From positions 1 through 64,000 of the forward strand of contig SAIW01000018.1 of assembly GCA_004028795.1 (NCBI GenBank): 64,000 nucleotides of DNA. Reading direction: 5' to 3'. Position numbers and translations under genes: made by a program. Positions 1 through 64,000 of this stretch are shown piece after piece (positions within the stretch are counted from its first letter, which is position 1; each line of letters begins with the position of its first letter). The stretch is from Chitinophagaceae bacterium (GTDB lineage: Bacteria > Bacteroidota > Bacteroidia > Chitinophagales > Chitinophagaceae). Below the pieces are notes generated by a model. It was not told the DNA's origin, ran no database searches, and worked only from the letters and a program-made list of their open reading frames with translations.

Positions 1-579
1 CAATAGTTGTATACTATTTGCTGTTTGAAACATCCAATCATGTAATAAAATTACAATATGATTTTCAATAAAGCTTAATTTATTGTCCTCTATAAATTTT
101 AATTGTAAATAAAATTTTTCTGTAAGATTTTTTATATCGTAAGATTTGACAATTGGCAATCTAAATTCTATATCCCATCCAATAATTGAGTAATTATCAT
201 TAAATAATTCATTTACAAGCGGTCTTGTCAGATTTGATACTCTGATTTTTTTTGGTATTGCCCATGAATTATTACCTGGTAATCGAATAATTTTTTCATC
301 TAACTTTAATAGTTTTTCATTAAGTAAAAAGTCTTCTTTTGCTTGACGAAAGTTTTTATAAAATTCTACATATTCTTCATTGGCATGAGAATAACTATGA
401 TTACCAATAATCAATGAATCTGATTTTCGTAAGGTATCTATAATGCTCTTACCTCTGTTGTTAGAGGCATGAATTCCAACAAAGAAAAATGTTGCTTTTA
501 AATTATTTTCAATAATCGCTTTAAAACAGTTTAACGTACCATTTAGAGGTCCATCGTCAAAAGTTAAATAAATATGCAT
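1..579 (-). CDS. Polysaccharide deacetylase (NodB homology domain), 3' end cut by window edge
   Basis: The frame is open from an ATG at 579 to the window edge, giving 193 residues. It carries the NodB motifs in order: TFDDGP at residues 6-11, an H-x-x-x-H pair at about 61 and 65 (HSYSH), RLPGNNSW in place of the usual RxPxG region, GWDIEF, and ILLHDW. D9, H61 and H65 would be the metal ligands. The family removes acetyl groups from N-acetylated sugars such as peptidoglycan or chitin-like polymers. The catalytic motif starts at residue 6, so there is no room for a signal peptide and the protein is probably cytoplasmic or exported some other way, which is odd for the family. It lies 12 bases downstream of the membrane-protein gene and is probably cotranscribed with it and the PBP. 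The substrate is unknown. Confidence 0.88.
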   Translation of the reverse strand, partial: MHIYLTFDDGPLNGTLNCFKAIIENNLKATFFFVGIHASNNRGKSIIDTLRKSDSLIIGNHSYSHANEEYVEFYKNFRQAKEDFLLNEKLLKLDEKIIRLPGNNSWAIPKKIRVSNLTRPLVNELFNDNYSIIGWDIEFRLPIVKSYDIKNLTEKFYLQLKFIEDNKLSFIENHIVILLHDWMFQTANSIQLL

Positions 580-591
580 AATAGATGAAAC

Positions 592-1230
592 TTATTTTTT
601 TAGATAAACAACACCTAAAATGACTAAAAACATAAATGTAATTATGCAAACAATTTTCCAGAATAAACTACCTAATAATAATAAACAAATTCCTGCAAAT
701 AGAAAACTAACTCCTATAAAGAATATCAGAAATACCCAAATAACCATAGCGATTGCAATTACAGTTCGTTTTAAAGGGTAAGGTGAATAAAATTTATAGA
801 AGTATTTGTTTTCTTCCTTGGACTTATTAATCCACAAAGACAATTCATTATCTAACTTTTCAATTATTGCTAAAGTATCTTTTGTAGATGATTGTTCAGT
901 AATTGAATATTTTATAATATCCGCAAACAGTATACTATCTATATAAGCTGTTTTTCCATCCCGTAATAGTATATCTTGAATTTTTTCCTTTAACTCAATT
1001 TGTTTAGTTGGGAAGTATGCAATAAATGTTAAATGTGATTTCAATTCTGATAAAATTTCAATTTTGTTAAACATTAGTTTATAAAAAGTTTCTTTAGCCC
1101 CTGTAATAGGCAACTCAATGAGCGTTTTTGTTATCCATGCTAATAATCCAACTATTATTGTGATAAATATGCCAATAATCGAAACCATTGATGGCGATAA
1201 ACTTTTGATATACTCAATTAATTGATTCAT
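592..1230 (-). CDS. Hypothetical three-helix membrane protein in PBP/deacetylase cassette
   Basis: This 212-residue protein has no family I recognise. It has one hydrophobic helix near the N-terminus (about residues 14-36), a charged region of about 110 residues, and two closely spaced very hydrophobic helices near the C-terminus (about 155-208), ending in YLKK. The middle part looks helical and soluble. Its ATG overlaps the stop codon of the PBP gene by four bases (ATGA), which implies translational coupling, and the deacetylase follows 12 bases later. Since neither neighbouring enzyme has an export signal or membrane anchor, this protein could be the membrane partner of the set; that is inference from context only. 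Confidence 0.7.
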   Translation of the reverse strand: MNQLIEYIKSLSPSMVSIIGIFITIIVGLLAWITKTLIELPITGAKETFYKLMFNKIEILSELKSHLTFIAYFPTKQIELKEKIQDILLRDGKTAYIDSILFADIIKYSITEQSSTKDTLAIIEKLDNELSLWINKSKEENKYFYKFYSPYPLKRTVIAIAMVIWVFLIFFIGVSFLFAGICLLLLGSLFWKIVCIITFMFLVILGVVYLKK

Positions 1231-2756
1231 TGATTTAAAAATGAATAGTTTCTTTTCTTTTTTGGAGAATATACCTTGTTTAAAAAATTTTTGATGAAAC
1301 TGTTGAAACTTGGACTTTCTTTAAAATAATCTTCTTTGGTAATTTCACCTCGTGAAAATGCATATACAAAATCTTCTCTTGTCGCAACAATTATTTGGTC
1401 TTTATTATCGTTCGTAGTTCCAGATTTTAAAAATAAACCTTCAAAAGAAGTATTTAATTTCTCAATTGATATATTATGCAAAATTTCTTTACATTCTTCT
1501 TTTATATCGCTTTCTGAGGAATCCTCAATAAAGAAATTATGATATGCAAGAGCTAATTCAAATAAAGAAATCCCCTTTCTCGTAGCCCCTAAAATACTAG
1601 ATGGAAATAAATCATCATTATTGATATTTAGAGTTTTTGCTAAGAATGATAAAGTTTTTTCGATACCAATAATATACGATGCATTTACAAAAGCATTATT
1701 TGTAGAATTACGAAGAGCGTTTTTTAAACATGTATTTTTAAAATTATCGTTTATTTCTCTGACTTCCCAGTTTGTTAAACTAATATTTGGAATAGGTGAT
1801 TCACTATTAAATCCATTAAGTCTTAGAAAAACATAGAGAAAAGGTTTTAATGTTGAGCCGACATTGGATTTGTATTCAAATGGATGGCTTGTCCCATAAG
1901 TGCTATACGTTCCAACTATTTTCCCTTTTTTTAAACAAAGAATTGATACTGGGAATTTTGAGTTATTGACAAATTCGACACAAATGTCTTGAATCGATTT
2001 TTGAATCGTTGTACTAATTGTAAAAGTTTCTTTGTTTATATTATTCGCAATATACTGGATTGTTGATTCTTTGAAAGTTGGTATAAATCTGTCTATCGCC
2101 CTTACTTCTTTATTTATTGATTGAAATTTTTTTGCATCCTTAATTACTTTACTCGTATAAAGTTTATTGATAATTAGTAATAATCGATTCTTAAAAAGAG
2201 TATTATTTGTAAGATAGAGATTCGGACCTCTTAAAAGAGTCAAAAGAGCAATTTGCTCTGATAGAGATAAATATTTTGGTTCTTTATAAAAATACGTAAT
2301 ACTTGCAGCCCTTAACCCATAATTTTTTCTACCCCAAAAAACCTCATTAAAATACAAATCTAGTATTTGTCCTTTTGAAAGACTTCTTTCTAATTTAATA
2401 GATAGTTTTAATTCATTAATTTTTCGTGATAAACTTCTTCGATTATCTCTTAAAATATTTTTAGATAATTGTTGGCTTATGGTGCTTCCACCCTGTACTA
2501 TTCTAAAAGCTTTTATATTTTGATAAATAGCTCTACAAATGGCTTTAAAATCAATAGCCTTATGGTATAAAAACCGCTTATCTTCAATTTCAATCAGGGC
2601 GTTCTTTAAAAATAAAGGAATTTCTGAACAGAAAGACTTTCTTTCACCGTTGTTGTTTACAAAGCCAATGGGTTTTCTTTTATTATTTGCTATACCATAG
2701 ATTGTATATCCATCATAGGAATTCATAAATATAAATATAGATAATTTAATGGTCAT
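1227..2756 (-). CDS. Compact class A penicillin-binding protein (glycosyltransferase plus transpeptidase-like)
   Basis: The N-terminal half is a family 51 peptidoglycan glycosyltransferase: EDKRFLYHKAID with catalytic Glu58, QGGSTISQQLSKN at 88-100, and ILDLYFNEVFWG at 131-142, where an Asp replaces the usual second Glu. The C-terminal half keeps all three transpeptidase signatures in order: STLK at 301-304 (SxxK), STN at 351-353 (SxN) and KSGT at 444-447. At 509 residues it is much shorter than typical class A PBPs (roughly 700-850). The N-terminus shows only a short hydrophobic run (residues 4-11) and no proper membrane anchor, although lipid II is polymerised outside the membrane. The chosen start overlaps the end of preA by 11 bases; Met11 is an alternative. 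Base composition is clearly more AT-rich than preA, suggesting acquisition. It could be active, or an accessory paralogue for a special polymer. Confidence 0.85.
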   Translation of the reverse strand: MTIKLSIFIFMNSYDGYTIYGIANNKRKPIGFVNNNGERKSFCSEIPLFLKNALIEIEDKRFLYHKAIDFKAICRAIYQNIKAFRIVQGGSTISQQLSKNILRDNRRSLSRKINELKLSIKLERSLSKGQILDLYFNEVFWGRKNYGLRAASITYFYKEPKYLSLSEQIALLTLLRGPNLYLTNNTLFKNRLLLIINKLYTSKVIKDAKKFQSINKEVRAIDRFIPTFKESTIQYIANNINKETFTISTTIQKSIQDICVEFVNNSKFPVSILCLKKGKIVGTYSTYGTSHPFEYKSNVGSTLKPFLYVFLRLNGFNSESPIPNISLTNWEVREINDNFKNTCLKNALRNSTNNAFVNASYIIGIEKTLSFLAKTLNINNDDLFPSSILGATRKGISLFELALAYHNFFIEDSSESDIKEECKEILHNISIEKLNTSFEGLFLKSGTTNDNKDQIIVATREDFVYAFSRGEITKEDYFKESPSFNSFIKNFLNKVYSPKKKRNYSFLNQ

Positions 2757-4014
2757 TCAACGGTAAACCTTGTTCCTGCCACATTTTCCAGTTAATGTAT
2801 TCCGGTGCAACACGCTGTTCTTCCATAGTAATGCAATTGTCAACAGGGCAAACCAACTTACATAAATTACAGCCTACACATTCTTCTTCTTTAATGGTGT
2901 AGGTATTGTATGGCTTGCCGTAAGTTAAATTAATGGATTGATGCGATGTGTCTTCACAAGTAATATAACATAACCCGCAATGAATACATTTATCCTGATT
3001 GATTTTGGCAATGTGGTGATAGTTGATATCTAAATCTTCCCAATGCGTTACAGTCGGTACACTCTTGCCGATAAAATCATTCAATGTTTTAAAACCTTTT
3101 TCATCCATCCAGTTATTTAAACCTTCGCACATATCTTCAATAATTCTAAAACCATGTTTCATAGCTGCTGTACAAACCTGCACATTGCCGGCACCGAGTA
3201 ACATAAACTCAACTGCATCTTTCCATGTACTGATACCGCCAATACCACTAATAGGTACTTTACCTGTTAGCTCATCCTGTGCAATAGTAGTTAGCATTTT
3301 TAATGCAATAGGTTTTACAGCGGGACCACAATAACCGCCAAACACACTCTTACCGGCTACATAAGGATTGGGAACAAACGTATCTAAATCAACACCAGTA
3401 ATACTTTGAATGGTGTTGATTAAACTTAACCCATGTGTACCTGCTTTAACAACAGAACGACCTGTAGGTACCACAGAATGCACGTTGGGCGTGAGTTTGG
3501 TAATAACAGGAATGGTTGCTTTTTCCATTACCCATTCAACGACCATGCAGGCAATTTCAGGATCCTGACCAACAGCTGCACCCATGCCACGCTCCGTCAT
3601 ACCATGCGGGCAACCGAAGTTTAATTCAAAACCCATAGCACCGGCATCTTCACATTTTTTAATTAACTCATGCCAACTCTCACGGTTGTTATCTGCCATT
3701 AAAGAAACAATGGTGGCTCTATCTGGAAATAGCTTAACCACTTCTGTAATTTCTTTTAAGTTTATATCTAATGGTCTGTCGCTGATGAGTTCAATATTGT
3801 TGAAACCCATAACACGCTGGCCACCATAGTCAACTGCTGAATAACGCGATGAAACATTTTTAACCTGACTGCCTAATGTTTTCCATACAACGCCGCCCCA
3901 ACCTGCTTCGTAAGCACGAATAACATTTATTTTTTTATCAGTGGGAGGGGCACTTGCCAACCAGAATGGATTGGGAGATTTTATGCCGAGAAAGTTTGAA
4001 CTGATGTTTGCCAT
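2746..4014 (-). CDS. preA: NAD-dependent dihydropyrimidine dehydrogenase subunit PreA
   Basis: PreA is the catalytic FMN subunit that reduces uracil or thymine to the 5,6-dihydro form, the first step of reductive pyrimidine degradation, acting with PreT in the cytoplasm. The dihydroorotate-dehydrogenase-like barrel contains LNFGCPHGMTERGMG with the active-site loop Cys at about residue 135. Two 4Fe-4S motifs follow near the C-terminus, CIHCGLCYITC (about 341-351) and CVGCNLCKLVC (about 378-388). I start at the ATG at 4014 (MANISSNFLG); the GTG further upstream lies inside a dispersed repeat and is unlikely. In most relatives preT and preA are adjacent; here a GxxExxY gene lies between them. 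Its end overlaps the PBP gene by 11 bases. Confidence 0.95.
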   Translation of the reverse strand: MANISSNFLGIKSPNPFWLASAPPTDKKINVIRAYEAGWGGVVWKTLGSQVKNVSSRYSAVDYGGQRVMGFNNIELISDRPLDINLKEITEVVKLFPDRATIVSLMADNNRESWHELIKKCEDAGAMGFELNFGCPHGMTERGMGAAVGQDPEIACMVVEWVMEKATIPVITKLTPNVHSVVPTGRSVVKAGTHGLSLINTIQSITGVDLDTFVPNPYVAGKSVFGGYCGPAVKPIALKMLTTIAQDELTGKVPISGIGGISTWKDAVEFMLLGAGNVQVCTAAMKHGFRIIEDMCEGLNNWMDEKGFKTLNDFIGKSVPTVTHWEDLDINYHHIAKINQDKCIHCGLCYITCEDTSHQSINLTYGKPYNTYTIKEEECVGCNLCKLVCPVDNCITMEEQRVAPEYINWKMWQEQGLPLNDH

Positions 4015-4023
4015 ACAATTAAT

Positions 4024-4055
4024 GTTTGCCACGAATGCATGAATAGCACAAATGG
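4024..4055 (-). repeat. 5' leader repeat, GTGC-CATT type, upstream of preA
   Basis: Read on the gene strand this is a string of near-repeats of the unit CATT-CGTGC ending in ATTCGTGGCAAA, about 10 bases before the preA ATG. Related copies lie at 4443-4472 (GxxExxY), 5878-5909 (preT) and 8958-8990 (dihydropyrimidinase), each at nearly the same distance from an ATG. Part of it reads as an in-frame GTG that could be mistaken for a start. Confidence 0.75.
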
Positions 4056-4058
4056 TTG

Positions 4059-4433
4059 TTAATAGATAATTCTTTTATGCTCTAACTTGCCTCTTGAGAA
4101 ATTGACTAACAAGGCAAGCCTGTTATTTGATACTTTTAAATAGTTAATGGCTTGTGATTCATGTTCATCAACTAAACTTTTTACACATTTTATTTCTAAA
4201 ATAATTTTATCAAACACAACAAAGTCAGCATAAAATTGATGCTCTAAAATTTTTCCTTTATAATTTACTGAATACTCCTTTTCTCTTTGATATTTTACCT
4301 TATTCAGATTGAATTCATATTCCAAAGCATCTTTATATACAATCTCCGCAAAGCCATGACCAAGTTGGTTATGCACTTCCATACATAAGCCAATAATTTG
4401 ATAAGATTCTTCTTTATAAATAAGTTCACTCAT
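4059..4433 (-). CDS. GxxExxY protein, PD-(D/E)XK nuclease-like
   Basis: This 124-residue protein matches the GxxExxY family: the motif GFAEIVY follows a conserved N-terminal helix (MEVHNQLGHG). The fold is that of PD-(D/E)XK nuclease-like proteins, with YADFVVFDKIILEIK supplying the Asp and ExK residues and HESQAINYL supplying a downstream Gln. The biochemical role of the family is unknown to me. I start at the ATG at 4433 (MSELIYKEE); an earlier possible start would add 12 residues encoded entirely by a dispersed repeat. The gene sits between preT and preA, which act as a complex, and is bordered on both sides by copies of that repeat, so it may have inserted there as a small unit. Confidence 0.9.
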   Translation of the reverse strand: MSELIYKEESYQIIGLCMEVHNQLGHGFAEIVYKDALEYEFNLNKVKYQREKEYSVNYKGKILEHQFYADFVVFDKIILEIKCVKSLVDEHESQAINYLKVSNNRLALLVNFSRGKLEHKRIIY

Positions 4434-4442
4434 AATGTTTTC

Positions 4443-4516
4443 TTTTGCCACAAATGCACTAATTGCCACTAATAAAAATTAAAAAATTATTTGTGTTTAT
4501 TCGTGCATCTGTGGCA
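4443..4516. repeat. Inverted pair of leader repeats between preT and GxxExxY gene
   Basis: The sequence at 4446-4458 (TGCCACAAATGCA) pairs with 4504-4516 (TGCATCTGTGGCA) with one mismatch, giving a stem around a roughly 45-base AT-rich loop. The right arm lies in the preT reading frame and encodes its last residues (MPQMHE, stop), so the repeat supplies the preT C-terminus. The left arm is the leader copy in front of the GxxExxY ATG. It could form an RNA hairpin between the two genes. Confidence 0.7.
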
Positions 4517-5867
4517 TTATATAATTCAAAATAGCTTTTGCTCCATCTTTACCAGCTTGCACCGCATCAACCACTTCTTTACCGCCGTTAACAGCATCTC
4601 CGCCTGCAAATACACCTTTAATATTGGTTGATTGATTGGCATCAATTATTAATTTACCATGATTATTATTCAATGCACAATCTTTAATTAATGCTTCATA
4701 AGGAATTTGTCCTGCAGCTTTAATAACCATATCAACGTTTAAAGTGAAAGTTTCACCTGTATCAACAGGGCTTCTTCTTCCGCTGGCATCAGGCTCACCT
4801 AATTGCATTTTACTGCAAACCAATTGCTCAACTTTACCATGACCTTTAATTTCTTTAGGGGCTGCCAACCAAATAATGTTACAACCATCCAGTTTAGCAA
4901 TATCTAATTCAACATCGGTACAAGGCTTTTCATTTTCGGTTCTTCTGTACACCATAGTTACTTCATTGGCACCCAAACGTTTGGCTTGTGTAGCAGCGTC
5001 AATGGCTGTCATACCCATACCGATTACTGCAACTTTATCTCCAACATTTACTTTTTCATATTTTGTGTTTCGTATCTCATATATAAATTTGATGGCATCT
5101 TCAACACCTTCCAAATCTTCTCCGGGTATTGCTAATTGTCTTGCCAAACCCACACCGATAGCGAGATACACGGAATCATAATTTTTTTGTAGTTTAGCAA
5201 GTGTTATGCCTTGCCTACCGGCAGGCAGGTCTTTTCCCAATTCCTGATTATACTTTATTTCAATACCACCAATACCTACAATATAATTTACTTCATCTTC
5301 ACAGAATTGCGGTGTTACTTTATAAGCAGCGATGCCGTAAGTCATTAGTCCACCACCTTTACTTTCCTTTTCATAAATGGTTACATCAACGCCTTCTCTT
5401 GCTAAAACATGGGCACAGCTTAATCCTGCCGGCCCTGCACCAACTATAGCTACTTTTTTACCGGTAGATTTTTTGCGTTCGAATAATTGCCAGTTATTGG
5501 CTAATGCTTTCTCAGTTGAATAACGTTGCAGTTTTGCAATGGGTATAGCAGGTTCATCCATTAAATTATATACACAACTGCCTTCACATAATTTTTCTAC
5601 AGGACAAACTTTGCTGCAACCTGCACCCATAATGTTTGATTGAAAAATAGTGTGTGCAGAACCTTTAATATTTTCTGTAGTTATTTGTTTAATAAACTTA
5701 GGGATGTTGATGCTTGTTGGACAAGATTTTGTACAAGGGGCATCATAACAAAACAAACAACGGTTAGCTTCTACCAATGCAGCATTATGTGTTTCAAAAG
5801 GTGGGTGTATGTCGCTGAAGTTTTGTTCGTATTGTTCTGCTGTTAGCCTGTTATTTTGAATTGCCAT
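4497..5867 (-). CDS. preT: NAD-dependent dihydropyrimidine dehydrogenase subunit PreT
   Basis: PreT is the FAD/NAD(P) electron-input subunit of dihydropyrimidine dehydrogenase and is related to the glutamate synthase small subunit. It passes electrons through iron-sulfur clusters to PreA. The N-terminal cysteine region is visible (CLFCYDAPCTKSCP, then GCSKVCPVEKLCEGSC), followed by the FAD dinucleotide fold VAIVGAGPAGLSCA and an NAD(P) fold VAVIGMGMTAIDAA. I start at the ATG at 5867 (MAIQNNRLT); the upstream GTG is repeat-derived. Two oddities: residues 213-219 (LPAGRQG) are an in-frame insertion from a palindromic repeat, and the last residues come from another repeat. The gene probably heads a preT/GxxExxY/preA unit with a repeat-rich leader. 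Confidence 0.95.
   Translation of the reverse strand: MAIQNNRLTAEQYEQNFSDIHPPFETHNAALVEANRCLFCYDAPCTKSCPTSINIPKFIKQITTENIKGSAHTIFQSNIMGAGCSKVCPVEKLCEGSCVYNLMDEPAIPIAKLQRYSTEKALANNWQLFERKKSTGKKVAIVGAGPAGLSCAHVLAREGVDVTIYEKESKGGGLMTYGIAAYKVTPQFCEDEVNYIVGIGGIEIKYNQELGKDLPAGRQGITLAKLQKNYDSVYLAIGVGLARQLAIPGEDLEGVEDAIKFIYEIRNTKYEKVNVGDKVAVIGMGMTAIDAATQAKRLGANEVTMVYRRTENEKPCTDVELDIAKLDGCNIIWLAAPKEIKGHGKVEQLVCSKMQLGEPDASGRRSPVDTGETFTLNVDMVIKAAGQIPYEALIKDCALNNNHGKLIIDANQSTNIKGVFAGGDAVNGGKEVVDAVQAGKDGAKAILNYIMPQMHE
5206..5233. repeat. In-frame palindromic repeat encoding LPAGRQG inside preT
   Basis: The plus-strand string TTGCCTACCGGCAGGCAGG is an imperfect GC-rich palindrome unlike the surrounding AT-rich gene. 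On the preT strand it reads as LPAGRQG between ELGKD and ITLAKL, where the family is normally continuous. From memory, short insertions of this kind recur in unrelated proteins of Bacteroidota and some other bacteria, which points to a dispersed element and not selection in PreT. Confidence 0.75.
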
Positions 5868-5877
5868 ACTTTTTGTT

Positions 5878-5967
5878 TTTGCCACGAATGCACAAATGGC
5901 ACTAATGGTTTGTTCAATATTTATTCTTTTGTTGAAGTGTGCGACGCCACTGAAGCTTAATTGAAAT
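5878..5967. repeat. Composite repeat in preT leader (CATT-CGTGC unit plus GTGTGCGACGC element)
   Basis: Two repeat types are joined here. Bases 5878-5909 are the CATT-CGTGC leader repeat just before the preT ATG. Bases 5935-5967 are a 33-base element with core GTGTGCGACGCCACTGAAGC. The 33-base element has a perfect inverted copy at 6941-6973, the pair flanking the beta-ureidopropionase gene. The whole composite is repeated with changes at 8958-9047 before dihydropyrimidinase. Confidence 0.85.
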
Positions 5968-6003
5968 GCTGTAGCCCGTTACACAAAAAGAAATCTACAT
6001 AAT

Positions 6004-6035
6004 CTTCTCCATTTCCCCTTTGGGGGATAGAGGCT
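6004..6035. repeat. AGCCTC / CCAAAGG palindromic dispersed repeat, intergenic
   Basis: On the minus strand this reads AGCCTCTATCCCCCAAAGGG and continues with GAAATGG. It begins at the TAG stop of the beta-ureidopropionase gene. Related copies occur at 10486-10516, 10571-10602 and 63930-63960. The CCCC-CAAA-GGGG core can fold on itself, so it may also act as a weak terminator here. Confidence 0.65.
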
Positions 6036-6900
6036 ACAACTCCGTTATTTTTCCGTAAGTCTCAGGTCTTCTATCTCTGAAGAATTGCCACTTGCTTCTT
6101 ATCTGTTCAATCAGGTCTAAATCAAATGCTGCAACCAGCAATTCGTCTTTGTCTTCACTAGCTTCTGCAATAATTTGTCCGAGTGGATTTACAAAATAAG
6201 ATGTACCGTAAAACTTACCTAAGTTCCAAGGTTGCTCTGTTCCTACACGGTTGATGCAGCCCATAAAATAGCCATTAGCCACTGCATGTGCCGGCTGTTC
6301 TAACTTCCATAAATATTGAGATTGACCAACTGTTGTTGCAGAAGGATTGTAAACAATTTCAGCACCATTCAATCCCAAACATCTTGCACCATCAGGAAAA
6401 TGTCTGTCGTAGCAGATGTAAACGCCCACCTTCGCATACTTTGTCTGAAACACGGGATAGCCAAGGTTTCCGGGCTTAAAGAAAAATTTCTCCCAAAAAC
6501 CACCTGTATGCGGAATATGATTTTTTCTGTACTTACCTAAGTAAGAACCATCAGCATCAATTACTGCTGCTGTATTATACAAAACACCTGCTTGCTCTTT
6601 TTCATACACCGGCACAATAATGACCATGTTATATTTTTTTGCATACGCCTGCATACGTTCAATGGTAGGGCCGGGAACAGTTTCAGCACTGGTATACCAG
6701 GCAGCATCCTGGCCCGGACAGAAATAAGGCGTATTAAAAATTTCCTGAAAGCAAAGTATTTGCACACCTAGCTTGCCGGCTTCTTCAATTAAAGGAATAT
6801 GCTTTTGCACCATAGCTTCCTTTATTTCTTCAATAGTGCCTTCACCTTCTGTTTTCGGAAGGCTCATTTGAATAAGACCGGATCTAATGATACGTGACAT
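6034..6900 (-). CDS. Beta-ureidopropionase (N-carbamoyl-beta-alanine amidohydrolase), nitrilase superfamily
   Basis: The enzyme would hydrolyse N-carbamoyl-beta-alanine to beta-alanine, CO2 and ammonia, step three of reductive pyrimidine degradation. The nitrilase triad is visible: Glu in CFQEIFNTPYF, Lys in KYRKNHIPH and Cys in VYICYDRHFPDGAR. The long NTPYF and GGFWEKFFF segments fit the beta-ureidopropionase/carbamoylputrescine amidase subgroup; context with PreTA and dihydropyrimidinase favours the former. I start at the ATG at 6900 (MSRIIRSGLIQ, 288 residues), since the codon two positions upstream is TTG. The gene is bracketed by a perfect 33-base inverted repeat (5935-5967 and 6941-6973). 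Confidence 0.92.
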   Translation of the reverse strand: MSRIIRSGLIQMSLPKTEGEGTIEEIKEAMVQKHIPLIEEAGKLGVQILCFQEIFNTPYFCPGQDAAWYTSAETVPGPTIERMQAYAKKYNMVIIVPVYEKEQAGVLYNTAAVIDADGSYLGKYRKNHIPHTGGFWEKFFFKPGNLGYPVFQTKYAKVGVYICYDRHFPDGARCLGLNGAEIVYNPSATTVGQSQYLWKLEQPAHAVANGYFMGCINRVGTEQPWNLGKFYGTSYFVNPLGQIIAEASEDKDELLVAAFDLDLIEQIRSKWQFFRDRRPETYGKITEL

Positions 6901-6940
6901 AAGCAATTTGAAGTTTAAGGTTTATGTACTTAGCTTTTGT

Positions 6941-6973
6941 ATTTCAATTAAGCTTCAGTGGCGTCGCACACTT
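6941..6973. repeat. Inverted copy of GTGTGCGACGC element, leader of beta-ureidopropionase gene
   Basis: This is an exact reverse complement of 5935-5967 over 33 bases. It lies 41-73 bases upstream of the beta-ureidopropionase ATG and just past the end of the TMEM175 gene. The core GTGCG-A-CGCcAC is close to a dyad, so it could be a protein binding site or one half of a REP-like pair. Confidence 0.85.
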
Positions 6974-6986
6974 ATACTTTTGTTCT

Positions 6987-7568
6987 TTATTCAGCAAATA
7001 TTTTCTCAATATTCTTATCGGGTATAAACCAAATTACTGAAACAACAAAGAATAAAGAGCCTGCTATAAATGAATTAAAAAATAATGCGATAGGTATAGA
7101 TGTTGCATACAACACAACTGACATGATTGATTTCCAATTTGACTGTTTGGTATTTATTCTTTTTGATGTTTCTGCATCATAAGTTTTACAAATAGCACTT
7201 TGTAAAATATTATACGATAGCCCGCAAACTAAAGCTAGCACTGCGTAAGAGGCAACAGTAACTTTATCAAAATGATTTTCTCCCATCCAGGCTGTTATAA
7301 ACGGAATAAGAGATAACCAAAACAATAAGTTCATATTAGACCAAATAATACCCGATGTTACTTTTTTTGCTGTATGTAATAAATGATGATGGTTGCCCCA
7401 ATAGATGGCAACAAACAAAAAGCTTAAAATATAACTGAGCAATTTTGGTATTAATGGTTTAATGACTTCCCAGCTAACACCTTCGGGTGCTTTCATTTCC
7501 AATACCATAATAGTTATGATAATTGCAATAACGCCATCACTAAATGCTTCAAGCCTTGTTTTATTCAT
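6987..7568 (-). CDS. TMEM175 family membrane protein (DUF1211), probable potassium channel
   Basis: The 193-residue protein opens with the TMEM175 signature, RLEAFSDGVIAIIITIMVLE, in its first helix, where the FSDG and following residues line the pore in bacterial relatives. About six hydrophobic helices follow. Bacterial members form potassium-permeable channels. The ATG lies one base after the dihydropyrimidinase stop, so the two are almost certainly cotranscribed. A link between potassium conductance and pyrimidine catabolism is not known to me; the pairing may be accidental or tied to membrane potential during permease-driven uptake. Confidence 0.9.
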   Translation of the reverse strand: MNKTRLEAFSDGVIAIIITIMVLEMKAPEGVSWEVIKPLIPKLLSYILSFLFVAIYWGNHHHLLHTAKKVTSGIIWSNMNLLFWLSLIPFITAWMGENHFDKVTVASYAVLALVCGLSYNILQSAICKTYDAETSKRINTKQSNWKSIMSVVLYATSIPIALFFNSFIAGSLFFVVSVIWFIPDKNIEKIFAE

Positions 7569-7569
7569 A

Positions 7570-8949
7570 CTAAATAATTTGAGCTACTTTATTTCTTTTA
7601 ATAAACCTGCCATAACCTTTTTCTACTTTACATTCATCGTTATTAATAACTACTTTACCTCTTAATAAAACCGTTTTTACTTTACCTGTTACTTCCCAAC
7701 CTTCATAGCCACTGTAATCCACATTCATGTGATGTGTTGATGCAGATAAAGTGTGTTTTTCATTGGCATCGAAGAGAATTATATCTGCATCACTGTCAAC
7801 AGCAATGGTTCCTTTCTTCGGGAACATGCCAAAGATTTTGGCTGCATTGGTACTGGCGACTTCTACAAACTTGTTTAGGGTGATTTTGCCTTTGTTTACG
7901 CCTTCACTGAACAGTAATTCTATTCTGTTTTCAATAGCCGGATGGCCATTAGGAATTTTAGAGAAATCATCCTTGCCCATCAATTTCTGCTGCCACATAA
8001 AAGGACAGTGGTCTGTTGCCACCACTTGCACCAACCCTTGGTTGATGCCGGCCCATAATGTTGCTTGGTCTTTCTTTTCACGCAATGGTGGGCTCATTAC
8101 CCATTTAGCTCCATCTTCTCTTTCATATAAAGAAGCATCTAAAATTAAATATTGAATGCAGGTTTCTACAAATACTTTCTGATTTCTGTAAGTACCATTA
8201 CGAACAGCATTTAATGCTCCTTCGCAAGTGAGGTGAACAATATAGCCCGGGCATCCGGTATAACCAGCCATCTCCACAAAACGTTCACTCGCTTCTGCTT
8301 CCGTTACTTCCGGTTGAGACAAATAATGATATAAGGGAGACAATTTGCCTTCGCTTTTATGCTTGGCTATGAGGTAATCAATCATGTCTCCATTGGTAGC
8401 ATGAACATTGATGAGGCCACCATGTTTTTTTACTTCTTCCATTAAACCTATCATTTGCCTGTCATCAATCATTAAAGCTCCTTTATAAGCCATAAATGTT
8501 TTGAAAGAAGTAATGCCTTCCTGTTCTATGAAATGCCGAATTTCTTTTTTTGTTTCATCATTGAAATCAGTCACCGCCATGTGAAAGCTATAATCACCTA
8601 CACAGTTATTAGTGCTTCTTTCTTTCCATTCCTGTAAAGCAGCTTGTAAACTATTGCCTTGCTTTTGTAAGACGAAATCTATGACTGTTGTTGTGCCACC
8701 AAACAAAGCTGCACGTGTACCGGTTTCATAATTATCACTTGAATAAGTACCCATGAACGGCATATCTAAATGCACATGCGGGTCTACACCTCCTGGCATA
8801 ACTAATTTGCCTGTTGCATCAATCACTTCATCAGCAGTAACGTTTAAGTTTTTACCTATGGCTGAGATGGTTTCGCCTTCAATAAAAATATCAGCAACAT
8901 AATTATCTGTTGCGGTGATGATGTTTCCTTTTTTAATTAAAATACTCAT
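7570..8949 (-). CDS. hydA: Dihydropyrimidinase
   Basis: This cyclic amidohydrolase opens dihydrouracil or dihydrothymine to the N-carbamoyl-beta-amino acid, step two of the pathway. Metal-site motifs are present: DPHVHLD near residue 57, the Lys that becomes carboxylated in SFKTFMAYKGA, then INVHATNGD, YIVHLTCEGA and ATDHCPF. At 459 residues it has normal family length, and the ATG at 8949 matches the usual MSILIKKG start. A hydantoinase or allantoinase role is possible for the family, but the neighbours PreTA and beta-ureidopropionase make dihydropyrimidinase the best call. A composite repeat occupies its leader from 8958. Confidence 0.95.
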   Translation of the reverse strand: MSILIKKGNIITATDNYVADIFIEGETISAIGKNLNVTADEVIDATGKLVMPGGVDPHVHLDMPFMGTYSSDNYETGTRAALFGGTTTVIDFVLQKQGNSLQAALQEWKERSTNNCVGDYSFHMAVTDFNDETKKEIRHFIEQEGITSFKTFMAYKGALMIDDRQMIGLMEEVKKHGGLINVHATNGDMIDYLIAKHKSEGKLSPLYHYLSQPEVTEAEASERFVEMAGYTGCPGYIVHLTCEGALNAVRNGTYRNQKVFVETCIQYLILDASLYEREDGAKWVMSPPLREKKDQATLWAGINQGLVQVVATDHCPFMWQQKLMGKDDFSKIPNGHPAIENRIELLFSEGVNKGKITLNKFVEVASTNAAKIFGMFPKKGTIAVDSDADIILFDANEKHTLSASTHHMNVDYSGYEGWEVTGKVKTVLLRGKVVINNDECKVEKGYGRFIKRNKVAQII

Positions 8950-8957
8950 GTTTTATT

Positions 8958-9047
8958 TTTTGCCACGAATGCACAAATGGCACGAATGGTTTGTTCAGTT
9001 ATATTCTATTGTACAAGTGTGCGACGCAACTGAAGTTTAATTGAAAT
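8958..9047. repeat. Composite repeat in dihydropyrimidinase leader
   Basis: This is the second copy of the composite at 5878-5967, in the same order and orientation: the CATT-CGTGC leader repeat, a variable AT-rich middle, then GTGTGCGACGCAACTGAAG at about 9017-9035. It starts about 9 bases upstream of the dihydropyrimidinase ATG. The right part pairs imperfectly with the inverted copy at 11967-11997, and together they flank the permease and aminotransferase genes. Confidence 0.85.
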
Positions 9048-9066
9048 ACTTAAGCCGGTAACATAA

Positions 9067-10545
9067 TTATTTCTTCTTACTTAATATCCAATAAACAATA
9101 GCACTCACTGCAAAACCCACAAACCAAGCATAGTGATATAAATCTACTATCCATGCTGGTATGGAGGCTGCATCTAACACTTTAATAGCAACCAAGAAAC
9201 CCGGTACATTGGGTAGCACGCCCAACAACAATGCTATGATGGCTTTAGGATTGTATCCATTGCCAAAACCATAAATTCCCTTGTGGCTGTACAAATCATT
9301 TACACTCAATTGCTGTTTGCGTATGAAGTAATAATCAGCAATCATAATGCCGCCAATAGGACCTAACAAACCTGAGTAAGCAATCAACCATGTGAAAATA
9401 TAACCACTTGGGTCTGCCATCAACTTCCAGGGAAAAATCAATACACCAATAACACCGGTTATGTATCCACCGATTTTGAAATTAATTTTCTTAGGATTTA
9501 AGTTGGCAAAATCATTGGCAGGGCTAACAATATTGGCTGCAATATTTGTGGCCAATGTAGAGATGATGATACCAATCATAGCAAAGCTCACCACAAATTT
9601 GTTTTGAAATTTTCCTGCTAATTGAACTGGATCCCACTCAGGCTGACCGTAAATAATAGCTGATGCAGATGTTACCACTACACCAACAAATGCAAATAAT
9701 GTCATGCTTGGTGGTAAACCTATTGCTTGTCCTTTTATTTGTGCTTTCTGGCTTTTAGCATAACGGGTAAAGTCGGGGATGTTTAAAGATAAGGTTGCCC
9801 AAAAACCTACCACAGCAGTTAATGCAGGAAAAAAGAAATTAAAAAAAGATGCAGTATCAGAAAACTTGGATGGTTCACGTAAAATGGGACCTAAACCTTT
9901 AGCTGCAATTACTGCCCAACAAAACAAAGCCAATGCAGCTAATGGCAAAAAGAAAGCTTTGAATATGAGCAGCTTTTTTATGCTATCAACACCTTTATAA
10001 ATGATGAACATATTCAATGCCCAGAACAATAAAAAGCAAACAGCAGGCAATGCTTGTGGCAATAAACCGGTAGTATTAATAGGCTCTAAACCTGGGCTCC
10101 ATGCTCTGATTAAGTTATACAAGGATGCTCCGCCAATCCATGTTTGAATGCCAAACCACCCACAGGCAACTACTGCTCTTAACATAGCAGGTATGTTAGC
10201 TCCTTTTGTACCAAAACTGGCTCTAGCAAATACCGGAAACGGAATGCCAAACTTAGCACCGGCATGCCCATTCAATAACATAGGCACTAACACAATAGCA
10301 TTACCGATGAAAATAGTAAGTACTGCTTGCCACCAACTCATACCACTATTAATCATGGAGCTTGCCATTGTATACGTTGGGATACACAAGCTCATGCTAA
10401 TCCATAAGGCTGCATAATTCCATGTACCCCAAGTTCTTTTGTTTTGAGGAACCGGAGCCAGGTCTTCTGAGTACAGAGAGGAAGCCTCCCTGCCCTCCAA
10501 AGGAGGATTTTCAGACTCTAATTGTTTAGAAAATTCATTATTCAT
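9067..10545 (-). CDS. NCS1 family nucleobase/hydantoin permease
   Basis: This 492-residue transporter has about twelve hydrophobic helices and the NCS1 signature region RTWGTWNYAALWISMSLCIPTYTMAS followed by GMSWWQA and GIPFPVFARASFG. NCS1 proteins import uracil, thymine, cytosine, allantoin or hydantoins by sodium or proton coupling. Placement between dihydropyrimidinase and the aminotransferase suggests uracil or thymine uptake. The hydrophilic N-terminus is unusual: residues 11-21 (SENPPLEGREA) are encoded by a dispersed palindromic repeat at 10486-10516, so the natural start may have been further in. It lies 22 bases downstream of the aminotransferase stop. Confidence 0.93.
   Translation of the reverse strand: MNNEFSKQLESENPPLEGREASSLYSEDLAPVPQNKRTWGTWNYAALWISMSLCIPTYTMASSMINSGMSWWQAVLTIFIGNAIVLVPMLLNGHAGAKFGIPFPVFARASFGTKGANIPAMLRAVVACGWFGIQTWIGGASLYNLIRAWSPGLEPINTTGLLPQALPAVCFLLFWALNMFIIYKGVDSIKKLLIFKAFFLPLAALALFCWAVIAAKGLGPILREPSKFSDTASFFNFFFPALTAVVGFWATLSLNIPDFTRYAKSQKAQIKGQAIGLPPSMTLFAFVGVVVTSASAIIYGQPEWDPVQLAGKFQNKFVVSFAMIGIIISTLATNIAANIVSPANDFANLNPKKINFKIGGYITGVIGVLIFPWKLMADPSGYIFTWLIAYSGLLGPIGGIMIADYYFIRKQQLSVNDLYSHKGIYGFGNGYNPKAIIALLLGVLPNVPGFLVAIKVLDAASIPAWIVDLYHYAWFVGFAVSAIVYWILSKKK
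10486..10516. repeat. CCTCCAAAGGAGG palindromic repeat in permease N-terminus
   Basis: The plus strand reads CCTCCCTGCCCTCCAAAGGA followed by GGATTTT, with CCTCCAAAGGAGG as a near-perfect palindrome. It encodes SENPPLEGREA in the permease. It is in opposite orientation to the copy at 10571-10602, making an inverted pair around the aminotransferase/permease junction. Confidence 0.75.
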
Positions 10546-10567
10546 AAACAGTTTAAAAGTTCAGGTT

Positions 10568-11935
10568 TTAAGCCCCTACTTTGGAGGGGTTTGGGGAGGC
10601 TATTTCATCAGCAATCTTCAATGCCTCACTAATTATAGCTAACCCTTCATCTATCTGCTCTTTGGTAACAATTAGTGGCGGTGCACAGAAAATATAGTTC
10701 CATCTTACAAAAGTGTACATGCCTAATTCTTTAATCCTGGCAGCCACTTTATTCATCACTACCATTTCATCGGGCTTTGCATTGAAAGGAGCCATCGGCT
10801 CTTTTGTTTTTCTATTCTTCACCACTTCAATACAACCCAGCAAACCTGTATTTCTAAAATCACCGATAGATGGATGAATGTCTTTTAATTTATCAACCTG
10901 CTGCTCCATGTATTTGCCCATCTCTCTGGCATTTTCTAACAAATTATCTTCTTCATATATTTTCAATGTTTCTAATGCTGCTGCACAGCAGACAGCATGA
11001 GCAGAATAGGTTAATCCCAACGGCAAAATTGCATCATCATACTTAGCAGCAATCTTATTACTCACTTGTAAACAACCAAAAGGCAAGTAACCACAAGTTA
11101 ATCCTTTTGCCATGGCAATCATATCAGGCACAATGCCATGATTTTGAAAACCAAACCATTGCCCGGTTCTGCCAAAGCCACTCATTACTTCATCCATTAT
11201 CATTAATATGCCATGTTTATTGGTTATTTCTCTAACGGCTTTTAAATATCCTTTAGGGTATTGTAAACAACCACTTGTTCCACTTTCACCTTCTAATAAA
11301 ATAGCAGCAATATTAGCAGGACCTTCATAAGCAATAATCCTTTCTAAACCGGCAACTGCTTCTTTCAATAAATTTTCTTCGCCATATTCCCAACGATATA
11401 AATTAGGTAAATCAAAATGTACAAAATTGGGTGCTTGTTGTGCATCCACAGGCAGTTTACGTGGGTCGCCGCCGGCAGAAATTACGCCCATCGTTGCACC
11501 ATGATAGGATTGATAACGGGTTAATATTTTATGTCTTCCGGTACATAACCTTGCCAGCTTAATACCGTTTTCAATAGAAGTAGCACCACACAATGTGAAG
11601 AAAGATTTATTCAAATCACCGGGACAAATCTCCGCCAACTTCTTGCCCAAATCCGCTCTTGCTTTTGTAACACAACTCGGCGTTACATAAGCCACTTCTT
11701 GCATTTGCTTAACCACCGCTTCCGTGATGCGTTGATTACCATGACCGATGTTCATATTAATTAATCCACTTGAAAAATCAATTATTCTGTTATCATCATA
11801 ATCATACAAATACACGCCCTCTGCACGTTTCACCGCAATCGGGTTAGTACCTTTTTGTTTGCTCCAGCTAAACAAAGTATAGTCCTGAGCGTCATTAATA
11901 ATCTCTTCCGCCAATGATATAGTTTCTGTTTGCAT
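10568..11935 (-). CDS. Class III aminotransferase, probable beta-alanine transaminase
   Basis: This PLP enzyme of fold type I, class III (omega-aminotransferase type) has DEVMSGFGRTGQWFGF and the Schiff-base Lys in DMIAMAKGLTCGYLP. By context it transfers the amino group of beta-alanine (or 3-aminoisobutyrate) to pyruvate or 2-oxoglutarate, giving malonate (or methylmalonate) semialdehyde for MmsA. Taurine- or other omega-amino-acid specificity cannot be excluded. It starts at the ATG at 11935 and is 455 residues long. The last ten residues (ASPNPSKVGA) and the stop codon come from the dispersed repeat at 10571-10602, so the native C-terminus was probably shorter. A GTGCGACGC element lies in its leader. 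Confidence 0.9.
   Translation of the reverse strand: MQTETISLAEEIINDAQDYTLFSWSKQKGTNPIAVKRAEGVYLYDYDDNRIIDFSSGLINMNIGHGNQRITEAVVKQMQEVAYVTPSCVTKARADLGKKLAEICPGDLNKSFFTLCGATSIENGIKLARLCTGRHKILTRYQSYHGATMGVISAGGDPRKLPVDAQQAPNFVHFDLPNLYRWEYGEENLLKEAVAGLERIIAYEGPANIAAILLEGESGTSGCLQYPKGYLKAVREITNKHGILMIMDEVMSGFGRTGQWFGFQNHGIVPDMIAMAKGLTCGYLPFGCLQVSNKIAAKYDDAILPLGLTYSAHAVCCAAALETLKIYEEDNLLENAREMGKYMEQQVDKLKDIHPSIGDFRNTGLLGCIEVVKNRKTKEPMAPFNAKPDEMVVMNKVAARIKELGMYTFVRWNYIFCAPPLIVTKEQIDEGLAIISEALKIADEIASPNPSKVGA
10571..10602. repeat. Dispersed repeat supplying the aminotransferase C-terminus
   Basis: On the minus strand it reads AGCCTCCCCAAACCCCTCCA and continues AAGTAGGGGC. It is in the aminotransferase frame and encodes the tail ASPNPSKVGA just before the stop. 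It is the inverted partner of the copy at 10486-10516. Confidence 0.75.
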
Positions 11936-11966
11936 AGTTTTATTTTTATGTACTTAACTTCCTGTT

Positions 11967-11997
11967 ATTAATTAAGCTTTAGTTGCGTCGCACACTT
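11967..11997. repeat. GTGTGCGACGC element, inverted orientation, aminotransferase leader
   Basis: The reverse complement reads AAGTGTGCGACGCAACTAAA followed by GCTTAATT, matching the right part of 9015-9047 with a few changes. It lies 32-62 bases upstream of the aminotransferase ATG. With the copies at 5935, 6941 and 9015 it means four transcription-unit starts in the pyrimidine locus carry this element. Confidence 0.8.
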
Positions 11998-12008
11998 GTA
12001 CTTTCTAT

Positions 12009-12578
12009 TTATAAATCATCTGGTTTAAACCCGATTCTTTTCCTTGTTTTTGGTATTGATTCTTTTTCACTTTTATCATCTAATAAGTTTTCAATAGCAT
12101 CATAAATCTGATTCAACTGAACATCATGACTATCAATTTTATCTTCCAGTTTTTGTAATTTTTCTATCATCAACTTGTTGGTTAATGATAATTTTCTAAT
12201 AGCTACAAAAGCTCTCATTATAGCAATATTCATTGCAATGGCTTTTGCTGAATTAATAACACCGCTCAGCATTGCAACTCCTTGCTCTGTAAAACAAAAT
12301 GGAGCATATCTTAAGCCCATTAAATCCGGTGAATTGGAGGTCACAAATTGTGACCTCCAATTCCGGAACTCATCTAAAGACATTTGAAACATAAAATCCT
12401 CCGGAAATCTTTCTATGTTTCTTTTTACAGCTTGTTTTAAAACTTTCGTTTCAATGCCATACATGGCCGCTAAATCTCTGTCTAACATGACTTTTACACC
12501 TCTTATTACATAAATCTTATTAACAAGAATTGTATCAACAAGTATCAAAGAGGGTTTATGTTGGTTAAGTCTTGCCAT
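12009..12578 (-). CDS. ORF6N domain-containing protein
   Basis: The N-terminal part (about residues 15-100) matches ORF6N, a domain found in phage and viral DNA-interacting proteins: IYVIRGVKVMLDRDLAAMYGIETKVLKQAVKRN, RFPEDFMFQMSLDEF, then APFCFTEQGVAMLSGV. A C-terminal coiled-coil segment follows (about 125-165) and a basic tail. Chromosomal ORF6N genes are common in Bacteroidota without a prophage, and I see no other phage gene here. Function is unknown; DNA binding is inferred from the domain. It starts one base after the PHA-type gene ends. A 33-base near-perfect palindrome lies inside the coding region at 12331-12363. Confidence 0.9.
   Translation of the reverse strand: MARLNQHKPSLILVDTILVNKIYVIRGVKVMLDRDLAAMYGIETKVLKQAVKRNIERFPEDFMFQMSLDEFRNWRSQFVTSNSPDLMGLRYAPFCFTEQGVAMLSGVINSAKAIAMNIAIMRAFVAIRKLSLTNKLMIEKLQKLEDKIDSHDVQLNQIYDAIENLLDDKSEKESIPKTRKRIGFKPDDL
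12331..12363. repeat. 33-base palindrome inside ORF6N gene
   Basis: Two 16-base arms, GAATTGGAGGTCACAA and its exact reverse complement, surround one central base. It encodes the RSQFVTSNSPD stretch of the ORF6N protein, where relatives are variable. A perfect hairpin of this length in a gene is unlikely by chance and suggests a repeat insertion or a binding site. Confidence 0.85.
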
Positions 12579-12579
12579 T

Positions 12580-12882
12580 CTACTTCAACGATTCTTCAAC
12601 AGCTTTTTTAATATTACTTTCAATAGCTCCTTTAAAGAAAGCCAATGTCATCGGAATTTTTGCTTCAATATCAATCGATGCATCGTTAATTATCATTGTT
12701 CCTGAAACATCAAAACCCTTGGCAGATAAGGTAAATTTTCCCGTATAACCATTCCATTCTTCGCTAACGCTGTCAATCATTCCGGCAAATTTTTCTTTCA
12801 GATTACTAAGCATGTTTTTTGTTTTAGCTGCAACTTCATCTTTACTTAATGAATGCGGAATACTGATGTTAATTGATGACAT
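12580..12882 (-). CDS. Polyhydroxyalkanoic acid system family protein (PHA_gran_rgn)
   Basis: This 100-residue protein resembles the PHA granule-region family: INISIPHSLSKDEVAAKTKNM at the start, then an alternating beta-rich segment with GKFTLSAKGFDVSGTMII and IEAKIPMTLAFFKGAIESNI. The family is named for neighbourhood with polyhydroxyalkanoate genes in other bacteria; its action is not established to my knowledge, and no PHA gene is present here. It has no signal peptide or membrane helix. It lies 48 bases downstream of mmsA and abuts the ORF6N gene, so all three may be cotranscribed. Confidence 0.8.
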   Translation of the reverse strand: MSSINISIPHSLSKDEVAAKTKNMLSNLKEKFAGMIDSVSEEWNGYTGKFTLSAKGFDVSGTMIINDASIDIEAKIPMTLAFFKGAIESNIKKAVEESLK

Positions 12883-12930
12883 GTTTTTATTTTAGGTATT
12901 ATGAAATTTGTTAATGCTGCAATATAAGCT

Positions 12931-14388
12931 TTAACTCATCCAGTTAATACCTGCTTCTGGATTCCATTTGGTGGTTGATTTTTTTAGTTTTGTCCAGAAT
13001 TCAATAGAACTTTTTCCTGTAATATCTCCAACACCAAATTTACTTTCATTCCATCCGCCAAAGCTGAAAGGTTCACGTGGTACAGGCACACCAACATTTA
13101 CACCAATCATACCTGCACTGGCTTTTTCAATAACATATCTTGCATAACCGCCGTTTTGTGTAAACACGCTGGCCGCATTGCCATAAGGATTGCTGTTTTC
13201 AATAGCAATAGCTTCATCCAAAGTATTGGTACGCATAATTGAAATAACGGGCCCGAATATTTCTTCTTTGGCAACAGCCATATCAGGTTTTACATAATCT
13301 ATTACAGTAGGACCAACATAAGTACCGTTTTCTTTTCCATCAACAATAGCTTTTCTTCCATCAACTAAAACTTTGGCTCCCTGCTGTTCTGCTTCAGTAA
13401 TATATCTTTCAATTCGCTCTTTAGATGCTTTGTTAATTACAGCTCCTAAATTCTTTCCCGGAACAACTTTTTGTGCTTCAGTTACAATTTTATTTATAAT
13501 ATGATCAATATTTCCAACACCAACCATGGCACTGGCTGCCATACAACGTTGGCCTGCACAGCCACTCATACTTGCAACAACATTAGCAGCCGTCATATCT
13601 TCCTTGGCATCGGGTAAAACCAATAAATGATTTTTTGCACCACCTAAAGCCAAACATCTTTTATAATTATGTGTTGCACGTTGATAAACAATTTTGGCAA
13701 CTTTAGTAGAACCCACAAAACTTACAGCTTCAATTTCAGGATGGTCACAAATAGCATTTACAATATCAACATCGCCATGAACAATATTCAATACACCATC
13801 CGGTAAACCTGCTTCTTTTAAAAGCTCTGCTAATCTTCCGCAACTCAACGGCACTTTTTCACTTGGCTTTATAATCATACAATTGCCTAACGCAATGGCA
13901 TTGGGTATCGTCCAATTAGGAACCATTGCAGGAAAATTAAAAGGAACAATAGAAGCTACAACACCTAATGGTACATGCTCTGTTCTACATTCAACACCTT
14001 TACTAACTTCTAATACTTCACCTGTAACTAATTGTGGTAATGAAGTAGCAAACTCCGTTAATTCAATACATTTCTCTATCTCAGCAACAGATTCACCATA
14101 AGTTTTACCGTTTTCTTCTGTACATAATGCTGCTAACTCTTTTAAATTTTTTTCTAATAAGTATTTATAACGGAAGAAAACCTGCACACGCTCTTTAATA
14201 GGCATTTTGCTCCATTTTGGAAAAGCTGCTTTAGCAGCTTTAACTGCATTAGCTAAATCTTCTGATGAAGACAGCGGAACTGTAGAGAGATGCGTACCAT
14301 CAACGGGAGAAATAACATCTAAAGCCTTATCAGTTGATGCATTTACAAATTGTCCGTTGATATAATTCTGAACAGGAGCATATTTCAT
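12931..14388 (-). CDS. mmsA: CoA-acylating methylmalonate/malonate-semialdehyde dehydrogenase
   Basis: An aldehyde dehydrogenase family protein of the MmsA type, converting malonate or methylmalonate semialdehyde plus CoA and NAD to acetyl-CoA or propionyl-CoA and CO2. Motifs include PFNFPAMVPNWTIPNAIALGN, FVGSTKVA, ALGGAKNH and the nucleophile in GCAGQRCMAAS. This is the final step after beta-alanine transamination, and the enzyme could also serve valine breakdown. I start at the ATG at 14388 (MKYAPVQNYINGQF, 485 residues); an upstream in-frame extension would add a hydrophobic stretch untypical of this cytoplasmic family. It is divergent from the Lrp-type regulator, which probably controls it. 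Confidence 0.95.
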   Translation of the reverse strand: MKYAPVQNYINGQFVNASTDKALDVISPVDGTHLSTVPLSSSEDLANAVKAAKAAFPKWSKMPIKERVQVFFRYKYLLEKNLKELAALCTEENGKTYGESVAEIEKCIELTEFATSLPQLVTGEVLEVSKGVECRTEHVPLGVVASIVPFNFPAMVPNWTIPNAIALGNCMIIKPSEKVPLSCGRLAELLKEAGLPDGVLNIVHGDVDIVNAICDHPEIEAVSFVGSTKVAKIVYQRATHNYKRCLALGGAKNHLLVLPDAKEDMTAANVVASMSGCAGQRCMAASAMVGVGNIDHIINKIVTEAQKVVPGKNLGAVINKASKERIERYITEAEQQGAKVLVDGRKAIVDGKENGTYVGPTVIDYVKPDMAVAKEEIFGPVISIMRTNTLDEAIAIENSNPYGNAASVFTQNGGYARYVIEKASAGMIGVNVGVPVPREPFSFGGWNESKFGVGDITGKSSIEFWTKLKKSTTKWNPEAGINWMS

Positions 14389-14498
14389 TGGATGAAAATT
14401 TAATAAAAAAAACAATGAAAATAAAAATTTTTTAGAAATATGCAAATTATTTTAGTGATTTTTTATTTTAAAGTCGCATTTTTGTTGGTAACTATTAT
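14389..14498. promoter_or_regulatory. Divergent promoter region between mmsA and the Lrp-type gene
   Basis: These 110 very AT-rich bases must hold the promoters of both genes. AsnC/Lrp regulators usually bind their own divergent promoter, so an operator is expected here. I could not identify an unambiguous Bacteroidota -33/-7 pair or a clear palindrome. Confidence 0.4.
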
Positions 14499-14969
14499 AT
14501 GCAGAAAACTAATACTACATTAGACGAGCTTGATTTTAATATTCTTTCCTGTTTACAGCAAGATGGAAGAATGAGTTTTACGGTGATTGCAGATAAATTA
14601 AAAGTATCTGTAGGAACAGTAAGAACCCGTATGAATAAATTAATTGAAGAAAGAACAATTAGCATTATAGGAAGAGTTGATGCAGATAAAGTTGGCTTCA
14701 GATCTTATGCTCATATTGCGGTATTTGTAAGACCTGCTACTTTGAAAGAAAAAGTAGCTAAACAAATTGCCAAGTTTAAAGAGGTTAGTTTTCTGGCAAT
14801 GACGAGCGGCGATTATGATTTAGAAGTTGACGTTATGTGCAGAGATAATGACCATTTGGTTGAATTTGTAAATAAAATTTCTGCAATAGAAGGTGTGCAT
14901 CAAACCAAAACAACTTTATACTTTAAGGTATATAAATATGCACAGCCCGATTTGAATTTGTTGAAGTAG
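14499..14969 (+). CDS. Lrp/AsnC family transcriptional regulator
   Basis: The N-terminal helix-turn-helix (LDELDFNILSCLQQDGRMSF through VSVGTVRTRMNKLIEE, about residues 7-50) is followed by a RAM ligand-binding domain with FLAMTSGDYDLEVDVMCRD. At 156 residues it is standard for Lrp/AsnC. Such regulators bind amino acids; here beta-alanine or a semialdehyde precursor is plausible, because the gene is divergent from mmsA at the head of the pyrimidine degradation locus. That target assignment is inference from position only. Confidence 0.92.
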   Translation: MQKTNTTLDELDFNILSCLQQDGRMSFTVIADKLKVSVGTVRTRMNKLIEERTISIIGRVDADKVGFRSYAHIAVFVRPATLKEKVAKQIAKFKEVSFLAMTSGDYDLEVDVMCRDNDHLVEFVNKISAIEGVHQTKTTLYFKVYKYAQPDLNLLK

Positions 14970-14992
14970 TTTAGCAGCGTTAATTAAACTAC

Positions 14993-15589
14993 ATGACTTC
15001 GGAAAGAACTGCCAAGCTTTTAAAGGTTTTAAGTAAACGCCAGAGCAACTTAACTGTTGTAATAGAAAATGTGCAAGACCCTCACAACATTAGTGCTGTA
15101 ATGAGAACCTGCGATGCTGTTGGTATTCAGGATATTTATATTCTTAACACAAAAATTCCACGGCATAAAAAATTTGGTGCTAAAAGCAGCAGCAGTGCAT
15201 TAAAGTGGTTAACTCTTCATCAGTTTGATAATGCAGAACAGTGTTTTGTTGAATTGAGAAAGCATTATGAAACTATTTTAACCACACACTTATCAAGCGA
15301 TGCGGTTGATTTATATGCAATTGATTTTACTAAAAGTGTGGCATTGGTTTTTGGCAACGAACATGAAGGTGTAAGCGAAGAAGTAAGAAATATGGCTGAT
15401 GGAAATTTCATTATCCCTCAAATGGGTATTATTCAAAGCTTAAATATTTCTGTGGCTTGTGCTGTAAGTATTTATGAAGCGTATCGTCAAAAGCAAATTG
15501 CGGGACATTATAACGAACAATCATTATCTGCTGAAAGAATGAACAGTTTAATGGGAGAGTGGGGCTTTATTGACAATGATAAATTATAA
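14993..15589 (+). CDS. trmH: TrmH family tRNA/rRNA ribose 2'-O-methyltransferase
   Basis: This SPOUT methyltransferase has the three knot motifs: NISAVMRTCDAVGI, ALVFGNEHEGVSEE and IIPQMGIIQSLNISVACAVSIYEAYRQ. The N-terminal extension TSERTAKLLKVLSKRQ is typical of TrmH, which makes Gm18 in tRNA. 198 residues is the expected size. It follows the regulator by 23 bases, and the thioredoxin-like gene starts 10 bases after its stop, so all three could be cotranscribed. Confidence 0.9.
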   Translation: MTSERTAKLLKVLSKRQSNLTVVIENVQDPHNISAVMRTCDAVGIQDIYILNTKIPRHKKFGAKSSSSALKWLTLHQFDNAEQCFVELRKHYETILTTHLSSDAVDLYAIDFTKSVALVFGNEHEGVSEEVRNMADGNFIIPQMGIIQSLNISVACAVSIYEAYRQKQIAGHYNEQSLSAERMNSLMGEWGFIDNDKL

Positions 15590-15599
15590 ACGATACATT

Positions 15600-16085
15600 A
15601 TGAATTGGAAGAAAATATTGTTGGTAGTAATGCTAATAGGGGTGATTAATACGCTTCAATCTCAACAAATAAAAAAAGTAAAGATTGAAGATGTTAAAAA
15701 GATAATTGATACTTCAACAGTACCATTGGTGGTAAATTTTTGGGCTACCTGGTGTAAACCATGTGTACATGAACTGCCTGGGTTTGAAAAGAATATTGCA
15801 GCAATGAAAGATAAAAAGGTAAAACTTTTGTTAGTCAGTTTAGATTTGGCAGACGACTATCCTAAAGGTATAGCTGAGTTTCTTAAAAAGAATAATTATA
15901 CTGCTCAAACAGTTTGGCTGAATGAAACAGATGCGGCAAGCTTTTGCCCTGTTATAGACAAAACCTGGGAAGGTACCATACCTGCTACAATTATGGTAAA
16001 CAATAAAAAACATTACCGAAAATTTTTCGGGCAACAATTGCCTGAACCACGCCTGCAGCAAGAACTACAGCTTTTGGTAGAATAG
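15600..16085 (+). CDS. TlpA-like thioredoxin family protein
   Basis: The protein starts with a signal peptide or anchor (MNWKKILLVVMLIGVINTLQS) and carries a thioredoxin fold with the active site WATWCKPCVHELPGF. It is probably periplasmic and acts in disulfide reduction or c-type cytochrome maturation. I start at the ATG at 15600; an upstream in-frame start would add ten residues and overlap trmH. 161 residues suit a single TlpA domain. No neighbouring gene identifies the client protein. Confidence 0.9.
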   Translation: MNWKKILLVVMLIGVINTLQSQQIKKVKIEDVKKIIDTSTVPLVVNFWATWCKPCVHELPGFEKNIAAMKDKKVKLLLVSLDLADDYPKGIAEFLKKNNYTAQTVWLNETDAASFCPVIDKTWEGTIPATIMVNNKKHYRKFFGQQLPEPRLQQELQLLVE

Positions 16086-16274
16086 TTATTCCTCTTCAGG
16101 TATTTCTCTTAATTTTTTTAAAAGGTGCAGGCAGAAAACTAATGCCGTAAGGCTTCCTAATGCCATAATAATACCTGCAAAACTGCCATATTTAATACCG
16201 TCTGAAATACAGATAAAATTCAGGGCAACTACAATTACAATTAATAAAATGCGGATGATGGAATGTTTGCTCAT
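16086..16274 (-). CDS. Small two-helix membrane protein
   Basis: This 62-residue protein has two hydrophobic helices (about residues 8-24 and 32-50) and an acidic tail (REIPEEE). I recognise no family. The ATG at 16274 is chosen over an upstream TTG. Its stop directly abuts the stop of the convergent thioredoxin gene. Hydropathy and position support a real gene, but nothing in it points to function. Confidence 0.6.
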   Translation of the reverse strand: MSKHSIIRILLIVIVVALNFICISDGIKYGSFAGIIMALGSLTALVFCLHLLKKLREIPEEE

Positions 16275-16600
16275 AAGCAAAGTTTTATTGTAAATAAAAT
16301 TGTGATGCTTTTACTTGCTGTTTCCATAAAATTCAACAAAAAAATTAAAATAAAAGGGTCTCGTAAAAACAAGACCCGGAAATAAAAATAACGCTGGAAA
16401 AATGAAAACTATAACGGACTATAATGGCTTTATAGATTAGTCAAAGCATAATTATGCTTACTAAGAAATTGTTAGCTGCCGATAAATTGAAAGATTGTAT
16501 CGGTAATTGAAAAGAAAGTAGAAAACGGGAAATAGAAAATTGAAAACGAAAAGCTGAAAGTGATACTTACAAAGCATATGTTCAACATTGTATATCGTAC
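16275..16600. other. Gene-free stretch upstream of small membrane protein
   Basis: These 326 bases contain no convincing gene. They hold a terminator on the minus strand (16338-16377), a 16-base perfect palindrome AAGCATAATTATGCTT at 16444-16459, and a purine-rich run of GAAAA-type near-repeats at about 16505-16560 resembling the filler repeats of this genome. The promoter of the small membrane protein must also lie here. Confidence 0.6.
16338..16377 (-). terminator. Rho-independent terminator downstream of the LytTR operon
   Basis: On the minus strand GGGTCT and AGACCC (16356-16361 and 16372-16377) form a six-base GC-rich stem with a ten-base loop, followed by a T-rich run. It lies about 220 bases past the end of the LytTR regulator gene in the direction of its transcription. 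Confidence 0.7.
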
Positions 16601-17296
16601 TTATTTCTTCATCATGTTATTAATAAACTCAATATAACTGTTGCTTACAGGCAATTCTTTGCCGGTATTCAGCAAAATTTTTTTATTTACAAAAGATTGA
16701 ATCCTGTTTAGGGGAATAATATAACTGCGATGTATTCTTGTAAATTTTTCGGGAGGTAATTTTTCAAGAATGCCTTTCATAGTCATTAAGGTTAGTAAAG
16801 GTTTCGCATTGGTGAAGTGAATTTTTATATAATCTTCCAAACCCTCAATATATTCAATATCGTTTAGCGGAATGCGAACCAATTTATATTCTGAACGAAC
16901 GAAAATGCTTTCATTACTTTCATCTTTCATATTGTTTTTATACTCGTGAAAGTCAACAGCTTTTAATGCTGCTTTTCTGAACCTATCAAATGTGATAGGT
17001 TTCATTAAGTAATCAATGGCATCTAATTCAAACCCTTCTACTGCAAATTTTCTGTAAGCAGTAGTAAAAATAATTAATGGCTTATGTTGTAAATTTTTCA
17101 CTAAATCAATACCGGTAATATCGGGCATATTAATATCTACAAACAATAAATCAACTTTATTCAATCTTAAAAATGAAGCACCTGCAACGGCATCATCAAA
17201 GGCTTGCAATAGCTGTAATTCACGCATTTGCTTAATATGATTTTTTATAAGCTCTAATGCCAATGGTTCATCATCTATTGCAACACAATTCAGCAT
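16601..17296 (-). CDS. LytTR family response regulator
   Basis: The N-terminal receiver domain has the acidic pair in AIDDEPLA, the phosphoacceptor Asp in LLFVDINMPDITG and the Lys in DYLMKPI. The C-terminal half (about residues 130-231) is a LytTR DNA-binding domain: VRSEYKLVRIPLNDIEYIEG, KILEKLP-type region and FTRIHRSYIIPLNRI. It is the cognate partner of the histidine kinase gene 13 bases upstream. Targets are unknown. Pairs like this regulate envelope or polysaccharide genes in related bacteria. Confidence 0.95.
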   Translation of the reverse strand: MLNCVAIDDEPLALELIKNHIKQMRELQLLQAFDDAVAGASFLRLNKVDLLFVDINMPDITGIDLVKNLQHKPLIIFTTAYRKFAVEGFELDAIDYLMKPITFDRFRKAALKAVDFHEYKNNMKDESNESIFVRSEYKLVRIPLNDIEYIEGLEDYIKIHFTNAKPLLTLMTMKGILEKLPPEKFTRIHRSYIIPLNRIQSFVNKKILLNTGKELPVSNSYIEFINNMMKK

Positions 17297-17309
17297 GTAT
17301 AATAATTTA

Positions 17310-18386
17310 TTATTGTAAAGTTAAGTGTACCTTATATTCTCCATTGCTGTCATCAATATTCAGTAAAAACCTGTTAGGGTAAAGATGTTGTAATCTTTTT
17401 ATGGTGTTAGCAATGCCTACACCTTTGCGTTCTATACTTTCTTTATGAATGAAGATTTTATTGGAAGTAAACAGGTTTACAGTTAGTTCTTCTACAATTA
17501 TTTTAATTGTTATTGTTGATGGTTCATGATTACTTGTACCGTATTTAAAAACATTTTCAATAAACGGCATTAAAATTAGCGGAGTGATTTTTTTATAAGA
17601 AGCATCTCCTGAAATATCATATTCAAGTGTTACTTTTTTACCAAGCCTTAATCTTTGCAGTTCTATATAATCTGTTAAGCAGTTTATTTCATCCTGCAAT
17701 GGAACAAAATCTTCAGTGGCTTCATCTGTTACATACCGCATAATATTCGAAAGCTTCATAATACTATCGGCTGTAACCTCGCTTTTAATTACTGCTAATG
17801 AATAAATATTATTAAGTGTATTGAAAAGAAAGTGCGGATTAATTTGTGCTTTTAAGAAACTTAGTTCGGCATTAGCTTTATCTGCTTCTGCACGTGCTGC
17901 ATCCTGAATACTTTTCTGCCATTTTCTTGCTATTTCTAAAGCAAAACTTAAAGCTAAAACCATCATTAAAATAAATACACCAACAATATCTAACCTTTGC
18001 TTAGAAGGAGGGTGAGGTGGATTTTTAATGAAGTTAGGAGGAAAAGACAGAGGTGGCTGAAAGCCCTGTCTGCCTTGAAATTGAGGCCGTTGAGATTCAA
18101 TCAGAGTTCCGAATGGTTGAAGCAACAAAGTGATAAGAAAAAGCGATGCAATTATCGTTATGTAAAGTGCGATTTTCTTTTGTAAATAAAACCTCGGTAT
18201 TATGATATTGCTATGCAGGTAAAATACACTTATATAACAGCCGGCAAAAAGCCAATATTGATAAGAACTTAAAACATCTAAAAATTTATCGCCATTCTGA
18301 CCCGAGAGAAATATTAAAGGAAGACTTATAAAAACAAGCCATCCTAATAAATGATAAATAAAATAAGGTTTTAGCTTTAATGGCAT
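17310..18386 (-). CDS. LytS/YehU-type sensor histidine kinase
   Basis: Four N-terminal membrane helices (within residues 8-155) lead into a His_kinase domain with the phosphoacceptor motif AELSFLKAQINPHFLFNTLNNIYSL and a HATPase region containing LILMPFIENVFKYGT and KGVGIANTIKRLQHLYP. A proline- and glutamine-rich periplasmic-side loop (QRPQFQGRQGFQPP) lies between helices. It has no extracellular sensor domain, so the signal is probably sensed in the membrane. It forms a two-gene operon with the LytTR regulator. Confidence 0.95.
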   Translation of the reverse strand: MPLKLKPYFIYHLLGWLVFISLPLIFLSGQNGDKFLDVLSSYQYWLFAGCYISVFYLHSNIIIPRFYLQKKIALYITIIASLFLITLLLQPFGTLIESQRPQFQGRQGFQPPLSFPPNFIKNPPHPPSKQRLDIVGVFILMMVLALSFALEIARKWQKSIQDAARAEADKANAELSFLKAQINPHFLFNTLNNIYSLAVIKSEVTADSIMKLSNIMRYVTDEATEDFVPLQDEINCLTDYIELQRLRLGKKVTLEYDISGDASYKKITPLILMPFIENVFKYGTSNHEPSTITIKIIVEELTVNLFTSNKIFIHKESIERKGVGIANTIKRLQHLYPNRFLLNIDDSNGEYKVHLTLQ

Positions 18387-18459
18387 GCTGTAAAGAAAAA
18401 TTTATCTTTTTATTTTGCATTACTGTATCGGCATTGCTTATAAATGAATAGATAAATGC

Positions 18460-19416
18460 TTATTGAGAAGCGGCAATTTCTTCCTGTTTTCTTTTTTCAA
18501 CTTCTGCCTGTAAATAAGTTATGCTAACATTTAATTCAAAACCAATTAAAAGAATTAACGAGTTAAAATAAATTAACAGCATAATAATTAAAACGGTACC
18601 GATTGAGCCATATACTTTATTATAACTGGCAAAGTTATTAACCCAAAATGAAAATAGAATTGTTGTAAGTAATGTTAGTGTTGTTGCTAAAATAGAGCCG
18701 GGAGAAATAAGCTTCCAACGTTTTTTTATAGCAGGCCCGAGTTTATAAATAAATGCAATACCGTAAAATACGAGAGCAATTATTATTAACCATCTTACGC
18801 CGTTCCACCAGGGAAGATTAGCTTTTTTCTTCATATGAAATAAACCTTTCAGCACTACTGCTAATTGTTGCTGACCTAACAAAACAAGTGTAGAGCCGAT
18901 AAATAACAGGAATAAAACAATTGTTAATCTTATAGAACGAAGCCTTTTATGTAAGAAGTATTTTTTGTTTTCAATAATTGATTTATCGAAGGTTCTTATA
19001 ATACCCATAGTTGCATTGGAGGCATAAAAAATAAGTAGTAAAAAGCCAAATGAAAAAACAGCAGTATGCTTTTGCAACAAGTCGTTTATTATTGTAGTTA
19101 TTAAATTATAAGTGGCAGAGTTTGGCGTTAAATCTTTAAATAAACCAAATATTTGTCTTCTTAAATCAAGTGATTCAGGTAAATACGGAATAATTGAAAA
19201 TAAAAATAATAATGCAGCAGGCAATGCCATAATCAGGTTATAAGATATGGCAGCAGCTCTTTCATTCAACCCGACTTTTCTTATTTGTCTAAAGAAAAAT
19301 TTTGTTACATCATATAATGGTATGCCCTGAAAACCCGGAATATAGGTGGCTTTACTTTTCTTTCTGATAAAAGAAATCGGTTTTGAGCTTACTATTATTT
19401 TTTCCAGTTTGGTCAT
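18460..19416 (-). CDS. YihY/virulence factor BrkB family membrane protein
   Basis: The 318-residue protein has about six membrane helices and typical YihY/BrkB segments: NERAAAISYNLIMALPAALLF, FGFLLLIFYASNATMGIIRTFD, and PGSILATTLTLLTTILFSFWVNNFASYNKVYGSIGTVLIIMLLIYFNS. The family has been suggested to transport or protect the envelope, but the substrate is unclear; the old name ribonuclease BN is wrong. Its ATG overlaps the mltG stop by four bases (ATGA), implying translational coupling. Confidence 0.92.
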   Translation of the reverse strand: MTKLEKIIVSSKPISFIRKKSKATYIPGFQGIPLYDVTKFFFRQIRKVGLNERAAAISYNLIMALPAALLFLFSIIPYLPESLDLRRQIFGLFKDLTPNSATYNLITTIINDLLQKHTAVFSFGFLLLIFYASNATMGIIRTFDKSIIENKKYFLHKRLRSIRLTIVLFLLFIGSTLVLLGQQQLAVVLKGLFHMKKKANLPWWNGVRWLIIIALVFYGIAFIYKLGPAIKKRWKLISPGSILATTLTLLTTILFSFWVNNFASYNKVYGSIGTVLIIMLLIYFNSLILLIGFELNVSITYLQAEVEKRKQEEIAASQ

Positions 19417-20459
19417 TTACTTTCTTGCTCTTTTTGTTGTTTGCGGGCCATGTACTCGTCTAATGCTTTTTGATATTCTTTAGCATATTGTGCATGTTCT
19501 GCAAATGTGCTGCTGAAATGATGATAACCACTGAAGTCTGCTTTAGCAACAAAAAACAAATAATCTGTTTTAGGAGCATTTAATACCAAATCTATACACT
19601 TTGGTTCCGGTGTACAAATAGGGCCGGGAGGTAAGCCTTTATTTCTATAAGTATTGTATGGGGATGGATTAAATAAATACTTTTCATAAATGCGTGTTAA
19701 AGCAAAATCTTTCATTGCATATTTAATGGTTGGGCAAGCCTGCAAAGGCATATTTTTATTTAACCGGTTAATATAAACACTTGCAATTTTAGCCCTGTCG
19801 CCTGCATCATTGGTTTCTTCTTCAACAATAGAAGCCAGTATATATGCTTCTTTTGGTGTAAAATTTATTTCAGATGCTTTTGCTGTTCTGTTATTTTTAT
19901 TCCAGAAGTTAACAGATGCATCGTATAGTTTATTAAATATTTTTCTTAAAGGGGTATTCCAGTAAAATGTATAAGTATCCGAAATGATAATGGTAAAAAC
20001 TGTACTTGTATCAACATTATAATCTTTAAGCGAATCATTGCTGTTTAAGAAGTTCATTACACTTACAGAATCGCTCGCAAAATTTTTATTAATCAGTTTT
20101 GCCAAATCTTCTTTTAATCTCAACTTATTAATTACCAAATTAATCTGTGCCTGCCTGTTATTTTTTAATGTTTTAGCAATGGTTAAAAGGTTTTGCCCTT
20201 TTTTAATTTCAAATTTTCCGGGTTTTATTTTATCCCATAAACCAATACTGCTTCCTAATAAAGAAAAAGTTGTTGTGTTAGTAACAATGCCTTGTTGTTG
20301 TAGGGCTTCAAGAACATCGGTTTTATTGGTTTTGCCTTCTTCAATTAATAAATACTTTTTGTTTTCATTGAATGAAGTTGCCTTGCTGAAAATCATCCAT
20401 CCAAAAATTCCAGCACCAATAATTATTAAAACAAAAAGTAAGAGAATAATTTTTTTCAT
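19413..20459 (-). CDS. mltG: Endolytic transglycosylase MltG
   Basis: MltG cleaves nascent glycan strands at the inner membrane and sets peptidoglycan chain length. The protein has an N-terminal membrane anchor (about residues 4-24) and the YceG domain, with the catalytic Glu region YILASIVEEETNDAGDRAKIASVYINRLNKNMPLQACPTIKYA and the later NTYRNKGLPPGPICTP and FFVAKADFSGYHHFSSTFAEH. 348 residues is standard. It overlaps YihY by four bases and is separated from secG by a terminator-like hairpin. Confidence 0.95.
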   Translation of the reverse strand: MKKIILLLFVLIIIGAGIFGWMIFSKATSFNENKKYLLIEEGKTNKTDVLEALQQQGIVTNTTTFSLLGSSIGLWDKIKPGKFEIKKGQNLLTIAKTLKNNRQAQINLVINKLRLKEDLAKLINKNFASDSVSVMNFLNSNDSLKDYNVDTSTVFTIIISDTYTFYWNTPLRKIFNKLYDASVNFWNKNNRTAKASEINFTPKEAYILASIVEEETNDAGDRAKIASVYINRLNKNMPLQACPTIKYAMKDFALTRIYEKYLFNPSPYNTYRNKGLPPGPICTPEPKCIDLVLNAPKTDYLFFVAKADFSGYHHFSSTFAEHAQYAKEYQKALDEYMARKQQKEQESK

Positions 20460-20476
20460 GATTTCAAATTAATAAA

Positions 20477-20506
20477 AATCCCCGCTTGTTTGTATAAGCA
20501 GGGATT
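20477..20506 (-). terminator. Terminator after secG
   Basis: On the minus strand an 11-base stem (AATCCCTGCTT with AAGCGGGGATT, one mismatch) encloses an eight-base loop and is followed by a T-rich run, 20 bases past the secG stop. It separates the secG operon from mltG. Confidence 0.75.
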
Positions 20507-20526
20507 AAATAATTATGTAAACGAGC

Positions 20527-20868
20527 TTATTTACCTGTAGCAGGTTGTTGCGGTTGTACAGGAACTGTATTAGCCGGTGCAGCAGGTGCCTGGTTTGGAT
20601 TTACTTTCTGAATAATAGAAGTATCCGGCCCTTTACTTGCATTACCTTTAAATATTAAAGTAGAAAAAATAGATAACACAACAATTAATGCTGCAAATAT
20701 CCATGTACCTTTTTCTAAAACATCAGTTGTTTGTTTTACACCCATTAACTGGTTGCTTAAGCCACCCACATTACCGGCTAAGCCGCCGCCTTTTGGGTTT
20801 TGAATTAATACTACAAAACCTAATGCTACACAAGCAATAACAATTAATGATACAAATAAAATAGTCAT
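20527..20868 (-). CDS. secG: Preprotein translocase subunit SecG
   Basis: The 113-residue protein has two membrane helices (about residues 2-22 and 54-74) around the conserved QNPKGGGLAGNVGG loop. That is the SecG layout of the SecYEG channel. A glutamine- and proline-rich tail (VNPNQAPAAPANTVPVQPQQ) follows, as often in Bacteroidota. It is the last gene of a run with the TPR-like protein, lptE and the sigma-54 activator, with two bases between the upstream stop and its ATG. Confidence 0.93.
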   Translation of the reverse strand: MTILFVSLIVIACVALGFVVLIQNPKGGGLAGNVGGLSNQLMGVKQTTDVLEKGTWIFAALIVVLSIFSTLIFKGNASKGPDTSIIQKVNPNQAPAAPANTVPVQPQQPATGK

Positions 20869-20870
20869 GT

Positions 20871-22031
20871 TTAAATACCTTTAAGTTCTTGAATTTTGGC
20901 GGCAAAGTAAGAGGATTTATCCGGCTCCAAAAAACTTAATTTAATATACAACTGCACAGCCTTCTCAATCTTACCTTGTTTTACAAAAACATCAGCCATT
21001 GTTTCTGTAATAATTTCTCTCGCTTCGTTTGAAGTTTGAGCAATACCCTGAATAGCATTTTCCAGTTCAGGGTCTGTACCTAAATCTGTTGGATTAGGAT
21101 TAGATTTCTTAATAATTTTTAACCAATCAGTAAACTTTAATAATTGAATGGTTAGTTTATCTTGTGGTTGTTTGGTTAAATCTGCTTTAATACCCTGAGA
21201 TGCAAAATAATCAACTGTATAAGCAGGTTCTGTTTCGTAATCTAATTTGGCTTCCTGTGTTACGGGCTTTTTAAAATCTGCAATGGATGATGATAAAACA
21301 GAAGATAATTTTTCAGCTTGTTTTTCACTGAAATTATCTGCAATATCATCAGGTCTGTTGCTGTTTTCTTCTTCATTTGCTTCCGGTTCTTCGGGGCTGT
21401 CTGCTGCTTTGTTTTGAAAGAAAGAAGCATAAGATGGCATAGCACCTAAAGAAGAAATATTCTTGCTTACTACACTTGAAAAGCCTTGCTGAACAGGACT
21501 TTCAGGGGTAATAGGTTGTACAGTTGCTGTATTAATTGTTGTTGGAAGAACATCTGTATGTGCGGTTTCTTCTTTCTTATCAATTCCTTCTATTATTCCT
21601 TTTACATTCTCCATTGTTGGAATTTCAATGGTTGAAGGAAATGGAATAACCGGTTTAACTTCTTCAGTTATTACAGGTTCTTCTTTTATGGGCTCAGGCT
21701 GAACAGGAGCAGGTTGCGGCTGCTGATATACATTATTGTTTTCTGCAACAGGTTCAGTTTTATCAGTATGAATTATGCTGATGTCTTTTGCTTCACCATT
21801 AAATAAACCATGTTCTAACCAGAATGGGTTATTAACAAATAATGCTGCTTTTTGTAATTGAGAAGAAGCCTCGTAACTATTCTCAGATTTTAATTTAGCT
21901 GCCAGCAAAACCTGCAAAGGAGCGAAGTATGGGTAATGGTTGACTAACTGAGATAACTCAGCAGTGCTTACATCTTCCAAGCTTTGCTTTTGGGTAATTT
22001 GAAATAGTGTTTTTGCTATTGCAGCGTTCAT
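20871..22031 (-). CDS. Hypothetical TPR-like protein between lptE and secG
   Basis: The 386-residue protein has a helical N-terminus (TLFQITQKQSLEDVSTAELSQ and FAPLQVLLAAKLKSE), a long low-complexity middle rich in Pro, Glu, Gln and Thr (about residues 85-270), and a C-terminal repeat-like helix pair (ETMADVFVKQGKIEKAVQLYIKLSFLEPDKS) that matches a TPR unit. There is no signal peptide. Its position between lptE and secG looks like a conserved arrangement in this group, which suggests an envelope or secretion role, but its function is unknown to me. Confidence 0.8.
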   Translation of the reverse strand: MNAAIAKTLFQITQKQSLEDVSTAELSQLVNHYPYFAPLQVLLAAKLKSENSYEASSQLQKAALFVNNPFWLEHGLFNGEAKDISIIHTDKTEPVAENNNVYQQPQPAPVQPEPIKEEPVITEEVKPVIPFPSTIEIPTMENVKGIIEGIDKKEETAHTDVLPTTINTATVQPITPESPVQQGFSSVVSKNISSLGAMPSYASFFQNKAADSPEEPEANEEENSNRPDDIADNFSEKQAEKLSSVLSSSIADFKKPVTQEAKLDYETEPAYTVDYFASQGIKADLTKQPQDKLTIQLLKFTDWLKIIKKSNPNPTDLGTDPELENAIQGIAQTSNEAREIITETMADVFVKQGKIEKAVQLYIKLSFLEPDKSSYFAAKIQELKGI

Positions 22032-22052
22032 AAATGTGAAAATAAGGTTTAC

Positions 22053-22589
22053 TTACCAGTTAGAAAACAGGTGATTAAAAATTTCGTCTGTAACATTCTT
22101 TAAAATATCACTCATTAAAGTCTGTTGTGCTTGCTCTAAAGAAAGATTGGCTGAAAAATCAAAGTTTCTGCTAACATCAAACTCATCTGTTTTATTATCA
22201 GGTAAGTTCTTTACAATCATGTGAACAGTAACAGTTAAACGGTTGGCTGTTGCCTGTTGTGTTGTAATAGCTGTTGTGCTTACATCATACCCTGAAATAT
22301 AACCACCTAATTGTAAGTCTGCATTATCGTTATTGGTTCTGGTAAGTTTGGTTTGGCTCGCAATTTTCTGTTGTAATTTATCATTTAACTGCGGAGCTAA
22401 TTGCGGGTTAACATACCTGGCTCTGTTTTCTAAAACCCCGATTTTTATAGTTTTGAATTTTTTATAATCAATTGAAGAATCTTTGAAAGTATAAATACCG
22501 CAGGAGCTAATGAAGAATGAAAAAATAATAATGAATGATGAAAAGTAAAAAGTGAAAGGAGAAATGCGAAGTTTCCTTTTACTTCTCAT
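22053..22589 (-). CDS. lptE: LptE-family LPS assembly lipoprotein
   Basis: A signal peptide ends in a lipobox, FFISSCGIYTF, and the mature part resembles the Bacteroidota LptE group: FKTIKIGVLENRARYVNPQLAPQLNDKLQQKI and LQLGGYISGYDVSTTAIT. LptE plugs and stabilises the LptD outer-membrane LPS translocon. I chose the ATG at 22589 (MRSKRKLRIS) so the protein begins with a normal basic n-region; an ATG 11 codons upstream is possible. The signal-peptide coding sequence is made of AGTGAAA/AAAGT-type near-repeats, suggesting it was built from filler repeat DNA. Confidence 0.82.
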   Translation of the reverse strand: MRSKRKLRISPFTFYFSSFIIIFSFFISSCGIYTFKDSSIDYKKFKTIKIGVLENRARYVNPQLAPQLNDKLQQKIASQTKLTRTNNDNADLQLGGYISGYDVSTTAITTQQATANRLTVTVHMIVKNLPDNKTDEFDVSRNFDFSANLSLEQAQQTLMSDILKNVTDEIFNHLFSNW

Positions 22590-22662
22590 GTTATTAATCT
22601 CAACAAAATTTCTATTACTCATAAATCAATTTTTCATTGTTAATTCTTAATTACTCATTATC

Positions 22663-23955
22663 CTACAGGTCTTCAATATCATATTCTTTCAACTTTCTAT
22701 AGAGTGTTCTTTCGCTGATACCTAAATCAGCACTCGCATCCTTACGTTTGCTTTTATGTTTTTTTAAAGCTTTAATAATGAGTTCTTTTTCTTTATCCAT
22801 TATGTTTAAAGATTCTTCTACTTCTTCATGATGATGAATGTCGTCATTATTAATGATAACAGGATGTTGGATTCCGTTAATAGGTTGCAAAATTGTTGGC
22901 TGCACAATTTGCGGTTGATGTACTACTGCATGTTGCACTTCATTGCCATTCGCTTTCGGAATATTAAAATCGTTCAATAAACTTTCTTTGGTAAAATTCG
23001 CTGCGTTGCCCGCCAATGAAGGGTTTTGCAGAATTTCCAAAAACATTTTCTTTAACTCTGTAACATCTTTTTTCATATCAAAAAAAAGCTTGTACAGAAT
23101 TTCTCTTTCATTAGCAAACTCGCCCTGTGGCTGTGTTGAAGCTAATACTGGCATTCTGTTAATATTGTTATTTCTATCAGGTAAAAATTTATTTAAAGCA
23201 GCAGCATTTAAAACATTGGTATTACTTAATACTGAAATCTGTTCTGCCAGATTTTTTAATTCACGCACATTTCCGGGGAAGGGATAATTAATTAATACCT
23301 GTTTGGCTTCTTCATCTAACTGAACGGCTGTGGTTTTATATCTCTCAGCAAAATCAACCACAAATTTTCTGAAGAGTAATGCGATATCTTCTTTTCTATC
23401 TCTTAATGAAGGAACACGGATAGGCACTGTACTTAAACGATAATACAAATCCTGCCTGAACTTTCCTTTCTCTGCAAACTCTAATAATTCTCTGTTCGTA
23501 GCTGCAATAACACGTACATCTGTTTTCTGCACTTTAGATGAACCTACACGAATAAACTCACCTGTTTCTAATACACGCAATAAACGGGCTTGTGTACCCA
23601 AAGGCATTTCGCCGATTTCATCTAAAAAAATAGTACCGCCGCTTACTGTTTCAAAATAACCTTTACGGCTATCAACTGCACCTGTAAAAGCTCCTTTTTC
23701 ATGACCGAATAATTCTGAGTCAATGGTTCCTTCGGGAATGGCACCACAGTTTACTGCAATAAAAGGATTGTGCTTTCTTGCAGATAATGCATGAATAACC
23801 TGTGAGAAAACTTCTTTACCCACACCACTTTCACCAACAATTAATACCGTTAAATCTGTTGCTGCTACCTGAATTGCCGTATCTAATGCATGATTTAATG
23901 CAGGTGAATTACCGATAATACCAAAACGATTTTTTATAGATTGAATGTCTGCCAT
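22663..23955 (-). CDS. Sigma-54 dependent transcriptional activator without receiver domain
   Basis: The AAA+ domain starts almost at once: Walker A GESGVGKE at residues 41-48, the sigma-54 contact loop GAFTGA at 88-93, Walker B FLDEIGEM and the arginine-finger region. A linker (about 250-370) leads to a C-terminal Fis-type helix-turn-helix, KKHKSKRKDASADLGISERTLYRKLKEY. There is no receiver or other sensory domain, so activity must be controlled by level or by partner proteins. It lies between miaB and lptE on the same strand; targets are unknown. Confidence 0.93.
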   Translation of the reverse strand: MADIQSIKNRFGIIGNSPALNHALDTAIQVAATDLTVLIVGESGVGKEVFSQVIHALSARKHNPFIAVNCGAIPEGTIDSELFGHEKGAFTGAVDSRKGYFETVSGGTIFLDEIGEMPLGTQARLLRVLETGEFIRVGSSKVQKTDVRVIAATNRELLEFAEKGKFRQDLYYRLSTVPIRVPSLRDRKEDIALLFRKFVVDFAERYKTTAVQLDEEAKQVLINYPFPGNVRELKNLAEQISVLSNTNVLNAAALNKFLPDRNNNINRMPVLASTQPQGEFANEREILYKLFFDMKKDVTELKKMFLEILQNPSLAGNAANFTKESLLNDFNIPKANGNEVQHAVVHQPQIVQPTILQPINGIQHPVIINNDDIHHHEEVEESLNIMDKEKELIIKALKKHKSKRKDASADLGISERTLYRKLKEYDIEDL

Positions 23956-24005
23956 TTATTAGTCAATTGTCAACAGTTAATAGTCCACAGTAACTGCTGT
24001 AATTT

Positions 24006-25466
24006 TTAAAGTTTGCTATTGACTATCGACAGTGGACTGTCGACTGCTGCTATTTCTCCCAACAATGTTCCCTGTGTGCACTCATTTACTTTTACATGCA
24101 CATAATCGCCGGGCTTTAAATTGTAATTTTCTTTTGCAAAAACAATTACTTTATTTCTTGAATTCCTTCCTTTCCAATCGTTGCCGCTTTTCTTACTTTC
24201 TCCTTCAATTAAAACTTCAAATGTTTTACCGATATCCTGCAAATTGCTTTCGTAAGAAAGTCGGTTTTGTAAGGCTACAATTTCAGCTAATCTTCTTTTT
24301 TTAACTTCTTCAGGTATATCATCTTTATATCTTCTTTCAGCCAATGTACCCGGGCGTTCACTGTAAAAGAACATATAGCTGTAATCGTATTTGCTGTATT
24401 CCATTGCACTTAATGTATCCTGATGTTCTTCTTCGGTTTCACTGCAAAAGCCGGCGATAATATCGGCACTTATACCGCACTCGGGCATAATTTCTTTAAT
24501 TCTGTCAACCTTTGCTAAATACCATTCGCGGGTATAGGTTCTGTTCATTAACTGCAATACTCTTGTATTACCGCTTTGTAATGGCAAGTGAATGTATTTA
24601 CAGATATTGTGATACTTAGCCATTGTGTACAATACTTCATCAGTAATATCTTTTGGGTGAGATGTACTGAAACGTACACGTAGTAACGGAGATATCAAAG
24701 CCACTTTTTCAAGCAGGTTAGCAAATGTCACTACTTCATCTTTGGCTTCATCAATAAAATGATAGCTGTCTACATTCTGTCCTAATAGGGTAACTTCTCT
24801 GTAACCTTTTTCAAACAAATCTTTCGCTTCTGCAACTATGGAGTTCGCATCTCTGCTTCTTTCTCTTCCTCTGGTAAAAGGCACTACACAAAAGCTGCAC
24901 ATATTATTGCAGCCCCGCGTAATTGAAACAAAGGCAGAAACACCATTGCTGTTTAAACGAATGGGAGAGATGTCTGCATAGGTTTCTTCTCTGCTTAATA
25001 AAACATTTACAGCTTTTTGTCCGCCTTCTGCTTCTTCAATTAAGTTCGGTAAACTTCTGTAAGCATCCGGCCCTACAACTATATCAACTAATTTTTCTTC
25101 TTCTAATAATTTGGCTTTTAATCTTTCAGCCATACAACCCAGCACACCCACCAGCATTTGCGGTTTACTTTCTTTTATTTTTCTGAATTCAGTTAACCGT
25201 TTGCGAACCGTTTGTTCTGCTTTTTCACGAATGGAGCAGGTATTCAAGAAAATTAAATCGGCATTTTCTACATTGGTGGTGGCACCAAAACCCTGTTCAT
25301 TTAAAATGGAGGCAACTATTTCGCTATCGCTGAAATTCATGGCACAGCCATAACTTTCAATATAAAAATGTTTCTTAAAACTATTAACCTCATTGGTAAA
25401 AGGGGCAAAAGCTTCACCTTGTCTTGTTTCGTCGTGTGTTTTATTTTGCAGTTCCAACACTTCCAT
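24006..25466 (-). CDS. miaB: tRNA-2-methylthio-N6-dimethylallyladenosine synthase MiaB
   Basis: MiaB is the radical-SAM methylthiotransferase acting on i6A37 in tRNA. The N-terminal UPF0004 domain begins [16 protein letters not shown] (Cys41), and the radical-SAM triad is CNNMCSFC near residue 186. A C-terminal TRAM domain follows. 486 residues is slightly long. The last residues ([12 protein letters not shown]) are encoded by a GACTATCGACAGT-type filler repeat, so the native end was probably shorter. It is the first gene of the run toward secG. Confidence 0.95.
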
Positions 25467-25570
25467 TTATTCGTAAAATTTTAACAGCAAAAATAGCAAT
25501 ATTCAGTGTAATGATGTCGTTTTGTCAGCATTCATTTAATATTTTCGCAACTTTAAAATTCTGTTAGGAT

Positions 25571-26527
25571 ATGTATAAAGGCTTGATAGTTCTTTTTATG
25601 CTCGGTTTGAGTGTTGAAGCAAATGCACAAGATATAGTAGTTAATAAGTTAAGAAGTGAAACTGCAAGGCAAATAAAAAAGGAAGCAGACACAACAAAAT
25701 GGAATTGGAAAAGAGGCGGTTTGGTTAGTGCTAATCTTTCGCAGGGCTCGTTGAGTAATTGGGCAGCAGGCGGTGATAATTTCTCTATGTCGTTAAGTTC
25801 TTATCTGAACTATTACATTTATTATTTGAAAGGAAGAAACAGTTGGGATAATAATATTGACGTGAATCTGGGCTTTGTTCAATCAACAAGCTTGGGAACC
25901 AGAAAGAATGACGACCGTATTGACTATTTATCAAAATACGGTTACCGAATAGATACTTCTAAAACTGCCAAATGGTATGCTTCTGCCTTGTTTAACTTAA
26001 GATCACAGTTGTTTGATGGTTATACTTACAACAATGCCGTTCCTGATTTTTCTTCTACCATTTTATCGCCTGCTTATATTATACTTTCTGCAGGTTTTGA
26101 TTATAAACCCAATGCTAAAGTTTCTGCCTTCTTTTCTCCCGTTACGGCAAGGTTTACAGTTGTAACGAATAAATATTTATCAAACAAAGCTTCTTATGGC
26201 GTTGATACAGGTAAACATGTAAAAAGTGAATTAGGTGCTTACATTAGTGTAAACTACAATAATGCTATTTCGAAGGATATTACTTATAAAGGAAGGTTAG
26301 ATTTATTCTCTAACTATATGGATAAACCGCAGAACATTGATGTGTATATGACCAACTTAGTATCGTTTAAAATAAACAGATATTTTTCTGCAACCTATAG
26401 TTTAGATTTAATTTATGATGACAATATCCGTTTGTTCGGGCCAACCAATTCATCGCCTGCATTACAGGTTAAAAGCCTTATCGGTATTGGTTTCTTAATG
26501 CCTTTAAAGCCGATAAAAAAAGCTTAG
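25571..26527 (+). CDS. DUF3078 domain-containing protein, probable outer-membrane barrel
   Basis: A signal peptide (MYKGLIVLFMLGLSVEANAQ) precedes a beta-rich protein with the DUF3078 features WKRGGLVSANLSQGSLSNWAAGGDNFSMSLSSYLNYY, and alternating aromatic strands to the C-terminus, ending GIGFLMPLKPIKKA. The family is almost confined to Bacteroidota and is predicted to be in the outer membrane; no function is assigned. Its stop overlaps that of the convergent purK gene by four bases. Confidence 0.88.
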   Translation: MYKGLIVLFMLGLSVEANAQDIVVNKLRSETARQIKKEADTTKWNWKRGGLVSANLSQGSLSNWAAGGDNFSMSLSSYLNYYIYYLKGRNSWDNNIDVNLGFVQSTSLGTRKNDDRIDYLSKYGYRIDTSKTAKWYASALFNLRSQLFDGYTYNNAVPDFSSTILSPAYIILSAGFDYKPNAKVSAFFSPVTARFTVVTNKYLSNKASYGVDTGKHVKSELGAYISVNYNNAISKDITYKGRLDLFSNYMDKPQNIDVYMTNLVSFKINRYFSATYSLDLIYDDNIRLFGPTNSSPALQVKSLIGIGFLMPLKPIKKA

Positions 26528-27642
26528 GCTTTTACTTTTAAAAGGTGTTTTATTTTATTGGCAGTATGAGTTAAGTCCTGATAATCTTTACTCATAATCG
26601 TTACATGACCCATTTTTCTTCCGGGTTTTGTGGTTGTTTTACCGTATAAGTGAACATACACATTCTCTATTTGCATGATTTCTTCCAAACCTTCATAAAC
26701 AGCATTGCCACTATAACCTTCTGCTCCTAATAAATTAACTATGGCTGATGGAAGAATAGGTTTTGTATTGCCTAAAGGATAATTCAACATAACCCGCCAC
26801 AACATATCAAACTGGCTGCAATAGTTAGCCTCAATAGTATGATGCCCGCTGTTGTGAACGCGTGGGGCAGTTTCATTTACCAATACATCGTCTTTATCAT
26901 CAATAAATAATTCAACGGCAAACAAGCCCGGACTATTTAAATGTTTTACCACAGCTCTTGCAATTGCTTCTGCTTTCCACAATGTTTTTTCAGGAATTAA
27001 TGCAGGCGAAAGTTGATAATCTAACAGGTTTAAAACAGGGTTTGCTACCATTTCTGCCGGCGGATAAATAGCTGTATTGCCTTTTGCATCCATCGCTACA
27101 ATCATAGAAATTTCTTTCTTAATTTTTACCATTTTTTCTAAAACAGAAGGGGCATCAAACCCTTTGTGAGTGTGAGTTTCATCATGTAATAATTGAACAC
27201 CTTTGCCATCATAACCCCCTTCTCCAACTTTATGAACGGCTGGCAAAAAATGAGCGTGTGCTTTTAATTCATCCAATGTTGCAGTAATTACAAACTCTGA
27301 AGTTGGAATTTGATTTTCTTTATAAAACTGCTTTTGCAGAATTTTATTCTTAATGATTTTTATAGCCGAAGGTTTAGGATAAATTGTAACGCCTTCAGCT
27401 TCTAATTTTTCTAATGCTGCAACATTTACACTTTCAATTTCAATAGTTAAAGCATCTAACTGCTTACCGAAATTATAAACATCATTAAAATTGGTAATAT
27501 CTCCTTTGGTAAAATGGTGGCATAAATGTGCTGCAGGGCAGTTTTCATCGTTTTCTAAAACATAAGTTTCTACAACATAATTAGCTGCCTGTTGTAATAA
27601 CATTCTGCCTAATTGCCCGCCGCCTAAAATGCCGATTTTCAT
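26524..27642 (-). CDS. purK: 5-(carboxyamino)imidazole ribonucleotide synthase
   Basis: PurK carboxylates aminoimidazole ribonucleotide using ATP and bicarbonate in purine synthesis. ATP-grasp features include MKIGILGGGQLGRMLLQQA at the start, HKVGEGGYDGKGVQLL, AVELFIDDKDDVLVNETAPRVHNSGHHTIEA and the GxxxxxxGHV region RKMGHVTIM. I start at the ATG at 27642 (372 residues), since the longer frame adds 28 residues unlike PurK. No purE gene is adjacent. Confidence 0.95.
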   Translation of the reverse strand: MKIGILGGGQLGRMLLQQAANYVVETYVLENDENCPAAHLCHHFTKGDITNFNDVYNFGKQLDALTIEIESVNVAALEKLEAEGVTIYPKPSAIKIIKNKILQKQFYKENQIPTSEFVITATLDELKAHAHFLPAVHKVGEGGYDGKGVQLLHDETHTHKGFDAPSVLEKMVKIKKEISMIVAMDAKGNTAIYPPAEMVANPVLNLLDYQLSPALIPEKTLWKAEAIARAVVKHLNSPGLFAVELFIDDKDDVLVNETAPRVHNSGHHTIEANYCSQFDMLWRVMLNYPLGNTKPILPSAIVNLLGAEGYSGNAVYEGLEEIMQIENVYVHLYGKTTTKPGRKMGHVTIMSKDYQDLTHTANKIKHLLKVKA

Positions 27643-27872
27643 ATAAAAAGATTTACGGGCGAAGATATTTGCACTTGTTTTTAAAAGCATAAATTTGTTT
27701 CCACGATGCTGCCTGATTATCCACATAAAATATTTAATGACAAGCGTTGCAACTACTCGCTCTTAATGGAAACGCTTGCTATGGATAGATTTTAGAATTC
27801 GAATTTATAAGTCCGAAATGCTAATCGGGTTTCGATTTTAATATTTCTTATTTCTCTTAGTAATCACCAAAA

Positions 27873-29012
27873 ATGTTTTTTATGGAAGCACCTTTTATTG
27901 AATTAAATCATCAAAAAACAACAGAAGATTTTTTGCCTTTACAAGGCACAGACTATATAGAATTATATGTGGGCAATGCCAAACAGGCTGCTCATTTTTA
28001 TAAAACTGCATTCGGTTTTAAAAGTATTGCTTATGCTGGACCTGAGACCGGAGTGAAAGACAAAGTGAGTTATGTTATTCGTCAAAACAAACTAACATTT
28101 GTATTAACTACTGCATTAAAAAATAATAACATTATTGCAGACCATGTTTATAAACATGGCGATGGTGTTAAGTTTTTAGCATTAAGAGTTGATGATGCAA
28201 CCGATGCATGGGAGCAAACTACAAAACGCAGTGCTGTATCTTTTTCTGAACCCAAAATATTAAAAGATGAATCCGGAGAAGTGGTAATAAGCGGTATACA
28301 TACTTACGGAGAAACTGTTCATTTATTTATTGAAAGAAAAAATTATAACGGTGCTTTTATGCCGGGTTTTATTGAGTGGAAAACAAATTACAACCCATGT
28401 GATACGGGGTTATTATATGTTGACCATTGTGTGGGTAATGTTGGTTGGAATCAAATGAATAAATGGGTTAGTTTTTACGAAAATGTAATGGGCTTCCGGA
28501 ATATTTTAAGTTTTGATGATAAAGACATCTCTACGGAATATTCTGCCTTAATGAGTAAAGTAATGAGCAATGGTAATGGCTTTGTGAAATTTCCTATTAA
28601 CGAACCTGCAGAAGGTAAAAAGAAAAGCCAGGTTGAAGAGTACTTGGATTTTTACAATGGTGAAGGCGTACAGCATGTGGCTATTGCAACCAATAATATT
28701 ATAGAAACAGTTACCGAATTACAAAACAGAGGAGTAGAGTTTTTGAAAGTACCCGGCAGTTATTACGATACGGTTTTAGATAGAGTAGGGCATATTGATG
28801 AAGACTTGCAACCCTTACGTGAATTAGGTATTTTGATTGACAGAGATAATGAAGGCTACTTGCTGCAGATATTTACCAAGCCATTGCAGGACAGGCCTAC
28901 TTTATTTTTCGAAATCATACAACGTAAAGGTGCCAAGAGTTTTGGTAAAGGCAATTTTAAAGCTTTGTTCGAAGCTATTGAGAGAGAGCAGGCTTTGAGA
29001 GGGAATTTGTAA
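27873..29012 (+). CDS. hppD: 4-hydroxyphenylpyruvate dioxygenase
   Basis: HppD converts 4-hydroxyphenylpyruvate to homogentisate in tyrosine degradation. It is a two-domain glyoxalase-fold enzyme. The iron ligands appear as His in LLYVDHCVGNV (about 184), His in GVQHVAIATN (about 268) and Glu in TLFFEIIQRKGA (about 345). An ATG three codons downstream (27882, MEAPFIELNHQ) is an equally good start. It is followed by a strong terminator, so it appears to be a single-gene unit. Confidence 0.95.
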   Translation: MFFMEAPFIELNHQKTTEDFLPLQGTDYIELYVGNAKQAAHFYKTAFGFKSIAYAGPETGVKDKVSYVIRQNKLTFVLTTALKNNNIIADHVYKHGDGVKFLALRVDDATDAWEQTTKRSAVSFSEPKILKDESGEVVISGIHTYGETVHLFIERKNYNGAFMPGFIEWKTNYNPCDTGLLYVDHCVGNVGWNQMNKWVSFYENVMGFRNILSFDDKDISTEYSALMSKVMSNGNGFVKFPINEPAEGKKKSQVEEYLDFYNGEGVQHVAIATNNIIETVTELQNRGVEFLKVPGSYYDTVLDRVGHIDEDLQPLRELGILIDRDNEGYLLQIFTKPLQDRPTLFFEIIQRKGAKSFGKGNFKALFEAIEREQALRGNL

Positions 29013-29018
29013 TTTATA

Positions 29019-29048
29019 AAAAGGCACATTATTAACTATGTGCCTTTT
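29019..29048 (+). terminator. Terminator after hppD
   Basis: An 11-base perfect stem (AAAAGGCACAT with ATGTGCCTTTT) with an eight-base loop sits seven bases after the hppD stop and is followed by a T-rich tail. Confidence 0.85.
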
Positions 29049-29116
29049 CTTATTCCTTTACAAAAAGAAATCAACATTAACTTTATTGAAATGCTTTGAA
29101 AGATACTTTTGTAAGC

Positions 29117-29869
29117 ATGAAGCAGTTGATTTTATCTCTTTCCATTATTCTTATAACCTTTAGCGGGTTTGCCCAATATTCATTTGTTGATTTACAAAAA
29201 ACGAATTCAAAAGTGGCAGGTGTTTTTAAAGTAAAGGAAGACACACTGCAAAAACAATTTGAAGCAGCACAGTTACAGTGGCCGCCAAAGCAATTATACA
29301 TCCGCAGCTTTAAGTACGATAGTCAGTTAGAAGTTTGGGTACGTAATAACAGTAAAGAAGCTTTCAAGCTTTTTAAAACGTATAAAATTTGTGCATTAAG
29401 CGGTGCATTGGGACCAAAGAGAATTGAAGGAGATTATCAGGTGCCGGAAGGTTTTTATACCATCAATTTATTCAATCCAAAAAGTACTTATCATTTATCG
29501 TTGGGGCTGAATTATCCCAATGCTTCTGATGCGTTATTAAGTGATTCAACCAAACCCGGTGGCGATATTTATATTCACGGCAATTGTATTACTGTTGGTT
29601 GTATTCCGATAACTGATAAACAAATTGAAGAGTTGTACATTTTAGCGTCTTATGCAAAAAACGCGGGACAGGATTTTATTCCTGTACATATTTTTCCTAT
29701 CAGATTTACCAATCCTAAAAGTGTAGAATATTATAATAAAGTAACTAAAGATGATGAAGCTTATCATCATTTTACTTCCCGCATAAAAGAAGCTTTTGAT
29801 TACTTTGAGCAATACAAAAAACTGCCATTGATTTCCGTGAATAAGAAGGGGGAGTACGTTATTATGTAA
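29117..29869 (+). CDS. L,D-transpeptidase family protein (YafK-like)
   Basis: A signal peptide (MKQLILSLSIILITFSGFAQ) precedes a YkuD-type catalytic domain. The motif IYIHGNCITVGCIPITD gives the His and the nucleophilic Cys in the HG...GC arrangement characteristic of YafK-like members. Such proteins cross-link or attach material to peptidoglycan, or remove bound lipoprotein. I start at the ATG at 29117, since the upstream candidate is TTG. It ends exactly where the convergent aspartokinase ends. Confidence 0.92.
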   Translation: MKQLILSLSIILITFSGFAQYSFVDLQKTNSKVAGVFKVKEDTLQKQFEAAQLQWPPKQLYIRSFKYDSQLEVWVRNNSKEAFKLFKTYKICALSGALGPKRIEGDYQVPEGFYTINLFNPKSTYHLSLGLNYPNASDALLSDSTKPGGDIYIHGNCITVGCIPITDKQIEELYILASYAKNAGQDFIPVHIFPIRFTNPKSVEYYNKVTKDDEAYHHFTSRIKEAFDYFEQYKKLPLISVNKKGEYVIM

Positions 29870-31129
29870 TTATCTGTAAAGTACCTGTACAGTATCTTTT
29901 GTTTGCTGCCTTAATACTATTTCTTTTCCTTCAATCATTTGCTGCAAAAGGCTTTCATTGTAATGACGAATAGTTAATAAGGTTAAATTTTTTTCAACCT
30001 GTATTTCAAATAATTCGTTAGTAGCGAAAGCGAGTTTTTCAATTTTCTCATTTTTATCATCCATACATAACTGTACATTAATAGCACCGGTTTGTATTAG
30101 ATTCGGTTTTATTTTCAAATCATTAAAACTGCTGTATAGGCTTGCCATTGGTTGCTCGCCCACAAAAGAAAAATCTGTACTGTTTAAATGAATTAAAGCC
30201 TGTTTTTCTTTTATGACAATTATAGGCGGAAGGTTTTTAATTTGCCTGTTGTGAATAATTGTTCCGGGTAAAGCGGCATCAGAAAAACATTTTACATACA
30301 AAGGAATACGCTTGTTCTGTAAGGGTTTGATGGTTTTCGGGTGGATAACCTGTGCACCGTAATACGCCATTTCAATTACTTCACTAAAGCTAAGCTCTGC
30401 AATAAATTGTGCATCGGGAAATTGTTTGGGGTCTGCATTCATAATACCTTCTACATCTTTCCAAATGGTAACACTTTCTGCATTTAATATATTGGCAAAA
30501 ACAGATGCAGTGTAATCGCTTCCTTCTCTGCCTAATGTGGTGCTTTCATTCTCATCGGTGCAACCGATAAAGCCTTGTGTAAGATAGATGACAGATGATT
30601 GATTAACAGACAACAGATTTTTAGCGGCAATTGTTGTTTTGGTGAAATCAATATTTGCATCACGAAAATTATCATCTGTTTTTATAATATCCCTCGCATC
30701 TAACCATTCATTGTTAATATTTACTTCGTTTAAATAATGGCTGATGATGGCAGTACTTAACAGTTCTCCGACACAAACAATCTGGTCGTAGTAATAATCA
30801 AATTCTCTTACAGGTTTATCGTGTAATAACCATTCTATTTCAGTAAAAAAATCGTTGAGTTGTGCAAAGCAGGCATTGTAATTTTTAATTAATAAATATT
30901 TAGCAGTAGTTACATGCTGTTGCTTTATTACAGTAAATAATTGAAGGGCATTTGTTTTATCATTATTATAAAATGCCTCTGCCACTTTTTCTAAAGCATT
31001 GGTGGTTTTACCCATTGCAGATATAATGATAACAAGGCTTTCGTTGCTGTATTGCTGAAGAATGGAAGGAAGATTTTGAATACGCTCTACACTGTTTACA
31101 CTTGCTCCACCGAATTTAAAAACTTTCAT
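29870..31129 (-). CDS. Aspartate kinase (first of two)
   Basis: Aspartokinase makes aspartyl-phosphate for lysine, threonine and methionine synthesis. The amino-acid kinase domain shows VFKFGGASVNSVERI, TLGREGSDYTASVFANIL, IWKDVEGIMNADPK and EMAYYGAQVIHPKTIKPL. The C-terminal ACT region (about residues 300-419) is less conserved. It is a monofunctional enzyme and differs clearly from the second copy at 34677-35996, so the two are probably isozymes with separate feedback control. A GTGCGACGC repeat lies in its leader. Confidence 0.92.
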   Translation of the reverse strand: MKVFKFGGASVNSVERIQNLPSILQQYSNESLVIIISAMGKTTNALEKVAEAFYNNDKTNALQLFTVIKQQHVTTAKYLLIKNYNACFAQLNDFFTEIEWLLHDKPVREFDYYYDQIVCVGELLSTAIISHYLNEVNINNEWLDARDIIKTDDNFRDANIDFTKTTIAAKNLLSVNQSSVIYLTQGFIGCTDENESTTLGREGSDYTASVFANILNAESVTIWKDVEGIMNADPKQFPDAQFIAELSFSEVIEMAYYGAQVIHPKTIKPLQNKRIPLYVKCFSDAALPGTIIHNRQIKNLPPIIVIKEKQALIHLNSTDFSFVGEQPMASLYSSFNDLKIKPNLIQTGAINVQLCMDDKNEKIEKLAFATNELFEIQVEKNLTLLTIRHYNESLLQQMIEGKEIVLRQQTKDTVQVLYR

Positions 31130-31197
31130 GAGTTATAATTACTTGCAACGAAGATAAGTAGGCAACTCTTTTGATGCATAATGAACAAAGCGTAGAA

Positions 31198-31220
31198 GAG
31201 TGCGACGCAACCGGGCTGAT
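31198..31220. repeat. Partial GTGCGACGC element upstream of aspartokinase
   Basis: GAGTGCGACGCAACCGGGCT shares the GTGCGACGCAAC core with the pyrimidine-locus elements but not their TGAAGCTTAATT flank. It lies about 70 bases upstream of the aspartokinase ATG, in a leader with no link to pyrimidine breakdown. Confidence 0.6.
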
Positions 31221-31249
31221 AATGAAAAACAAAAGCTTAGTTCAAAAAA

Positions 31250-32122
31250 CTATCCGTCTAACAAATCTGCCAAAGCCAATAACTCTGTTTGTTTGTATTG
31301 ATTAGAAGGAAGTGTAAAGCATTTAGATACTTCTTCTAACATAATCTGAATAGTTCTTTTATGTGAAATGGGTTTGTAATAGGAAGCAACAGAAGGCACA
31401 GAAACTCTTTTGAAATAAGCTTCTATATCGTTATGAGAATAGGCATGTCCGTTTACTGCATCCACATAAAAATGTATTTTTTCCTGCGGATGCCCTTTAT
31501 GTGTTGCAGGGTCATAATCTGAATGATAGAATGCAATAATTACCTGCTTGGGTATGTTGATGATTTTTGCATTTATGTCTAACAAATCGCACATTACCTG
31601 GTAAATAATACCATTGCTTATCGCATTACCTTTTTTTGTTTCCAGCACTTTATGTAAAAAGAAATCATCTGCACTGTTATAATTTACTTCAATGCCTTTA
31701 AGGTTGTAATAATTGTATAAAATACTTGATAAAACATTGGCTTGTTCAAGCGGAGTAAGATAACTGTTTAACTCTAACCAAACATTGCGACGTATTTTTT
31801 CAATTTCCTGTAACACAGGCGTGGTATGCAAATCTGGGTATTGATATTTTGCAACCAATAATGCACCGAATAATAAATCATGATAAGCACCGTCTCTCCA
31901 TTCTTTTAAATCGTTGGTTAAATCTGTGTAGTGCAGGCGATGAATAAGCATTTCAATACGCTCCTGTACATCTTCACTTACCGTATTTTCCCAAAGATTT
32001 TCTAAGTTGGGGATAATACCTTTTCCAAACTCTATAATTTTATCAGAAACAGTACTGTACACTTCCTGATCGGGGTCGTCAATTAGTGTAAATAAAGCGT
32101 TAAGTTCTTTAGTTTGCTGCAT
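31250..32122 (-). CDS. SirB1/transglutaminase-like family protein lacking the catalytic Cys
   Basis: This 290-residue protein resembles the SirB1 transglutaminase-like family: an N-terminal helical-repeat part (FTLIDDPDQEVYSTVSDKIIEFG and ERIEMLIHRLHYTDL) and the core SSILYNYYNLKGIEVNY, ETKKGNAISNGIIYQVMCDLLDINAKIINIPKQVIIAFYH. The usual GNCLSL-type position reads GNAIS, so the expected Cys is missing. It is probably a non-catalytic structural or binding member. It has no signal peptide, and its partners are unknown. Confidence 0.8.
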   Translation of the reverse strand: MQQTKELNALFTLIDDPDQEVYSTVSDKIIEFGKGIIPNLENLWENTVSEDVQERIEMLIHRLHYTDLTNDLKEWRDGAYHDLLFGALLVAKYQYPDLHTTPVLQEIEKIRRNVWLELNSYLTPLEQANVLSSILYNYYNLKGIEVNYNSADDFFLHKVLETKKGNAISNGIIYQVMCDLLDINAKIINIPKQVIIAFYHSDYDPATHKGHPQEKIHFYVDAVNGHAYSHNDIEAYFKRVSVPSVASYYKPISHKRTIQIMLEEVSKCFTLPSNQYKQTELLALADLLDG

Positions 32123-32376
32123 GTTTTGAGTTTTTGAGTGATGATAAGCAGTTCACATAACTAACGTTGAATATTGCATTATCATTTCATCATCAAACTA
32201 AAATATTTTTCCCCAAAACTGGCCCTTTTAGTTATTCAATACTGTGGAAAGATTATTGAGCATCAACACAATTAAAAATAAAACGATACGTTGCTGAGGG
32301 CTTGTAGAAAATAATTAACAACAACGAATCTTTTTTTACGTTTACTTTGCTTCTGTTTTAATGTTTCTATATAGTT

Positions 32377-33459
32377 ATGCAAGTTAAAAGTGTTATCCCC
32401 AAGTATCCTGTTACTACTAATTCATTGCATGCCGATTTACGTAAAAGAGTGCAGCAATATTTTGAAGAAAACAATATTTCAGTAACGGGCAATTTAAGTT
32501 TATTCAGTAAAGCCATTATTTTAATCAGTGCGTTTGTGTTAGTGTATCTGCACCTGTTAATTTTTACGCCGGTATGGTACTGGGGTTTGGCAGAATGTGT
32601 TGTTTTAGGCGGGTTAATTGCTGCCATTGGTTTTAATGTTATGCATGATGGCAGCCACGGTAGTTTCAGCAAACATAAATGGCAGAATGAATTGGCAGCT
32701 TACTCATTAAATATGTTGGGTGCCAATCATTTTATGTGGAATATGAAGCATAATATGATACACCACAGTTTTACGAATGTAGATGGTGTGGATGATGATA
32801 TTGAAATTGGCTTTTTAATGCGAATGGCTCCTTCGCAGAAAAGGTATAAAATGCATCGCTTTCAGCATTTATACTTCTGGGTATTGTATATGATGTTGTA
32901 TGTGTTCTGGATTTTCTTCAGCGATTATAATAAATATTTTACCGGAAAAATAGGAGATGTGCCTTTAAAAAGAATGAGCACAAAAGATCATATTGGTTTT
33001 TGGTTGGTAAAAATTTATCATGGGTCTGTGTTTATTGTTTTACCGATTATTCTCTGCGGATGGCTATCATGGCTATTGGGCTTTATTACATTTACTTTTG
33101 TAGCAGGATTTATTTTAAGTATTGTTTTTCAATTGGCACATACTGTTGAAGATGCGGAATTTCCTGTTGCTGATGTTGATGAAAACCGCCTGCCTGATGA
33201 GTTTGCAGCACATCAAATTAAAACAACCGCCAACTTCGCAACTCAAAATAAATTAGTGAGTTGGTTAGTAGGGGGATTGAATTTTCAGATTGAACATCAT
33301 TTATTTCCTAAAATTTCTCATGTTCACTATCCCGCTATCAGTAAAATTATTAAACAGGTTTGTGAAGAATATCAATTAAGATATATTGAATACCCAACTA
33401 TGCGAAGAGCAGTGGTAGCCCATGTTCGTTTCTTAAAGCAAATGGGTAAAAGAGATTAA
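32377..33459 (+). CDS. Membrane fatty acid desaturase (acyl-CoA/acyl-lipid type)
   Basis: Three histidine boxes bind the di-iron centre: HDGSH, HNMIHHSFTN (HxxHH) and QIEHH with Gln in place of the first His, as in front-end desaturases. Four or more membrane helices surround them. There is no cytochrome b5 domain, so electrons come from separate proteins. The 360-residue length fits the linoleoyl-CoA desaturase-like group; position of the double bond is unknown. It starts at the ATG at 32377 and ends in a clear terminator. Confidence 0.92.
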   Translation: MQVKSVIPKYPVTTNSLHADLRKRVQQYFEENNISVTGNLSLFSKAIILISAFVLVYLHLLIFTPVWYWGLAECVVLGGLIAAIGFNVMHDGSHGSFSKHKWQNELAAYSLNMLGANHFMWNMKHNMIHHSFTNVDGVDDDIEIGFLMRMAPSQKRYKMHRFQHLYFWVLYMMLYVFWIFFSDYNKYFTGKIGDVPLKRMSTKDHIGFWLVKIYHGSVFIVLPIILCGWLSWLLGFITFTFVAGFILSIVFQLAHTVEDAEFPVADVDENRLPDEFAAHQIKTTANFATQNKLVSWLVGGLNFQIEHHLFPKISHVHYPAISKIIKQVCEEYQLRYIEYPTMRRAVVAHVRFLKQMGKRD

Positions 33460-33487
33460 TTCTTATTGAACAATAATAAATTGAAAT

Positions 33488-33515
33488 AGTCAGCAATTCT
33501 GCTGACTATTTTTTT
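33488..33515 (+). terminator. Terminator after desaturase gene
   Basis: The stem AGTCAGCA / TGCTGACT with a four-base loop is followed by TATTTTTTT. It overlaps the stop codon of the convergent CarboxypepD_reg-like gene, so it may serve only the desaturase. Confidence 0.85.
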
Positions 33516-34612
33516 GGGACAGATTTATAATTTGTCGGCAGTAGTGTAGCCATTTTCTCACTCCAACTCCAATAGTCATAAGATATTAAATTAACAGGCT
33601 CAAAATAATTGCCATCTGCAAAAACACTTACATAGCTTGCATTTTTTAATTCAATTCTTGATGTAGGATGTAATGATGGTTTAGAAAAGCCAAAGGTTCT
33701 TTTATAATCATTGGGTGTATTTTTCTTAACATACATTATTTCAAGATTATCAATAAAACTTAAGCCTGCAGTGGCACTATCAATTGCATAAGCAATACTA
33801 TCGCCGGGTAATACTTTATTAATTAAAATATCAAATTTACCAACCCTGCCGAGCGTGTCTTTCATTTTCCTTATCTGTCTTACTTCAAAGCCTTCTTCAA
33901 TTAATCTGTTTCTGTATAATGATCTCATAAAATGCATCATTGAACCTTCATAAGCATATTGCCTGTTGCGTTTCCAGCGTTCTTCTATTCTTTTTTTTGT
34001 TGTATTTAATTCTATAAATAGCGGATAACCTTTATAAATAAGCTCTCTTGAATTGAAATTGTATTGAAAACCTTCTAATTGAAATTGTAATTCATATCCC
34101 AAAGCTTTATTAATAATTTTTAAAGGTTCATAAGCAACAGCTCTTAAAGTATTTGTTTTGACAGAACGGATGAACTTTACCGCTTCTTTATTTTTCAGTG
34201 TACAAATCGCAGCAAAATCTGATGTACCGATAAAACTTTCTATGAAGAATTGTCCCCATTTTTTCCAACCATCCTTTTCAAAAGCTTCAACAATAACTTC
34301 TTTTAATGTATTTACTCTTGGTACTAATTTTATAGTTAATTGAAGCGGTAATTCATTATTGGCAATAGTTTGAGAGAATGTTTCATAACCAACAAATGAA
34401 ACAATTAAATCAAATTTCCCGACAGGTAAATCATTCAATTCAAATTCTCCATTGCTTTTAGTGATAGTTTTTATAGTGGTATTACTTATAAAAACAACTG
34501 CAGCCACTAAAGGCTGTTTGGTATCGGAAGCAGTTATAATTCCTTTAATTGTTTTTTGCGATAAAAGAATATTTGAAACGAAAAGGAAAAGAATAAAAAA
34601 TACTGTTCTCAT
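33506..34612 (-). CDS. CarboxypepD_reg-like domain protein, envelope-associated
   Basis: A signal peptide (MRTVFFILFLFVSNILLSQ) is followed by an Ig-like CarboxypepD_reg domain (KTIKGIITASDTKQPLVAAVVFISNT to VSFVGYETFSQTI, about residues 20-105), as in the N-terminal part of TonB-dependent receptors. The rest (about 110-368) is a conserved hypothetical Bacteroidota region rich in Lys, Arg and aromatic residues. No barrel follows, so it is not itself a receptor. It is probably in the periplasm or at the outer membrane, function unknown. Confidence 0.85.
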   Translation of the reverse strand: MRTVFFILFLFVSNILLSQKTIKGIITASDTKQPLVAAVVFISNTTIKTITKSNGEFELNDLPVGKFDLIVSFVGYETFSQTIANNELPLQLTIKLVPRVNTLKEVIVEAFEKDGWKKWGQFFIESFIGTSDFAAICTLKNKEAVKFIRSVKTNTLRAVAYEPLKIINKALGYELQFQLEGFQYNFNSRELIYKGYPLFIELNTTKKRIEERWKRNRQYAYEGSMMHFMRSLYRNRLIEEGFEVRQIRKMKDTLGRVGKFDILINKVLPGDSIAYAIDSATAGLSFIDNLEIMYVKKNTPNDYKRTFGFSKPSLHPTSRIELKNASYVSVFADGNYFEPVNLISYDYWSWSEKMATLLPTNYKSVPKK

Positions 34613-34621
34613 AACTGCAAC

Positions 34622-34652
34622 AAAAAACCGAAAGTACTTACTTTCGGTTTTA
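34622..34652 (-). terminator. Terminator after second aspartokinase
   Basis: On the minus strand AAAACCGAAAGTA and TACTTTCGGTTTT form a long stem with a short loop, followed by T residues, starting about 25 bases past the aspartokinase stop. The mirrored T run also allows it to work for the other direction. Confidence 0.8.
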
Positions 34653-34676
34653 ATAACTAAAAAATTAGGTAAAGGG

Positions 34677-35996
34677 TTACAATCCGAATAAACCTTTATT
34701 TAATAACTGCAACATTTGCTTTTTGTAAGTATCATTCACCAATAAAGAGATATTGTGCGGGCTGCCACCATAACTAACCATTCTTACAGGAATACCTTCA
34801 ATAGCATCAAACAATTTTTTTAATACTTCTTTAGTTTGGGCAATTTCATTACCTACAATAGAAATAATGGTTTGTTGTTTATCAACTTCAACAGTTCCGA
34901 ATGGTTCTAATTCACGTATAATATTATCTAATTCAGTATCACTATCAATCGTTACAGATACGGCAACTTCTGAAGTAGTAACCATATCAATAGGTGTTTT
35001 ATACTTTTCGAACACTTCAAAAATCTTTCTTAAAAAACCATAGGCTAACAACATTCTGCTGCTTTTAATTTTAATAGCAATAATGCCGTCTTTAGCCGCC
35101 ATTGCTTTTACGCCAACACTTCCGGCTTCTTCCATAATAACTGTCCCTTTAGCTTCCGGCTGCATAGTGTTTAATAACTTAACAGGCACATTAGTTTGTT
35201 GTGTTGGCCAGATACAGGTAGGGTGTAAAATTTTTGCACCGAAATAGGCTAACTCTGCAGCTTCTTCAAAGCTTAATTGCTCTATAGCAACAGTTTTATC
35301 TACAATGCGTGGATCATTGTTATGCATACCATCAATATCAGTCCATATTTCACAAACATTGGCATTAATAGCTGCGGCAACTAACGATGCTGTATAATCA
35401 CTTCCGCCACGTTTTAAATTATCTACTTCACCTCTTGAATTTTTGCAGATATAACCTTGTGTGACGAATAATTTTTTGCTGCTGTTTTGTTGTATAATTT
35501 CTTTTAGTTTATTGCTTATTTCTTTAAGCTGCGGTTCTTCATTTACATCAATGCTCATAAACTCTAAAGCAGGCAATAGCATATGATCAATACCTTTTTC
35601 TTCTAAATACACTGAGAACATTTTGGTACTCATCAATTCACCCTGAGCCAGAATATCTTTATTTAATGCTTCGCTGAAAGATATTTTTAATATGATGTTT
35701 AAAAACTCGAAATGTTCAGTAACTACTGCATTGGCTTTAGCTTGTGCAGCCTCGGTTTTTACTAAGTCTAATACAAATTTTCTGTAGTGTGCTTCTAACT
35801 CATCTATCTTTTGCTTCGCTGCACTTTTATTGCCTTGTGCAAGGCTATCGCTGATGCTGACTAATGCATTGGTTGTTCCGCTTAATGCACTTAATACTAC
35901 AATTTTTGGTTCGGCATCTTTGGTTATCAGTTCTGCTACCTGAAACATACGTTCAGGTTTACCTACACTTGTACCGCCGAATTTCATCACTTTCAT
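34677..35996 (-). CDS. lysC: Aspartate kinase (second of two), with ACT domains
   Basis: The kinase domain shows MKVMKFGGTSVGKPERM, KRGGSDYTASLVAAAI, IWTDIDGMHNNDPRIVD and ELAYFGAKILHPTCIWP. Two C-terminal ACT segments are recognisable (MAAKDGIIAIKIKSSRMLLAYGFL and ISIVGNEIAQTKEVLKKLFDAIEGIPVRMVSYGGSPHNISLLV), which would bind lysine or threonine for feedback. This is the more canonical of the two aspartokinases in this window. It forms a single-gene unit ended by a hairpin terminator. Confidence 0.95.
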   Translation of the reverse strand: MKVMKFGGTSVGKPERMFQVAELITKDAEPKIVVLSALSGTTNALVSISDSLAQGNKSAAKQKIDELEAHYRKFVLDLVKTEAAQAKANAVVTEHFEFLNIILKISFSEALNKDILAQGELMSTKMFSVYLEEKGIDHMLLPALEFMSIDVNEEPQLKEISNKLKEIIQQNSSKKLFVTQGYICKNSRGEVDNLKRGGSDYTASLVAAAINANVCEIWTDIDGMHNNDPRIVDKTVAIEQLSFEEAAELAYFGAKILHPTCIWPTQQTNVPVKLLNTMQPEAKGTVIMEEAGSVGVKAMAAKDGIIAIKIKSSRMLLAYGFLRKIFEVFEKYKTPIDMVTTSEVAVSVTIDSDTELDNIIRELEPFGTVEVDKQQTIISIVGNEIAQTKEVLKKLFDAIEGIPVRMVSYGGSPHNISLLVNDTYKKQMLQLLNKGLFGL

Positions 35997-36110
35997 GAGT
36001 AAACTTTTTATTAAATTTTTAGGTGCAAAAATAGAGAAGTGAACTATACGGATACGATATTTTTTAACGCAATAAAATGCAATGCCAATAAGGATTGTGC
36101 AGGATTGTAA

Positions 36111-36392
36111 TTAACGGATTACAACTTCAGTAATTACCTTTTCTTTAAAGGCTTCATTAACACGTTGAATGATTAATGTTTTTTGATAAAGCAATTCGTT
36201 TTTTAAAGGACCAACATGTGTGGTAATGAATAGAGTTTGATTGATGATTTCAATTTTTTCTGTGTACTTGGCAATGGTTTTACCCATCATATTTTCCCAT
36301 ACTTCATCAATTTGTGCTGCACGCAAACCATTGGCTAACCTGCTTTTGGAAAGAAAGTTTTTAAGTGCATCACCCATTGAATATTGTGCCAT
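36111..36392 (-). CDS. DUF721/DciA-like protein
   Basis: The 93-residue protein matches the DUF721 family: MGDALKNFLSKSRLANGLRAAQIDEVWENMMGKTIAKYTEKIEIINQTLFITTHVGPLKNELLYQKTLIIQRVNE. Related proteins include DciA, which loads the replicative helicase. The position 116 bases downstream of recF, on the same strand, fits a replication role. Starts at the ATG at 36392. Confidence 0.88.
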   Translation of the reverse strand: MAQYSMGDALKNFLSKSRLANGLRAAQIDEVWENMMGKTIAKYTEKIEIINQTLFITTHVGPLKNELLYQKTLIIQRVNEAFKEKVITEVVIR

Positions 36393-36508
36393 ACTGCGAA
36401 TATAAGTATAAGGTTTAAGGTATAAAGTATAAGGCTTGTGGTTTTAAGGCATAAAAAAAGAAACGTTCCTTTTCCTTACTGCTTAAGCCTTCTGCCTTAC
36501 ACCTTGGT

Positions 36509-37591
36509 TCATAATTCAACTAATTGAAATTTCACCTGTAAATTGTTTAAATGTTGTTCTAATCTTTCTTTATGTGTATCGGTTATAAAAACCTGACAAT
36601 CGTTTTCAACACAAACTTTGTGTAATAAAAAATGCATTCGTTCAGCATCTAATTTTTCAAACACGTCATCTAATAATAAAATGGGTGAGAAGCCTTTCTG
36701 TTGTTTAATGGTTTCAAATTCAGCCAACTTTAAAGCAAATAACAAACTTTTTCTTTGCCCTTGTGATGCTGTTGTTTTGAAAGATTGATTATTCATGTTT
36801 ATTACAACATCATCTTTATGAATTCCAAAGCCGGTGCGTTGTAAAAACAAATCTCTTTGCCTGTTTTCAGTTAACAGATTTAATAAATTATTATTGGTTA
36901 ATTGGCTTTCATAAACAATCTCAATCTTTTCATCCTTTCCTGCGATAGCTTTATAGCAATTAAGAATGGCAGGTATGAATGTTTCAAAGAATTTTTTTCG
37001 CTCTGTAAAAATCAGTTCAGCTTTTTCCGCCAATTGTTTATCTAATGTTTCCAACAATGTTTCATCAAAATAATTTTGAGTGGCAATATGTTTTAAAAAG
37101 CTGTTTCGCTGCTGTAAAATCTTATTATAATCAATCAGCCACTGTAAATAGTTACTGTTGATTTGAGAAAGAATGGTATCAATAAATTTTCTTCTTTCTT
37201 CACTTGTTCCGGTAATAATTGCAACATCATCAGGTGCAATCATTACACAGGGAAACCGGCCTATATGCTGCGATAATTTTTTGTACAATTCATCATCTAC
37301 CAGAAATTCTTTTTTATTATTTTCTCTTAGAATGCTTACCAATTTAAAGGCATCTTCATCTTTTGAAAAATTACCTTCAATCCGCATTCCTTCAGTATCA
37401 TGTTTTATAACTAAGTTATCCTGTTTTAAAAAATAACTTTTAGTAAAACAGAGATAATAAACAGCATCTAATAAATTGGTTTTACCGCTTCCGTTAGCTC
37501 CGCAAATTGCCACAATATTTTCAGTGAAACTCCATTCGCAGGTTTCATAATTTTTAAAGTGGTATAATTTTAAAGCAGTTGCTGCTAACAT
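36509..37591 (-). CDS. recF: DNA replication and repair protein RecF
   Basis: RecF is an SMC-like ATPase that loads RecA at gaps with RecO and RecR. Walker A is ICGANGSGKTNLLDAVYYL near residue 30. The signature is TTASQGQRKSLLFALKLAEFE and Walker B PILLLDDVFEKLD, with a final TDTHKERL. 360 residues is normal. I start at the ATG at 37591 (MLAATALKLYHFKNYE); three codons upstream there is only a TTG. Confidence 0.95.
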   Translation of the reverse strand: MLAATALKLYHFKNYETCEWSFTENIVAICGANGSGKTNLLDAVYYLCFTKSYFLKQDNLVIKHDTEGMRIEGNFSKDEDAFKLVSILRENNKKEFLVDDELYKKLSQHIGRFPCVMIAPDDVAIITGTSEERRKFIDTILSQINSNYLQWLIDYNKILQQRNSFLKHIATQNYFDETLLETLDKQLAEKAELIFTERKKFFETFIPAILNCYKAIAGKDEKIEIVYESQLTNNNLLNLLTENRQRDLFLQRTGFGIHKDDVVINMNNQSFKTTASQGQRKSLLFALKLAEFETIKQQKGFSPILLLDDVFEKLDAERMHFLLHKVCVENDCQVFITDTHKERLEQHLNNLQVKFQLVEL

Positions 37592-37638
37592 GGCTTGCAA
37601 TATAATCTTGTAAAAAGGCTTTAAAAAATAAATGAAAA

Positions 37639-37711
37639 AATATTGCTCGCTGAATACACAGAATCCTCAGAATGTTTTCAGCATATTTAGTGATTTCTGC
37701 GAGAAAATATT
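37639..37711 (+). promoter_or_regulatory. Inverted repeats in the pyrR leader
   Basis: AATATTGCTCGC (37639-37650) faces GCGAGAAAATATT (37699-37711), and GCTGAA (37649-37654) faces TTCAGC (37677-37682) inside it. Together they could fold into a long RNA or DNA hairpin about 55 bases before pyrR. It may be a regulatory leader or simply a repeat; there is no T run right after it. Confidence 0.35.
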
Positions 37712-37765
37712 AGCTGAATAATTTTGCACGACTACTTAGCTGTATTTTTAGCAAAATTTTTTTGA

Positions 37766-38278
37766 GTGAAGACAATTCTTTCTCAACAACAAATGGCATT
37801 AACCATTAAAAGGCTGGCACATCAGATAATGGAAAGCCATGTGCCTTTTACTGATACGGTTATCATCGGCATACAGCCGAGAGGTGTTTTATTCAGCGAT
37901 AAAATTGTTGCTGAACTGCAAACCCTTATCAGCCCTTCAAAACTTCTTTACGGTAAATTAGATATTACTTTTTACAGAGATGATATTCGTAAAGAATTGC
38001 ATGTTGCCAATAAAACCGATATACATTTCAGCATTGAGAACAAGAACGTAATTATTGTAGATGATGTGTTGTACACAGGCAGAACCATTCGTGCTGCATT
38101 AGATGCTTTGCTCGATTTCGGCAGACCGAAAAAAGTAGAACTCTGCGTTTTAATTGACAGAAGATTCAGCCGTGAGTTACCCATTCAACCCAACTTTACA
38201 GGAAGAGCTATTGATACTTTTATTTCACAAAAAGTAAAAGTTAATTGGGGTGTAGAAGAACAGGTAATATTGTTATAG
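37766..38278 (+). CDS. pyrR: Bifunctional pyr operon regulator / uracil phosphoribosyltransferase PyrR
   Basis: PyrR is a PRTase-fold protein that senses UMP and, in Firmicutes, attenuates pyr transcription; it can also convert uracil and PRPP to UMP. The PRPP loop VIIVDDVLYTGRTIRAALDALLDFGRP and the conserved ELPIQPNFTGRAIDT are present. The start is a GTG at 37766; the next ATG would remove nine residues of a conserved N-terminus. It heads a unit with pyrB, although 104 bases separate them. Confidence 0.93.
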   Translation: MKTILSQQQMALTIKRLAHQIMESHVPFTDTVIIGIQPRGVLFSDKIVAELQTLISPSKLLYGKLDITFYRDDIRKELHVANKTDIHFSIENKNVIIVDDVLYTGRTIRAALDALLDFGRPKKVELCVLIDRRFSRELPIQPNFTGRAIDTFISQKVKVNWGVEEQVILL

Positions 38279-38382
38279 CTTATTAAAGTATCTGCAATCA
38301 ATAGCGTTTGCACTGCATTAAGTTTAATTACTTGTAACCTGAAACTTGAAACTTGTAATAAACCTTTTATCTTCGCTTTTTA

Positions 38383-39309
38383 ATGAAACTATCTACCAAA
38401 CACTTACTTGGTATTAAAAACCTCACTAAAGAGGATATAGATTTAATTCTCTCTACAGCAGCCAATTTTAAAGATGTTTTACAAAGGCCCGTTAAAAAAG
38501 TTCCTTCCTTGCGGGATGTAACTATTGTGAACCTCTTTTACGAAAACTCAACCCGAACACGCATTTCCTTTGAATTGGCTGAAAAAAGATTAAGTGCAGA
38601 TACCATCAATTTTGCAGTAAGTGGCTCCAGTGCAGCCAAAGGCGAAACCTTATTAGATACTGTCAACAACATTTTAAGTATGAAGGTTGATATGGTGGTA
38701 ATGAGGCATAGTGCAAGCGGTGCTCCGCATTTTCTTTCCAAACATATTCCCGTACCTATTGTAAATGCCGGTGATGGTATTAACGAACATCCTACACAGG
38801 CTCTATTAGATGCTTTTTCAATGAAGGAAAAATTTGGTGAATTAAAGGGTTTGAAAGTGGCAATTATCGGCGACATCATGCACAGCAGAGTGGCATTAAG
38901 TAATATTTATTTGTTGAAGAAAATGGGAGCCGAGATTGTTATTGCCGGTCCGCCAACATTAATTCCTAAATACATTACTGAAAGTTTTGATGTTAAGGTT
39001 GAATATGATTTGAAAAAAGCTTTAATATGGTGCGATGTTGCCAATGTATTACGCATTCAGTTAGAAAGACAGAATCAACCTTTGTTTTCATCATTGCGTG
39101 AATATAATATAGCTTATGGCATTAACAGAAGGCTATTAGAAAGCTTAGGAAAAGATATTACCATTATGCATCCCGGCCCCATTAATCGTGGTGTTGAATT
39201 GGATAGTGATGTTGCCGATGGACCTTTCAGTATTATATTGAACCAGGTTGAAAATGGTGTAGCAGTTAGAATGGCTGTTTTATACCTTTTAGCTAACAGA
39301 GAAAATTAA
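38383..39309 (+). CDS. pyrB: Aspartate carbamoyltransferase catalytic subunit
   Basis: PyrB condenses carbamoyl phosphate with aspartate in de novo pyrimidine synthesis. Motifs include FYENSTRTRISFELAEKRL (carbamoyl-phosphate site), MVVMRHSASGAPHFL, NAGDGINEHPTQALLDAFSM and IMHPGPINRGVELDSDVADG. No pyrI regulatory subunit is nearby, so it is probably an unregulated trimer controlled through PyrR. The DinB gene starts six bases after its stop. Confidence 0.96.
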   Translation: MKLSTKHLLGIKNLTKEDIDLILSTAANFKDVLQRPVKKVPSLRDVTIVNLFYENSTRTRISFELAEKRLSADTINFAVSGSSAAKGETLLDTVNNILSMKVDMVVMRHSASGAPHFLSKHIPVPIVNAGDGINEHPTQALLDAFSMKEKFGELKGLKVAIIGDIMHSRVALSNIYLLKKMGAEIVIAGPPTLIPKYITESFDVKVEYDLKKALIWCDVANVLRIQLERQNQPLFSSLREYNIAYGINRRLLESLGKDITIMHPGPINRGVELDSDVADGPFSIILNQVENGVAVRMAVLYLLANREN

Positions 39310-39315
39310 AACCGT

Positions 39316-39762
39316 ATGTTAACCGCAGTTTTAGCCGGCATTTTTGAGCGTGATATCAATAAGCTTAAAAATGAAATACTGCAATACAAAACAGAAGAGA
39401 ATCTTTGGATTGTAGAAAATAATATTGCTAATTCTGCCGGTAATTTATGTCTTCATTTAATAGGTAATTTAAATACTTATATTGGTAAAGAATTAGGTAA
39501 TACCGGTTATGTAAGAGACAGACCATTAGAGTTTTCGGCAAAGCATGTTCCCCGCCATGAACTGATTGATAAAATTGATGATGTTGCTGCCATTGTTGCT
39601 GAAACAATGCAGCATGTTTCAGAAGATACTTTGGCTAAGGAATATCCGGTTGTTGTATTTCAGGAGCCTTCTTCAACAGAATTTATGTTAATTCATTTAG
39701 CAACACACTTAAGTTATCATTTGGGGCAGATCAATTATCACAGGAGATTGTTAGATGCATAA
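39316..39762 (+). CDS. DinB family protein (DUF1572-like)
   Basis: The 148-residue four-helix-bundle protein shows the DinB-like ligands: HLIGNLNTYIGKELGNTGYVRDR and, near the end, FMLIHLATHLSYHLGQINYHRRLL, whose histidines would bind a divalent metal. Family members are often thiol-dependent transferases or of unknown role. It is probably cotranscribed with pyrB (six-base gap), but nothing in it suggests a pyrimidine function. Confidence 0.85.
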   Translation: MLTAVLAGIFERDINKLKNEILQYKTEENLWIVENNIANSAGNLCLHLIGNLNTYIGKELGNTGYVRDRPLEFSAKHVPRHELIDKIDDVAAIVAETMQHVSEDTLAKEYPVVVFQEPSSTEFMLIHLATHLSYHLGQINYHRRLLDA

Positions 39763-39792
39763 CCCATACCTTTAACGGCTTAAAACAGTAAC

Positions 39793-40260
39793 ATGCGAAT
39801 CTGCTTATTTCCCGGAACATTTGACCCTGTTACTTTAGGGCATACCGATATAATACAAAGAGCATTACCATTGTTTGATAAAATTGTTGTTGGTATCGGC
39901 GTTAATGCTGCTAAAAACCCAATGTTCACCGCAGAACAACGAATGGAATGGTTTAATGAAATTTATGCAGATGAACCTAAAGTTGAAAGTGTAACTTTCG
40001 ATGGATTAACTGTAAATTATTGCAAAACAATCGGTGCTAAATTTATTTTAAGGGGTATACGTTATGTAAGCGATTTTGAGTATGAAAAAACCATTGCAGA
40101 TGCTAACAGAACTTTAGATAATACTATTGAAACTATTTTTTTAACAGGGGAGCCTAAATACACATCAGTTGCATCGACAATTGTGAGAGATATTTTAAGA
40201 AACGGTGGAGATGCTTCTCCGTTTTTACCTGAAGCTGTAATAAAAACTCTTAAAAAGTAA
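39793..40260 (+). CDS. coaD: Phosphopantetheine adenylyltransferase
   Basis: CoaD makes dephospho-CoA from 4'-phosphopantetheine and ATP. The nucleotidyltransferase motifs are FPGTFDPVTLGHTDIIQRA at the start (TxxH) and ILRGIRYVSDFEYEKTIADANR, with TSVASTIVRDI as the ISSTxxR equivalent. 155 residues is standard. It lies 30 bases after the DinB gene and may belong to the pyrR-pyrB unit. Confidence 0.96.
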   Translation: MRICLFPGTFDPVTLGHTDIIQRALPLFDKIVVGIGVNAAKNPMFTAEQRMEWFNEIYADEPKVESVTFDGLTVNYCKTIGAKFILRGIRYVSDFEYEKTIADANRTLDNTIETIFLTGEPKYTSVASTIVRDILRNGGDASPFLPEAVIKTLKK

Positions 40261-40289
40261 TCAGATTATTATTGTTATTTCAAAAATTC

Positions 40290-40706
40290 TTATCGGGAAA
40301 TCTCTTTCCATTTTTCTATTATCTCAATGATGCTCGGATAACTGTTTGATAATTTTTCTCTTAGTTCAGTATCATTAACCCATTTAATTGCTTCAATATC
40401 TTCTTCTGTTTGCGGAATCAATTCTTCTGTTGAAGTTGTTTTCATTTCATACCACCAGCTTTCTTTTACAACATCTTCATTTACCCATTTATCAAAATAC
40501 TTGTGATGTGTTTTACCAATCAGTTTCCCTAATACCAGATTCCGTATTCCGGTTTCCTCCTGTACTTCTCTTACAGCACAGCTTTCGATACTTTCACCTT
40601 CATCTAATTTCCCTTTTGGTAAATCCCATTTTCCTCTCCTGAAAATCATCAATAACTCATTCAGCTCATTAAATACCAATCCGCCTGCAGCAATAATAGT
40701 TTTCAT
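40290..40706 (-). CDS. Nudix hydrolase
   Basis: The Nudix box GKLDEGESIESCAVREVQEETGI is complete. The enzyme would hydrolyse a nucleoside diphosphate linked to some other group; WDLPKGKLDEGES and the aromatic tail region resemble Ap4A- or NTP-type members, but the substrate cannot be read from sequence. I start at the ATG at 40706 (MKTIIAAGG, 138 residues) since the 32 codons upstream lack an ATG and are not family-like. Convergent with coaD. Confidence 0.9.
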   Translation of the reverse strand: MKTIIAAGGLVFNELNELLMIFRRGKWDLPKGKLDEGESIESCAVREVQEETGIRNLVLGKLIGKTHHKYFDKWVNEDVVKESWWYEMKTTSTEELIPQTEEDIEAIKWVNDTELREKLSNSYPSIIEIIEKWKEISR

Positions 40707-40826
40707 TGTCAGAACCTTGATTTGTTTGATTATCAGATTAGCAAGATTATAACTGCTCAATAATTTTTCAACAATCCGTGTAATTTGATATAATTCGTGC
40801 AACTAAAATAAAATTACCTTAGCAGC

Positions 40827-41456
40827 ATGACAAATGAAAAAGCTGTTGCAGAAAAATTATTACAGATTCAGGCAATTAAACTAAGTCCCGAAAAGCCTTT
40901 TACATGGGCAAGCGGTTGGAAAAGCCCGATTTATTGCGATAACAGAAAAGTGTTATCTTATCCTTTTCAGAGAGATTTTATTAAGAGTGAATTATGTAAT
41001 GTAATTTTTGAGAAATTTCCAGATGCTCAAATGCTTGCAGGCGTTGCAACAGCCGGTATTGCATGGGGTGCTATGGCTGCAGACCAGCTAAAACTTCCTT
41101 ATATATATGTTCGCCCAAAACCTAAAGAACATGGCTTGGGTAACCAGATAGAAGGCTTTTATGAAAAAGGGCAGAAGGTGTTGGTTGTAGAGGACTTAAT
41201 TTCTACCGGAAAAAGCAGTTTGCAAGTGGTTGACGTTTTAAGAAAAGAAGGCTTAGAAGTAGAAGGAATGGTTTCAATATTTAATTACGGTTTTGATGTG
41301 GCGGTTGAAGCATTTGCAAAAGCGGATGTTAAATTTCAATCTCTAACTGATTATGCAACGCTTATTCAATTAGCTTTAGAAAAAAATATTGTTTCTGCCG
41401 AGACAGAAAATTTATTAAATAGCTGGAGGGAAAACCCTTCAGTATGGATGCAATAA
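40827..41456 (+). CDS. pyrE: Orotate phosphoribosyltransferase
   Basis: PyrE joins orotate and PRPP to orotidine monophosphate. The PRPP motif is KVLVVEDLISTGKSSLQVVDVL, and FTWASGWKSPIYCDNRKVLSYP is the typical N-terminal segment. 209 residues is normal. It is 12 bases upstream of the HMA-like gene. With pyrR and pyrB close by, this is the pyrimidine-synthesis part of the window. Confidence 0.96.
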   Translation: MTNEKAVAEKLLQIQAIKLSPEKPFTWASGWKSPIYCDNRKVLSYPFQRDFIKSELCNVIFEKFPDAQMLAGVATAGIAWGAMAADQLKLPYIYVRPKPKEHGLGNQIEGFYEKGQKVLVVEDLISTGKSSLQVVDVLRKEGLEVEGMVSIFNYGFDVAVEAFAKADVKFQSLTDYATLIQLALEKNIVSAETENLLNSWRENPSVWMQ

Positions 41457-41468
41457 AACTGATTTTGT

Positions 41469-41876
41469 ATGAAGAAGTTGTTCTTAACAATTGTTGTAAT
41501 GCTTGTAATAGGAATGGCAAAAACACAGGTTATGTCGGCCAAAATGGAATGGATTACTATTAAAAGTGCCAATTTAAAATGTTGGGAATGTAAAGAAAGA
41601 CTGATGAATTATTTAAAGTCTGAAAATGCTGCCAACATGCAAAACGGAATGGTAGATTACCGGTTTAATTTGTTGCAGGGAGAAATACGCATTTTCTATC
41701 ATCCTGATAGAGTTACTGCCGATGAAATTAGAACAGCTATGAATAATGCAGGTTTTGATGCCGATAGTACCAAAGCCGAACCGGATTCATACAAAAAATT
41801 ACCTCCTATTTGTAAAAGAGCGGAAGACGGCGGCGGCCCTACAAAAGGCAAACCTTGCCATATTCAACCGTATTAG
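41469..41876 (+). CDS. Heavy-metal-associated (HMA)-like secreted protein
   Basis: A signal peptide (MKKLFLTIVVMLVIGMAKTQ) precedes an HMA-like fold with the metal-binding CxxC in ANLKCWECKERLMNYL and the characteristic VTADEIRTAMNNAGFDAD end. The tail KRAEDGGGPTKGKPCHIQPY has one more Cys and His. It is probably a periplasmic metal chaperone or binding protein, metal unknown. It lies 12 bases after pyrE and may be cotranscribed. Confidence 0.88.
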   Translation: MKKLFLTIVVMLVIGMAKTQVMSAKMEWITIKSANLKCWECKERLMNYLKSENAANMQNGMVDYRFNLLQGEIRIFYHPDRVTADEIRTAMNNAGFDADSTKAEPDSYKKLPPICKRAEDGGGPTKGKPCHIQPY

Positions 41877-41877
41877 A

Positions 41878-41972
41878 AGACCATAGACCATAGTCGATAG
41901 ACCACTGAAATGGCTGGTTAAAAAAATTTTGAAGTAATGAGCTATTGTCTGTTGTCCATCGTCTATTGATTG
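41878..41972. repeat. CCATAGACCATAGTCGATAG-type filler repeats
   Basis: The block at 41878-41907 reads GACCATAGACCATAGTCGAT and AGACCAC, and 41947-41972 carries the related GTCTGTTGTCCATCGTCTAT on the other side of a short spacer. The right copy includes the stop codon of the LEA2 lipoprotein gene, so it supplies its end. Similar strings occur at 23956-24040 next to miaB. Confidence 0.6.
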
Positions 41973-42418
41973 CTAAACAAATCAACTTTGTGCCTCGCCT
42001 CATAGTTAAACGGCACATTAATAAAAATACCGGCTTTACCCACTCTTGTGGTTCCTTTAACTGTAACCAATACTTCTCGGCTGAATAAAACGGAAAGTGT
42101 GTTCTTGAAGATATTCTTCATATCAACGTCCACCCTTGAAGGCAGGCTGAATTCAGATTTTCGGTCAATATGCATGGTGGTGTCCAAAACAAATTTCCCC
42201 AGATAATTCTTATCAATGTAAATATCACAATCAACATGCTTTAAATCAACCCCAAAATTATTTGGATTGAAGTAAACCAATTCCATTCCCAATTGAGTTT
42301 TATTAAAGCCCAATTGTTTTACAGTTACATTCTTTACATCTCTGTATTCAAAACCCTGAGGCTTGTGGCAACTGAATATTGCAAAAGAAACTAAAAGGAG
42401 AGAAGCTAATTTTTTCAA
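41963..42418 (-). CDS. LEA type 2 family lipoprotein
   Basis: From a TTG at 42418 the protein begins MKKLASLLLVSFAIFSCHKP, a clean lipoprotein signal with lipobox Cys17. The rest is a LEA2-type beta fold, VKNVTVKQLGFNKTQLGMELVYFNPNNFGVDLKHVDCDIYIDKNYLGKF. These are small lipid-anchored proteins of unknown role in Bacteroidota. No ATG is available in the region; a longer TTG-start frame to 42463 would put 15 non-signal residues first. Its stop codon lies in a filler repeat. Confidence 0.8.
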   Translation of the reverse strand: MKKLASLLLVSFAIFSCHKPQGFEYRDVKNVTVKQLGFNKTQLGMELVYFNPNNFGVDLKHVDCDIYIDKNYLGKFVLDTTMHIDRKSEFSLPSRVDVDMKNIFKNTLSVLFSREVLVTVKGTTRVGKAGIFINVPFNYEARHKVDLFSNQ

Positions 42419-42672
42419 GCAATTAATTTCCTGCAAAATAGAATTACTCAATTTTTTTAGCAAATTAATTTTATTTTTGAAGCTAAAAAATTGAGCATTT
42501 GTAAAGTTTAATTGGCTAAAATAATTTGCTATCTTTTTTAGTTATTTATTTATAATTAATAAACTGATTTTCAGCATTTTAAAATAAATATTATCTTAAT
42601 TTTAATCATATTTATAGTTGCGAAATTTTAACTGAATTACAACTATACTCAATTTCTTAAAATCCTTTCATT

Positions 42673-43296
42673 TTGAGCAAAATAATTATTGATAATCAAT
42701 ATTTTGGGTGCATTAACTACTATTTAATTTTATTTCAATCAAAGTATATAAAAATTGAACAATTTGAGAACTGGGAAAAAGCCAGTTTCAGAAACCGTTG
42801 TGTAATTGCTACGTCCGGTGGAATGATTAATCTGACAGTTCCGGTACAAAACGGACGCAATCAGAAATCGGTTTTTAAAGATGTGAAAATTGATTACTCT
42901 CAGAATTGGCAACAACAGCATTGGAAGACTTTGTTATCAGCTTATAACAAATCGCCTTTCTTTGAATACTATCAAACCTCAGTTGAAAAACTGCTAAACG
43001 GTAACCATATTTTTTTATTCGACCTGAATCTGGAAATTTTAAATTGGGTTTTAAAAATGCTGAAGATTTCTGCTAAGGTTTCAGTTACTGAATACTATGA
43101 AAAAGTGTATCCTTCTGAAACAGCAGATTACAGAAATAAATGGTTGCCAAAGAATTTTCAGCAGGATGCATTTTCGATTAAATACAATCAGGTTTTTCAG
43201 CAACAGACAGGTTTTTTACCCAATCTGAGTATTTTGGATTTATTATTTAATGAAGGTCCTAATAGTGCTAATTTACTCAGGCAGCATATGTTATGA
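42673..43296 (+). CDS. WbqC family protein
   Basis: The sequence IIDNQYFGCINYYLILFQSKYIKIEQFENWEKASFRNRCVIATSGGMINLTVPVQNGRNQKSVFKDVKIDYSQNWQQQHWKTLLSAYNKSPFFEYY is typical of the WbqC family, seen in O-antigen and other loci. Biochemical activity is not established to my knowledge. The start is a TTG at 42673; no ATG exists near the conserved N-terminus. It stands alone on the plus strand after a 254-base AT-rich region. Confidence 0.85.
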   Translation: MSKIIIDNQYFGCINYYLILFQSKYIKIEQFENWEKASFRNRCVIATSGGMINLTVPVQNGRNQKSVFKDVKIDYSQNWQQQHWKTLLSAYNKSPFFEYYQTSVEKLLNGNHIFLFDLNLEILNWVLKMLKISAKVSVTEYYEKVYPSETADYRNKWLPKNFQQDAFSIKYNQVFQQQTGFLPNLSILDLLFNEGPNSANLLRQHML

Positions 43297-43395
43297 TTAA
43301 AGTCTCTTTTCAGGTAACTTTTATGAATATAGCTTTTGGCAGTTAAACCTTAATTCCTAAATTGCATCTTTGTGTTCATTCCCCCATTAAAACCA

Positions 43396-46300
43396 ATGAA
43401 ACTTAACTGCTGCTTAGTTGTAATATTTTTACTGTTCGCTTTTGTGGCTTTTTCGCAGGATTATTCTAATAAAGGCAAAGATTTTTATATTACTTACCCG
43501 GCACATATTGATGGTAATGGAACCTCCGGTTCAGTAATGGGTATTTATATAACTTCTGATGTGGCAGCAACAGGTACTATAACTGTAGGCACTCAAACAA
43601 TTAATTTTACTGTTGCTGCAAATACAGTTACGAGAAAATTTATCGGAAATGTCTTAAGCGGAATGGATGCTTCCAGTTCTAGTGTCTATCTTTCTCAATC
43701 TGATGGAATTACCACAAATGGTGCAGTACATGTGGTTTCAGATAATCCCGTTGCAGTATATGCACATATTATTAAAAGTGCAAGGTCCGGAGCAACGCTC
43801 GTATTACCCACCAGTGTTTTAGGGAATCAATATATTGTACCGAGTTATGCAAGTGTTGCTACTTCCGGTGCTAACGGCGGGCAGCCGGCGATAACCGTTG
43901 TTGCAACAGAAGCGAATACTACTGTACAAATTACACCTACAGCTACAACATTAAGCGGTAAATCATCTGCATATACTGTTACGTTGGCAAATGCAGGGGA
44001 TGTTTATCAGGTTTTATTTACAGCGAGATCAGACATATCAGGAACTAAAGTTCAGGCGATTGCCGGCAGCGGAGGCAGTTGTAAAAAAATAGCTGTTTTT
44101 TCAAGTACAACATGGAGTGCTTTTGGATGTTCAACCGCTGGTAGTGGAGATAATCTTTATCAGCAATTATTTCCCGTTGTAGCATGGGGTAAAAATTTTT
44201 TAACAGCACCTACTAAAACAAGAATTTCAGACATTGTTAGAGTCTATGTTGCTGATGCCAGTACAGTAGTTACCAAAACTGAAAATGGAATTACTACTAC
44301 CTTAACCGGACTGAATGCAACAGGAAATTATTATCAGTATACAACCGGTAATGCTACTTTTATTCAGGCAGATAAACCTATTTCTACTGTTCAATTTATG
44401 ACAACTCAGGCTTGTCAAAATGGTGCTACAATTGGAGACCCTGAAATGATTGTACTTAACCCGATTGAACAAACTATTAACAACATTACAGTCTTTTCGG
44501 CATACCCAACCTGGGTGCCTCCTAATCAAAGCCAAATATCAAATTGTTATTTAAACATAATTATTAGAACTAATGCTGTAAGTTCTTTTAAAATTAATGG
44601 TAGCTCACCATCATCAAGCTTTATTCCAATTGCAGGAACTCAATATTCATATTTACAGGAAGAAATTACTAACAGTGTAAAAACCAATCCAATTTCAACT
44701 TTAACTGCAGACTCGAGTTTCATTGCCATAGCTTATGGCTTGGGTAATGTGGAAAGTTATGGCTATAATGCCGGAACCAGTGTAAAGGACTTTACCAAAA
44801 TTGCCACATTCCAAAATCAATATACAAGATTAGATTCTGCCGTTGCATGTATTAACTCACCATTTAAGTTTGCTGTGCCTCTTTCATTTCAACCAACAAC
44901 TATTAAATGGGATTTCTCCGCTGCTCCGAACATTTCGCCTGCCAATATTATTGGTCCTATCGCCAACCCCGTAGCAGACAGTACGCCCGTTTCTTCGGGT
45001 TTACATTATTTCAGCACAGGAAATACCTATACATTTTTAAACTCCAACACTGCTACTCAGAGAGATACTATAAAAGTATATACAACTTCTGCAACGGCAG
45101 ATGGCTGCGGAAGTACAGACCAAAAATATTCTATTCCGGTAACGGTAACCGGGCTGCCAATTGCTAATTTTTCTGTTCCGTCAGTAATTTGCATTTCAGA
45201 TTCTGTACAATTTAAAGATGCATCCGGTAATTTGGGAACATCATCGGTTATTTCAGGTTTATGGACTTGGGGAGACGGCACAACCGATAGCTTAAAAAAT
45301 CCTAAACATAAATATCTTCAGCCCAATACTTATAATATCAGATACCGACCGATAACAAGTTATGGCTGCATCGGAGATACAACTATTCCTTTTACAATGG
45401 TTGCCACAGCCGTACCTAAATTTGTTTATAGTGATAGTTGCATTGGAAAGACAATAACTTTTACAGATTCATCAACTATTGCAAGTGGTTCCATGGCTAA
45501 ATGGTATTGGGACTATGGTGATGGAACAAAAGATACCCTGACGACTAATGCCAACCGAACGAAAACATATACCTCAACAGGTACTTATAATGTTAGTTTA
45601 GTGGTTGAAAATAATACAGGTTGTAAGAGTAATCCTTATACAATTCCGATAAATGTAAAGCCAAATCCCGCAGTAAATTTCGGAGTACCATCAATTGTAT
45701 GTTTGCCTGTTGGTGCTGCACAATTTAAAGACTCTTCAACTATTGCAGATGGTACATCTTCAAGCTTTAAATACAATTGGAGTTTTGGCGATGGGGGAAC
45801 AGATACTGCAAAAAATCCATTACATTACTATACTGCAACAGGAACCTATAATGTTAAATTAACAACTACTTCGAAATATGGTTGTGTAAAGGATACTACT
45901 ATTCAGTTTAGTAATATTTATTCTCAACCGCATGTAACATTTACAATTGGTAATCAGATTTGTTTAAGAGATAGTACTGCATCGTTATCAACTCAGTTTA
46001 ATGAAACAGGCCCTAATGCTTCTTCATTATCACCCTTAAAATATTTCTGGAATTTTGGCGATGGCAGTTCAGATACCACTGCTTCACCCAAGCATAGATA
46101 TGCAGCCAAAGGTATTGATACAGTTAAATATTGGGTTATCTCAAATGTGGGTTGTATGAGCGATACTGCTAAACAAACAGTTACCGTAAATCCTTTACCT
46201 ACAGCCAATTTTACTACATCTGCAGCAAATAATTATTGTGAGAATAAGCCTATTACTTTCATTGATAAAACAACAGATTCTTCTATTACAACGGGTGTAA

Positions 46301-49300
46301 CTATAAATAAATGGTATTGGGATATGGGTAACGGTACAATCTTAACACCAACCGGCGGTTTCAATACTTCATTTAATCAATATTATAGTGTTTATGGAGT
46401 TTATAATGTAAGAATGGCTGTACAAAACAGTATTGGTTGTAAGAGTGATACGATTACTATTCCGATAAATTTAAAATCCAATCCAGCAGTAAATTTTGGC
46501 GTGCCATCAGTTGTATGTTTGCCTGTTGGGGCTGCACAATTTACAGATTCAACTACAATTGCAGATGGTACAGCTTCAACCTTTAAATACAAATGGAATT
46601 TTGGAGATGGTGGTGTTGATAGCGTTAAAAACCCTTTACATAATTATACCGCAACAGGAACATATAATGTTAAACTATCAGTTACCTCACAATATGGTTG
46701 TGTGAAAGACACAACTATAGCAATGAGTAATATTTATTCTCAACCTCATGTTGCATTTACTTTTAGTGATAAAGTTTGTTTAAGAGATACAGCTAAAACA
46801 TTATCAACACAGTTTACTGAAACAGGTCCTAACAGTTCTTCTTTAGCACCCGCAAAATATTTCTGGAACTTTGGTGATGGCGGTTCTGATACAACTGCAT
46901 CGCCGAAGCATAAATATGTATTAAAAGGTATTGATACAGTTACATACTGGGTTATCTCAAATGTGGGTTGTATGAGTGATACAGCTAAACAAACCATAAC
47001 CATCAATCCTTTACCAACAGCCAATTTCGTAACTGCTGCTGCCAATAATTATTGCGAAAACAGGCCGATAACATTTACTGATAAAGCTGTTGATTCTTCC
47101 ATTACAACCGGTGTAACCATTAGTAAATGGTATTGGGATATGGGTAACGGAACAACCTTAACACCAACAGGTGGCTTTAATACAAGCTTTAATCAATATT
47201 TTAATGCTTATGGAGTTTATAATGTAAAGATGGCTGTGCAAAACAGTATTGGTTGTAACAGTGATACGCTTACAAAAGCAGTAACTGTTAATCCACAACC
47301 GCATCCCGGCTTTATTTTGCCTGAAATTTGTTTAAGTGATGCTACTGCTGATTTTATTGATACATCTACTATTGCTAACAATAATACTATTCCATCTTAT
47401 CTATGGAATTTTAATGCAGCGGGAAACAGTCATTTACCATCACCGGGAACAGCTACAACCCATAATGGTATAACACATTATACTTTTTATGGCAACTATA
47501 CGGTGTCATTAAAACTGGTTTCAAATAACGGCTGCGATACCACATTATCAAAAGCCTTTACCGTAAATGGTTCAACACCTAAAGCCGGTTTTACTTTAAT
47601 TAAGCCGAATAATTTATGCAGTAATGATTCTGTAAGATTTATAGATGCTTCAACAGTAGATTTTGGTACTGTAACACAAAGCGAAATTTATTGGGATGTT
47701 ATAAACAAGCCAACTGTTTATGATGCAGACCCTAATCCTTCACCACAAACCAATAAACAGTACGCTCACCTGTACACAAAATCTGCAACAACAAAAACAT
47801 ATAAAATTAAATTGGTTGCCCATTCCGGTATTTCCCCGGTTTGTGCAGACAGTATAAGCAAGGTTATCACACTCAATCAAAGTCCATATGTTCAGTTCAC
47901 CACTATACCGGGTATTTGTAATGATACAACAACCCGATTAATTACACAAGCTTCTGAAGTGGGTGGTGTACAAGGTTCTTATGCCTTTTATGGAACGGGT
48001 GTTAGTGCAAATGGAACATATACACCACAATCTGTTGCAGCGGGAACATATCCTGTAAAATATGTTTATACAACAGCCATCGGTTGTGCAGATTCTGCAA
48101 CACAAAATATTACAGTGTGGCCTTCGCCTGTTGCTAAATGGGGTGTAAATGCTCTTTTGTGCGAAAAGAATAATATTTCATTTACAGATTCATCTGTTGC
48201 TAATTACAGCAATATCGTAAAACGTTATTGGAACTTTGGAGATAACAACACTGCCATTTATTCCAATACGAATGCATTCAATTACACATATGCATCTGCG
48301 GGTTCTTATACAGCCAGTTTAAGAGTAATGACAGATAGTGGTTGCCGAAGTACATACAATACACAGATTTTAAAGGTGAATTATCTACCTGTTGTAAATT
48401 TTGGTTTGCCAGGTATTTGTCTGCCAGATGGAAGAGGAACATTTACAGATTCATCAACTATCGGAGATGGTACAAAGGCATTATTCAGTTATTTATGGAA
48501 CTTCGGCGATGCTAATGACCCAACGCCTTCAACCTTACAAAACCCGACACATAAATATGTAGCTTTAGGGCCCTATTCGGTTAAACTGAAAATTACCAGC
48601 AGTGCAGGTTGTATTGATTCAACAACCAAACAATTAACTACCGTTTATCCGCAACCAAAAGCAGCATTTACAGCAACACCTGATACTGCTTGTTTCGGTA
48701 ATATAATTGCTTTTACAGACAGCAGTAATGGCATGACCAGTGCTGCACAAAAATGGTATTGGGATTTATCTGGAGGTACTACTTCCAATCTTCAAAATCC
48801 TAATAAGAAGTTTACAGATACAGGTTCATTCAACATTAGCTTATACATTTATAATGCTCAGGGTTGTATTAGTGATACGGCAGTTAAACAAGTGGTTATT
48901 TATCCTTATCCGAAATTGAATATAGGGCCAAGTTTATTTGTGTTACAAGGTGGAACAGTTGCACTTATACCAACCTATATCTATGGTCATAATTTGCAAT
49001 ATGCCTGGACACCAACTACATTCTTAGATAGCCCTGCTATAAGAAACCCTCATGCAACACCGCCTGATGATATAACGTATACACTAACCGTAACCGGTGA
49101 TGGTGGTTGTGCAGTAAATGATAATGTGTTTATTAAGGTATTAAAAGCACCAACCGTTCCTAATGCTTTTTCACCAAACGGGGATGGTGTTAATGATACC
49201 TGGGTAATTAAATATTTAGAAAGCTACCCCGGTGCAACAGTAGATGTTTTTGATAGAAACGGACAAAAAGTATTTCATGCTGCCGGAACCGTGCAATGGG

Positions 49301-49407
49301 ATGGAACATTTAATGGTAAACCTTTGCCTGTTGGTACTTATTATTACATAGTTGACCCTAAAAATGGTAGAGCGAAAATATCCGGCTCTGTAACCATTAT
49401 TAAATAA
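43396..49407 (+). CDS. Giant PKD-domain adhesin with gliding/T9SS type B C-terminal domain
   Basis: This 2003-residue secreted protein has a signal peptide (MKLNCCLVVIFLLFAFVAFSQ), an N-terminal region of about 450 residues like IgGFc-binding domain proteins, then about ten or more PKD domains recognised by repeats of WNFGDG / WYWDYGDG and YTATGTYNVKL. The C-terminus (VPNAFSPNGDGVNDTWVIK...LPVGTYYYIVDPKNG) is the gliding-motility-associated CHU_C-type sorting domain. It is probably exported by the type IX system and held on the cell surface in adhesion or gliding. The adjacent PorP/SprF gene fits. Residues of about 757-1300 contain a tandem duplication of a 272-residue unit. ATG at 43396 chosen over an upstream GTG. 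Confidence 0.93.
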   Translation: MKLNCCLVVIFLLFAFVAFSQDYSNKGKDFYITYPAHIDGNGTSGSVMGIYITSDVAATGTITVGTQTINFTVAANTVTRKFIGNVLSGMDASSSSVYLSQSDGITTNGAVHVVSDNPVAVYAHIIKSARSGATLVLPTSVLGNQYIVPSYASVATSGANGGQPAITVVATEANTTVQITPTATTLSGKSSAYTVTLANAGDVYQVLFTARSDISGTKVQAIAGSGGSCKKIAVFSSTTWSAFGCSTAGSGDNLYQQLFPVVAWGKNFLTAPTKTRISDIVRVYVADASTVVTKTENGITTTLTGLNATGNYYQYTTGNATFIQADKPISTVQFMTTQACQNGATIGDPEMIVLNPIEQTINNITVFSAYPTWVPPNQSQISNCYLNIIIRTNAVSSFKINGSSPSSSFIPIAGTQYSYLQEEITNSVKTNPISTLTADSSFIAIAYGLGNVESYGYNAGTSVKDFTKIATFQNQYTRLDSAVACINSPFKFAVPLSFQPTTIKWDFSAAPNISPANIIGPIANPVADSTPVSSGLHYFSTGNTYTFLNSNTATQRDTIKVYTTSATADGCGSTDQKYSIPVTVTGLPIANFSVPSVICISDSVQFKDASGNLGTSSVISGLWTWGDGTTDSLKNPKHKYLQPNTYNIRYRPITSYGCIGDTTIPFTMVATAVPKFVYSDSCIGKTITFTDSSTIASGSMAKWYWDYGDGTKDTLTTNANRTKTYTSTGTYNVSLVVENNTGCKSNPYTIPINVKPNPAVNFGVPSIVCLPVGAAQFKDSSTIADGTSSSFKYNWSFGDGGTDTAKNPLHYYTATGTYNVKLTTTSKYGCVKDTTIQFSNIYSQPHVTFTIGNQICLRDSTASLSTQFNETGPNASSLSPLKYFWNFGDGSSDTTASPKHRYAAKGIDTVKYWVISNVGCMSDTAKQTVTVNPLPTANFTTSAANNYCENKPITFIDKTTDSSITTGVTINKWYWDMGNGTILTPTGGFNTSFNQYYSVYGVYNVRMAVQNSIGCKSDTITIPINLKSNPAVNFGVPSVVCLPVGAAQFTDSTTIADGTASTFKYKWNFGDGGVDSVKNPLHNYTATGTYNVKLSVTSQYGCVKDTTIAMSNIYSQPHVAFTFSDKVCLRDTAKTLSTQFTETGPNSSSLAPAKYFWNFGDGGSDTTASPKHKYVLKGIDTVTYWVISNVGCMSDTAKQTITINPLPTANFVTAAANNYCENRPITFTDKAVDSSITTGVTISKWYWDMGNGTTLTPTGGFNTSFNQYFNAYGVYNVKMAVQNSIGCNSDTLTKAVTVNPQPHPGFILPEICLSDATADFIDTSTIANNNTIPSYLWNFNAAGNSHLPSPGTATTHNGITHYTFYGNYTVSLKLVSNNGCDTTLSKAFTVNGSTPKAGFTLIKPNNLCSNDSVRFIDASTVDFGTVTQSEIYWDVINKPTVYDADPNPSPQTNKQYAHLYTKSATTKTYKIKLVAHSGISPVCADSISKVITLNQSPYVQFTTIPGICNDTTTRLITQASEVGGVQGSYAFYGTGVSANGTYTPQSVAAGTYPVKYVYTTAIGCADSATQNITVWPSPVAKWGVNALLCEKNNISFTDSSVANYSNIVKRYWNFGDNNTAIYSNTNAFNYTYASAGSYTASLRVMTDSGCRSTYNTQILKVNYLPVVNFGLPGICLPDGRGTFTDSSTIGDGTKALFSYLWNFGDANDPTPSTLQNPTHKYVALGPYSVKLKITSSAGCIDSTTKQLTTVYPQPKAAFTATPDTACFGNIIAFTDSSNGMTSAAQKWYWDLSGGTTSNLQNPNKKFTDTGSFNISLYIYNAQGCISDTAVKQVVIYPYPKLNIGPSLFVLQGGTVALIPTYIYGHNLQYAWTPTTFLDSPAIRNPHATPPDDITYTLTVTGDGGCAVNDNVFIKVLKAPTVPNAFSPNGDGVNDTWVIKYLESYPGATVDVFDRNGQKVFHAAGTVQWDGTFNGKPLPVGTYYYIVDPKNGRAKISGSVTIIK
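45664..47295 (+). repeat. 816-base tandem duplication (three PKD domains) within the adhesin gene
   Basis: Block one (45664-46479) and block two (46480-47295) both open with AAATCC-type DNA encoding NPAVNFGVPS, and then share the order VCLPVGAAQF, ADGT, NFGDGG, YTATGTYNVKL, IYSQPHV, TGPN, KYFWNFGDG, WVISNVGCMSDTAKQT, NYCEN, GGFNTSFNQY. The period is 816 bases (272 codons) in frame; DNA has diverged, so it is not very recent. Confidence 0.85.
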
Positions 49408-49475
49408 ACCTTTAAATGTTAAACCTTTAACCAACTAATTTTTGTAAACTTTTTTTAAGTTATTTTCACCATTCA

Positions 49476-50495
49476 ATGAAGCGTTTTCTTACAGCCATTA
49501 TACTAATAGTTGTTGCATTTGTTGTTCATGCTCAGCAAAGACCCTATTATACGCAGTATATTCTTAACAACTATATTATAAACCCTGCTGTAGCGGGTAT
49601 AGAAAATTATACAGATGTCAAATTAAGTCATCGTATGCAGTGGGTAGGTTTGCAGGATGCACCTGTAACAACATATTTTACTATTCATGCCCCGCTAAAG
49701 AAAAGTGATTATGAAAGAGAAACTGCTACTTCTTTTCATGCAAGAGGGTTTAATCCGAGAGGACAAGCTTACTGGCAGGATTATCAGGCAGCAGAGCCAC
49801 ATCAGGGAATTGGCATGACAATTTTGAATGATATAACAGGCCCGTTAAACAGATTTGCTGCTTACGGTACTTATGCGTATCACTTTGGTATTGCCCCTCA
49901 AACAAGTTTATCTTTTGGTGTTTCTGCAGGAATAACACAGTTAAGTTTAAATGCAGATAAATTAAATTTTGCTACACCGGTTGATCCGGCTGTTAACGGA
50001 AGTGGCATTTTAAACACCATAAAACCTGATATCAGTGCAGGCGTTTGGTTATATTCTAAAGATTATTTTTTAGGATTGAGTGCTCAGCAAATTGTTCCGC
50101 AACAGGTTGCTTTCTCCAATAATACCGTTGCTTTAGAAAATGGGAAATTGGTACCACACATGTTTTTAAGTGCAGGTTTCAGAACAACGATTAGTGAAGA
50201 TGTAAGCATGTTGCCATCAATTATGTTGCGTTATGTAAACCCATTGCCATTAGGCGTTGATGTAAATGTGAAATTTCAATATCAGGATGTTTTATGGGCA
50301 GGGGCTTCTTACAGATTAAATGATGGTTATGCAGCAATGGTAGGTGTTAATTTAAACCACATGTTTAACATCGGTTATTCTTACGATTTAACTACCTCTC
50401 AATTAAATACTGTCAGCAAAGGAACACACGAAATAGTATTAGGTTTTTTATTAGGTAATAAATACGGGGATTGGTGTCCGCGTAATCTTTGGTAA
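49476..50495 (+). CDS. PorP/SprF family type IX secretion system membrane protein
   Basis: A signal peptide (MKRFLTAIILIVVAFVVHAQ) is followed by the PorP/SprF pattern QQRPYYTQYILNNYIINPAVAGIENYTDVKLSHRMQWVGLQDAPVTTYFTIHAPL, and a beta-barrel C-terminal part (LGFLLGNKYGDWCPRNLW). These outer-membrane proteins help SprF/PorP-dependent secretion or anchoring of large gliding-type adhesins, consistent with the upstream PKD protein. Gap of 68 bases. Confidence 0.92.
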   Translation: MKRFLTAIILIVVAFVVHAQQRPYYTQYILNNYIINPAVAGIENYTDVKLSHRMQWVGLQDAPVTTYFTIHAPLKKSDYERETATSFHARGFNPRGQAYWQDYQAAEPHQGIGMTILNDITGPLNRFAAYGTYAYHFGIAPQTSLSFGVSAGITQLSLNADKLNFATPVDPAVNGSGILNTIKPDISAGVWLYSKDYFLGLSAQQIVPQQVAFSNNTVALENGKLVPHMFLSAGFRTTISEDVSMLPSIMLRYVNPLPLGVDVNVKFQYQDVLWAGASYRLNDGYAAMVGVNLNHMFNIGYSYDLTTSQLNTVSKGTHEIVLGFLLGNKYGDWCPRNLW

Positions 50496-50514
50496 TTTCT
50501 TCAATCAAAATAAA

Positions 50515-51192
50515 ATGAAAAAAACAATTGCTTTAGCCACAGTAACGTTAAGCGTTATCTGCTTTTCATTCATTCAACCTAAAAAAACAAAAGTTGTTTT
50601 CTTTGGAGATTCTATAACCCAACAGGGAGCAGGTAAAACAGGTTATATACCTAAAATTGATAGTCTTTCGCAATTAGAAGGATTGAATAATAACTATGAA
50701 TTTATAGGAGCAGGTGTTGGCGGTAACAGGGTGTATGATTTGTATTTAAGAATAGAAGCGGATGTGTTGGAAAAGAAACCGGATGTTGTTTTAATATACA
50801 TCGGTATTAATGATGTTTGGCATAAAACAACAAGCGGAACAGGTACAGAACCTGCTAAATACGAAACCTTTTATCGTGCAATCATTAAAAAATTACAAGC
50901 ACAGAATATTAAAGTTATTCTTTGTACACCAACAGTTATAGGAGAGAAGAATGATGTAACTAATTTGCAGGATGGCGATTTGAATAAGTACAGCAATATT
51001 GTTAGAAGTATTGCAAAAAGTTTATCGTTGCCTGTTTGTGATTTACGTGTTGCATTTACAGAGTATTTAAAAAATAATAATCCGAATAACCTTGAGAAAG
51101 GTGTTTTAACTGTTGATGGTGTGCATTTAACCCCAGCAGGGAATTTATTAGTTGCTCAGGAAATGTGGAAGGCTATTAAGCAGTTAAAATAA
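50515..51192 (+). CDS. SGNH/GDSL hydrolase family lipase/esterase
   Basis: The N-terminal signal-like segment (MKKTIALATVTLSVICFSFIQP) is followed by block I VVFFGDSITQQGAGKTGY with Ser in GDS, block III GINDVWHKT (Gly-x-Asn) and block V DGVHLTPAGNLLVAQ (Asp and His). The enzyme is probably an exported esterase or carbohydrate deacetylase; substrate unknown. It is 19 bases after the PorP/SprF gene and ends with a good terminator. Confidence 0.92.
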   Translation: MKKTIALATVTLSVICFSFIQPKKTKVVFFGDSITQQGAGKTGYIPKIDSLSQLEGLNNNYEFIGAGVGGNRVYDLYLRIEADVLEKKPDVVLIYIGINDVWHKTTSGTGTEPAKYETFYRAIIKKLQAQNIKVILCTPTVIGEKNDVTNLQDGDLNKYSNIVRSIAKSLSLPVCDLRVAFTEYLKNNNPNNLEKGVLTVDGVHLTPAGNLLVAQEMWKAIKQLK

Positions 51193-51213
51193 AAGCCGCC
51201 AAATCAATTTTTG

Positions 51214-51240
51214 AACATCATGAAATAATCATGATGTTTT
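51214..51240 (+). terminator. Terminator after SGNH hydrolase gene
   Basis: AACATCATGA and TCATGATGTT form a ten-base perfect stem with a five-base loop, followed by T residues, 21 bases past the stop. Confidence 0.8.
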
Positions 51241-51283
51241 TATTTTTATTTGCCTTCATTTACAACATTAACTTTTAATCGTA

Positions 51284-52459
51284 ATGTCTAATCATTTCAT
51301 ACAAACCATGCGGTGGTTTGGCCCGAATGACCCTGTTAGTTTACAGGATATTAAACAGGCAGGTTGTACAGGTGTTGTTACGGCTCTGCATCATATTCCC
51401 AACGGCGTTATATGGAGTATTGAAGAAATTGAAAAAAGAAAAAATGAAATTGAAAGTGCAGGTTTAAAATGGGATGTTATTGAAAGTATTCCAGTTCATG
51501 AAAATATTAAAACACAAAAAGAAAATTTTCAGCAATACATAGATAATTATAAACAGTCTATACGAAATGTAGCAGCATGCGGTATTAAGATTGTAACCTA
51601 CAATTTTATGCCTGTATTAGATTGGACAAGAACCGATTTGGCTTTTACAGTTGAAGACGGAAGTAAAGCTTTACGCTTTGAAAAGGCTGCCCTTATTGCA
51701 TTTGATGTGTTTATGTTGAAAAGACCTGATGCAGCAAAAGACTATACAGCGGAAGAACTGAAAAGGGGTGAAGCAAAGTTTAATGCGATGAGTGATGAAG
51801 ACAAACAATTGCTGCAACGCAATATAATTGCAGGGTTACCAGGTAGTGAAGAAAGTTTTTCATTACAACAATTTCAAGAAGCATTGGATACGTATAAAAG
51901 CATTGATGCCGATAGATTACAACAACATTTATTTTATTTCTTACAGGAAATAGTTCCTGTTGCAGAAGCATGTGGAGTATTATTGGCTATTCATCCGGAT
52001 GATCCCCCTTACGATATTTTCGGTTTACCAAGAGTAGTAAGCACTGCAAAATTTGCTGAAGCATTATTAAATGCAGTACCATCAAAGGCAAATGGTTTAT
52101 GTTTTTGTACCGGTAGTTACGGTGTAAGAGCAGATAATAATTTACCTGCAATGGTTAAACAATTTGCTGACCGTATTCATTTTGTGCATTTACGCAGCAC
52201 AAAGAGAAATGAGTTTGGCGATTTTTATGAAGACAATCATTTAGAAGGTGATGTAGATATGTTTAGCGTGGTTAAAGAATTGGTGATTGCTATGAACGAA
52301 TTAAAAGTAAATATTCCGATGAGGCCTGACCACGGACACCAAATGTTAGACGATTTAAAAAAGAAAACAAACCCCGGATATAGTGGTATAGGGCGTTTAA
52401 GAGGATTGGCAGAACTTCGGGGTCTGGAAATGGGTATTGCAAAATCTATGGGCTATTAA
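51284..52459 (+). CDS. uxuA: Mannonate dehydratase
   Basis: UxuA dehydrates D-mannonate to 2-keto-3-deoxygluconate in glucuronate breakdown. Motifs include [86 protein letters not shown] and [12 protein letters not shown]. 391 residues is normal. No other glucuronate gene is in the window. Confidence 0.96.
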
Positions 52460-52491
52460 AGCAATTATATTTGCAATCTTATTAGAATTCA

Positions 52492-52896
52492 ATGAAATAT
52501 TCTCAAACTATAGGCATTGTTGCTGTACTAGCTTTATTAACTTGTTGTTTTTTACCATGGATAGAAGTAAGCAGTTTAAACAAAACATTTACAGGTATTA
52601 ACGGTAAAGTGAACGACAACTTAAATTTAGGTAAGCCCATTCTTTTACATACTTTTTTTGGTGTTTTTTTAATTGCATTTTTTGCTGTTAAGAAAATATG
52701 GGCAAAACGAACCAATATCTTTTTCGGATTAATCAATTTTGGTTGGGCTATAAAAAATTATATCATCTTCTCAATGTGCCGGCAAGGTGATTGTCCTAAA
52801 GTGTTATCGGGATTGTATTTGACACTGATATTATCTTTTATAATTCAGATAATGGTTTTACTTCCAAAATTAGAAGTAAAGCAAGAGCTTAATTAA
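52492..52896 (+). CDS. Hypothetical four-helix membrane protein
   Basis: The 134-residue protein has four hydrophobic helices (about residues 8-25, 50-67, 73-90 and 104-125) and a short extracellular-side loop with WIEVSSLNKTFTGINGKVND. No family is recognised. It overlaps the stop of the convergent PepSY gene by four bases. Confidence 0.65.
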   Translation: MKYSQTIGIVAVLALLTCCFLPWIEVSSLNKTFTGINGKVNDNLNLGKPILLHTFFGVFLIAFFAVKKIWAKRTNIFFGLINFGWAIKNYIIFSMCRQGDCPKVLSGLYLTLILSFIIQIMVLLPKLEVKQELN

Positions 52897-53456
52897 TAAA
52901 ACAGTATCAGCATAACTATCGGAACAATTAACCCGATAAGCATCATCCACCAGCCACGTTTACTGAAGCTGTATTTTCCTTTCATTAAAAATAGTCCGCT
53001 TATTGCAATAAAGATTAATGCTAAAGCAAAAATATCTGAGTACAATAACCACCAGTTATTACCATTAAACTTGTGCAGAAAAACCATTTGAGCCAATACC
53101 GGTTTCTTTTTCCAGATATTAATTTCTCCTTTACCTGTTGCTAATTTAATAGTTACATCTGCATCTTTATATGCAATAACAAGGGTGCTATCTTTTCTTA
53201 CATCAAACTGTTTAAAATCTTCTAACTGATATTGTTTTGAAAAGGCTTCTACAGCTTCTTTAGTAATGGTTTCTTTTGGTAAACGAAAATCGGTTTCTAC
53301 CCTTTTAAATTCATACACATATTTTTCAGGCTTAAATTGTTTACGATGATTTTGTGCAATACCTGAAATAGCAAATGCTATAATAAGGCCGACAAATACA
53401 TAACCAATATCTCTGTGTAAATTTCTTAACTTCTTGTTGCTTAAATTAAATGCCAT
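52893..53456 (-). CDS. PepSY-associated TM helix domain protein
   Basis: The 187-residue protein has an N-terminal helix (RDIGYVFVGLIIAFAISGIAQNHR), a soluble PepSY-like region (ETITKEAVEAFSKQYQLEDFKQFDVRKDSTLVIAYKDADVTIKLATGKGEINIW) and C-terminal helices (DIFALALIFIAISGLFLMKG and WWMMLIGLIVPIVMLILFY). It belongs to the PepSY_TM_like group, often linked to siderophore or iron reduction. The adjacent VIT/CCC1 gene could fit an iron-related role; this is weak inference. Confidence 0.85.
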   Translation of the reverse strand: MAFNLSNKKLRNLHRDIGYVFVGLIIAFAISGIAQNHRKQFKPEKYVYEFKRVETDFRLPKETITKEAVEAFSKQYQLEDFKQFDVRKDSTLVIAYKDADVTIKLATGKGEINIWKKKPVLAQMVFLHKFNGNNWWLLYSDIFALALIFIAISGLFLMKGKYSFSKRGWWMMLIGLIVPIVMLILFY

Positions 53457-53519
53457 TATTTAGGGTTGAGTTATACAATAACAGATTTTTCTTTTCAGTT
53501 TATTTTACTATCCCGTTAA

Positions 53520-54224
53520 TTATCTGCCTTCAATTAATTTGGCAAAACCGAAAGCTGCACCGGCTGCCAATGCACCAATCAGCATTACTTTTAAACCACC
53601 TAACCATGCGTTTACACCAGTAAGTTTGCTTTTGAAAAAACCGAAAATATACAGGCATATAAGCGTTATAATTACTGATAGTTTTAATGCATCGTAAGAG
53701 TTGCTGATGAAGAAGTAAGGTGATAAAGGCACTAAACCTCCAACGATATAAGACACTCCGATATTGAATGCACTTCTTCCCGCACGTTTAGGGTCAGGTT
53801 TTTCTAAACCTAATTCATGCTTCATCATAAATGCAACCCATTTGTCTTTATCTTTTATAATTTCATTCGTAGCTTGTGTTTGTACTTCTTTGCTCAATCC
53901 CCATTCTTCAAATACTTTTCTTACTTCTTCAATTTCTATATCGGCTTTATTTTCTACTTCCCAGTATTCATTTTTTTCTTCACTGGCATAATGGTCTTGT
54001 TCTGTTTTACCTGCCAAATATCCGCCTAAGCCCATTGCTATAGAGCCGGCAGCAATTTCTGCTATACCCGCCACAACAATAACAGCGGTTGAACTAACTG
54101 CTCCACTTAAACCTGCTGCCAAAGCAAAAGGAACTGTTAATCCATCACTCATGCCTATCACAATATCTGTAAGTAAATCTGAACTTTTTAAATGGTTTTC
54201 AGGGTGAAGATGTGTTGCATTCAT
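53520..54224 (-). CDS. VIT1/CCC1 family iron/manganese transporter
   Basis: The 234-residue protein matches the VIT/CCC1 family: DIVIGMSDGLTVPFALAAGLSGAV, VAGIAEIAAGSIAMGLGGYLAGKTEQDHY, a cytoplasmic metal-binding helix segment with many Glu (EIEEVRKVFEEWG, MKHELGLEKPDP) and a second helix pair ending AAFGFAKLIEGR. It would remove Fe(II) or Mn(II) from the cytoplasm. 64 bases separate its start from the PepSY protein's stop, so they could form one unit. Confidence 0.92.
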   Translation of the reverse strand: MNATHLHPENHLKSSDLLTDIVIGMSDGLTVPFALAAGLSGAVSSTAVIVVAGIAEIAAGSIAMGLGGYLAGKTEQDHYASEEKNEYWEVENKADIEIEEVRKVFEEWGLSKEVQTQATNEIIKDKDKWVAFMMKHELGLEKPDPKRAGRSAFNIGVSYIVGGLVPLSPYFFISNSYDALKLSVIITLICLYIFGFFKSKLTGVNAWLGGLKVMLIGALAAGAAFGFAKLIEGR

Positions 54225-54317
54225 GCATAAAAAGTTTCGCTAAATATAAGCAATCGGTTGATGCTTACACTTTTGCATGCTATTATTTATTCAACAATAA
54301 ATTATTTCTTTGCGTGA

Positions 54318-55403
54318 ATGAATGAAAGTTTCTTAGATAAAAAATTAGCTGAACGTAAAAACCAAAATGCGTTTCGTTCATTAAAAATAAATCAGCAGCA
54401 AATTGATTTTTGTTCTAACGATTATCTTGGAATTGTAAAAAGTAAGCTGCTGTTATCTGTCAACACTGATCTGTCATCAGGATCTACAGGCTCAAGATTA
54501 TTAGCAGGTAATTATGAATTAATTGAGACAGTTGAAAACCAGATTGCAAGTTTTCACCAAAGTGAGGCTGCTTTAATTTTTAATTCCGGCTACGATGCTA
54601 ATGTAGGTTTACTATCCAGTGTGCCTCAAAAAGAGGATACGATTATTTATGATTTTTTATCTCATGCTTCTATACGGGATGGTGTTCGTTTATCATTTGC
54701 TCAAACTTATTCATTCAAACATAATGATATAGCAGATTTAGAAAAGAAACTGAAGCATGCAACAGGAAATATTTTTGTTGTTACTGAATCTGTGTTTAGT
54801 ATGGATGGAGATATTTGCCCATTAAATGAAATTGTTTCAATCTGTGAAAAATATAAAGCTCATTTAATTATTGATGAAGCACATGCAACAGGCATAATAG
54901 GAGAGCGTGGTGAAGGGTTGGTTCAATTACTGCAAATACAGAATAAAATTTTTGCAAGAGTGCATACTTTCGGTAAAGCCTGTGGCTGTCATGGTGCAGT
55001 AGTGTTAGGTTCGCAAACTTTACGTGATTATCTTATCAATTTTGCGAGAAGTTTTATTTATACAACTGCGTTACCGCAACATGCCGTAGCTGCTATTCAA
55101 CGATCTTATCAAATATTTGCTCAAATGCAAAATGAGAGAAAGCATTTGGCAGATTTAATTGTACAATTTCAAGCGGCTGCTATTCAATATGAAAAACTAA
55201 TTTCTCATACACCTATACAAGCTGTAATAGTAACCGGTAATGAAAATGTAAAAGCATTGTCTGCGAAAATTCAACAGGCGGGTTTTGATGTAAGGCCTGT
55301 ATTATATCCAACTGTTCCGAAAGGAAAAGAAAGATTAAGAATTGTATTACATGCTTTTAATACTGAAAAAGAATTACATGCTCTTCTTAATCTCTTACAA
55401 TAA
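54318..55403 (+). CDS. BioF-like aminotransferase (alpha-oxoamine synthase, 8-amino-7-oxononanoate synthase type)
   Basis: This fold-type I PLP enzyme condenses an acyl thioester with an amino acid. Motifs: FCSNDYLGIVKS, STGSRLLAGNYELIETVENQIASFHQSEAALIFNSGYDANVGL, DEAHATGIIGERG and the PLP Lys in HTFGKACGCHGAVVLG. With 361 residues it is close to BioF and Kbl; biotin synthesis is a reasonable guess, but no other bio gene is here, so I leave the symbol empty. Confidence 0.85.
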   Translation: MNESFLDKKLAERKNQNAFRSLKINQQQIDFCSNDYLGIVKSKLLLSVNTDLSSGSTGSRLLAGNYELIETVENQIASFHQSEAALIFNSGYDANVGLLSSVPQKEDTIIYDFLSHASIRDGVRLSFAQTYSFKHNDIADLEKKLKHATGNIFVVTESVFSMDGDICPLNEIVSICEKYKAHLIIDEAHATGIIGERGEGLVQLLQIQNKIFARVHTFGKACGCHGAVVLGSQTLRDYLINFARSFIYTTALPQHAVAAIQRSYQIFAQMQNERKHLADLIVQFQAAAIQYEKLISHTPIQAVIVTGNENVKALSAKIQQAGFDVRPVLYPTVPKGKERLRIVLHAFNTEKELHALLNLLQ

Positions 55404-55554
55404 GCTGTTATACTATTTTGCCATAATCATTTGATGAATAAAAACATTAGCAGTTGAAGCATTAATTACACAGAAGTTTTGCTTTTGTGATTTTTAGTAA
55501 GCCTTTTAAAAGCTGAAAGTTTGTTGTATATTGTTAATCAATCAAACTAACTAT

Positions 55555-55932
55555 ATGACACACGAAATTGTTTCAGAAAATTTACCACATCCTAAGTTTG
55601 TGTATTCTCAGGCTGTAAAAGCAGGTAACCTCGTTTTTGTAGCAGGGCAGGCAGGTGTAAACTTCGCAACAGGTTATTTAGCAGAAGACTTTCTAACGCA
55701 AGCCAGACAAGCATTTGAAAATGTAAAATTAGTTGTAGAAGCTGCCGGAACAACTATGGATAAAGTTATTAAAACAACTATCTGGCTCTGCAATGCTGCC
55801 AATTTTGATGCGTTAAATAAACTCTATGCAGAATATTTTCCGGTAAATCCACCTGCACGTTCTACGCCGGTAGTTGCTTTGCCAAAAGATAACCTGATGA
55901 TATCGATAGAAGTTGTTGCTGTAATCAATTAA
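55555..55932 (+). CDS. RidA family protein (Rid/YjgF)
   Basis: The protein is a small trimeric enamine/imine deaminase type: PHPKFVYSQAVKAGNLVFVAGQAGVN, ATGYLAEDFLTQARQAFENVKLVVEAAGTTMDKVIKTTIWL and NPPARSTPVVALPKDNLMISIEVVAV, including the Arg in the active-site PPARST. I start at the ATG at 55555, since the upstream start adds eight non-family residues. No neighbouring gene gives its target. Confidence 0.9.
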   Translation: MTHEIVSENLPHPKFVYSQAVKAGNLVFVAGQAGVNFATGYLAEDFLTQARQAFENVKLVVEAAGTTMDKVIKTTIWLCNAANFDALNKLYAEYFPVNPPARSTPVVALPKDNLMISIEVVAVIN

Positions 55933-55947
55933 GTTAGTAAGTTATTG

Positions 55948-58900
55948 TTATTTCTTACCACCATTAGTTGTTGTATCTGAACCAACAGGTTTGAACTGTA
56001 TATCCTCTTCCTTCTTTACAGGTGTTTCTTCTCTCTTTTTAAAGAATTGTTCAAAATCTCTTTTGTAAGATAAACCAACACCTTGTCTGTTTACTCTTCC
56101 GAATGCAATACCATTCGCATCTGCACTTGTTTTACTGAAGATTAATGCACCTAATCTTTCATTTTTATTATTGTCTTTTATCAATACAAACTCCACATTC
56201 AAATCTGGCAGCCATTGAAAGTTTCCTGTTTGTGCAGCAGTTTTTCCAAGGTCAAAATCATTACCAAACGTTACTATTACATTATCGTTTAAAAAACTAT
56301 ATCCTAATTTAAAATTTAATCTTTGCCTGTCTAATGCTCCATTATTTGAAACACCTTGTTGTTGTACTGCAAGGTCTGAACTGCTATAGAAATAATATCC
56401 TAAGTCAATTTTTAAACTCTTATTTTTTGTGAGTTTATATATGGCATTTGAAATAGCATTACCTAATTGTTTGGCAAGTAATTGCGTTAAAGTATTTACA
56501 CCGATTGAAGTAATATTTATTCCACCACCGCCGGATGCTAAATCTCCGTAAGGAGCAAATGAATTAAACACAATTAAATAAGTAACCTGCTTCAACATTT
56601 CGTTATCATCTTTTTCAATTTTTGAAATAAAAGCTGCGAAACTGGGATCATTTTTAAGCGGACTACCTTGCGGGAAATCGAATGAAAAACTAATTTCAGG
56701 GCGACTGAGTTTGTTTGTTAGTAATGCTGTTATATAAATTGGGCCTCTGTAAGATTTGGTACTGCTATTTGCCCCAACAGATTGGTTAGATATTAAATCA
56801 TTTACACTTACATTTTCAGCAGTGTATTGTGCTGCAATATAAATATCCGCATTAAAAGGGTCTCCGTTCCATTCTATATAATTGCCTGAGTTAGGTTTTA
56901 AAATAAACGGTTTACGAATAAATGATTGAAAGTTAAAATCATACTTACCATTATCAATATTATATCTTCCTTTTATAGTAAGCGGGTCAATAGTTCCGGC
57001 ATGTATCTGCAATCTTCCTTCGCCGTTTGCTTTAATTACATCGCCTGTTAATTCATCTAAAATAACATCAATAGCTACTTTTTTATTTGCGGTAACATCT
57101 AAATCAACAGATAAATTAAAATTGCTGTCATCTGTGGTTGAAATTTGTTCATTACCTATTTTTTTAAACACAATAAAATCCGCATCGCCGCTTTCTCTGC
57201 TTGATGAGCTTTGAATGGAAATATGAGATACATCATTGGCTTCAGCAGTAATCGTCATTTTAGCATCTGTTTCAGCACCTTTAAAACTTAAGTTAGCTTT
57301 ACCTATTGCCTTGCCGAAGAACTGTTTATTATCTTTTGGTTTGGTATCAATTAATAATAATTTATCTGTTGAAAGGTCAAAATCAAAATTCATATTCTTA
57401 AAGCCTTTCTCAAATAATTTACCGGTAACGGTTCCTTTGTTTTTTAATGTATCTGTAATTGTAAAAGTTCCGAAGTCAATACCATCTTCCTGAAAAGCAA
57501 TATTGGCACTATCAATATTATAAGTAACCTGTGTATAATCAACTTTTAAGGAACTTTTTCGTAATAAAACTTTTCCTGATAAATTCGGAGAAGATGGATT
57601 ACCGCTAACAGTAAGCTTACCTGTTGCAAACCCTTTTACATTACTGAATATTCCTGTAAGAAATTCCTCTACCAAATCAATCTTAGTGTTATTCAAATTA
57701 ACAGCAACTGCTAATGGAGATTGCACAGAGTCTTTAGTATCGTAGCTTCCATCAAAATCAAATTGATAATCTTTGTTAGGAGCGGAGCCTTTAAAAGTTG
57801 CTTTGCGTGTTTTGCTGTCGTAATTGCCTGTTATATTAACAACGCCGACTGAGTCATTATTATAAAAGAATTGTGTAGCTTTTAAATCTGATACAATATT
57901 AAACTTGCCGAAGAAATCATGTAAATGAACTGAGCCGTTAAGCACACCTTCCAACTTTGGTGTTTTCATTATTAATGCTGATAAATCTCCCAATACAACA
58001 TCTTTCAATTTTACTATCAGGTTATTTACATTACCGCCATCTTCTTCTTCAGTAGCAACTGATATTTCCTGATAACCTTGCGAGAATTTTACGTTTTGTG
58101 CTGAAATAAAATTCTTTCGCAACACAATCTCTCCCTGCTTTTCAAGATTCCAGTTCTTTTCATTTAAAATAAAAGATGAAGGGTTAAAATGAATTCGAAC
58201 TCCATCATTCAATGTGTAAACATCTGCATTAATACTTGCTTCATTTATAGTATTGGTAGCATTTGTTTTTAATGAAACAATTGAATGGTCGTTAGCGGCT
58301 TTGATGTCTAAGTGAATTTTAGGAAACATTAAACTATCACTTACATCAAAAGATGAAATATCTGTAGTTAATGATACACTGTCTAAACTGCCTTTGCCTG
58401 TAATAATAGCATCGTTCAGCGTATAAGTTTTATACTTGAAATAAGGAATATTAATATCTAAACTAATAGCATTTTTTTGAGTGTTTACAGAGCCGTTAAT
58501 ATCTACATTCTCTAAGCCATGAATATTTTTATCAAACAACTGAACATAAGGCTCAATATAGCCTGTACTGATATCAACAGTAAAATCCTGATTGGGCGGA
58601 ATGGAACTTGGCGGACTAAAATAGGATGGATAGTAACGATTGAAAAACAACTGAAAACTTTTTGGCAAATCAAGAATATTAAACTTGCCTTTTACATCGA
58701 CGGTAAAATCATTACCATTTATCTGAAAATGTTTGATAGAGTCTACATACGCTGAATTAATTGATAATGAATCGAAGCCTAACTCTGCGTTATCGCTTTT
58801 AATATAGGCATTAATTAATTTAGCCGAACCTAAAAACCGGTCGATATTTTTACCAGTAAAGTTTACATCGACTAAACCTGTAATACTTAGATTTTTTGGA

Positions 58901-60849
58901 AAAAAGTTTAATGGTAAAAGATTGGAATTGTTTATATCGCCAATAATATTGAATGATGGTTCTGCTTTAGATAAATCAAGCTCAACATTGCTTTTAAAAT
59001 TAAAGTTGCTATCGTTAATGTTTAATATCCCTGCAAAAGCCTTCTTTTGAAATACACCCGATGCTTCAATATTAGAATAAGTATAGCCGTTAAAGTCAAG
59101 TGTGGTAACATTACCTTCAATCTTGGTTTTTAATCTTTCTAATACAAAGCTGTTACCATCAATTTTACCGTTGAATGTTACATTACCGAGAGATGGTTCG
59201 TTTAAAAATTTTCCGATATTAAAATTGTTGGTAGTTAACGAACCTGTATAGACTGCATCGCCTTTTCTCGGAATCTTCATAGTAACATCAGCAGCCATAG
59301 CACCGATATTGGTTGATGCTGTTCCCTTGGCAATAAAGTTGTTGAAAGTACCATGAAAATCTCCTCTGAATAAAACATTTCCAAGCCCAGCAAGATTGGG
59401 AGATTTCACATTTTTTACCGCAGGAATAATGGTAGCTATATCATTATAATTTGTTTTAATAACACCATTGGTAAAGCTGATAGCTGTTTTATCAATATGC
59501 GGTAAACCCTTCATGCTAAAAGCACCTGAAACATAGGTATCAGGGCCGGAAGAAGCAAATAGGTTTTTAACATTAAAATCTGAAACTGTACCTAAAAAAT
59601 TTCCACTTATGACGGTTTCTTTTTTCCAGGTTGAAAGTTCCGGAGCAAAATAGGCAACGTCATCACTTGATACTTTTGCATTTTTAAATGATACGTCCAT
59701 CACAACATTCGTAACATACTCAGCAAAGTCATCATCAAAGTGATGAAATTTTAAAGCAACATAATTACCCAACCTGCTTTTATTGGTATGAATATCTGCT
59801 TTGGCAAACTCCATTATTTGCGGCGTAATTCTAACATGGGCTTTAAACTTTTTTACTTCAAAGCCACTGCGTTCTCTGGTTGCCAAATCCATTTCAGTTC
59901 TTAACGTGTCTCTGTGTAAATCGAGATTATTAAAAGTTGCATTGATATTAGAGAACAGAAGATATTTTCCATCAAAATACGGAAGTGGTTTTTCAGTTGA
60001 TGAATTGTTATGGAATGTGCCGTTGGTAATAGTTAACTTCTTGAGCTTAACTAACATATTTGATGGATTGAGTAATAAGCCGGTGTCTTTTGTGGGCTTG
60101 GGTTTCAGGCTGTCTGGTCTTAATCCATCAAAATTGTATAAAGCAAAAGAGGGTTTATTAATATTAAGTGTATTAATCTTAAAACTATTCTTATCAAAAT
60201 TAATTGTATCTGCATCTAACAATAAGCTACTGATATGAACCACCATTTTTTCTCCACGCCATAAATCGTTTTCAAGAAAAGAAACATTTTTTAAATCTAC
60301 TTTCTGAAGGTTTAAAACCAACCCCTTTTTATTGTTTGTTGTTTTCTTTTTATCGGGTGAAGCAAAATAGTCTGCAATAAATTGATAGTTCCACTTGGCA
60401 TTTGTTCTTTGCAGTTTTACAACTGCATCTTCCAAACCTATGTATTTTAAATCTGCTTTGTCTTTCAGAATAAACCAATCTGTTATTCTTACTTTTAAAG
60501 CACCTGCATATAAAATGGTATCTTTTTGTTTGTCTCTTATCAAAACACCTTCAAGGTTTAATTTATCTAAAAGAGAAAAACTAATGTTCTTTATACGTAC
60601 TTCTGTTCCTAAATCTTTTGATAATTTATTGGTTGCTAAACCAACAGCCCAGTTTTGAAAAAGATTGGTTTGAATAATAAGCAGCAAAATAATAAGCACA
60701 GCTAAAACACTAAATACAAATACCCTTAGTTTTTTCAGCGTGTTTAACCAAACTGCTAAAGCAGCAATTATTAAGATTAGTATGGCAATTGTAGTTCTGT
60801 AAAGCGGTGAGAATAGCGGAGAAAATTGGGCAATACTGAATAAAAGCAC
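55948..60849 (-). CDS. tamB: TamB family translocation/assembly module, Bacteroidota type
   Basis: This 1633-residue protein has N-terminal membrane helices, a signature start region (LSKDLGTEVRIKNISFSLLDKLNLEGVLIRDKQKDTILYAG), a long beta-rich AsmA/TamB-like groove and a C-terminal TamB domain (about residues 1300-1580; GPIYITALLTNKLSRPEISFSFDFPQGSP, YFYSSSDLAVQQ). It bridges inner and outer membranes and acts in lipid transport or outer-membrane assembly. No ATG exists at the N-terminus: the best start is GTG at 60849, or a shorter start near residue 36. Upstream the frame stays open to about 60980 before a TAG. A Lys-rich tail ends the protein. Confidence 0.9.
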   Translation of the reverse strand: MLLFSIAQFSPLFSPLYRTTIAILILIIAALAVWLNTLKKLRVFVFSVLAVLIILLLIIQTNLFQNWAVGLATNKLSKDLGTEVRIKNISFSLLDKLNLEGVLIRDKQKDTILYAGALKVRITDWFILKDKADLKYIGLEDAVVKLQRTNAKWNYQFIADYFASPDKKKTTNNKKGLVLNLQKVDLKNVSFLENDLWRGEKMVVHISSLLLDADTINFDKNSFKINTLNINKPSFALYNFDGLRPDSLKPKPTKDTGLLLNPSNMLVKLKKLTITNGTFHNNSSTEKPLPYFDGKYLLFSNINATFNNLDLHRDTLRTEMDLATRERSGFEVKKFKAHVRITPQIMEFAKADIHTNKSRLGNYVALKFHHFDDDFAEYVTNVVMDVSFKNAKVSSDDVAYFAPELSTWKKETVISGNFLGTVSDFNVKNLFASSGPDTYVSGAFSMKGLPHIDKTAISFTNGVIKTNYNDIATIIPAVKNVKSPNLAGLGNVLFRGDFHGTFNNFIAKGTASTNIGAMAADVTMKIPRKGDAVYTGSLTTNNFNIGKFLNEPSLGNVTFNGKIDGNSFVLERLKTKIEGNVTTLDFNGYTYSNIEASGVFQKKAFAGILNINDSNFNFKSNVELDLSKAEPSFNIIGDINNSNLLPLNFFPKNLSITGLVDVNFTGKNIDRFLGSAKLINAYIKSDNAELGFDSLSINSAYVDSIKHFQINGNDFTVDVKGKFNILDLPKSFQLFFNRYYPSYFSPPSSIPPNQDFTVDISTGYIEPYVQLFDKNIHGLENVDINGSVNTQKNAISLDINIPYFKYKTYTLNDAIITGKGSLDSVSLTTDISSFDVSDSLMFPKIHLDIKAANDHSIVSLKTNATNTINEASINADVYTLNDGVRIHFNPSSFILNEKNWNLEKQGEIVLRKNFISAQNVKFSQGYQEISVATEEEDGGNVNNLIVKLKDVVLGDLSALIMKTPKLEGVLNGSVHLHDFFGKFNIVSDLKATQFFYNNDSVGVVNITGNYDSKTRKATFKGSAPNKDYQFDFDGSYDTKDSVQSPLAVAVNLNNTKIDLVEEFLTGIFSNVKGFATGKLTVSGNPSSPNLSGKVLLRKSSLKVDYTQVTYNIDSANIAFQEDGIDFGTFTITDTLKNKGTVTGKLFEKGFKNMNFDFDLSTDKLLLIDTKPKDNKQFFGKAIGKANLSFKGAETDAKMTITAEANDVSHISIQSSSSRESGDADFIVFKKIGNEQISTTDDSNFNLSVDLDVTANKKVAIDVILDELTGDVIKANGEGRLQIHAGTIDPLTIKGRYNIDNGKYDFNFQSFIRKPFILKPNSGNYIEWNGDPFNADIYIAAQYTAENVSVNDLISNQSVGANSSTKSYRGPIYITALLTNKLSRPEISFSFDFPQGSPLKNDPSFAAFISKIEKDDNEMLKQVTYLIVFNSFAPYGDLASGGGGINITSIGVNTLTQLLAKQLGNAISNAIYKLTKNKSLKIDLGYYFYSSSDLAVQQQGVSNNGALDRQRLNFKLGYSFLNDNVIVTFGNDFDLGKTAAQTGNFQWLPDLNVEFVLIKDNNKNERLGALIFSKTSADANGIAFGRVNRQGVGLSYKRDFEQFFKKREETPVKKEEDIQFKPVGSDTTTNGGKK

Positions 60850-60997
60850 TGCCCCTATTGCAATATAAAAATTTCTATGCGATATATTAAACTTACGTTC
60901 CAGGGCTGTAGACTTTATATTGGTAAAAATAAAGATTAGCCTCTTTAAACCAAATACAATACCAAACTATTTAACCCTATCAATGCTTAATACTGTA

Positions 60998-61534
60998 TTA
61001 GTTTTTTTGAGACTGCTTAACGCGTTCTAAATAAGCATGGCTGCCGCCCTTGGGTATGCTTAAACTTTTCCAGTTTTCGTTTTTTATAACAGTACCTATA
61101 AAAACAATCTGACCAACATGATAGGGGTAATGTGCCAATTGTCTTAATATGGCATCATACACTAATAGAGGTTCTGTTCGTATGGTAATAGTTTTTAATA
61201 AATCGTCGGGTTGTAAATTTTCTAATGTGTTCAAAAGGCAGGCCCAACCTTCGTTCCATAAATTAATTAAAGATGCTTTTGTGTGAGTTATATCATCAAA
61301 CTCAGCATCACGTTTACGCCATTCTTTTTCGCCATCTTCAGTTAAAAAATTCGTCCACCTGCTAAGCATATTGCCATGCAGGTGTTGAATAATGATAGCA
61401 ATATTGTTGCTTTCAGATGATGGTTTAAAGAAGAAATCTCTTTCTTCTAATTGTTCAAAAGTTTTATCGCCTAAATCTTTATAAGCTTTAAATCTTTTGA
61501 TAACATCTTTCAGAAAGCCTTGCTGTAGTTGCAT
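60998..61534 (-). CDS. DUF1572 / DinB-like protein
   Basis: The 178-residue protein shows the DUF1572 signatures LGDKTFEQLEERDFFFKPSSESNNIAIIIQHLHGNMLSRWTNFLTEDGEKEWRKRDAEFDD, ILRQLAHYPYHVGQIVFIGTVIK and PKGGSHAYLERVKQ. The histidines suggest the DinB metal site. It is cotranscribed with tyrS (one base between the tyrS stop and its ATG). Role unknown. Confidence 0.88.
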   Translation of the reverse strand: MQLQQGFLKDVIKRFKAYKDLGDKTFEQLEERDFFFKPSSESNNIAIIIQHLHGNMLSRWTNFLTEDGEKEWRKRDAEFDDITHTKASLINLWNEGWACLLNTLENLQPDDLLKTITIRTEPLLVYDAILRQLAHYPYHVGQIVFIGTVIKNENWKSLSIPKGGSHAYLERVKQSQKN

Positions 61535-61535
61535 A

Positions 61536-62819
61536 TTACTTGGTTATAACTAAATAATAATTTTTCTTTCCTTTTTGAACAAGAAGGTATTTGTCTTGAA
61601 GTAAGTCTGCACGTTCTATTTTTAATTTTCCACTTTCCACTTTCAATTTATTGATTGAAACGCCGCCTCCCTGTAACATTTTTCTTGCTTCACCTTTGCT
61701 GGGGAATATTTGCGTATCTGAAAGAAAAGCAATTAATTCATAACCTTCTTCAATTTGCTGCTTGCTTACTTCTACAGTTGGCACACCTTCTAATACCTGC
61801 AATAGCTGTGTTTCATTTAATTGTTGTAATACTTCTGCAGTATCATTATTAAATAATATGTCAGATGCCTTCACTGCAAAATCATAATCAGCTTCGCTAT
61901 GTACAAAAATAGTTACTTCCTTTGCCAGAGTTTTTTGTAATAAACGCAGGTGAGGGGCAGATTCATGTTCTGTTATTAGTGCTTCAATAGTTTCTTTAGA
62001 AAGTAAAGTGAAGTATTTAATCCACTTCTTCGCATCTTCATCACTTGCATTTAACCAGAACTGATAAAATTGGTAGGGCGAAGTTTTCCCGGCATCTAAC
62101 CACACATTGCCTTTTTCTGTTTTACCGAATTTACCACCATCTGCTTTGGTAACTAAGGGGCAGGTAAATGCAAATGCTTCACCGCTTGTTTTTCTTCTTA
62201 TTAACTCAGTTCCGGTAACAATATTACCCCATTGGTCGCTACCGCCCATTTGCAGCTTGCAATTCTTATTTTCATACAACCAGTAAAAATCATAACCCTG
62301 TACTAACTGGTATGTAAATTCAGTAAAGCTCATACCATTATCACCTTCTAATCTTTTCTTTACACTATCCTTACTCATCATATAATTCACGGTAATATGC
62401 TTACCCACATCACGAATAAAATGAAGGAAACTAAAATCTTTAAACCAATCATAATTGTTAACCATTACAGCAGCATTAGGTTTGCTCGCATCAAAGTCTA
62501 AGAACTTTTCCAGTTGCTTTTTAACGCAGCTTAAATTATGATTCAGCACCTCTTCACTCAATAAATTTCTTTCTTCACTTTTACCGCTCGGGTCGCCCAC
62601 CATACCCGTTGCACCGCCTACCAAAGCATAAGGTTTATGGCCTGCACCTTGTAAATGCACCAATAATAAAATAGGAACAAGGCTACCGATATGTAAGCTA
62701 TCTGCGGTTGGGTCAAAGCCGATATAACCGCTGGTCATTTCTTTGTTTAACTGTTCTTCTGTGCCGGGCATAATGTCCTGAATAAGCCCTCTCCATTTTA
62801 ATTCTTCAATTAGATTCAT
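61536..62819 (-). CDS. tyrS: Tyrosine--tRNA ligase
   Basis: The class I synthetase motifs are [16 protein letters not shown] (HIGH region) and [13 protein letters not shown] (KMSKS equivalent), and the C-terminal S4 RNA-binding region has [16 protein letters not shown]. The S4 tail contains an insertion VESGKLKIE (within [19 protein letters not shown]) encoded by a filler repeat at 61617-61652. The DUF1572 gene follows directly. Divergent from the RDD gene with only 42 bases between the starts. Confidence 0.95.
61617..61652. repeat. TTTTCCACTTTCCACTTTCA-type repeat inside tyrS
   Basis: Two and a half copies of a CCACTTT unit are in frame and encode [11 protein letters not shown] near the TyrS C-terminus. 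Similar AAAGTGGAAA-type strings occur in intergenic filler. It looks like an in-frame repeat insertion in the S4 domain. Confidence 0.65.
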
Positions 62820-62861
62820 TTACCTCAATTTTGCGGCAAAACTAACAGTTAATTCTTTAGT

Positions 62862-63239
62862 ATGCGTATTGTTGGAACAGGTACCAGAGTTTTGAATTTT
62901 TTAGTAGATACATTGATTGTTTTTGCTATTGCTTTTACTGCATTTAAAATAAGGCAATGGTATGTTGTGTATTACCGGGCTCAGTTTATAAGTTTTGCAT
63001 GGTTCTTTTTTTCTGCTCTGTTTGTATATTATTTTCTAATGGAATTTTTATTAGGAAGAACTGTTGGAAAATTATTGACTTACAGTAAAGTTGTTGGCAA
63101 TAATGGAAAGAAAGCCGGTGTGCTGCAAATTTTTATCAGAAGCCTTGCAAGAATAACGGTTATCGATATGTTCTTCATTCCTTTTTTAGAAAAGCCCTTG
63201 CATGATTATGTAAGTAAAACAGAAGTAGTGGAAGTGTAG
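62862..63239 (+). CDS. RDD family membrane protein
   Basis: The RDD pattern is clear: GTGTRVLNFLVDTLIVFAIAF, then a second helix FISFAWFFFSALFVYYFLMEFLLGRTVGKLLTYSKVV and ARITVIDMFFIPFLE, with the namesake Arg and Asp. 125 residues and three helices. Family members include possible transporters or sodium/proton antiporters; function is uncertain. It shares a short divergent promoter region with tyrS. Confidence 0.88.
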   Translation: MRIVGTGTRVLNFLVDTLIVFAIAFTAFKIRQWYVVYYRAQFISFAWFFFSALFVYYFLMEFLLGRTVGKLLTYSKVVGNNGKKAGVLQIFIRSLARITVIDMFFIPFLEKPLHDYVSKTEVVEV

Positions 63240-63333
63240 AATGTTAGTTCTTTCTTCTTTCGCAAAGTAGGTTAAAGGCATTCTTTTACTTTTACAATTC
63301 TTAATTTTTCATTTTTAATTCTTAATTGAACCA

Positions 63334-64000
63334 GTGGCAAAAATTGCAATTAATATAGCAACCGGAAGTTTACAACAAGCTGAAATGATTGTGGGTATTG
63401 ATTTAGGCACTACTAATAGTTTGGTTGCCATTATTCACCCTGAAACAAAAAAACCTGTTGCCTTACGTGAACATAACAGCAGCAGCTTAGTTCCAAGCGT
63501 TATTCATTTTGATGAAAATGGAAACATTACAGTTGGCGAAGACGCTAAAAATTATTTAGAAACAGAACCGCAGAACACCATTTTTTCAGCTAAGCGTTTA
63601 ATGGGTAAAAGTTATAATGATATTAAACAAAATGCTTCTTTCTTTACCTATAAAGTAATTGATAATAATGATGAAAGTTTAGTAAAAGTGCAGGTGGGTA
63701 ATCAGTTTTATTCACCAATAGATTTATCTTCTTTTATTTTAAAGGAACTGAAAGCAAGAGCAGAACATATTTTAAAAACACCCGTTACAAAAGCAGTTAT
63801 AACTGTTCCCGCTTATTTTAATGATGCTCAACGTCAGGCTACCAGAGATGCCGGAAAGTTGGCAGGGCTTGATGTTTTAAGAATTGTAAATGAACCTACT
63901 GCTGCAGCATTGGCTTACGGGTTAGGAGCCTCCTCTAACTCCTCCAAAGGAGGAGAAGAAAACTCGCAAACCATTGCTGTATATGATTTAGGTGGCGGTA
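63334..64000 (+). CDS. hscA: Hsp70 family chaperone HscA, 3' end cut by window edge
   Basis: The open frame from a GTG at 63334 encodes [33 protein letters not shown], where the N-terminal extension before GIDLGTTNS is what I associate with the Bacteroidota HscA (Fe-S assembly chaperone) and not DnaK. ATPase motifs continue with [23 protein letters not shown] and [12 protein letters not shown], then YDLGGG at the edge. Residues about 200-211 ([12 protein letters not shown]) are an in-frame insertion from a dispersed repeat at 63930-63960. 222 codons are visible. Confidence 0.88.
63930..63960. repeat. AGCCTCC / CTCCTCCAAAGGAGGAG repeat inside hscA
   Basis: The palindrome CTCCTCCAAAGGAGGAG follows AGCCTCCTCTAA, as in the copies at 6004, 10486 and 10571. 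It is translated as [11 protein letters not shown] between ALAYGLG and [13 protein letters not shown], where Hsp70 proteins normally have a short loop. Confidence 0.8.

Follow-up and report, generated by a model that had tools for sequence, protein, structure and literature searches.

Periodic arrays around a GxxExxY gene and before neighbouring genes of pyrimidine breakdown in a Chitinophagaceae genome

In REP/RAYT systems the transposase gene is flanked by its own repeats. Repeat and enzyme are described as co-evolving (PMC8266576). Another short repeat, the direct repeat TAACTGA, is found in Beggiatoaceae, Cyanobacteria and Bacteroidetes, where it is intergenic and often placed just before start codons (PMC4679880). 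The arrays described here come from a 64,000-nucleotide stretch of a Chitinophagaceae genome (the window) and resemble REP/RAYT (TnpA-REP, 'REPtron') in working, not in membership: short intergenic repeats accompany a dedicated small gene, encoding the GxxExxY protein, a predicted nuclease; there are dispersed non-autonomous copies; and the repeat type co-varies with the enzyme lineage. They differ in that the GxxExxY protein is predicted to be a PD-(D/E)XK nuclease whereas RAYT is an HUH tyrosine transposase, and in that the repeat is a chain of 7-bp units every 8–11 bp whereas a REP is a single palindrome of 20–40 bp with a short tag.

The TAACTGA repeats, unlike the GxxExxY arrays, are contiguous 7-mers of another sequence for which the available sections of PMC4679880 propose no associated gene, and their 7-nt period resembles the flanks of S23-type genes. 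TAACTGA itself was absent from 30 S23 loci and occurred three times in the flanks of 110 GxxExxY loci. Like insertion sequences and MITEs, the GxxExxY cassette has inverted ends round a single gene as well as gene-less copies, but it has no DDE or HUH transposase, and its ends differ in length and in how many units they have. As with free-standing homing endonucleases, a small stand-alone gene for a predicted nuclease lies between conserved genes (preT–preA, fabD–fabG); unlike them, it is bracketed by periodic arrays. The predicted fold and the D and ExK residues are those of Cas4/RecB-type nucleases, from which the protein differs in standing alone, in being bracketed by arrays and, at 124 aa, in its much smaller size.

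Four strings upstream of start codons

The first-pass annotation had reported a common short string before preA, the GxxExxY gene, preT and dihydropyrimidinase, and the strings are present at those positions. On the minus strand an exact 12-mer, ATTCGTGGCAAA, lies at 4025-4036, 5878-5889 and 8959-8970, and the GxxExxY copy at 4444-4455 reads ATTTGTGGCAAA, one base different. Taken by itself, the 12-mer shows no enrichment over the window (9.4 matches expected with up to two mismatches, 13 found); the strings are beyond chance because of a longer match, a 47-nt family of four copies in the window, three of them 62–94% identical to the reference copy, and because of an excess of two-unit arrays over the whole genome (20 vs 4 with a reversed control pattern), seven of the 20 lying in the pyrimidine operon, where units that overlap are counted separately, and several others falling inside coding sequence. 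The near-constant spacing was borne out, GGCAAA standing 10, 10, 10 and 9 nt from the ATG, and so was the warning of false GTG starts, at which the mechanical open reading frames of preA, the GxxExxY gene and preT open within the array. Three of the four genes belong to one pathway, pyrimidine breakdown, as judged by profile matches and, for preT, by context, because the best NCBIfam models score under their cut-offs.

Table 1 Features of the locus in window coordinates.
Feature	Position	Strand	Remarks
preA, dihydropyrimidine dehydrogenase subunit, right-hand cassette neighbour	2746..4014	-	NF006183, 648 bits vs cut-off 335
Element 1, preA 'leader', cassette 3' end	4025..4055	-	ATTTGTG-ATTCATG-ATTCGTGGCAAA; 10 nt to preA ATG
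GxxExxY gene, 124 aa, predicted RecB/Cas4-like nuclease	4059..4433	-	TIGR04256, PF13366 PDDEXK_3
Element 2, GxxExxY 'leader', inner arm of 5' array hairpin	4443..4473	-	ATTAGTG-ATTAGTG-ATTTGTGGC
Opposite hairpin arm, overlaps preT end and stop	4489..4515	+	ATTTGTG-ATTCGTG-ATCTGTGGC
preT-like flavin/Fe-S subunit, left-hand cassette neighbour	4497..5867	-	Fer4_20 + Pyr_redox_2
Element 3, preT 'leader', solo array	5878..5908	-	ATTAGTG-ATTTGTG-ATTCGTGGCAAA; 10 nt to ATG
Another dispersed repeat, TGCGTCGCACNCTTG type, unrelated to the arrays; upstream of element 3	5922..5986	-	
Dihydropyrimidinase	7570..8949	-	TIGR02033, 584.6 bits vs cut-off 393.25
Element 4, dihydropyrimidinase 'leader', solo array	8959..8988	-	ATTCGTG-ATTTGTG-ATTCGTGGCAAA; 9 nt to ATG

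Elements 3 and 4 nearly duplicate one another (85% over 117 nt), so the four strings are not four independent cases, and these two look like solo arrays before preT and dihydropyrimidinase. Element 1 is inverted relative to 4480-4517 across the GxxExxY gene (score 19; 0/2000 shuffles as high), while the GxxExxY leader gives a long hairpin with the inverted arm at 4489-4515 (fold of -29.3 kcal/mol), an arm that doubles as coding sequence for the final preT residues and the stop codon. Elements 1 and 2 (4025-4055 and 4443-4515) look like the inverted ends of one GxxExxY cassette of about 490 bp in the preT/preA gap. The TGCGTCGCACNCTTG-type repeat has 172 genome-wide matches with at most one mismatch; a like copy lies at 9002-9066, upstream of element 4.

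The GxxExxY protein and its flanking arrays

The protein matches TIGR04256 and PF13366 above their curated cut-offs (137.1 bits vs 35 and 125.7 vs 22), with profile E values of 1.5e-36 and 3.2e-40, and at E ≤ 0.001 PDDEXK_3 is the only Pfam match of the cassette gene, with no HUH transposase. RecB/Cas4-like PD-(D/E)XK nucleases carry catalytic D...ExK residues and a QxxxY motif. Residues E30, D70, E80 and K82 are conserved, and D70, E80 and K82 are invariant in 11 diverse sequences, as are Q94 and Y98 (QxxxY); E80 reaches at least 90% conservation among 37 near relatives, and Q94 falls below 90% in the 37-row alignment. AlphaFold gives a confident nuclease-like fold (pLDDT 95.1), for which the nearest solved structure is SSO0001 (4ic1; Foldseek E 1.9e-5; Z 10.0, rmsd 3.3, 98 residues), which we take to be a Cas4 protein. 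From residues and fold together the GxxExxY protein is predicted to be a RecB/Cas4-like PD-(D/E)XK nuclease. Searches by sequence for a relative of solved structure returned three matches, none credible (E 0.15–0.74), and no PADLOC defence family matched at E ≤ 1. No function of GxxExxY was found in print in a search of the open-access literature.

The arrays are built of a 7-bp unit, CACNAAT (ATTNGTG from the gene side), repeated every 8–11 bp, about one helical turn; 6-mer recurrence in the array flanks peaks at lags 8–10. Such arrays bracket GxxExxY genes in many genomes. The set compared held 114 loci (30 + 20 + 60 + 4 preT loci), the best matches among those listed, five of the 20-locus part being from the window's own genome; 115 ORFs were matched and 110 kept for the flank test, after removal of those that were open-ended, N-containing, short-flanked or identical. 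Inverted flanks at p ≤ 0.01 (100 shuffles and a floor of 0.0099, as in the 80-locus analysis below) were found at 74 of the 110, vs 0/31 cold-shock genes and 0/27 ParE genes, and a 400-nt GxxExxY flank held 6.37 CRCNRAK units vs 1.08 when shuffled. No significant inverted flank was found for 36/110 GxxExxY genes and no chained CRCNRAK array for 40/108; a chained array was present at 1/27 ParE loci.

Among the named relatives, which are the best 80 of 496 and therefore near relatives, all 80 have chained arrays upstream (66), downstream (76) or both, and the arrays decay from 64/77 and 74/78 in the adjacent 200 nt to 0/74 and 1/76 at 1000–1200 nt. One locus, L395, has perfect 19-nt inverted ends. 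Inverted array pairs numbered 184 in all, 154 with a GxxExxY motif between them; of the other 30, two enclose variant-motif GxxExxY genes and the rest empty spacers or neighbouring ORFs.

Unit type tracks protein lineage rather than genome. Position 7 of the unit changes three times on the protein tree, vs a shuffled mean of 14.6 and minimum of 9, on a quick tree of few columns and 108 loci (two fragments excluded from the 110), 68 of them with a unit label. Unit type agrees in 39/39 close pairs without a common neighbour gene and in 10/17 same-genome pairs. GxxExxY lineages tend each to retain a characteristic variant of the pattern CRCNRAK. The neighbourhoods are many: grouped by any common neighbour homologue, the 80 loci (best of 496) form 50 groups.

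Junctions and distribution among genomes

The same junction occurs in occupied and gene-free versions. preT was matched in 27/147 genomes, giving 24 close loci, of which 22 were read and 21 have preA; in these 21 readable genomes the preT–preA junction is gene-free in eight, holds a GxxExxY gene in four and an S23-type gene, presumably coding for a four-helix bundle, in three. What lies at orthologous preT–preA junctions varies: some are gene-free, some have arrays whose sequence is quite different, and others contain different cassettes. Within the G024 genus, two species have GxxExxY between one and the same set of neighbours, another has a broken GxxExxY there and another a PIN-domain gene, and the array ends round the slot are alike in kind. 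The PIN-domain case came to light apart from the inverted-pair cargo survey; in G037 an array-bounded slot contains a PIN-domain pair. In G003 a broken GxxExxY gene is flanked by intact array ends, and in a Sphingomonas plasmid a GxxExxY gene is inserted in the fabD–fabG gap. No occupied/empty pair of close relatives with exact borders was found.

In this order the GxxExxY family is present in 138 of 198 genomes, and the arrays are patchy (16/198). Solo CACNAAT arrays co-occur with the window's GxxExxY clade in Fisher tests that ignore phylogeny, on counts made by hand (7/15 vs 12/183 genomes, p = 1e-4, excluding one genome in which the cassette's ends make up the arrays; 5/10 vs 7/96 by genus, p = 0.0015), and any GxxExxY is weakly associated with any array (15/16 vs 123/182 genomes, p = 0.04). 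The window's clade is missing from 8/16 array-bearing genomes, one of these being G003 with its broken copy, and G116 has 61 arrays and zero GxxExxY matches. When solo arrays were compared with the flanks of resident genes, the same genome was best in 3/6 comparable genomes (G000, G050, G167); G106 had flanks and no solos in this comparison, and the search motif did not pick up the G145 gene or the window genome's second clade gene. Phage carriage of GxxExxY relatives was not found; plasmids carry them in 8 of 72,556 records, with a chained array in 2/8 and inverted flanks at p ≤ 0.02 in 3/8.

Control element, accident or mobile cassette

The first-pass annotation had put forward two readings of the constant spacing, an element of post-transcriptional control and an insertion preference in common. 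The first of them is not supported. In six array-bearing relatives picked for many arrays, 80 of 86 solo arrays (from 60 loci) are intergenic, and of the 41 that have a start codon on the same strand no more than 400 nt away, two lie within 15 nt of it, vs 37/474 for random intergenic positions; solo arrays in relatives thus have no spacing bias relative to start codons, the outcome that had been set against control. A shared leader that regulates the genes of pyrimidine breakdown, either by RNA structure or by way of a protein that binds it, would fit the 9–10 nt to the ATG in all four cases and the three genes of one pathway, and a role as post-transcriptional sites has been proposed for TAACTGA heptamers just before start codons (PMC4679880). 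It is nevertheless highly unlikely, given that the spacing is absent in relatives and beside the named genes (2–142 nt from array to gene among the best 80 of 496), that the arrays are not conserved at orthologous junctions, that a single cassette accounts for two of the four strings, as its ends, while the remaining two are mutual copies, and that Rfam 15 had no match at gathering score in 3900-9200. The arrays may have an effect of some kind on these transcripts. The insertion preference is supported, in sharper form: the arrays lie at gene junctions and are GxxExxY cassette ends or solo copies.

The strings probably belong to a minimal cassette made of an array, the GxxExxY gene and an inverted array, either as its ends or as solo copies dispersed elsewhere; the nuclease would drive its spread. 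In the window the preT/preA gap would have received one cassette (about 4025-4515), and preT and dihydropyrimidinase would each be preceded by a solo array. The small nuclease would bind the units on one helix face and nick or cut at arrays or gene junctions, and host repair would then copy the cassette or array into a new place, in a REP/RAYT-like or homing-like manner. We read the ATG spacing not as a regulatory register; it would be what survives of insertions into short intergenic gaps that leave translation undisturbed, together with the shared origin of elements 3 and 4. Against this reading, gene and ends travelling together without recognition would yield the same covariation. It is rather unlikely that the arrays serve GxxExxY itself, as self-regulatory sites or as two-way terminators or insulators, with passive host recombination and with solos as remains after gene loss. 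The flanking of both gene sides, the strong hairpins possible, the solo arrays in genomes without the clade and the broken gene between intact ends in G003 would all suit such a role, but cold-shock and ParE control genes are without such flanks, and up to 61 dispersed copies per genome and at least 50 neighbourhood groups call for a spreading mechanism. Least probable is a generic dispersed intergenic repeat whose adjacency to GxxExxY is accidental: its patchiness (16/198 genomes), its mostly intergenic position (80/86) and the other repeat of about 172 copies adjoining elements 3 and 4 are in keeping with this, but a chained array stands by every named relative (best 80 of 496) and is gone within about 1 kb, and unit type is bound to protein lineage.

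The chances seem to us evenly balanced that GxxExxY and its cognate CRCNRAK arrays form a new minimal class of mobile element, in which the nuclease would read unit type and helical phasing, which goes to gene junctions and whose slot takes other small genes, with S23-type genes and their 7-nt arrays as a parallel class. The covariation of unit and protein gives a common family a candidate cognate DNA, and hence a testable role. GxxExxY arrays are also a possible source of periodic intergenic strings that are easily mistaken for regulatory leaders; TAACTGA, likewise periodic, is another unit taken for post-transcriptional sites (PMC4679880). If the proposed mechanism is true, a nuclease fold of recombination and CRISPR adaptation would drive its own small repeat system.

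Arrays in the pyrimidine operon

Short arrays of a 7-bp unit, CACNAAT (family pattern CRCNRAK), precede four minus-strand genes of the operon and are all members of a single 47-nt family. The first-pass annotation had described them as a leader at almost constant distance from the ATG. The four strings are present where it placed them, with ATTCGTGGCAAA exact in three and the GxxExxY copy one base off, and GGCAAA lies 10, 10, 10 and 9 nt from the ATG. The 'leader' of the GxxExxY gene is one arm of a long hairpin that folds at -29.3 kcal/mol; the other arm codes for the final residues and stop codon of preT. The array before preA is inverted relative to this preT-side arm (0 of 2000 shuffles matched the score), which makes elements 1 and 2 the two ends of a single unit of ~490 bp containing GxxExxY. 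Elements 3 and 4 share 85% identity across 117 nt, a second dispersed repeat included, and the four elements therefore represent fewer independent events than their number implies.

Coordinates of arrays, genes and repeats in the operon region
Feature	Position	Remark
Element 1	4025-4055	before preA, minus strand
GxxExxY gene	4059-4433	between preT and preA
Element 2	4443-4473	before GxxExxY, minus strand
preT in-frame insert DLPAGRQG	5215-5240	encoded by palindromic CTACCGGCAGGCAG string
Element 3	5878-5908	before preT, minus strand
TGCGTCGCACNCTTG-type repeat	5922-5986	
TGCGTCGCACNCTTG-type repeat	6921-6977	inverted
Element 4	8959-8988	before dihydropyrimidinase, minus strand
TGCGTCGCACNCTTG-type repeat	9002-9066	
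TGCGTCGCACNCTTG-type repeat	11970-11998	

Two-unit arrays are rare in this genome (3.43 Mb, 26 contigs), with 20 rows versus 4 for the reversed control pattern; seven of the 20 are in the pyrimidine operon and several others lie inside coding sequence. Real-looking copies outside the window are found ahead of a start codon (L010, L014), directly past the stop of a gene identified by eye as guaA (L012) and close to the end of another gene (L025). The second repeat has 172 genome-wide matches at ≤1 mismatch and includes CGTC, which makes it a candidate CGTC-tagged REP (PMC3733652). Copies of it directly precede elements 3 and 4 as well as the L010 and L014 arrays. The preT insert is missing from two readable relatives (L209, L215).

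The GxxExxY gene and its inverted arrays

Many GxxExxY genes elsewhere have arrays on both sides, with units differing between genomes. When 200-nt flanks were scored by their best inverted match against 100 dinucleotide shuffles, 74 of 110 GxxExxY genes had inverted flanks at p ≤ 0.01, compared with 0/31 cold-shock and 0/27 ParE genes (a chained array occurs at one of the 27 ParE loci). The arms have a median length of 28 nt and mostly fit CRCNRAK, units of which number 6.37 per 400 nt of GxxExxY flank versus 1.08 in shuffled sequence and 0.74-1.11 in other families. Recurrence of 6-mers is mainly at lags 8, 9 and 10 (69, 73 and 60 per 100 flanks), with 21 per 100 at lag 12 and ≤11 elsewhere. 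Some clades use other units: in one of 15 members none has the CRCNRAK label and several have inverted arms of another sequence. The TIGR02436 genes (L255-L284; S23, four-helix-bundle type) have inverted flanks at the same threshold in 17/30 cases and 6-mers recurring at lags 7 and 14 (338 and 298 per 100 flanks); with their strict 7-nt-period arrays they are a parallel system with a different grammar.

The best 80 of 496 named relatives of the window's GxxExxY clade are mostly from Bacteroidota; the others are records labelled Ignavibacteria, Chlorobiota or Calditrichota, plus a few MAGs labelled otherwise. Every one of the 80 is flanked by a chained array on one or both sides (upstream 66, downstream 76), and 48 have inverted flanks at p ≤ 0.01. 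Arrays are present in the adjacent 200 nt at 64/77 and 74/78 loci, versus 0/74 and 1/76 at 1000-1200 nt. Upstream arrays lie 2-142 nt from the start codon and downstream ones 1-111 nt from the stop codon, with no fixed register; CACGAAT is the commonest dominant unit (42), with CACTAAT in 13. These 80 loci form 50 groups by any common neighbour homologue and 59 by neighbours common on both sides. The association is weaker in eight plasmid-borne relatives from five phyla (chained array 2/8, inverted flanks at p ≤ 0.02 in 3/8), one of which, in Sphingomonas, is located between fabD and fabG and has a periodic string immediately ahead of the start.

Unit type follows protein lineage. On a GxxExxY tree of 108 proteins (68 with a unit label), built by a quick method from few columns, unit position 7 requires 3 changes, against a mean of 14.6 and a minimum of 9 in shuffles; the four unit types require 17 (mean 31.3, minimum 24). 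Position 7 agrees in 30/30 close pairs from different genomes and in 10/17 same-genome pairs, which is not above distant pairs (1406/2231). Gene and ends moving together could explain this covariation. Shared loci do not, since once the distance limit is relaxed a little, to below 1.2, close pairs without any common neighbour homologue still agree at position 7 in 39/39 and in type in 31/39.

The protein has 124 residues, of which E30, D70, E80, K82, Q94 and Y98 are invariant in 11 diverse sequences; among 37 near relatives E80 is conserved at ≥90% and Q94 below 90%. Its AlphaFold model (pLDDT 95.1) is closest to the solved structure of SSO0001 (4ic1; Foldseek E 1.9e-5, Z 10.0 across 98 residues), with weaker matches to restriction enzymes, Cas4, AddAB and other nucleases of the fold at Z 6-7.5, where values under 8 may reflect common arrangement only. 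Sequence searches gave no credible match among solved structures and no family match in PADLOC.

Arrays and gene content at junctions

The pattern TTTGCCACNAAT-N1-5-CACNAAT was found in 16 of 198 genomes of the order, at 1 to 61 copies each, and its reversed control once. The window's clade (≥134 bits; next match 119) is present in 19 and co-occurs with the array in 8 (p = 1.2e-5). With G106 excluded, because its arrays are the cassette's own ends, the clade is found in 7/15 array-bearing versus 12/183 other genomes (p = 1e-4; by genus p = 0.0015). Eight array-bearing genomes are without the clade, one of which (G003) holds a broken copy. The genome with 61 pattern copies (G116, L167-L186; 86% complete) has no GxxExxY match. 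In 3 of 6 comparable genomes, solo arrays most resemble the resident gene's flanks.

Of 86 solo arrays read from six array-bearing genomes, 80 are intergenic although coding sequence makes up 72% of those loci. For 41 of them a start on the same strand lies no more than 400 nt away, and only 2 of these are ≤15 nt from it, versus 37/474 random intergenic positions. The constant ATG spacing is local and no property of the element itself; a post-transcriptional leader is not supported, while the other early suggestion, a common insertion preference, gains support in a sharper form. The G145 element is an imperfect palindrome of ~75 nt, and in G182 (L199-L206) a further periodic string, of the ATCCGCGTAAATCCGC kind, comes after the ATTTGTG arrays, which gives the impression of distinct array families stacking at one site.

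The same junction can hold different content. Among 21 family genomes with preT and preA both readable, the gap is gene-free and 18-70 nt long in 8 (some with 7-nt-type strings, by eye). GxxExxY, in two unit classes, occupies it in 4 and an S23-type gene in 3; the remaining 6 show longer spacers, different arrays or different ORFs. In G234, a congener of the window, the S23-type gene at this junction has 7-nt-type arrays on both sides. Four species of the G024 genus have both neighbours in common, identified by eye as dipeptidase and glycosyltransferase genes. Between these, two species carry a GxxExxY cassette, one a GxxExxY with a broken frame and the fourth (L516), enclosed by array ends of the same kind, a PIN-domain gene preceded by a small partner, resembling a toxin-antitoxin pair. 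In 3/4 species at these loci (L515-L518) the downstream gene no longer has its ATG, and an array GTG stands in frame with it. The arrays had been said to create false GTG starts; in-frame GTGs do arise, but judging from these sequences the array may have become the genuine start codon here.

Relation to known systems

GxxExxY genes recur at gene junctions, accompanied by inverted arrays specific to their lineage. We propose that the predicted nuclease would read the units on one helical face and cut, and that repair would then spread the cassette or array. The pair would work most like REP/RAYT, in which, according to PMC8266576, the transposase has co-evolved with its repeat; enzyme and repeat architecture differ, so the cassette is not a REP/RAYT pair. 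The nearest account found of such strings as leaders (PMC4679880) concerns TAACTGA repeats, whose unit is different. No description of the system was found in the open-access papers searched; GxxExxY, PF13366 or PDDEXK_3 occur in 3 of them, incidentally in two. To our knowledge, no established kind of system combines a RecB/Cas4-like nuclease with periodic arrays cognate to it; if gene and arrays were moved by ordinary host recombination, the arrays serving the GxxExxY gene itself, the system would better be called a variant.
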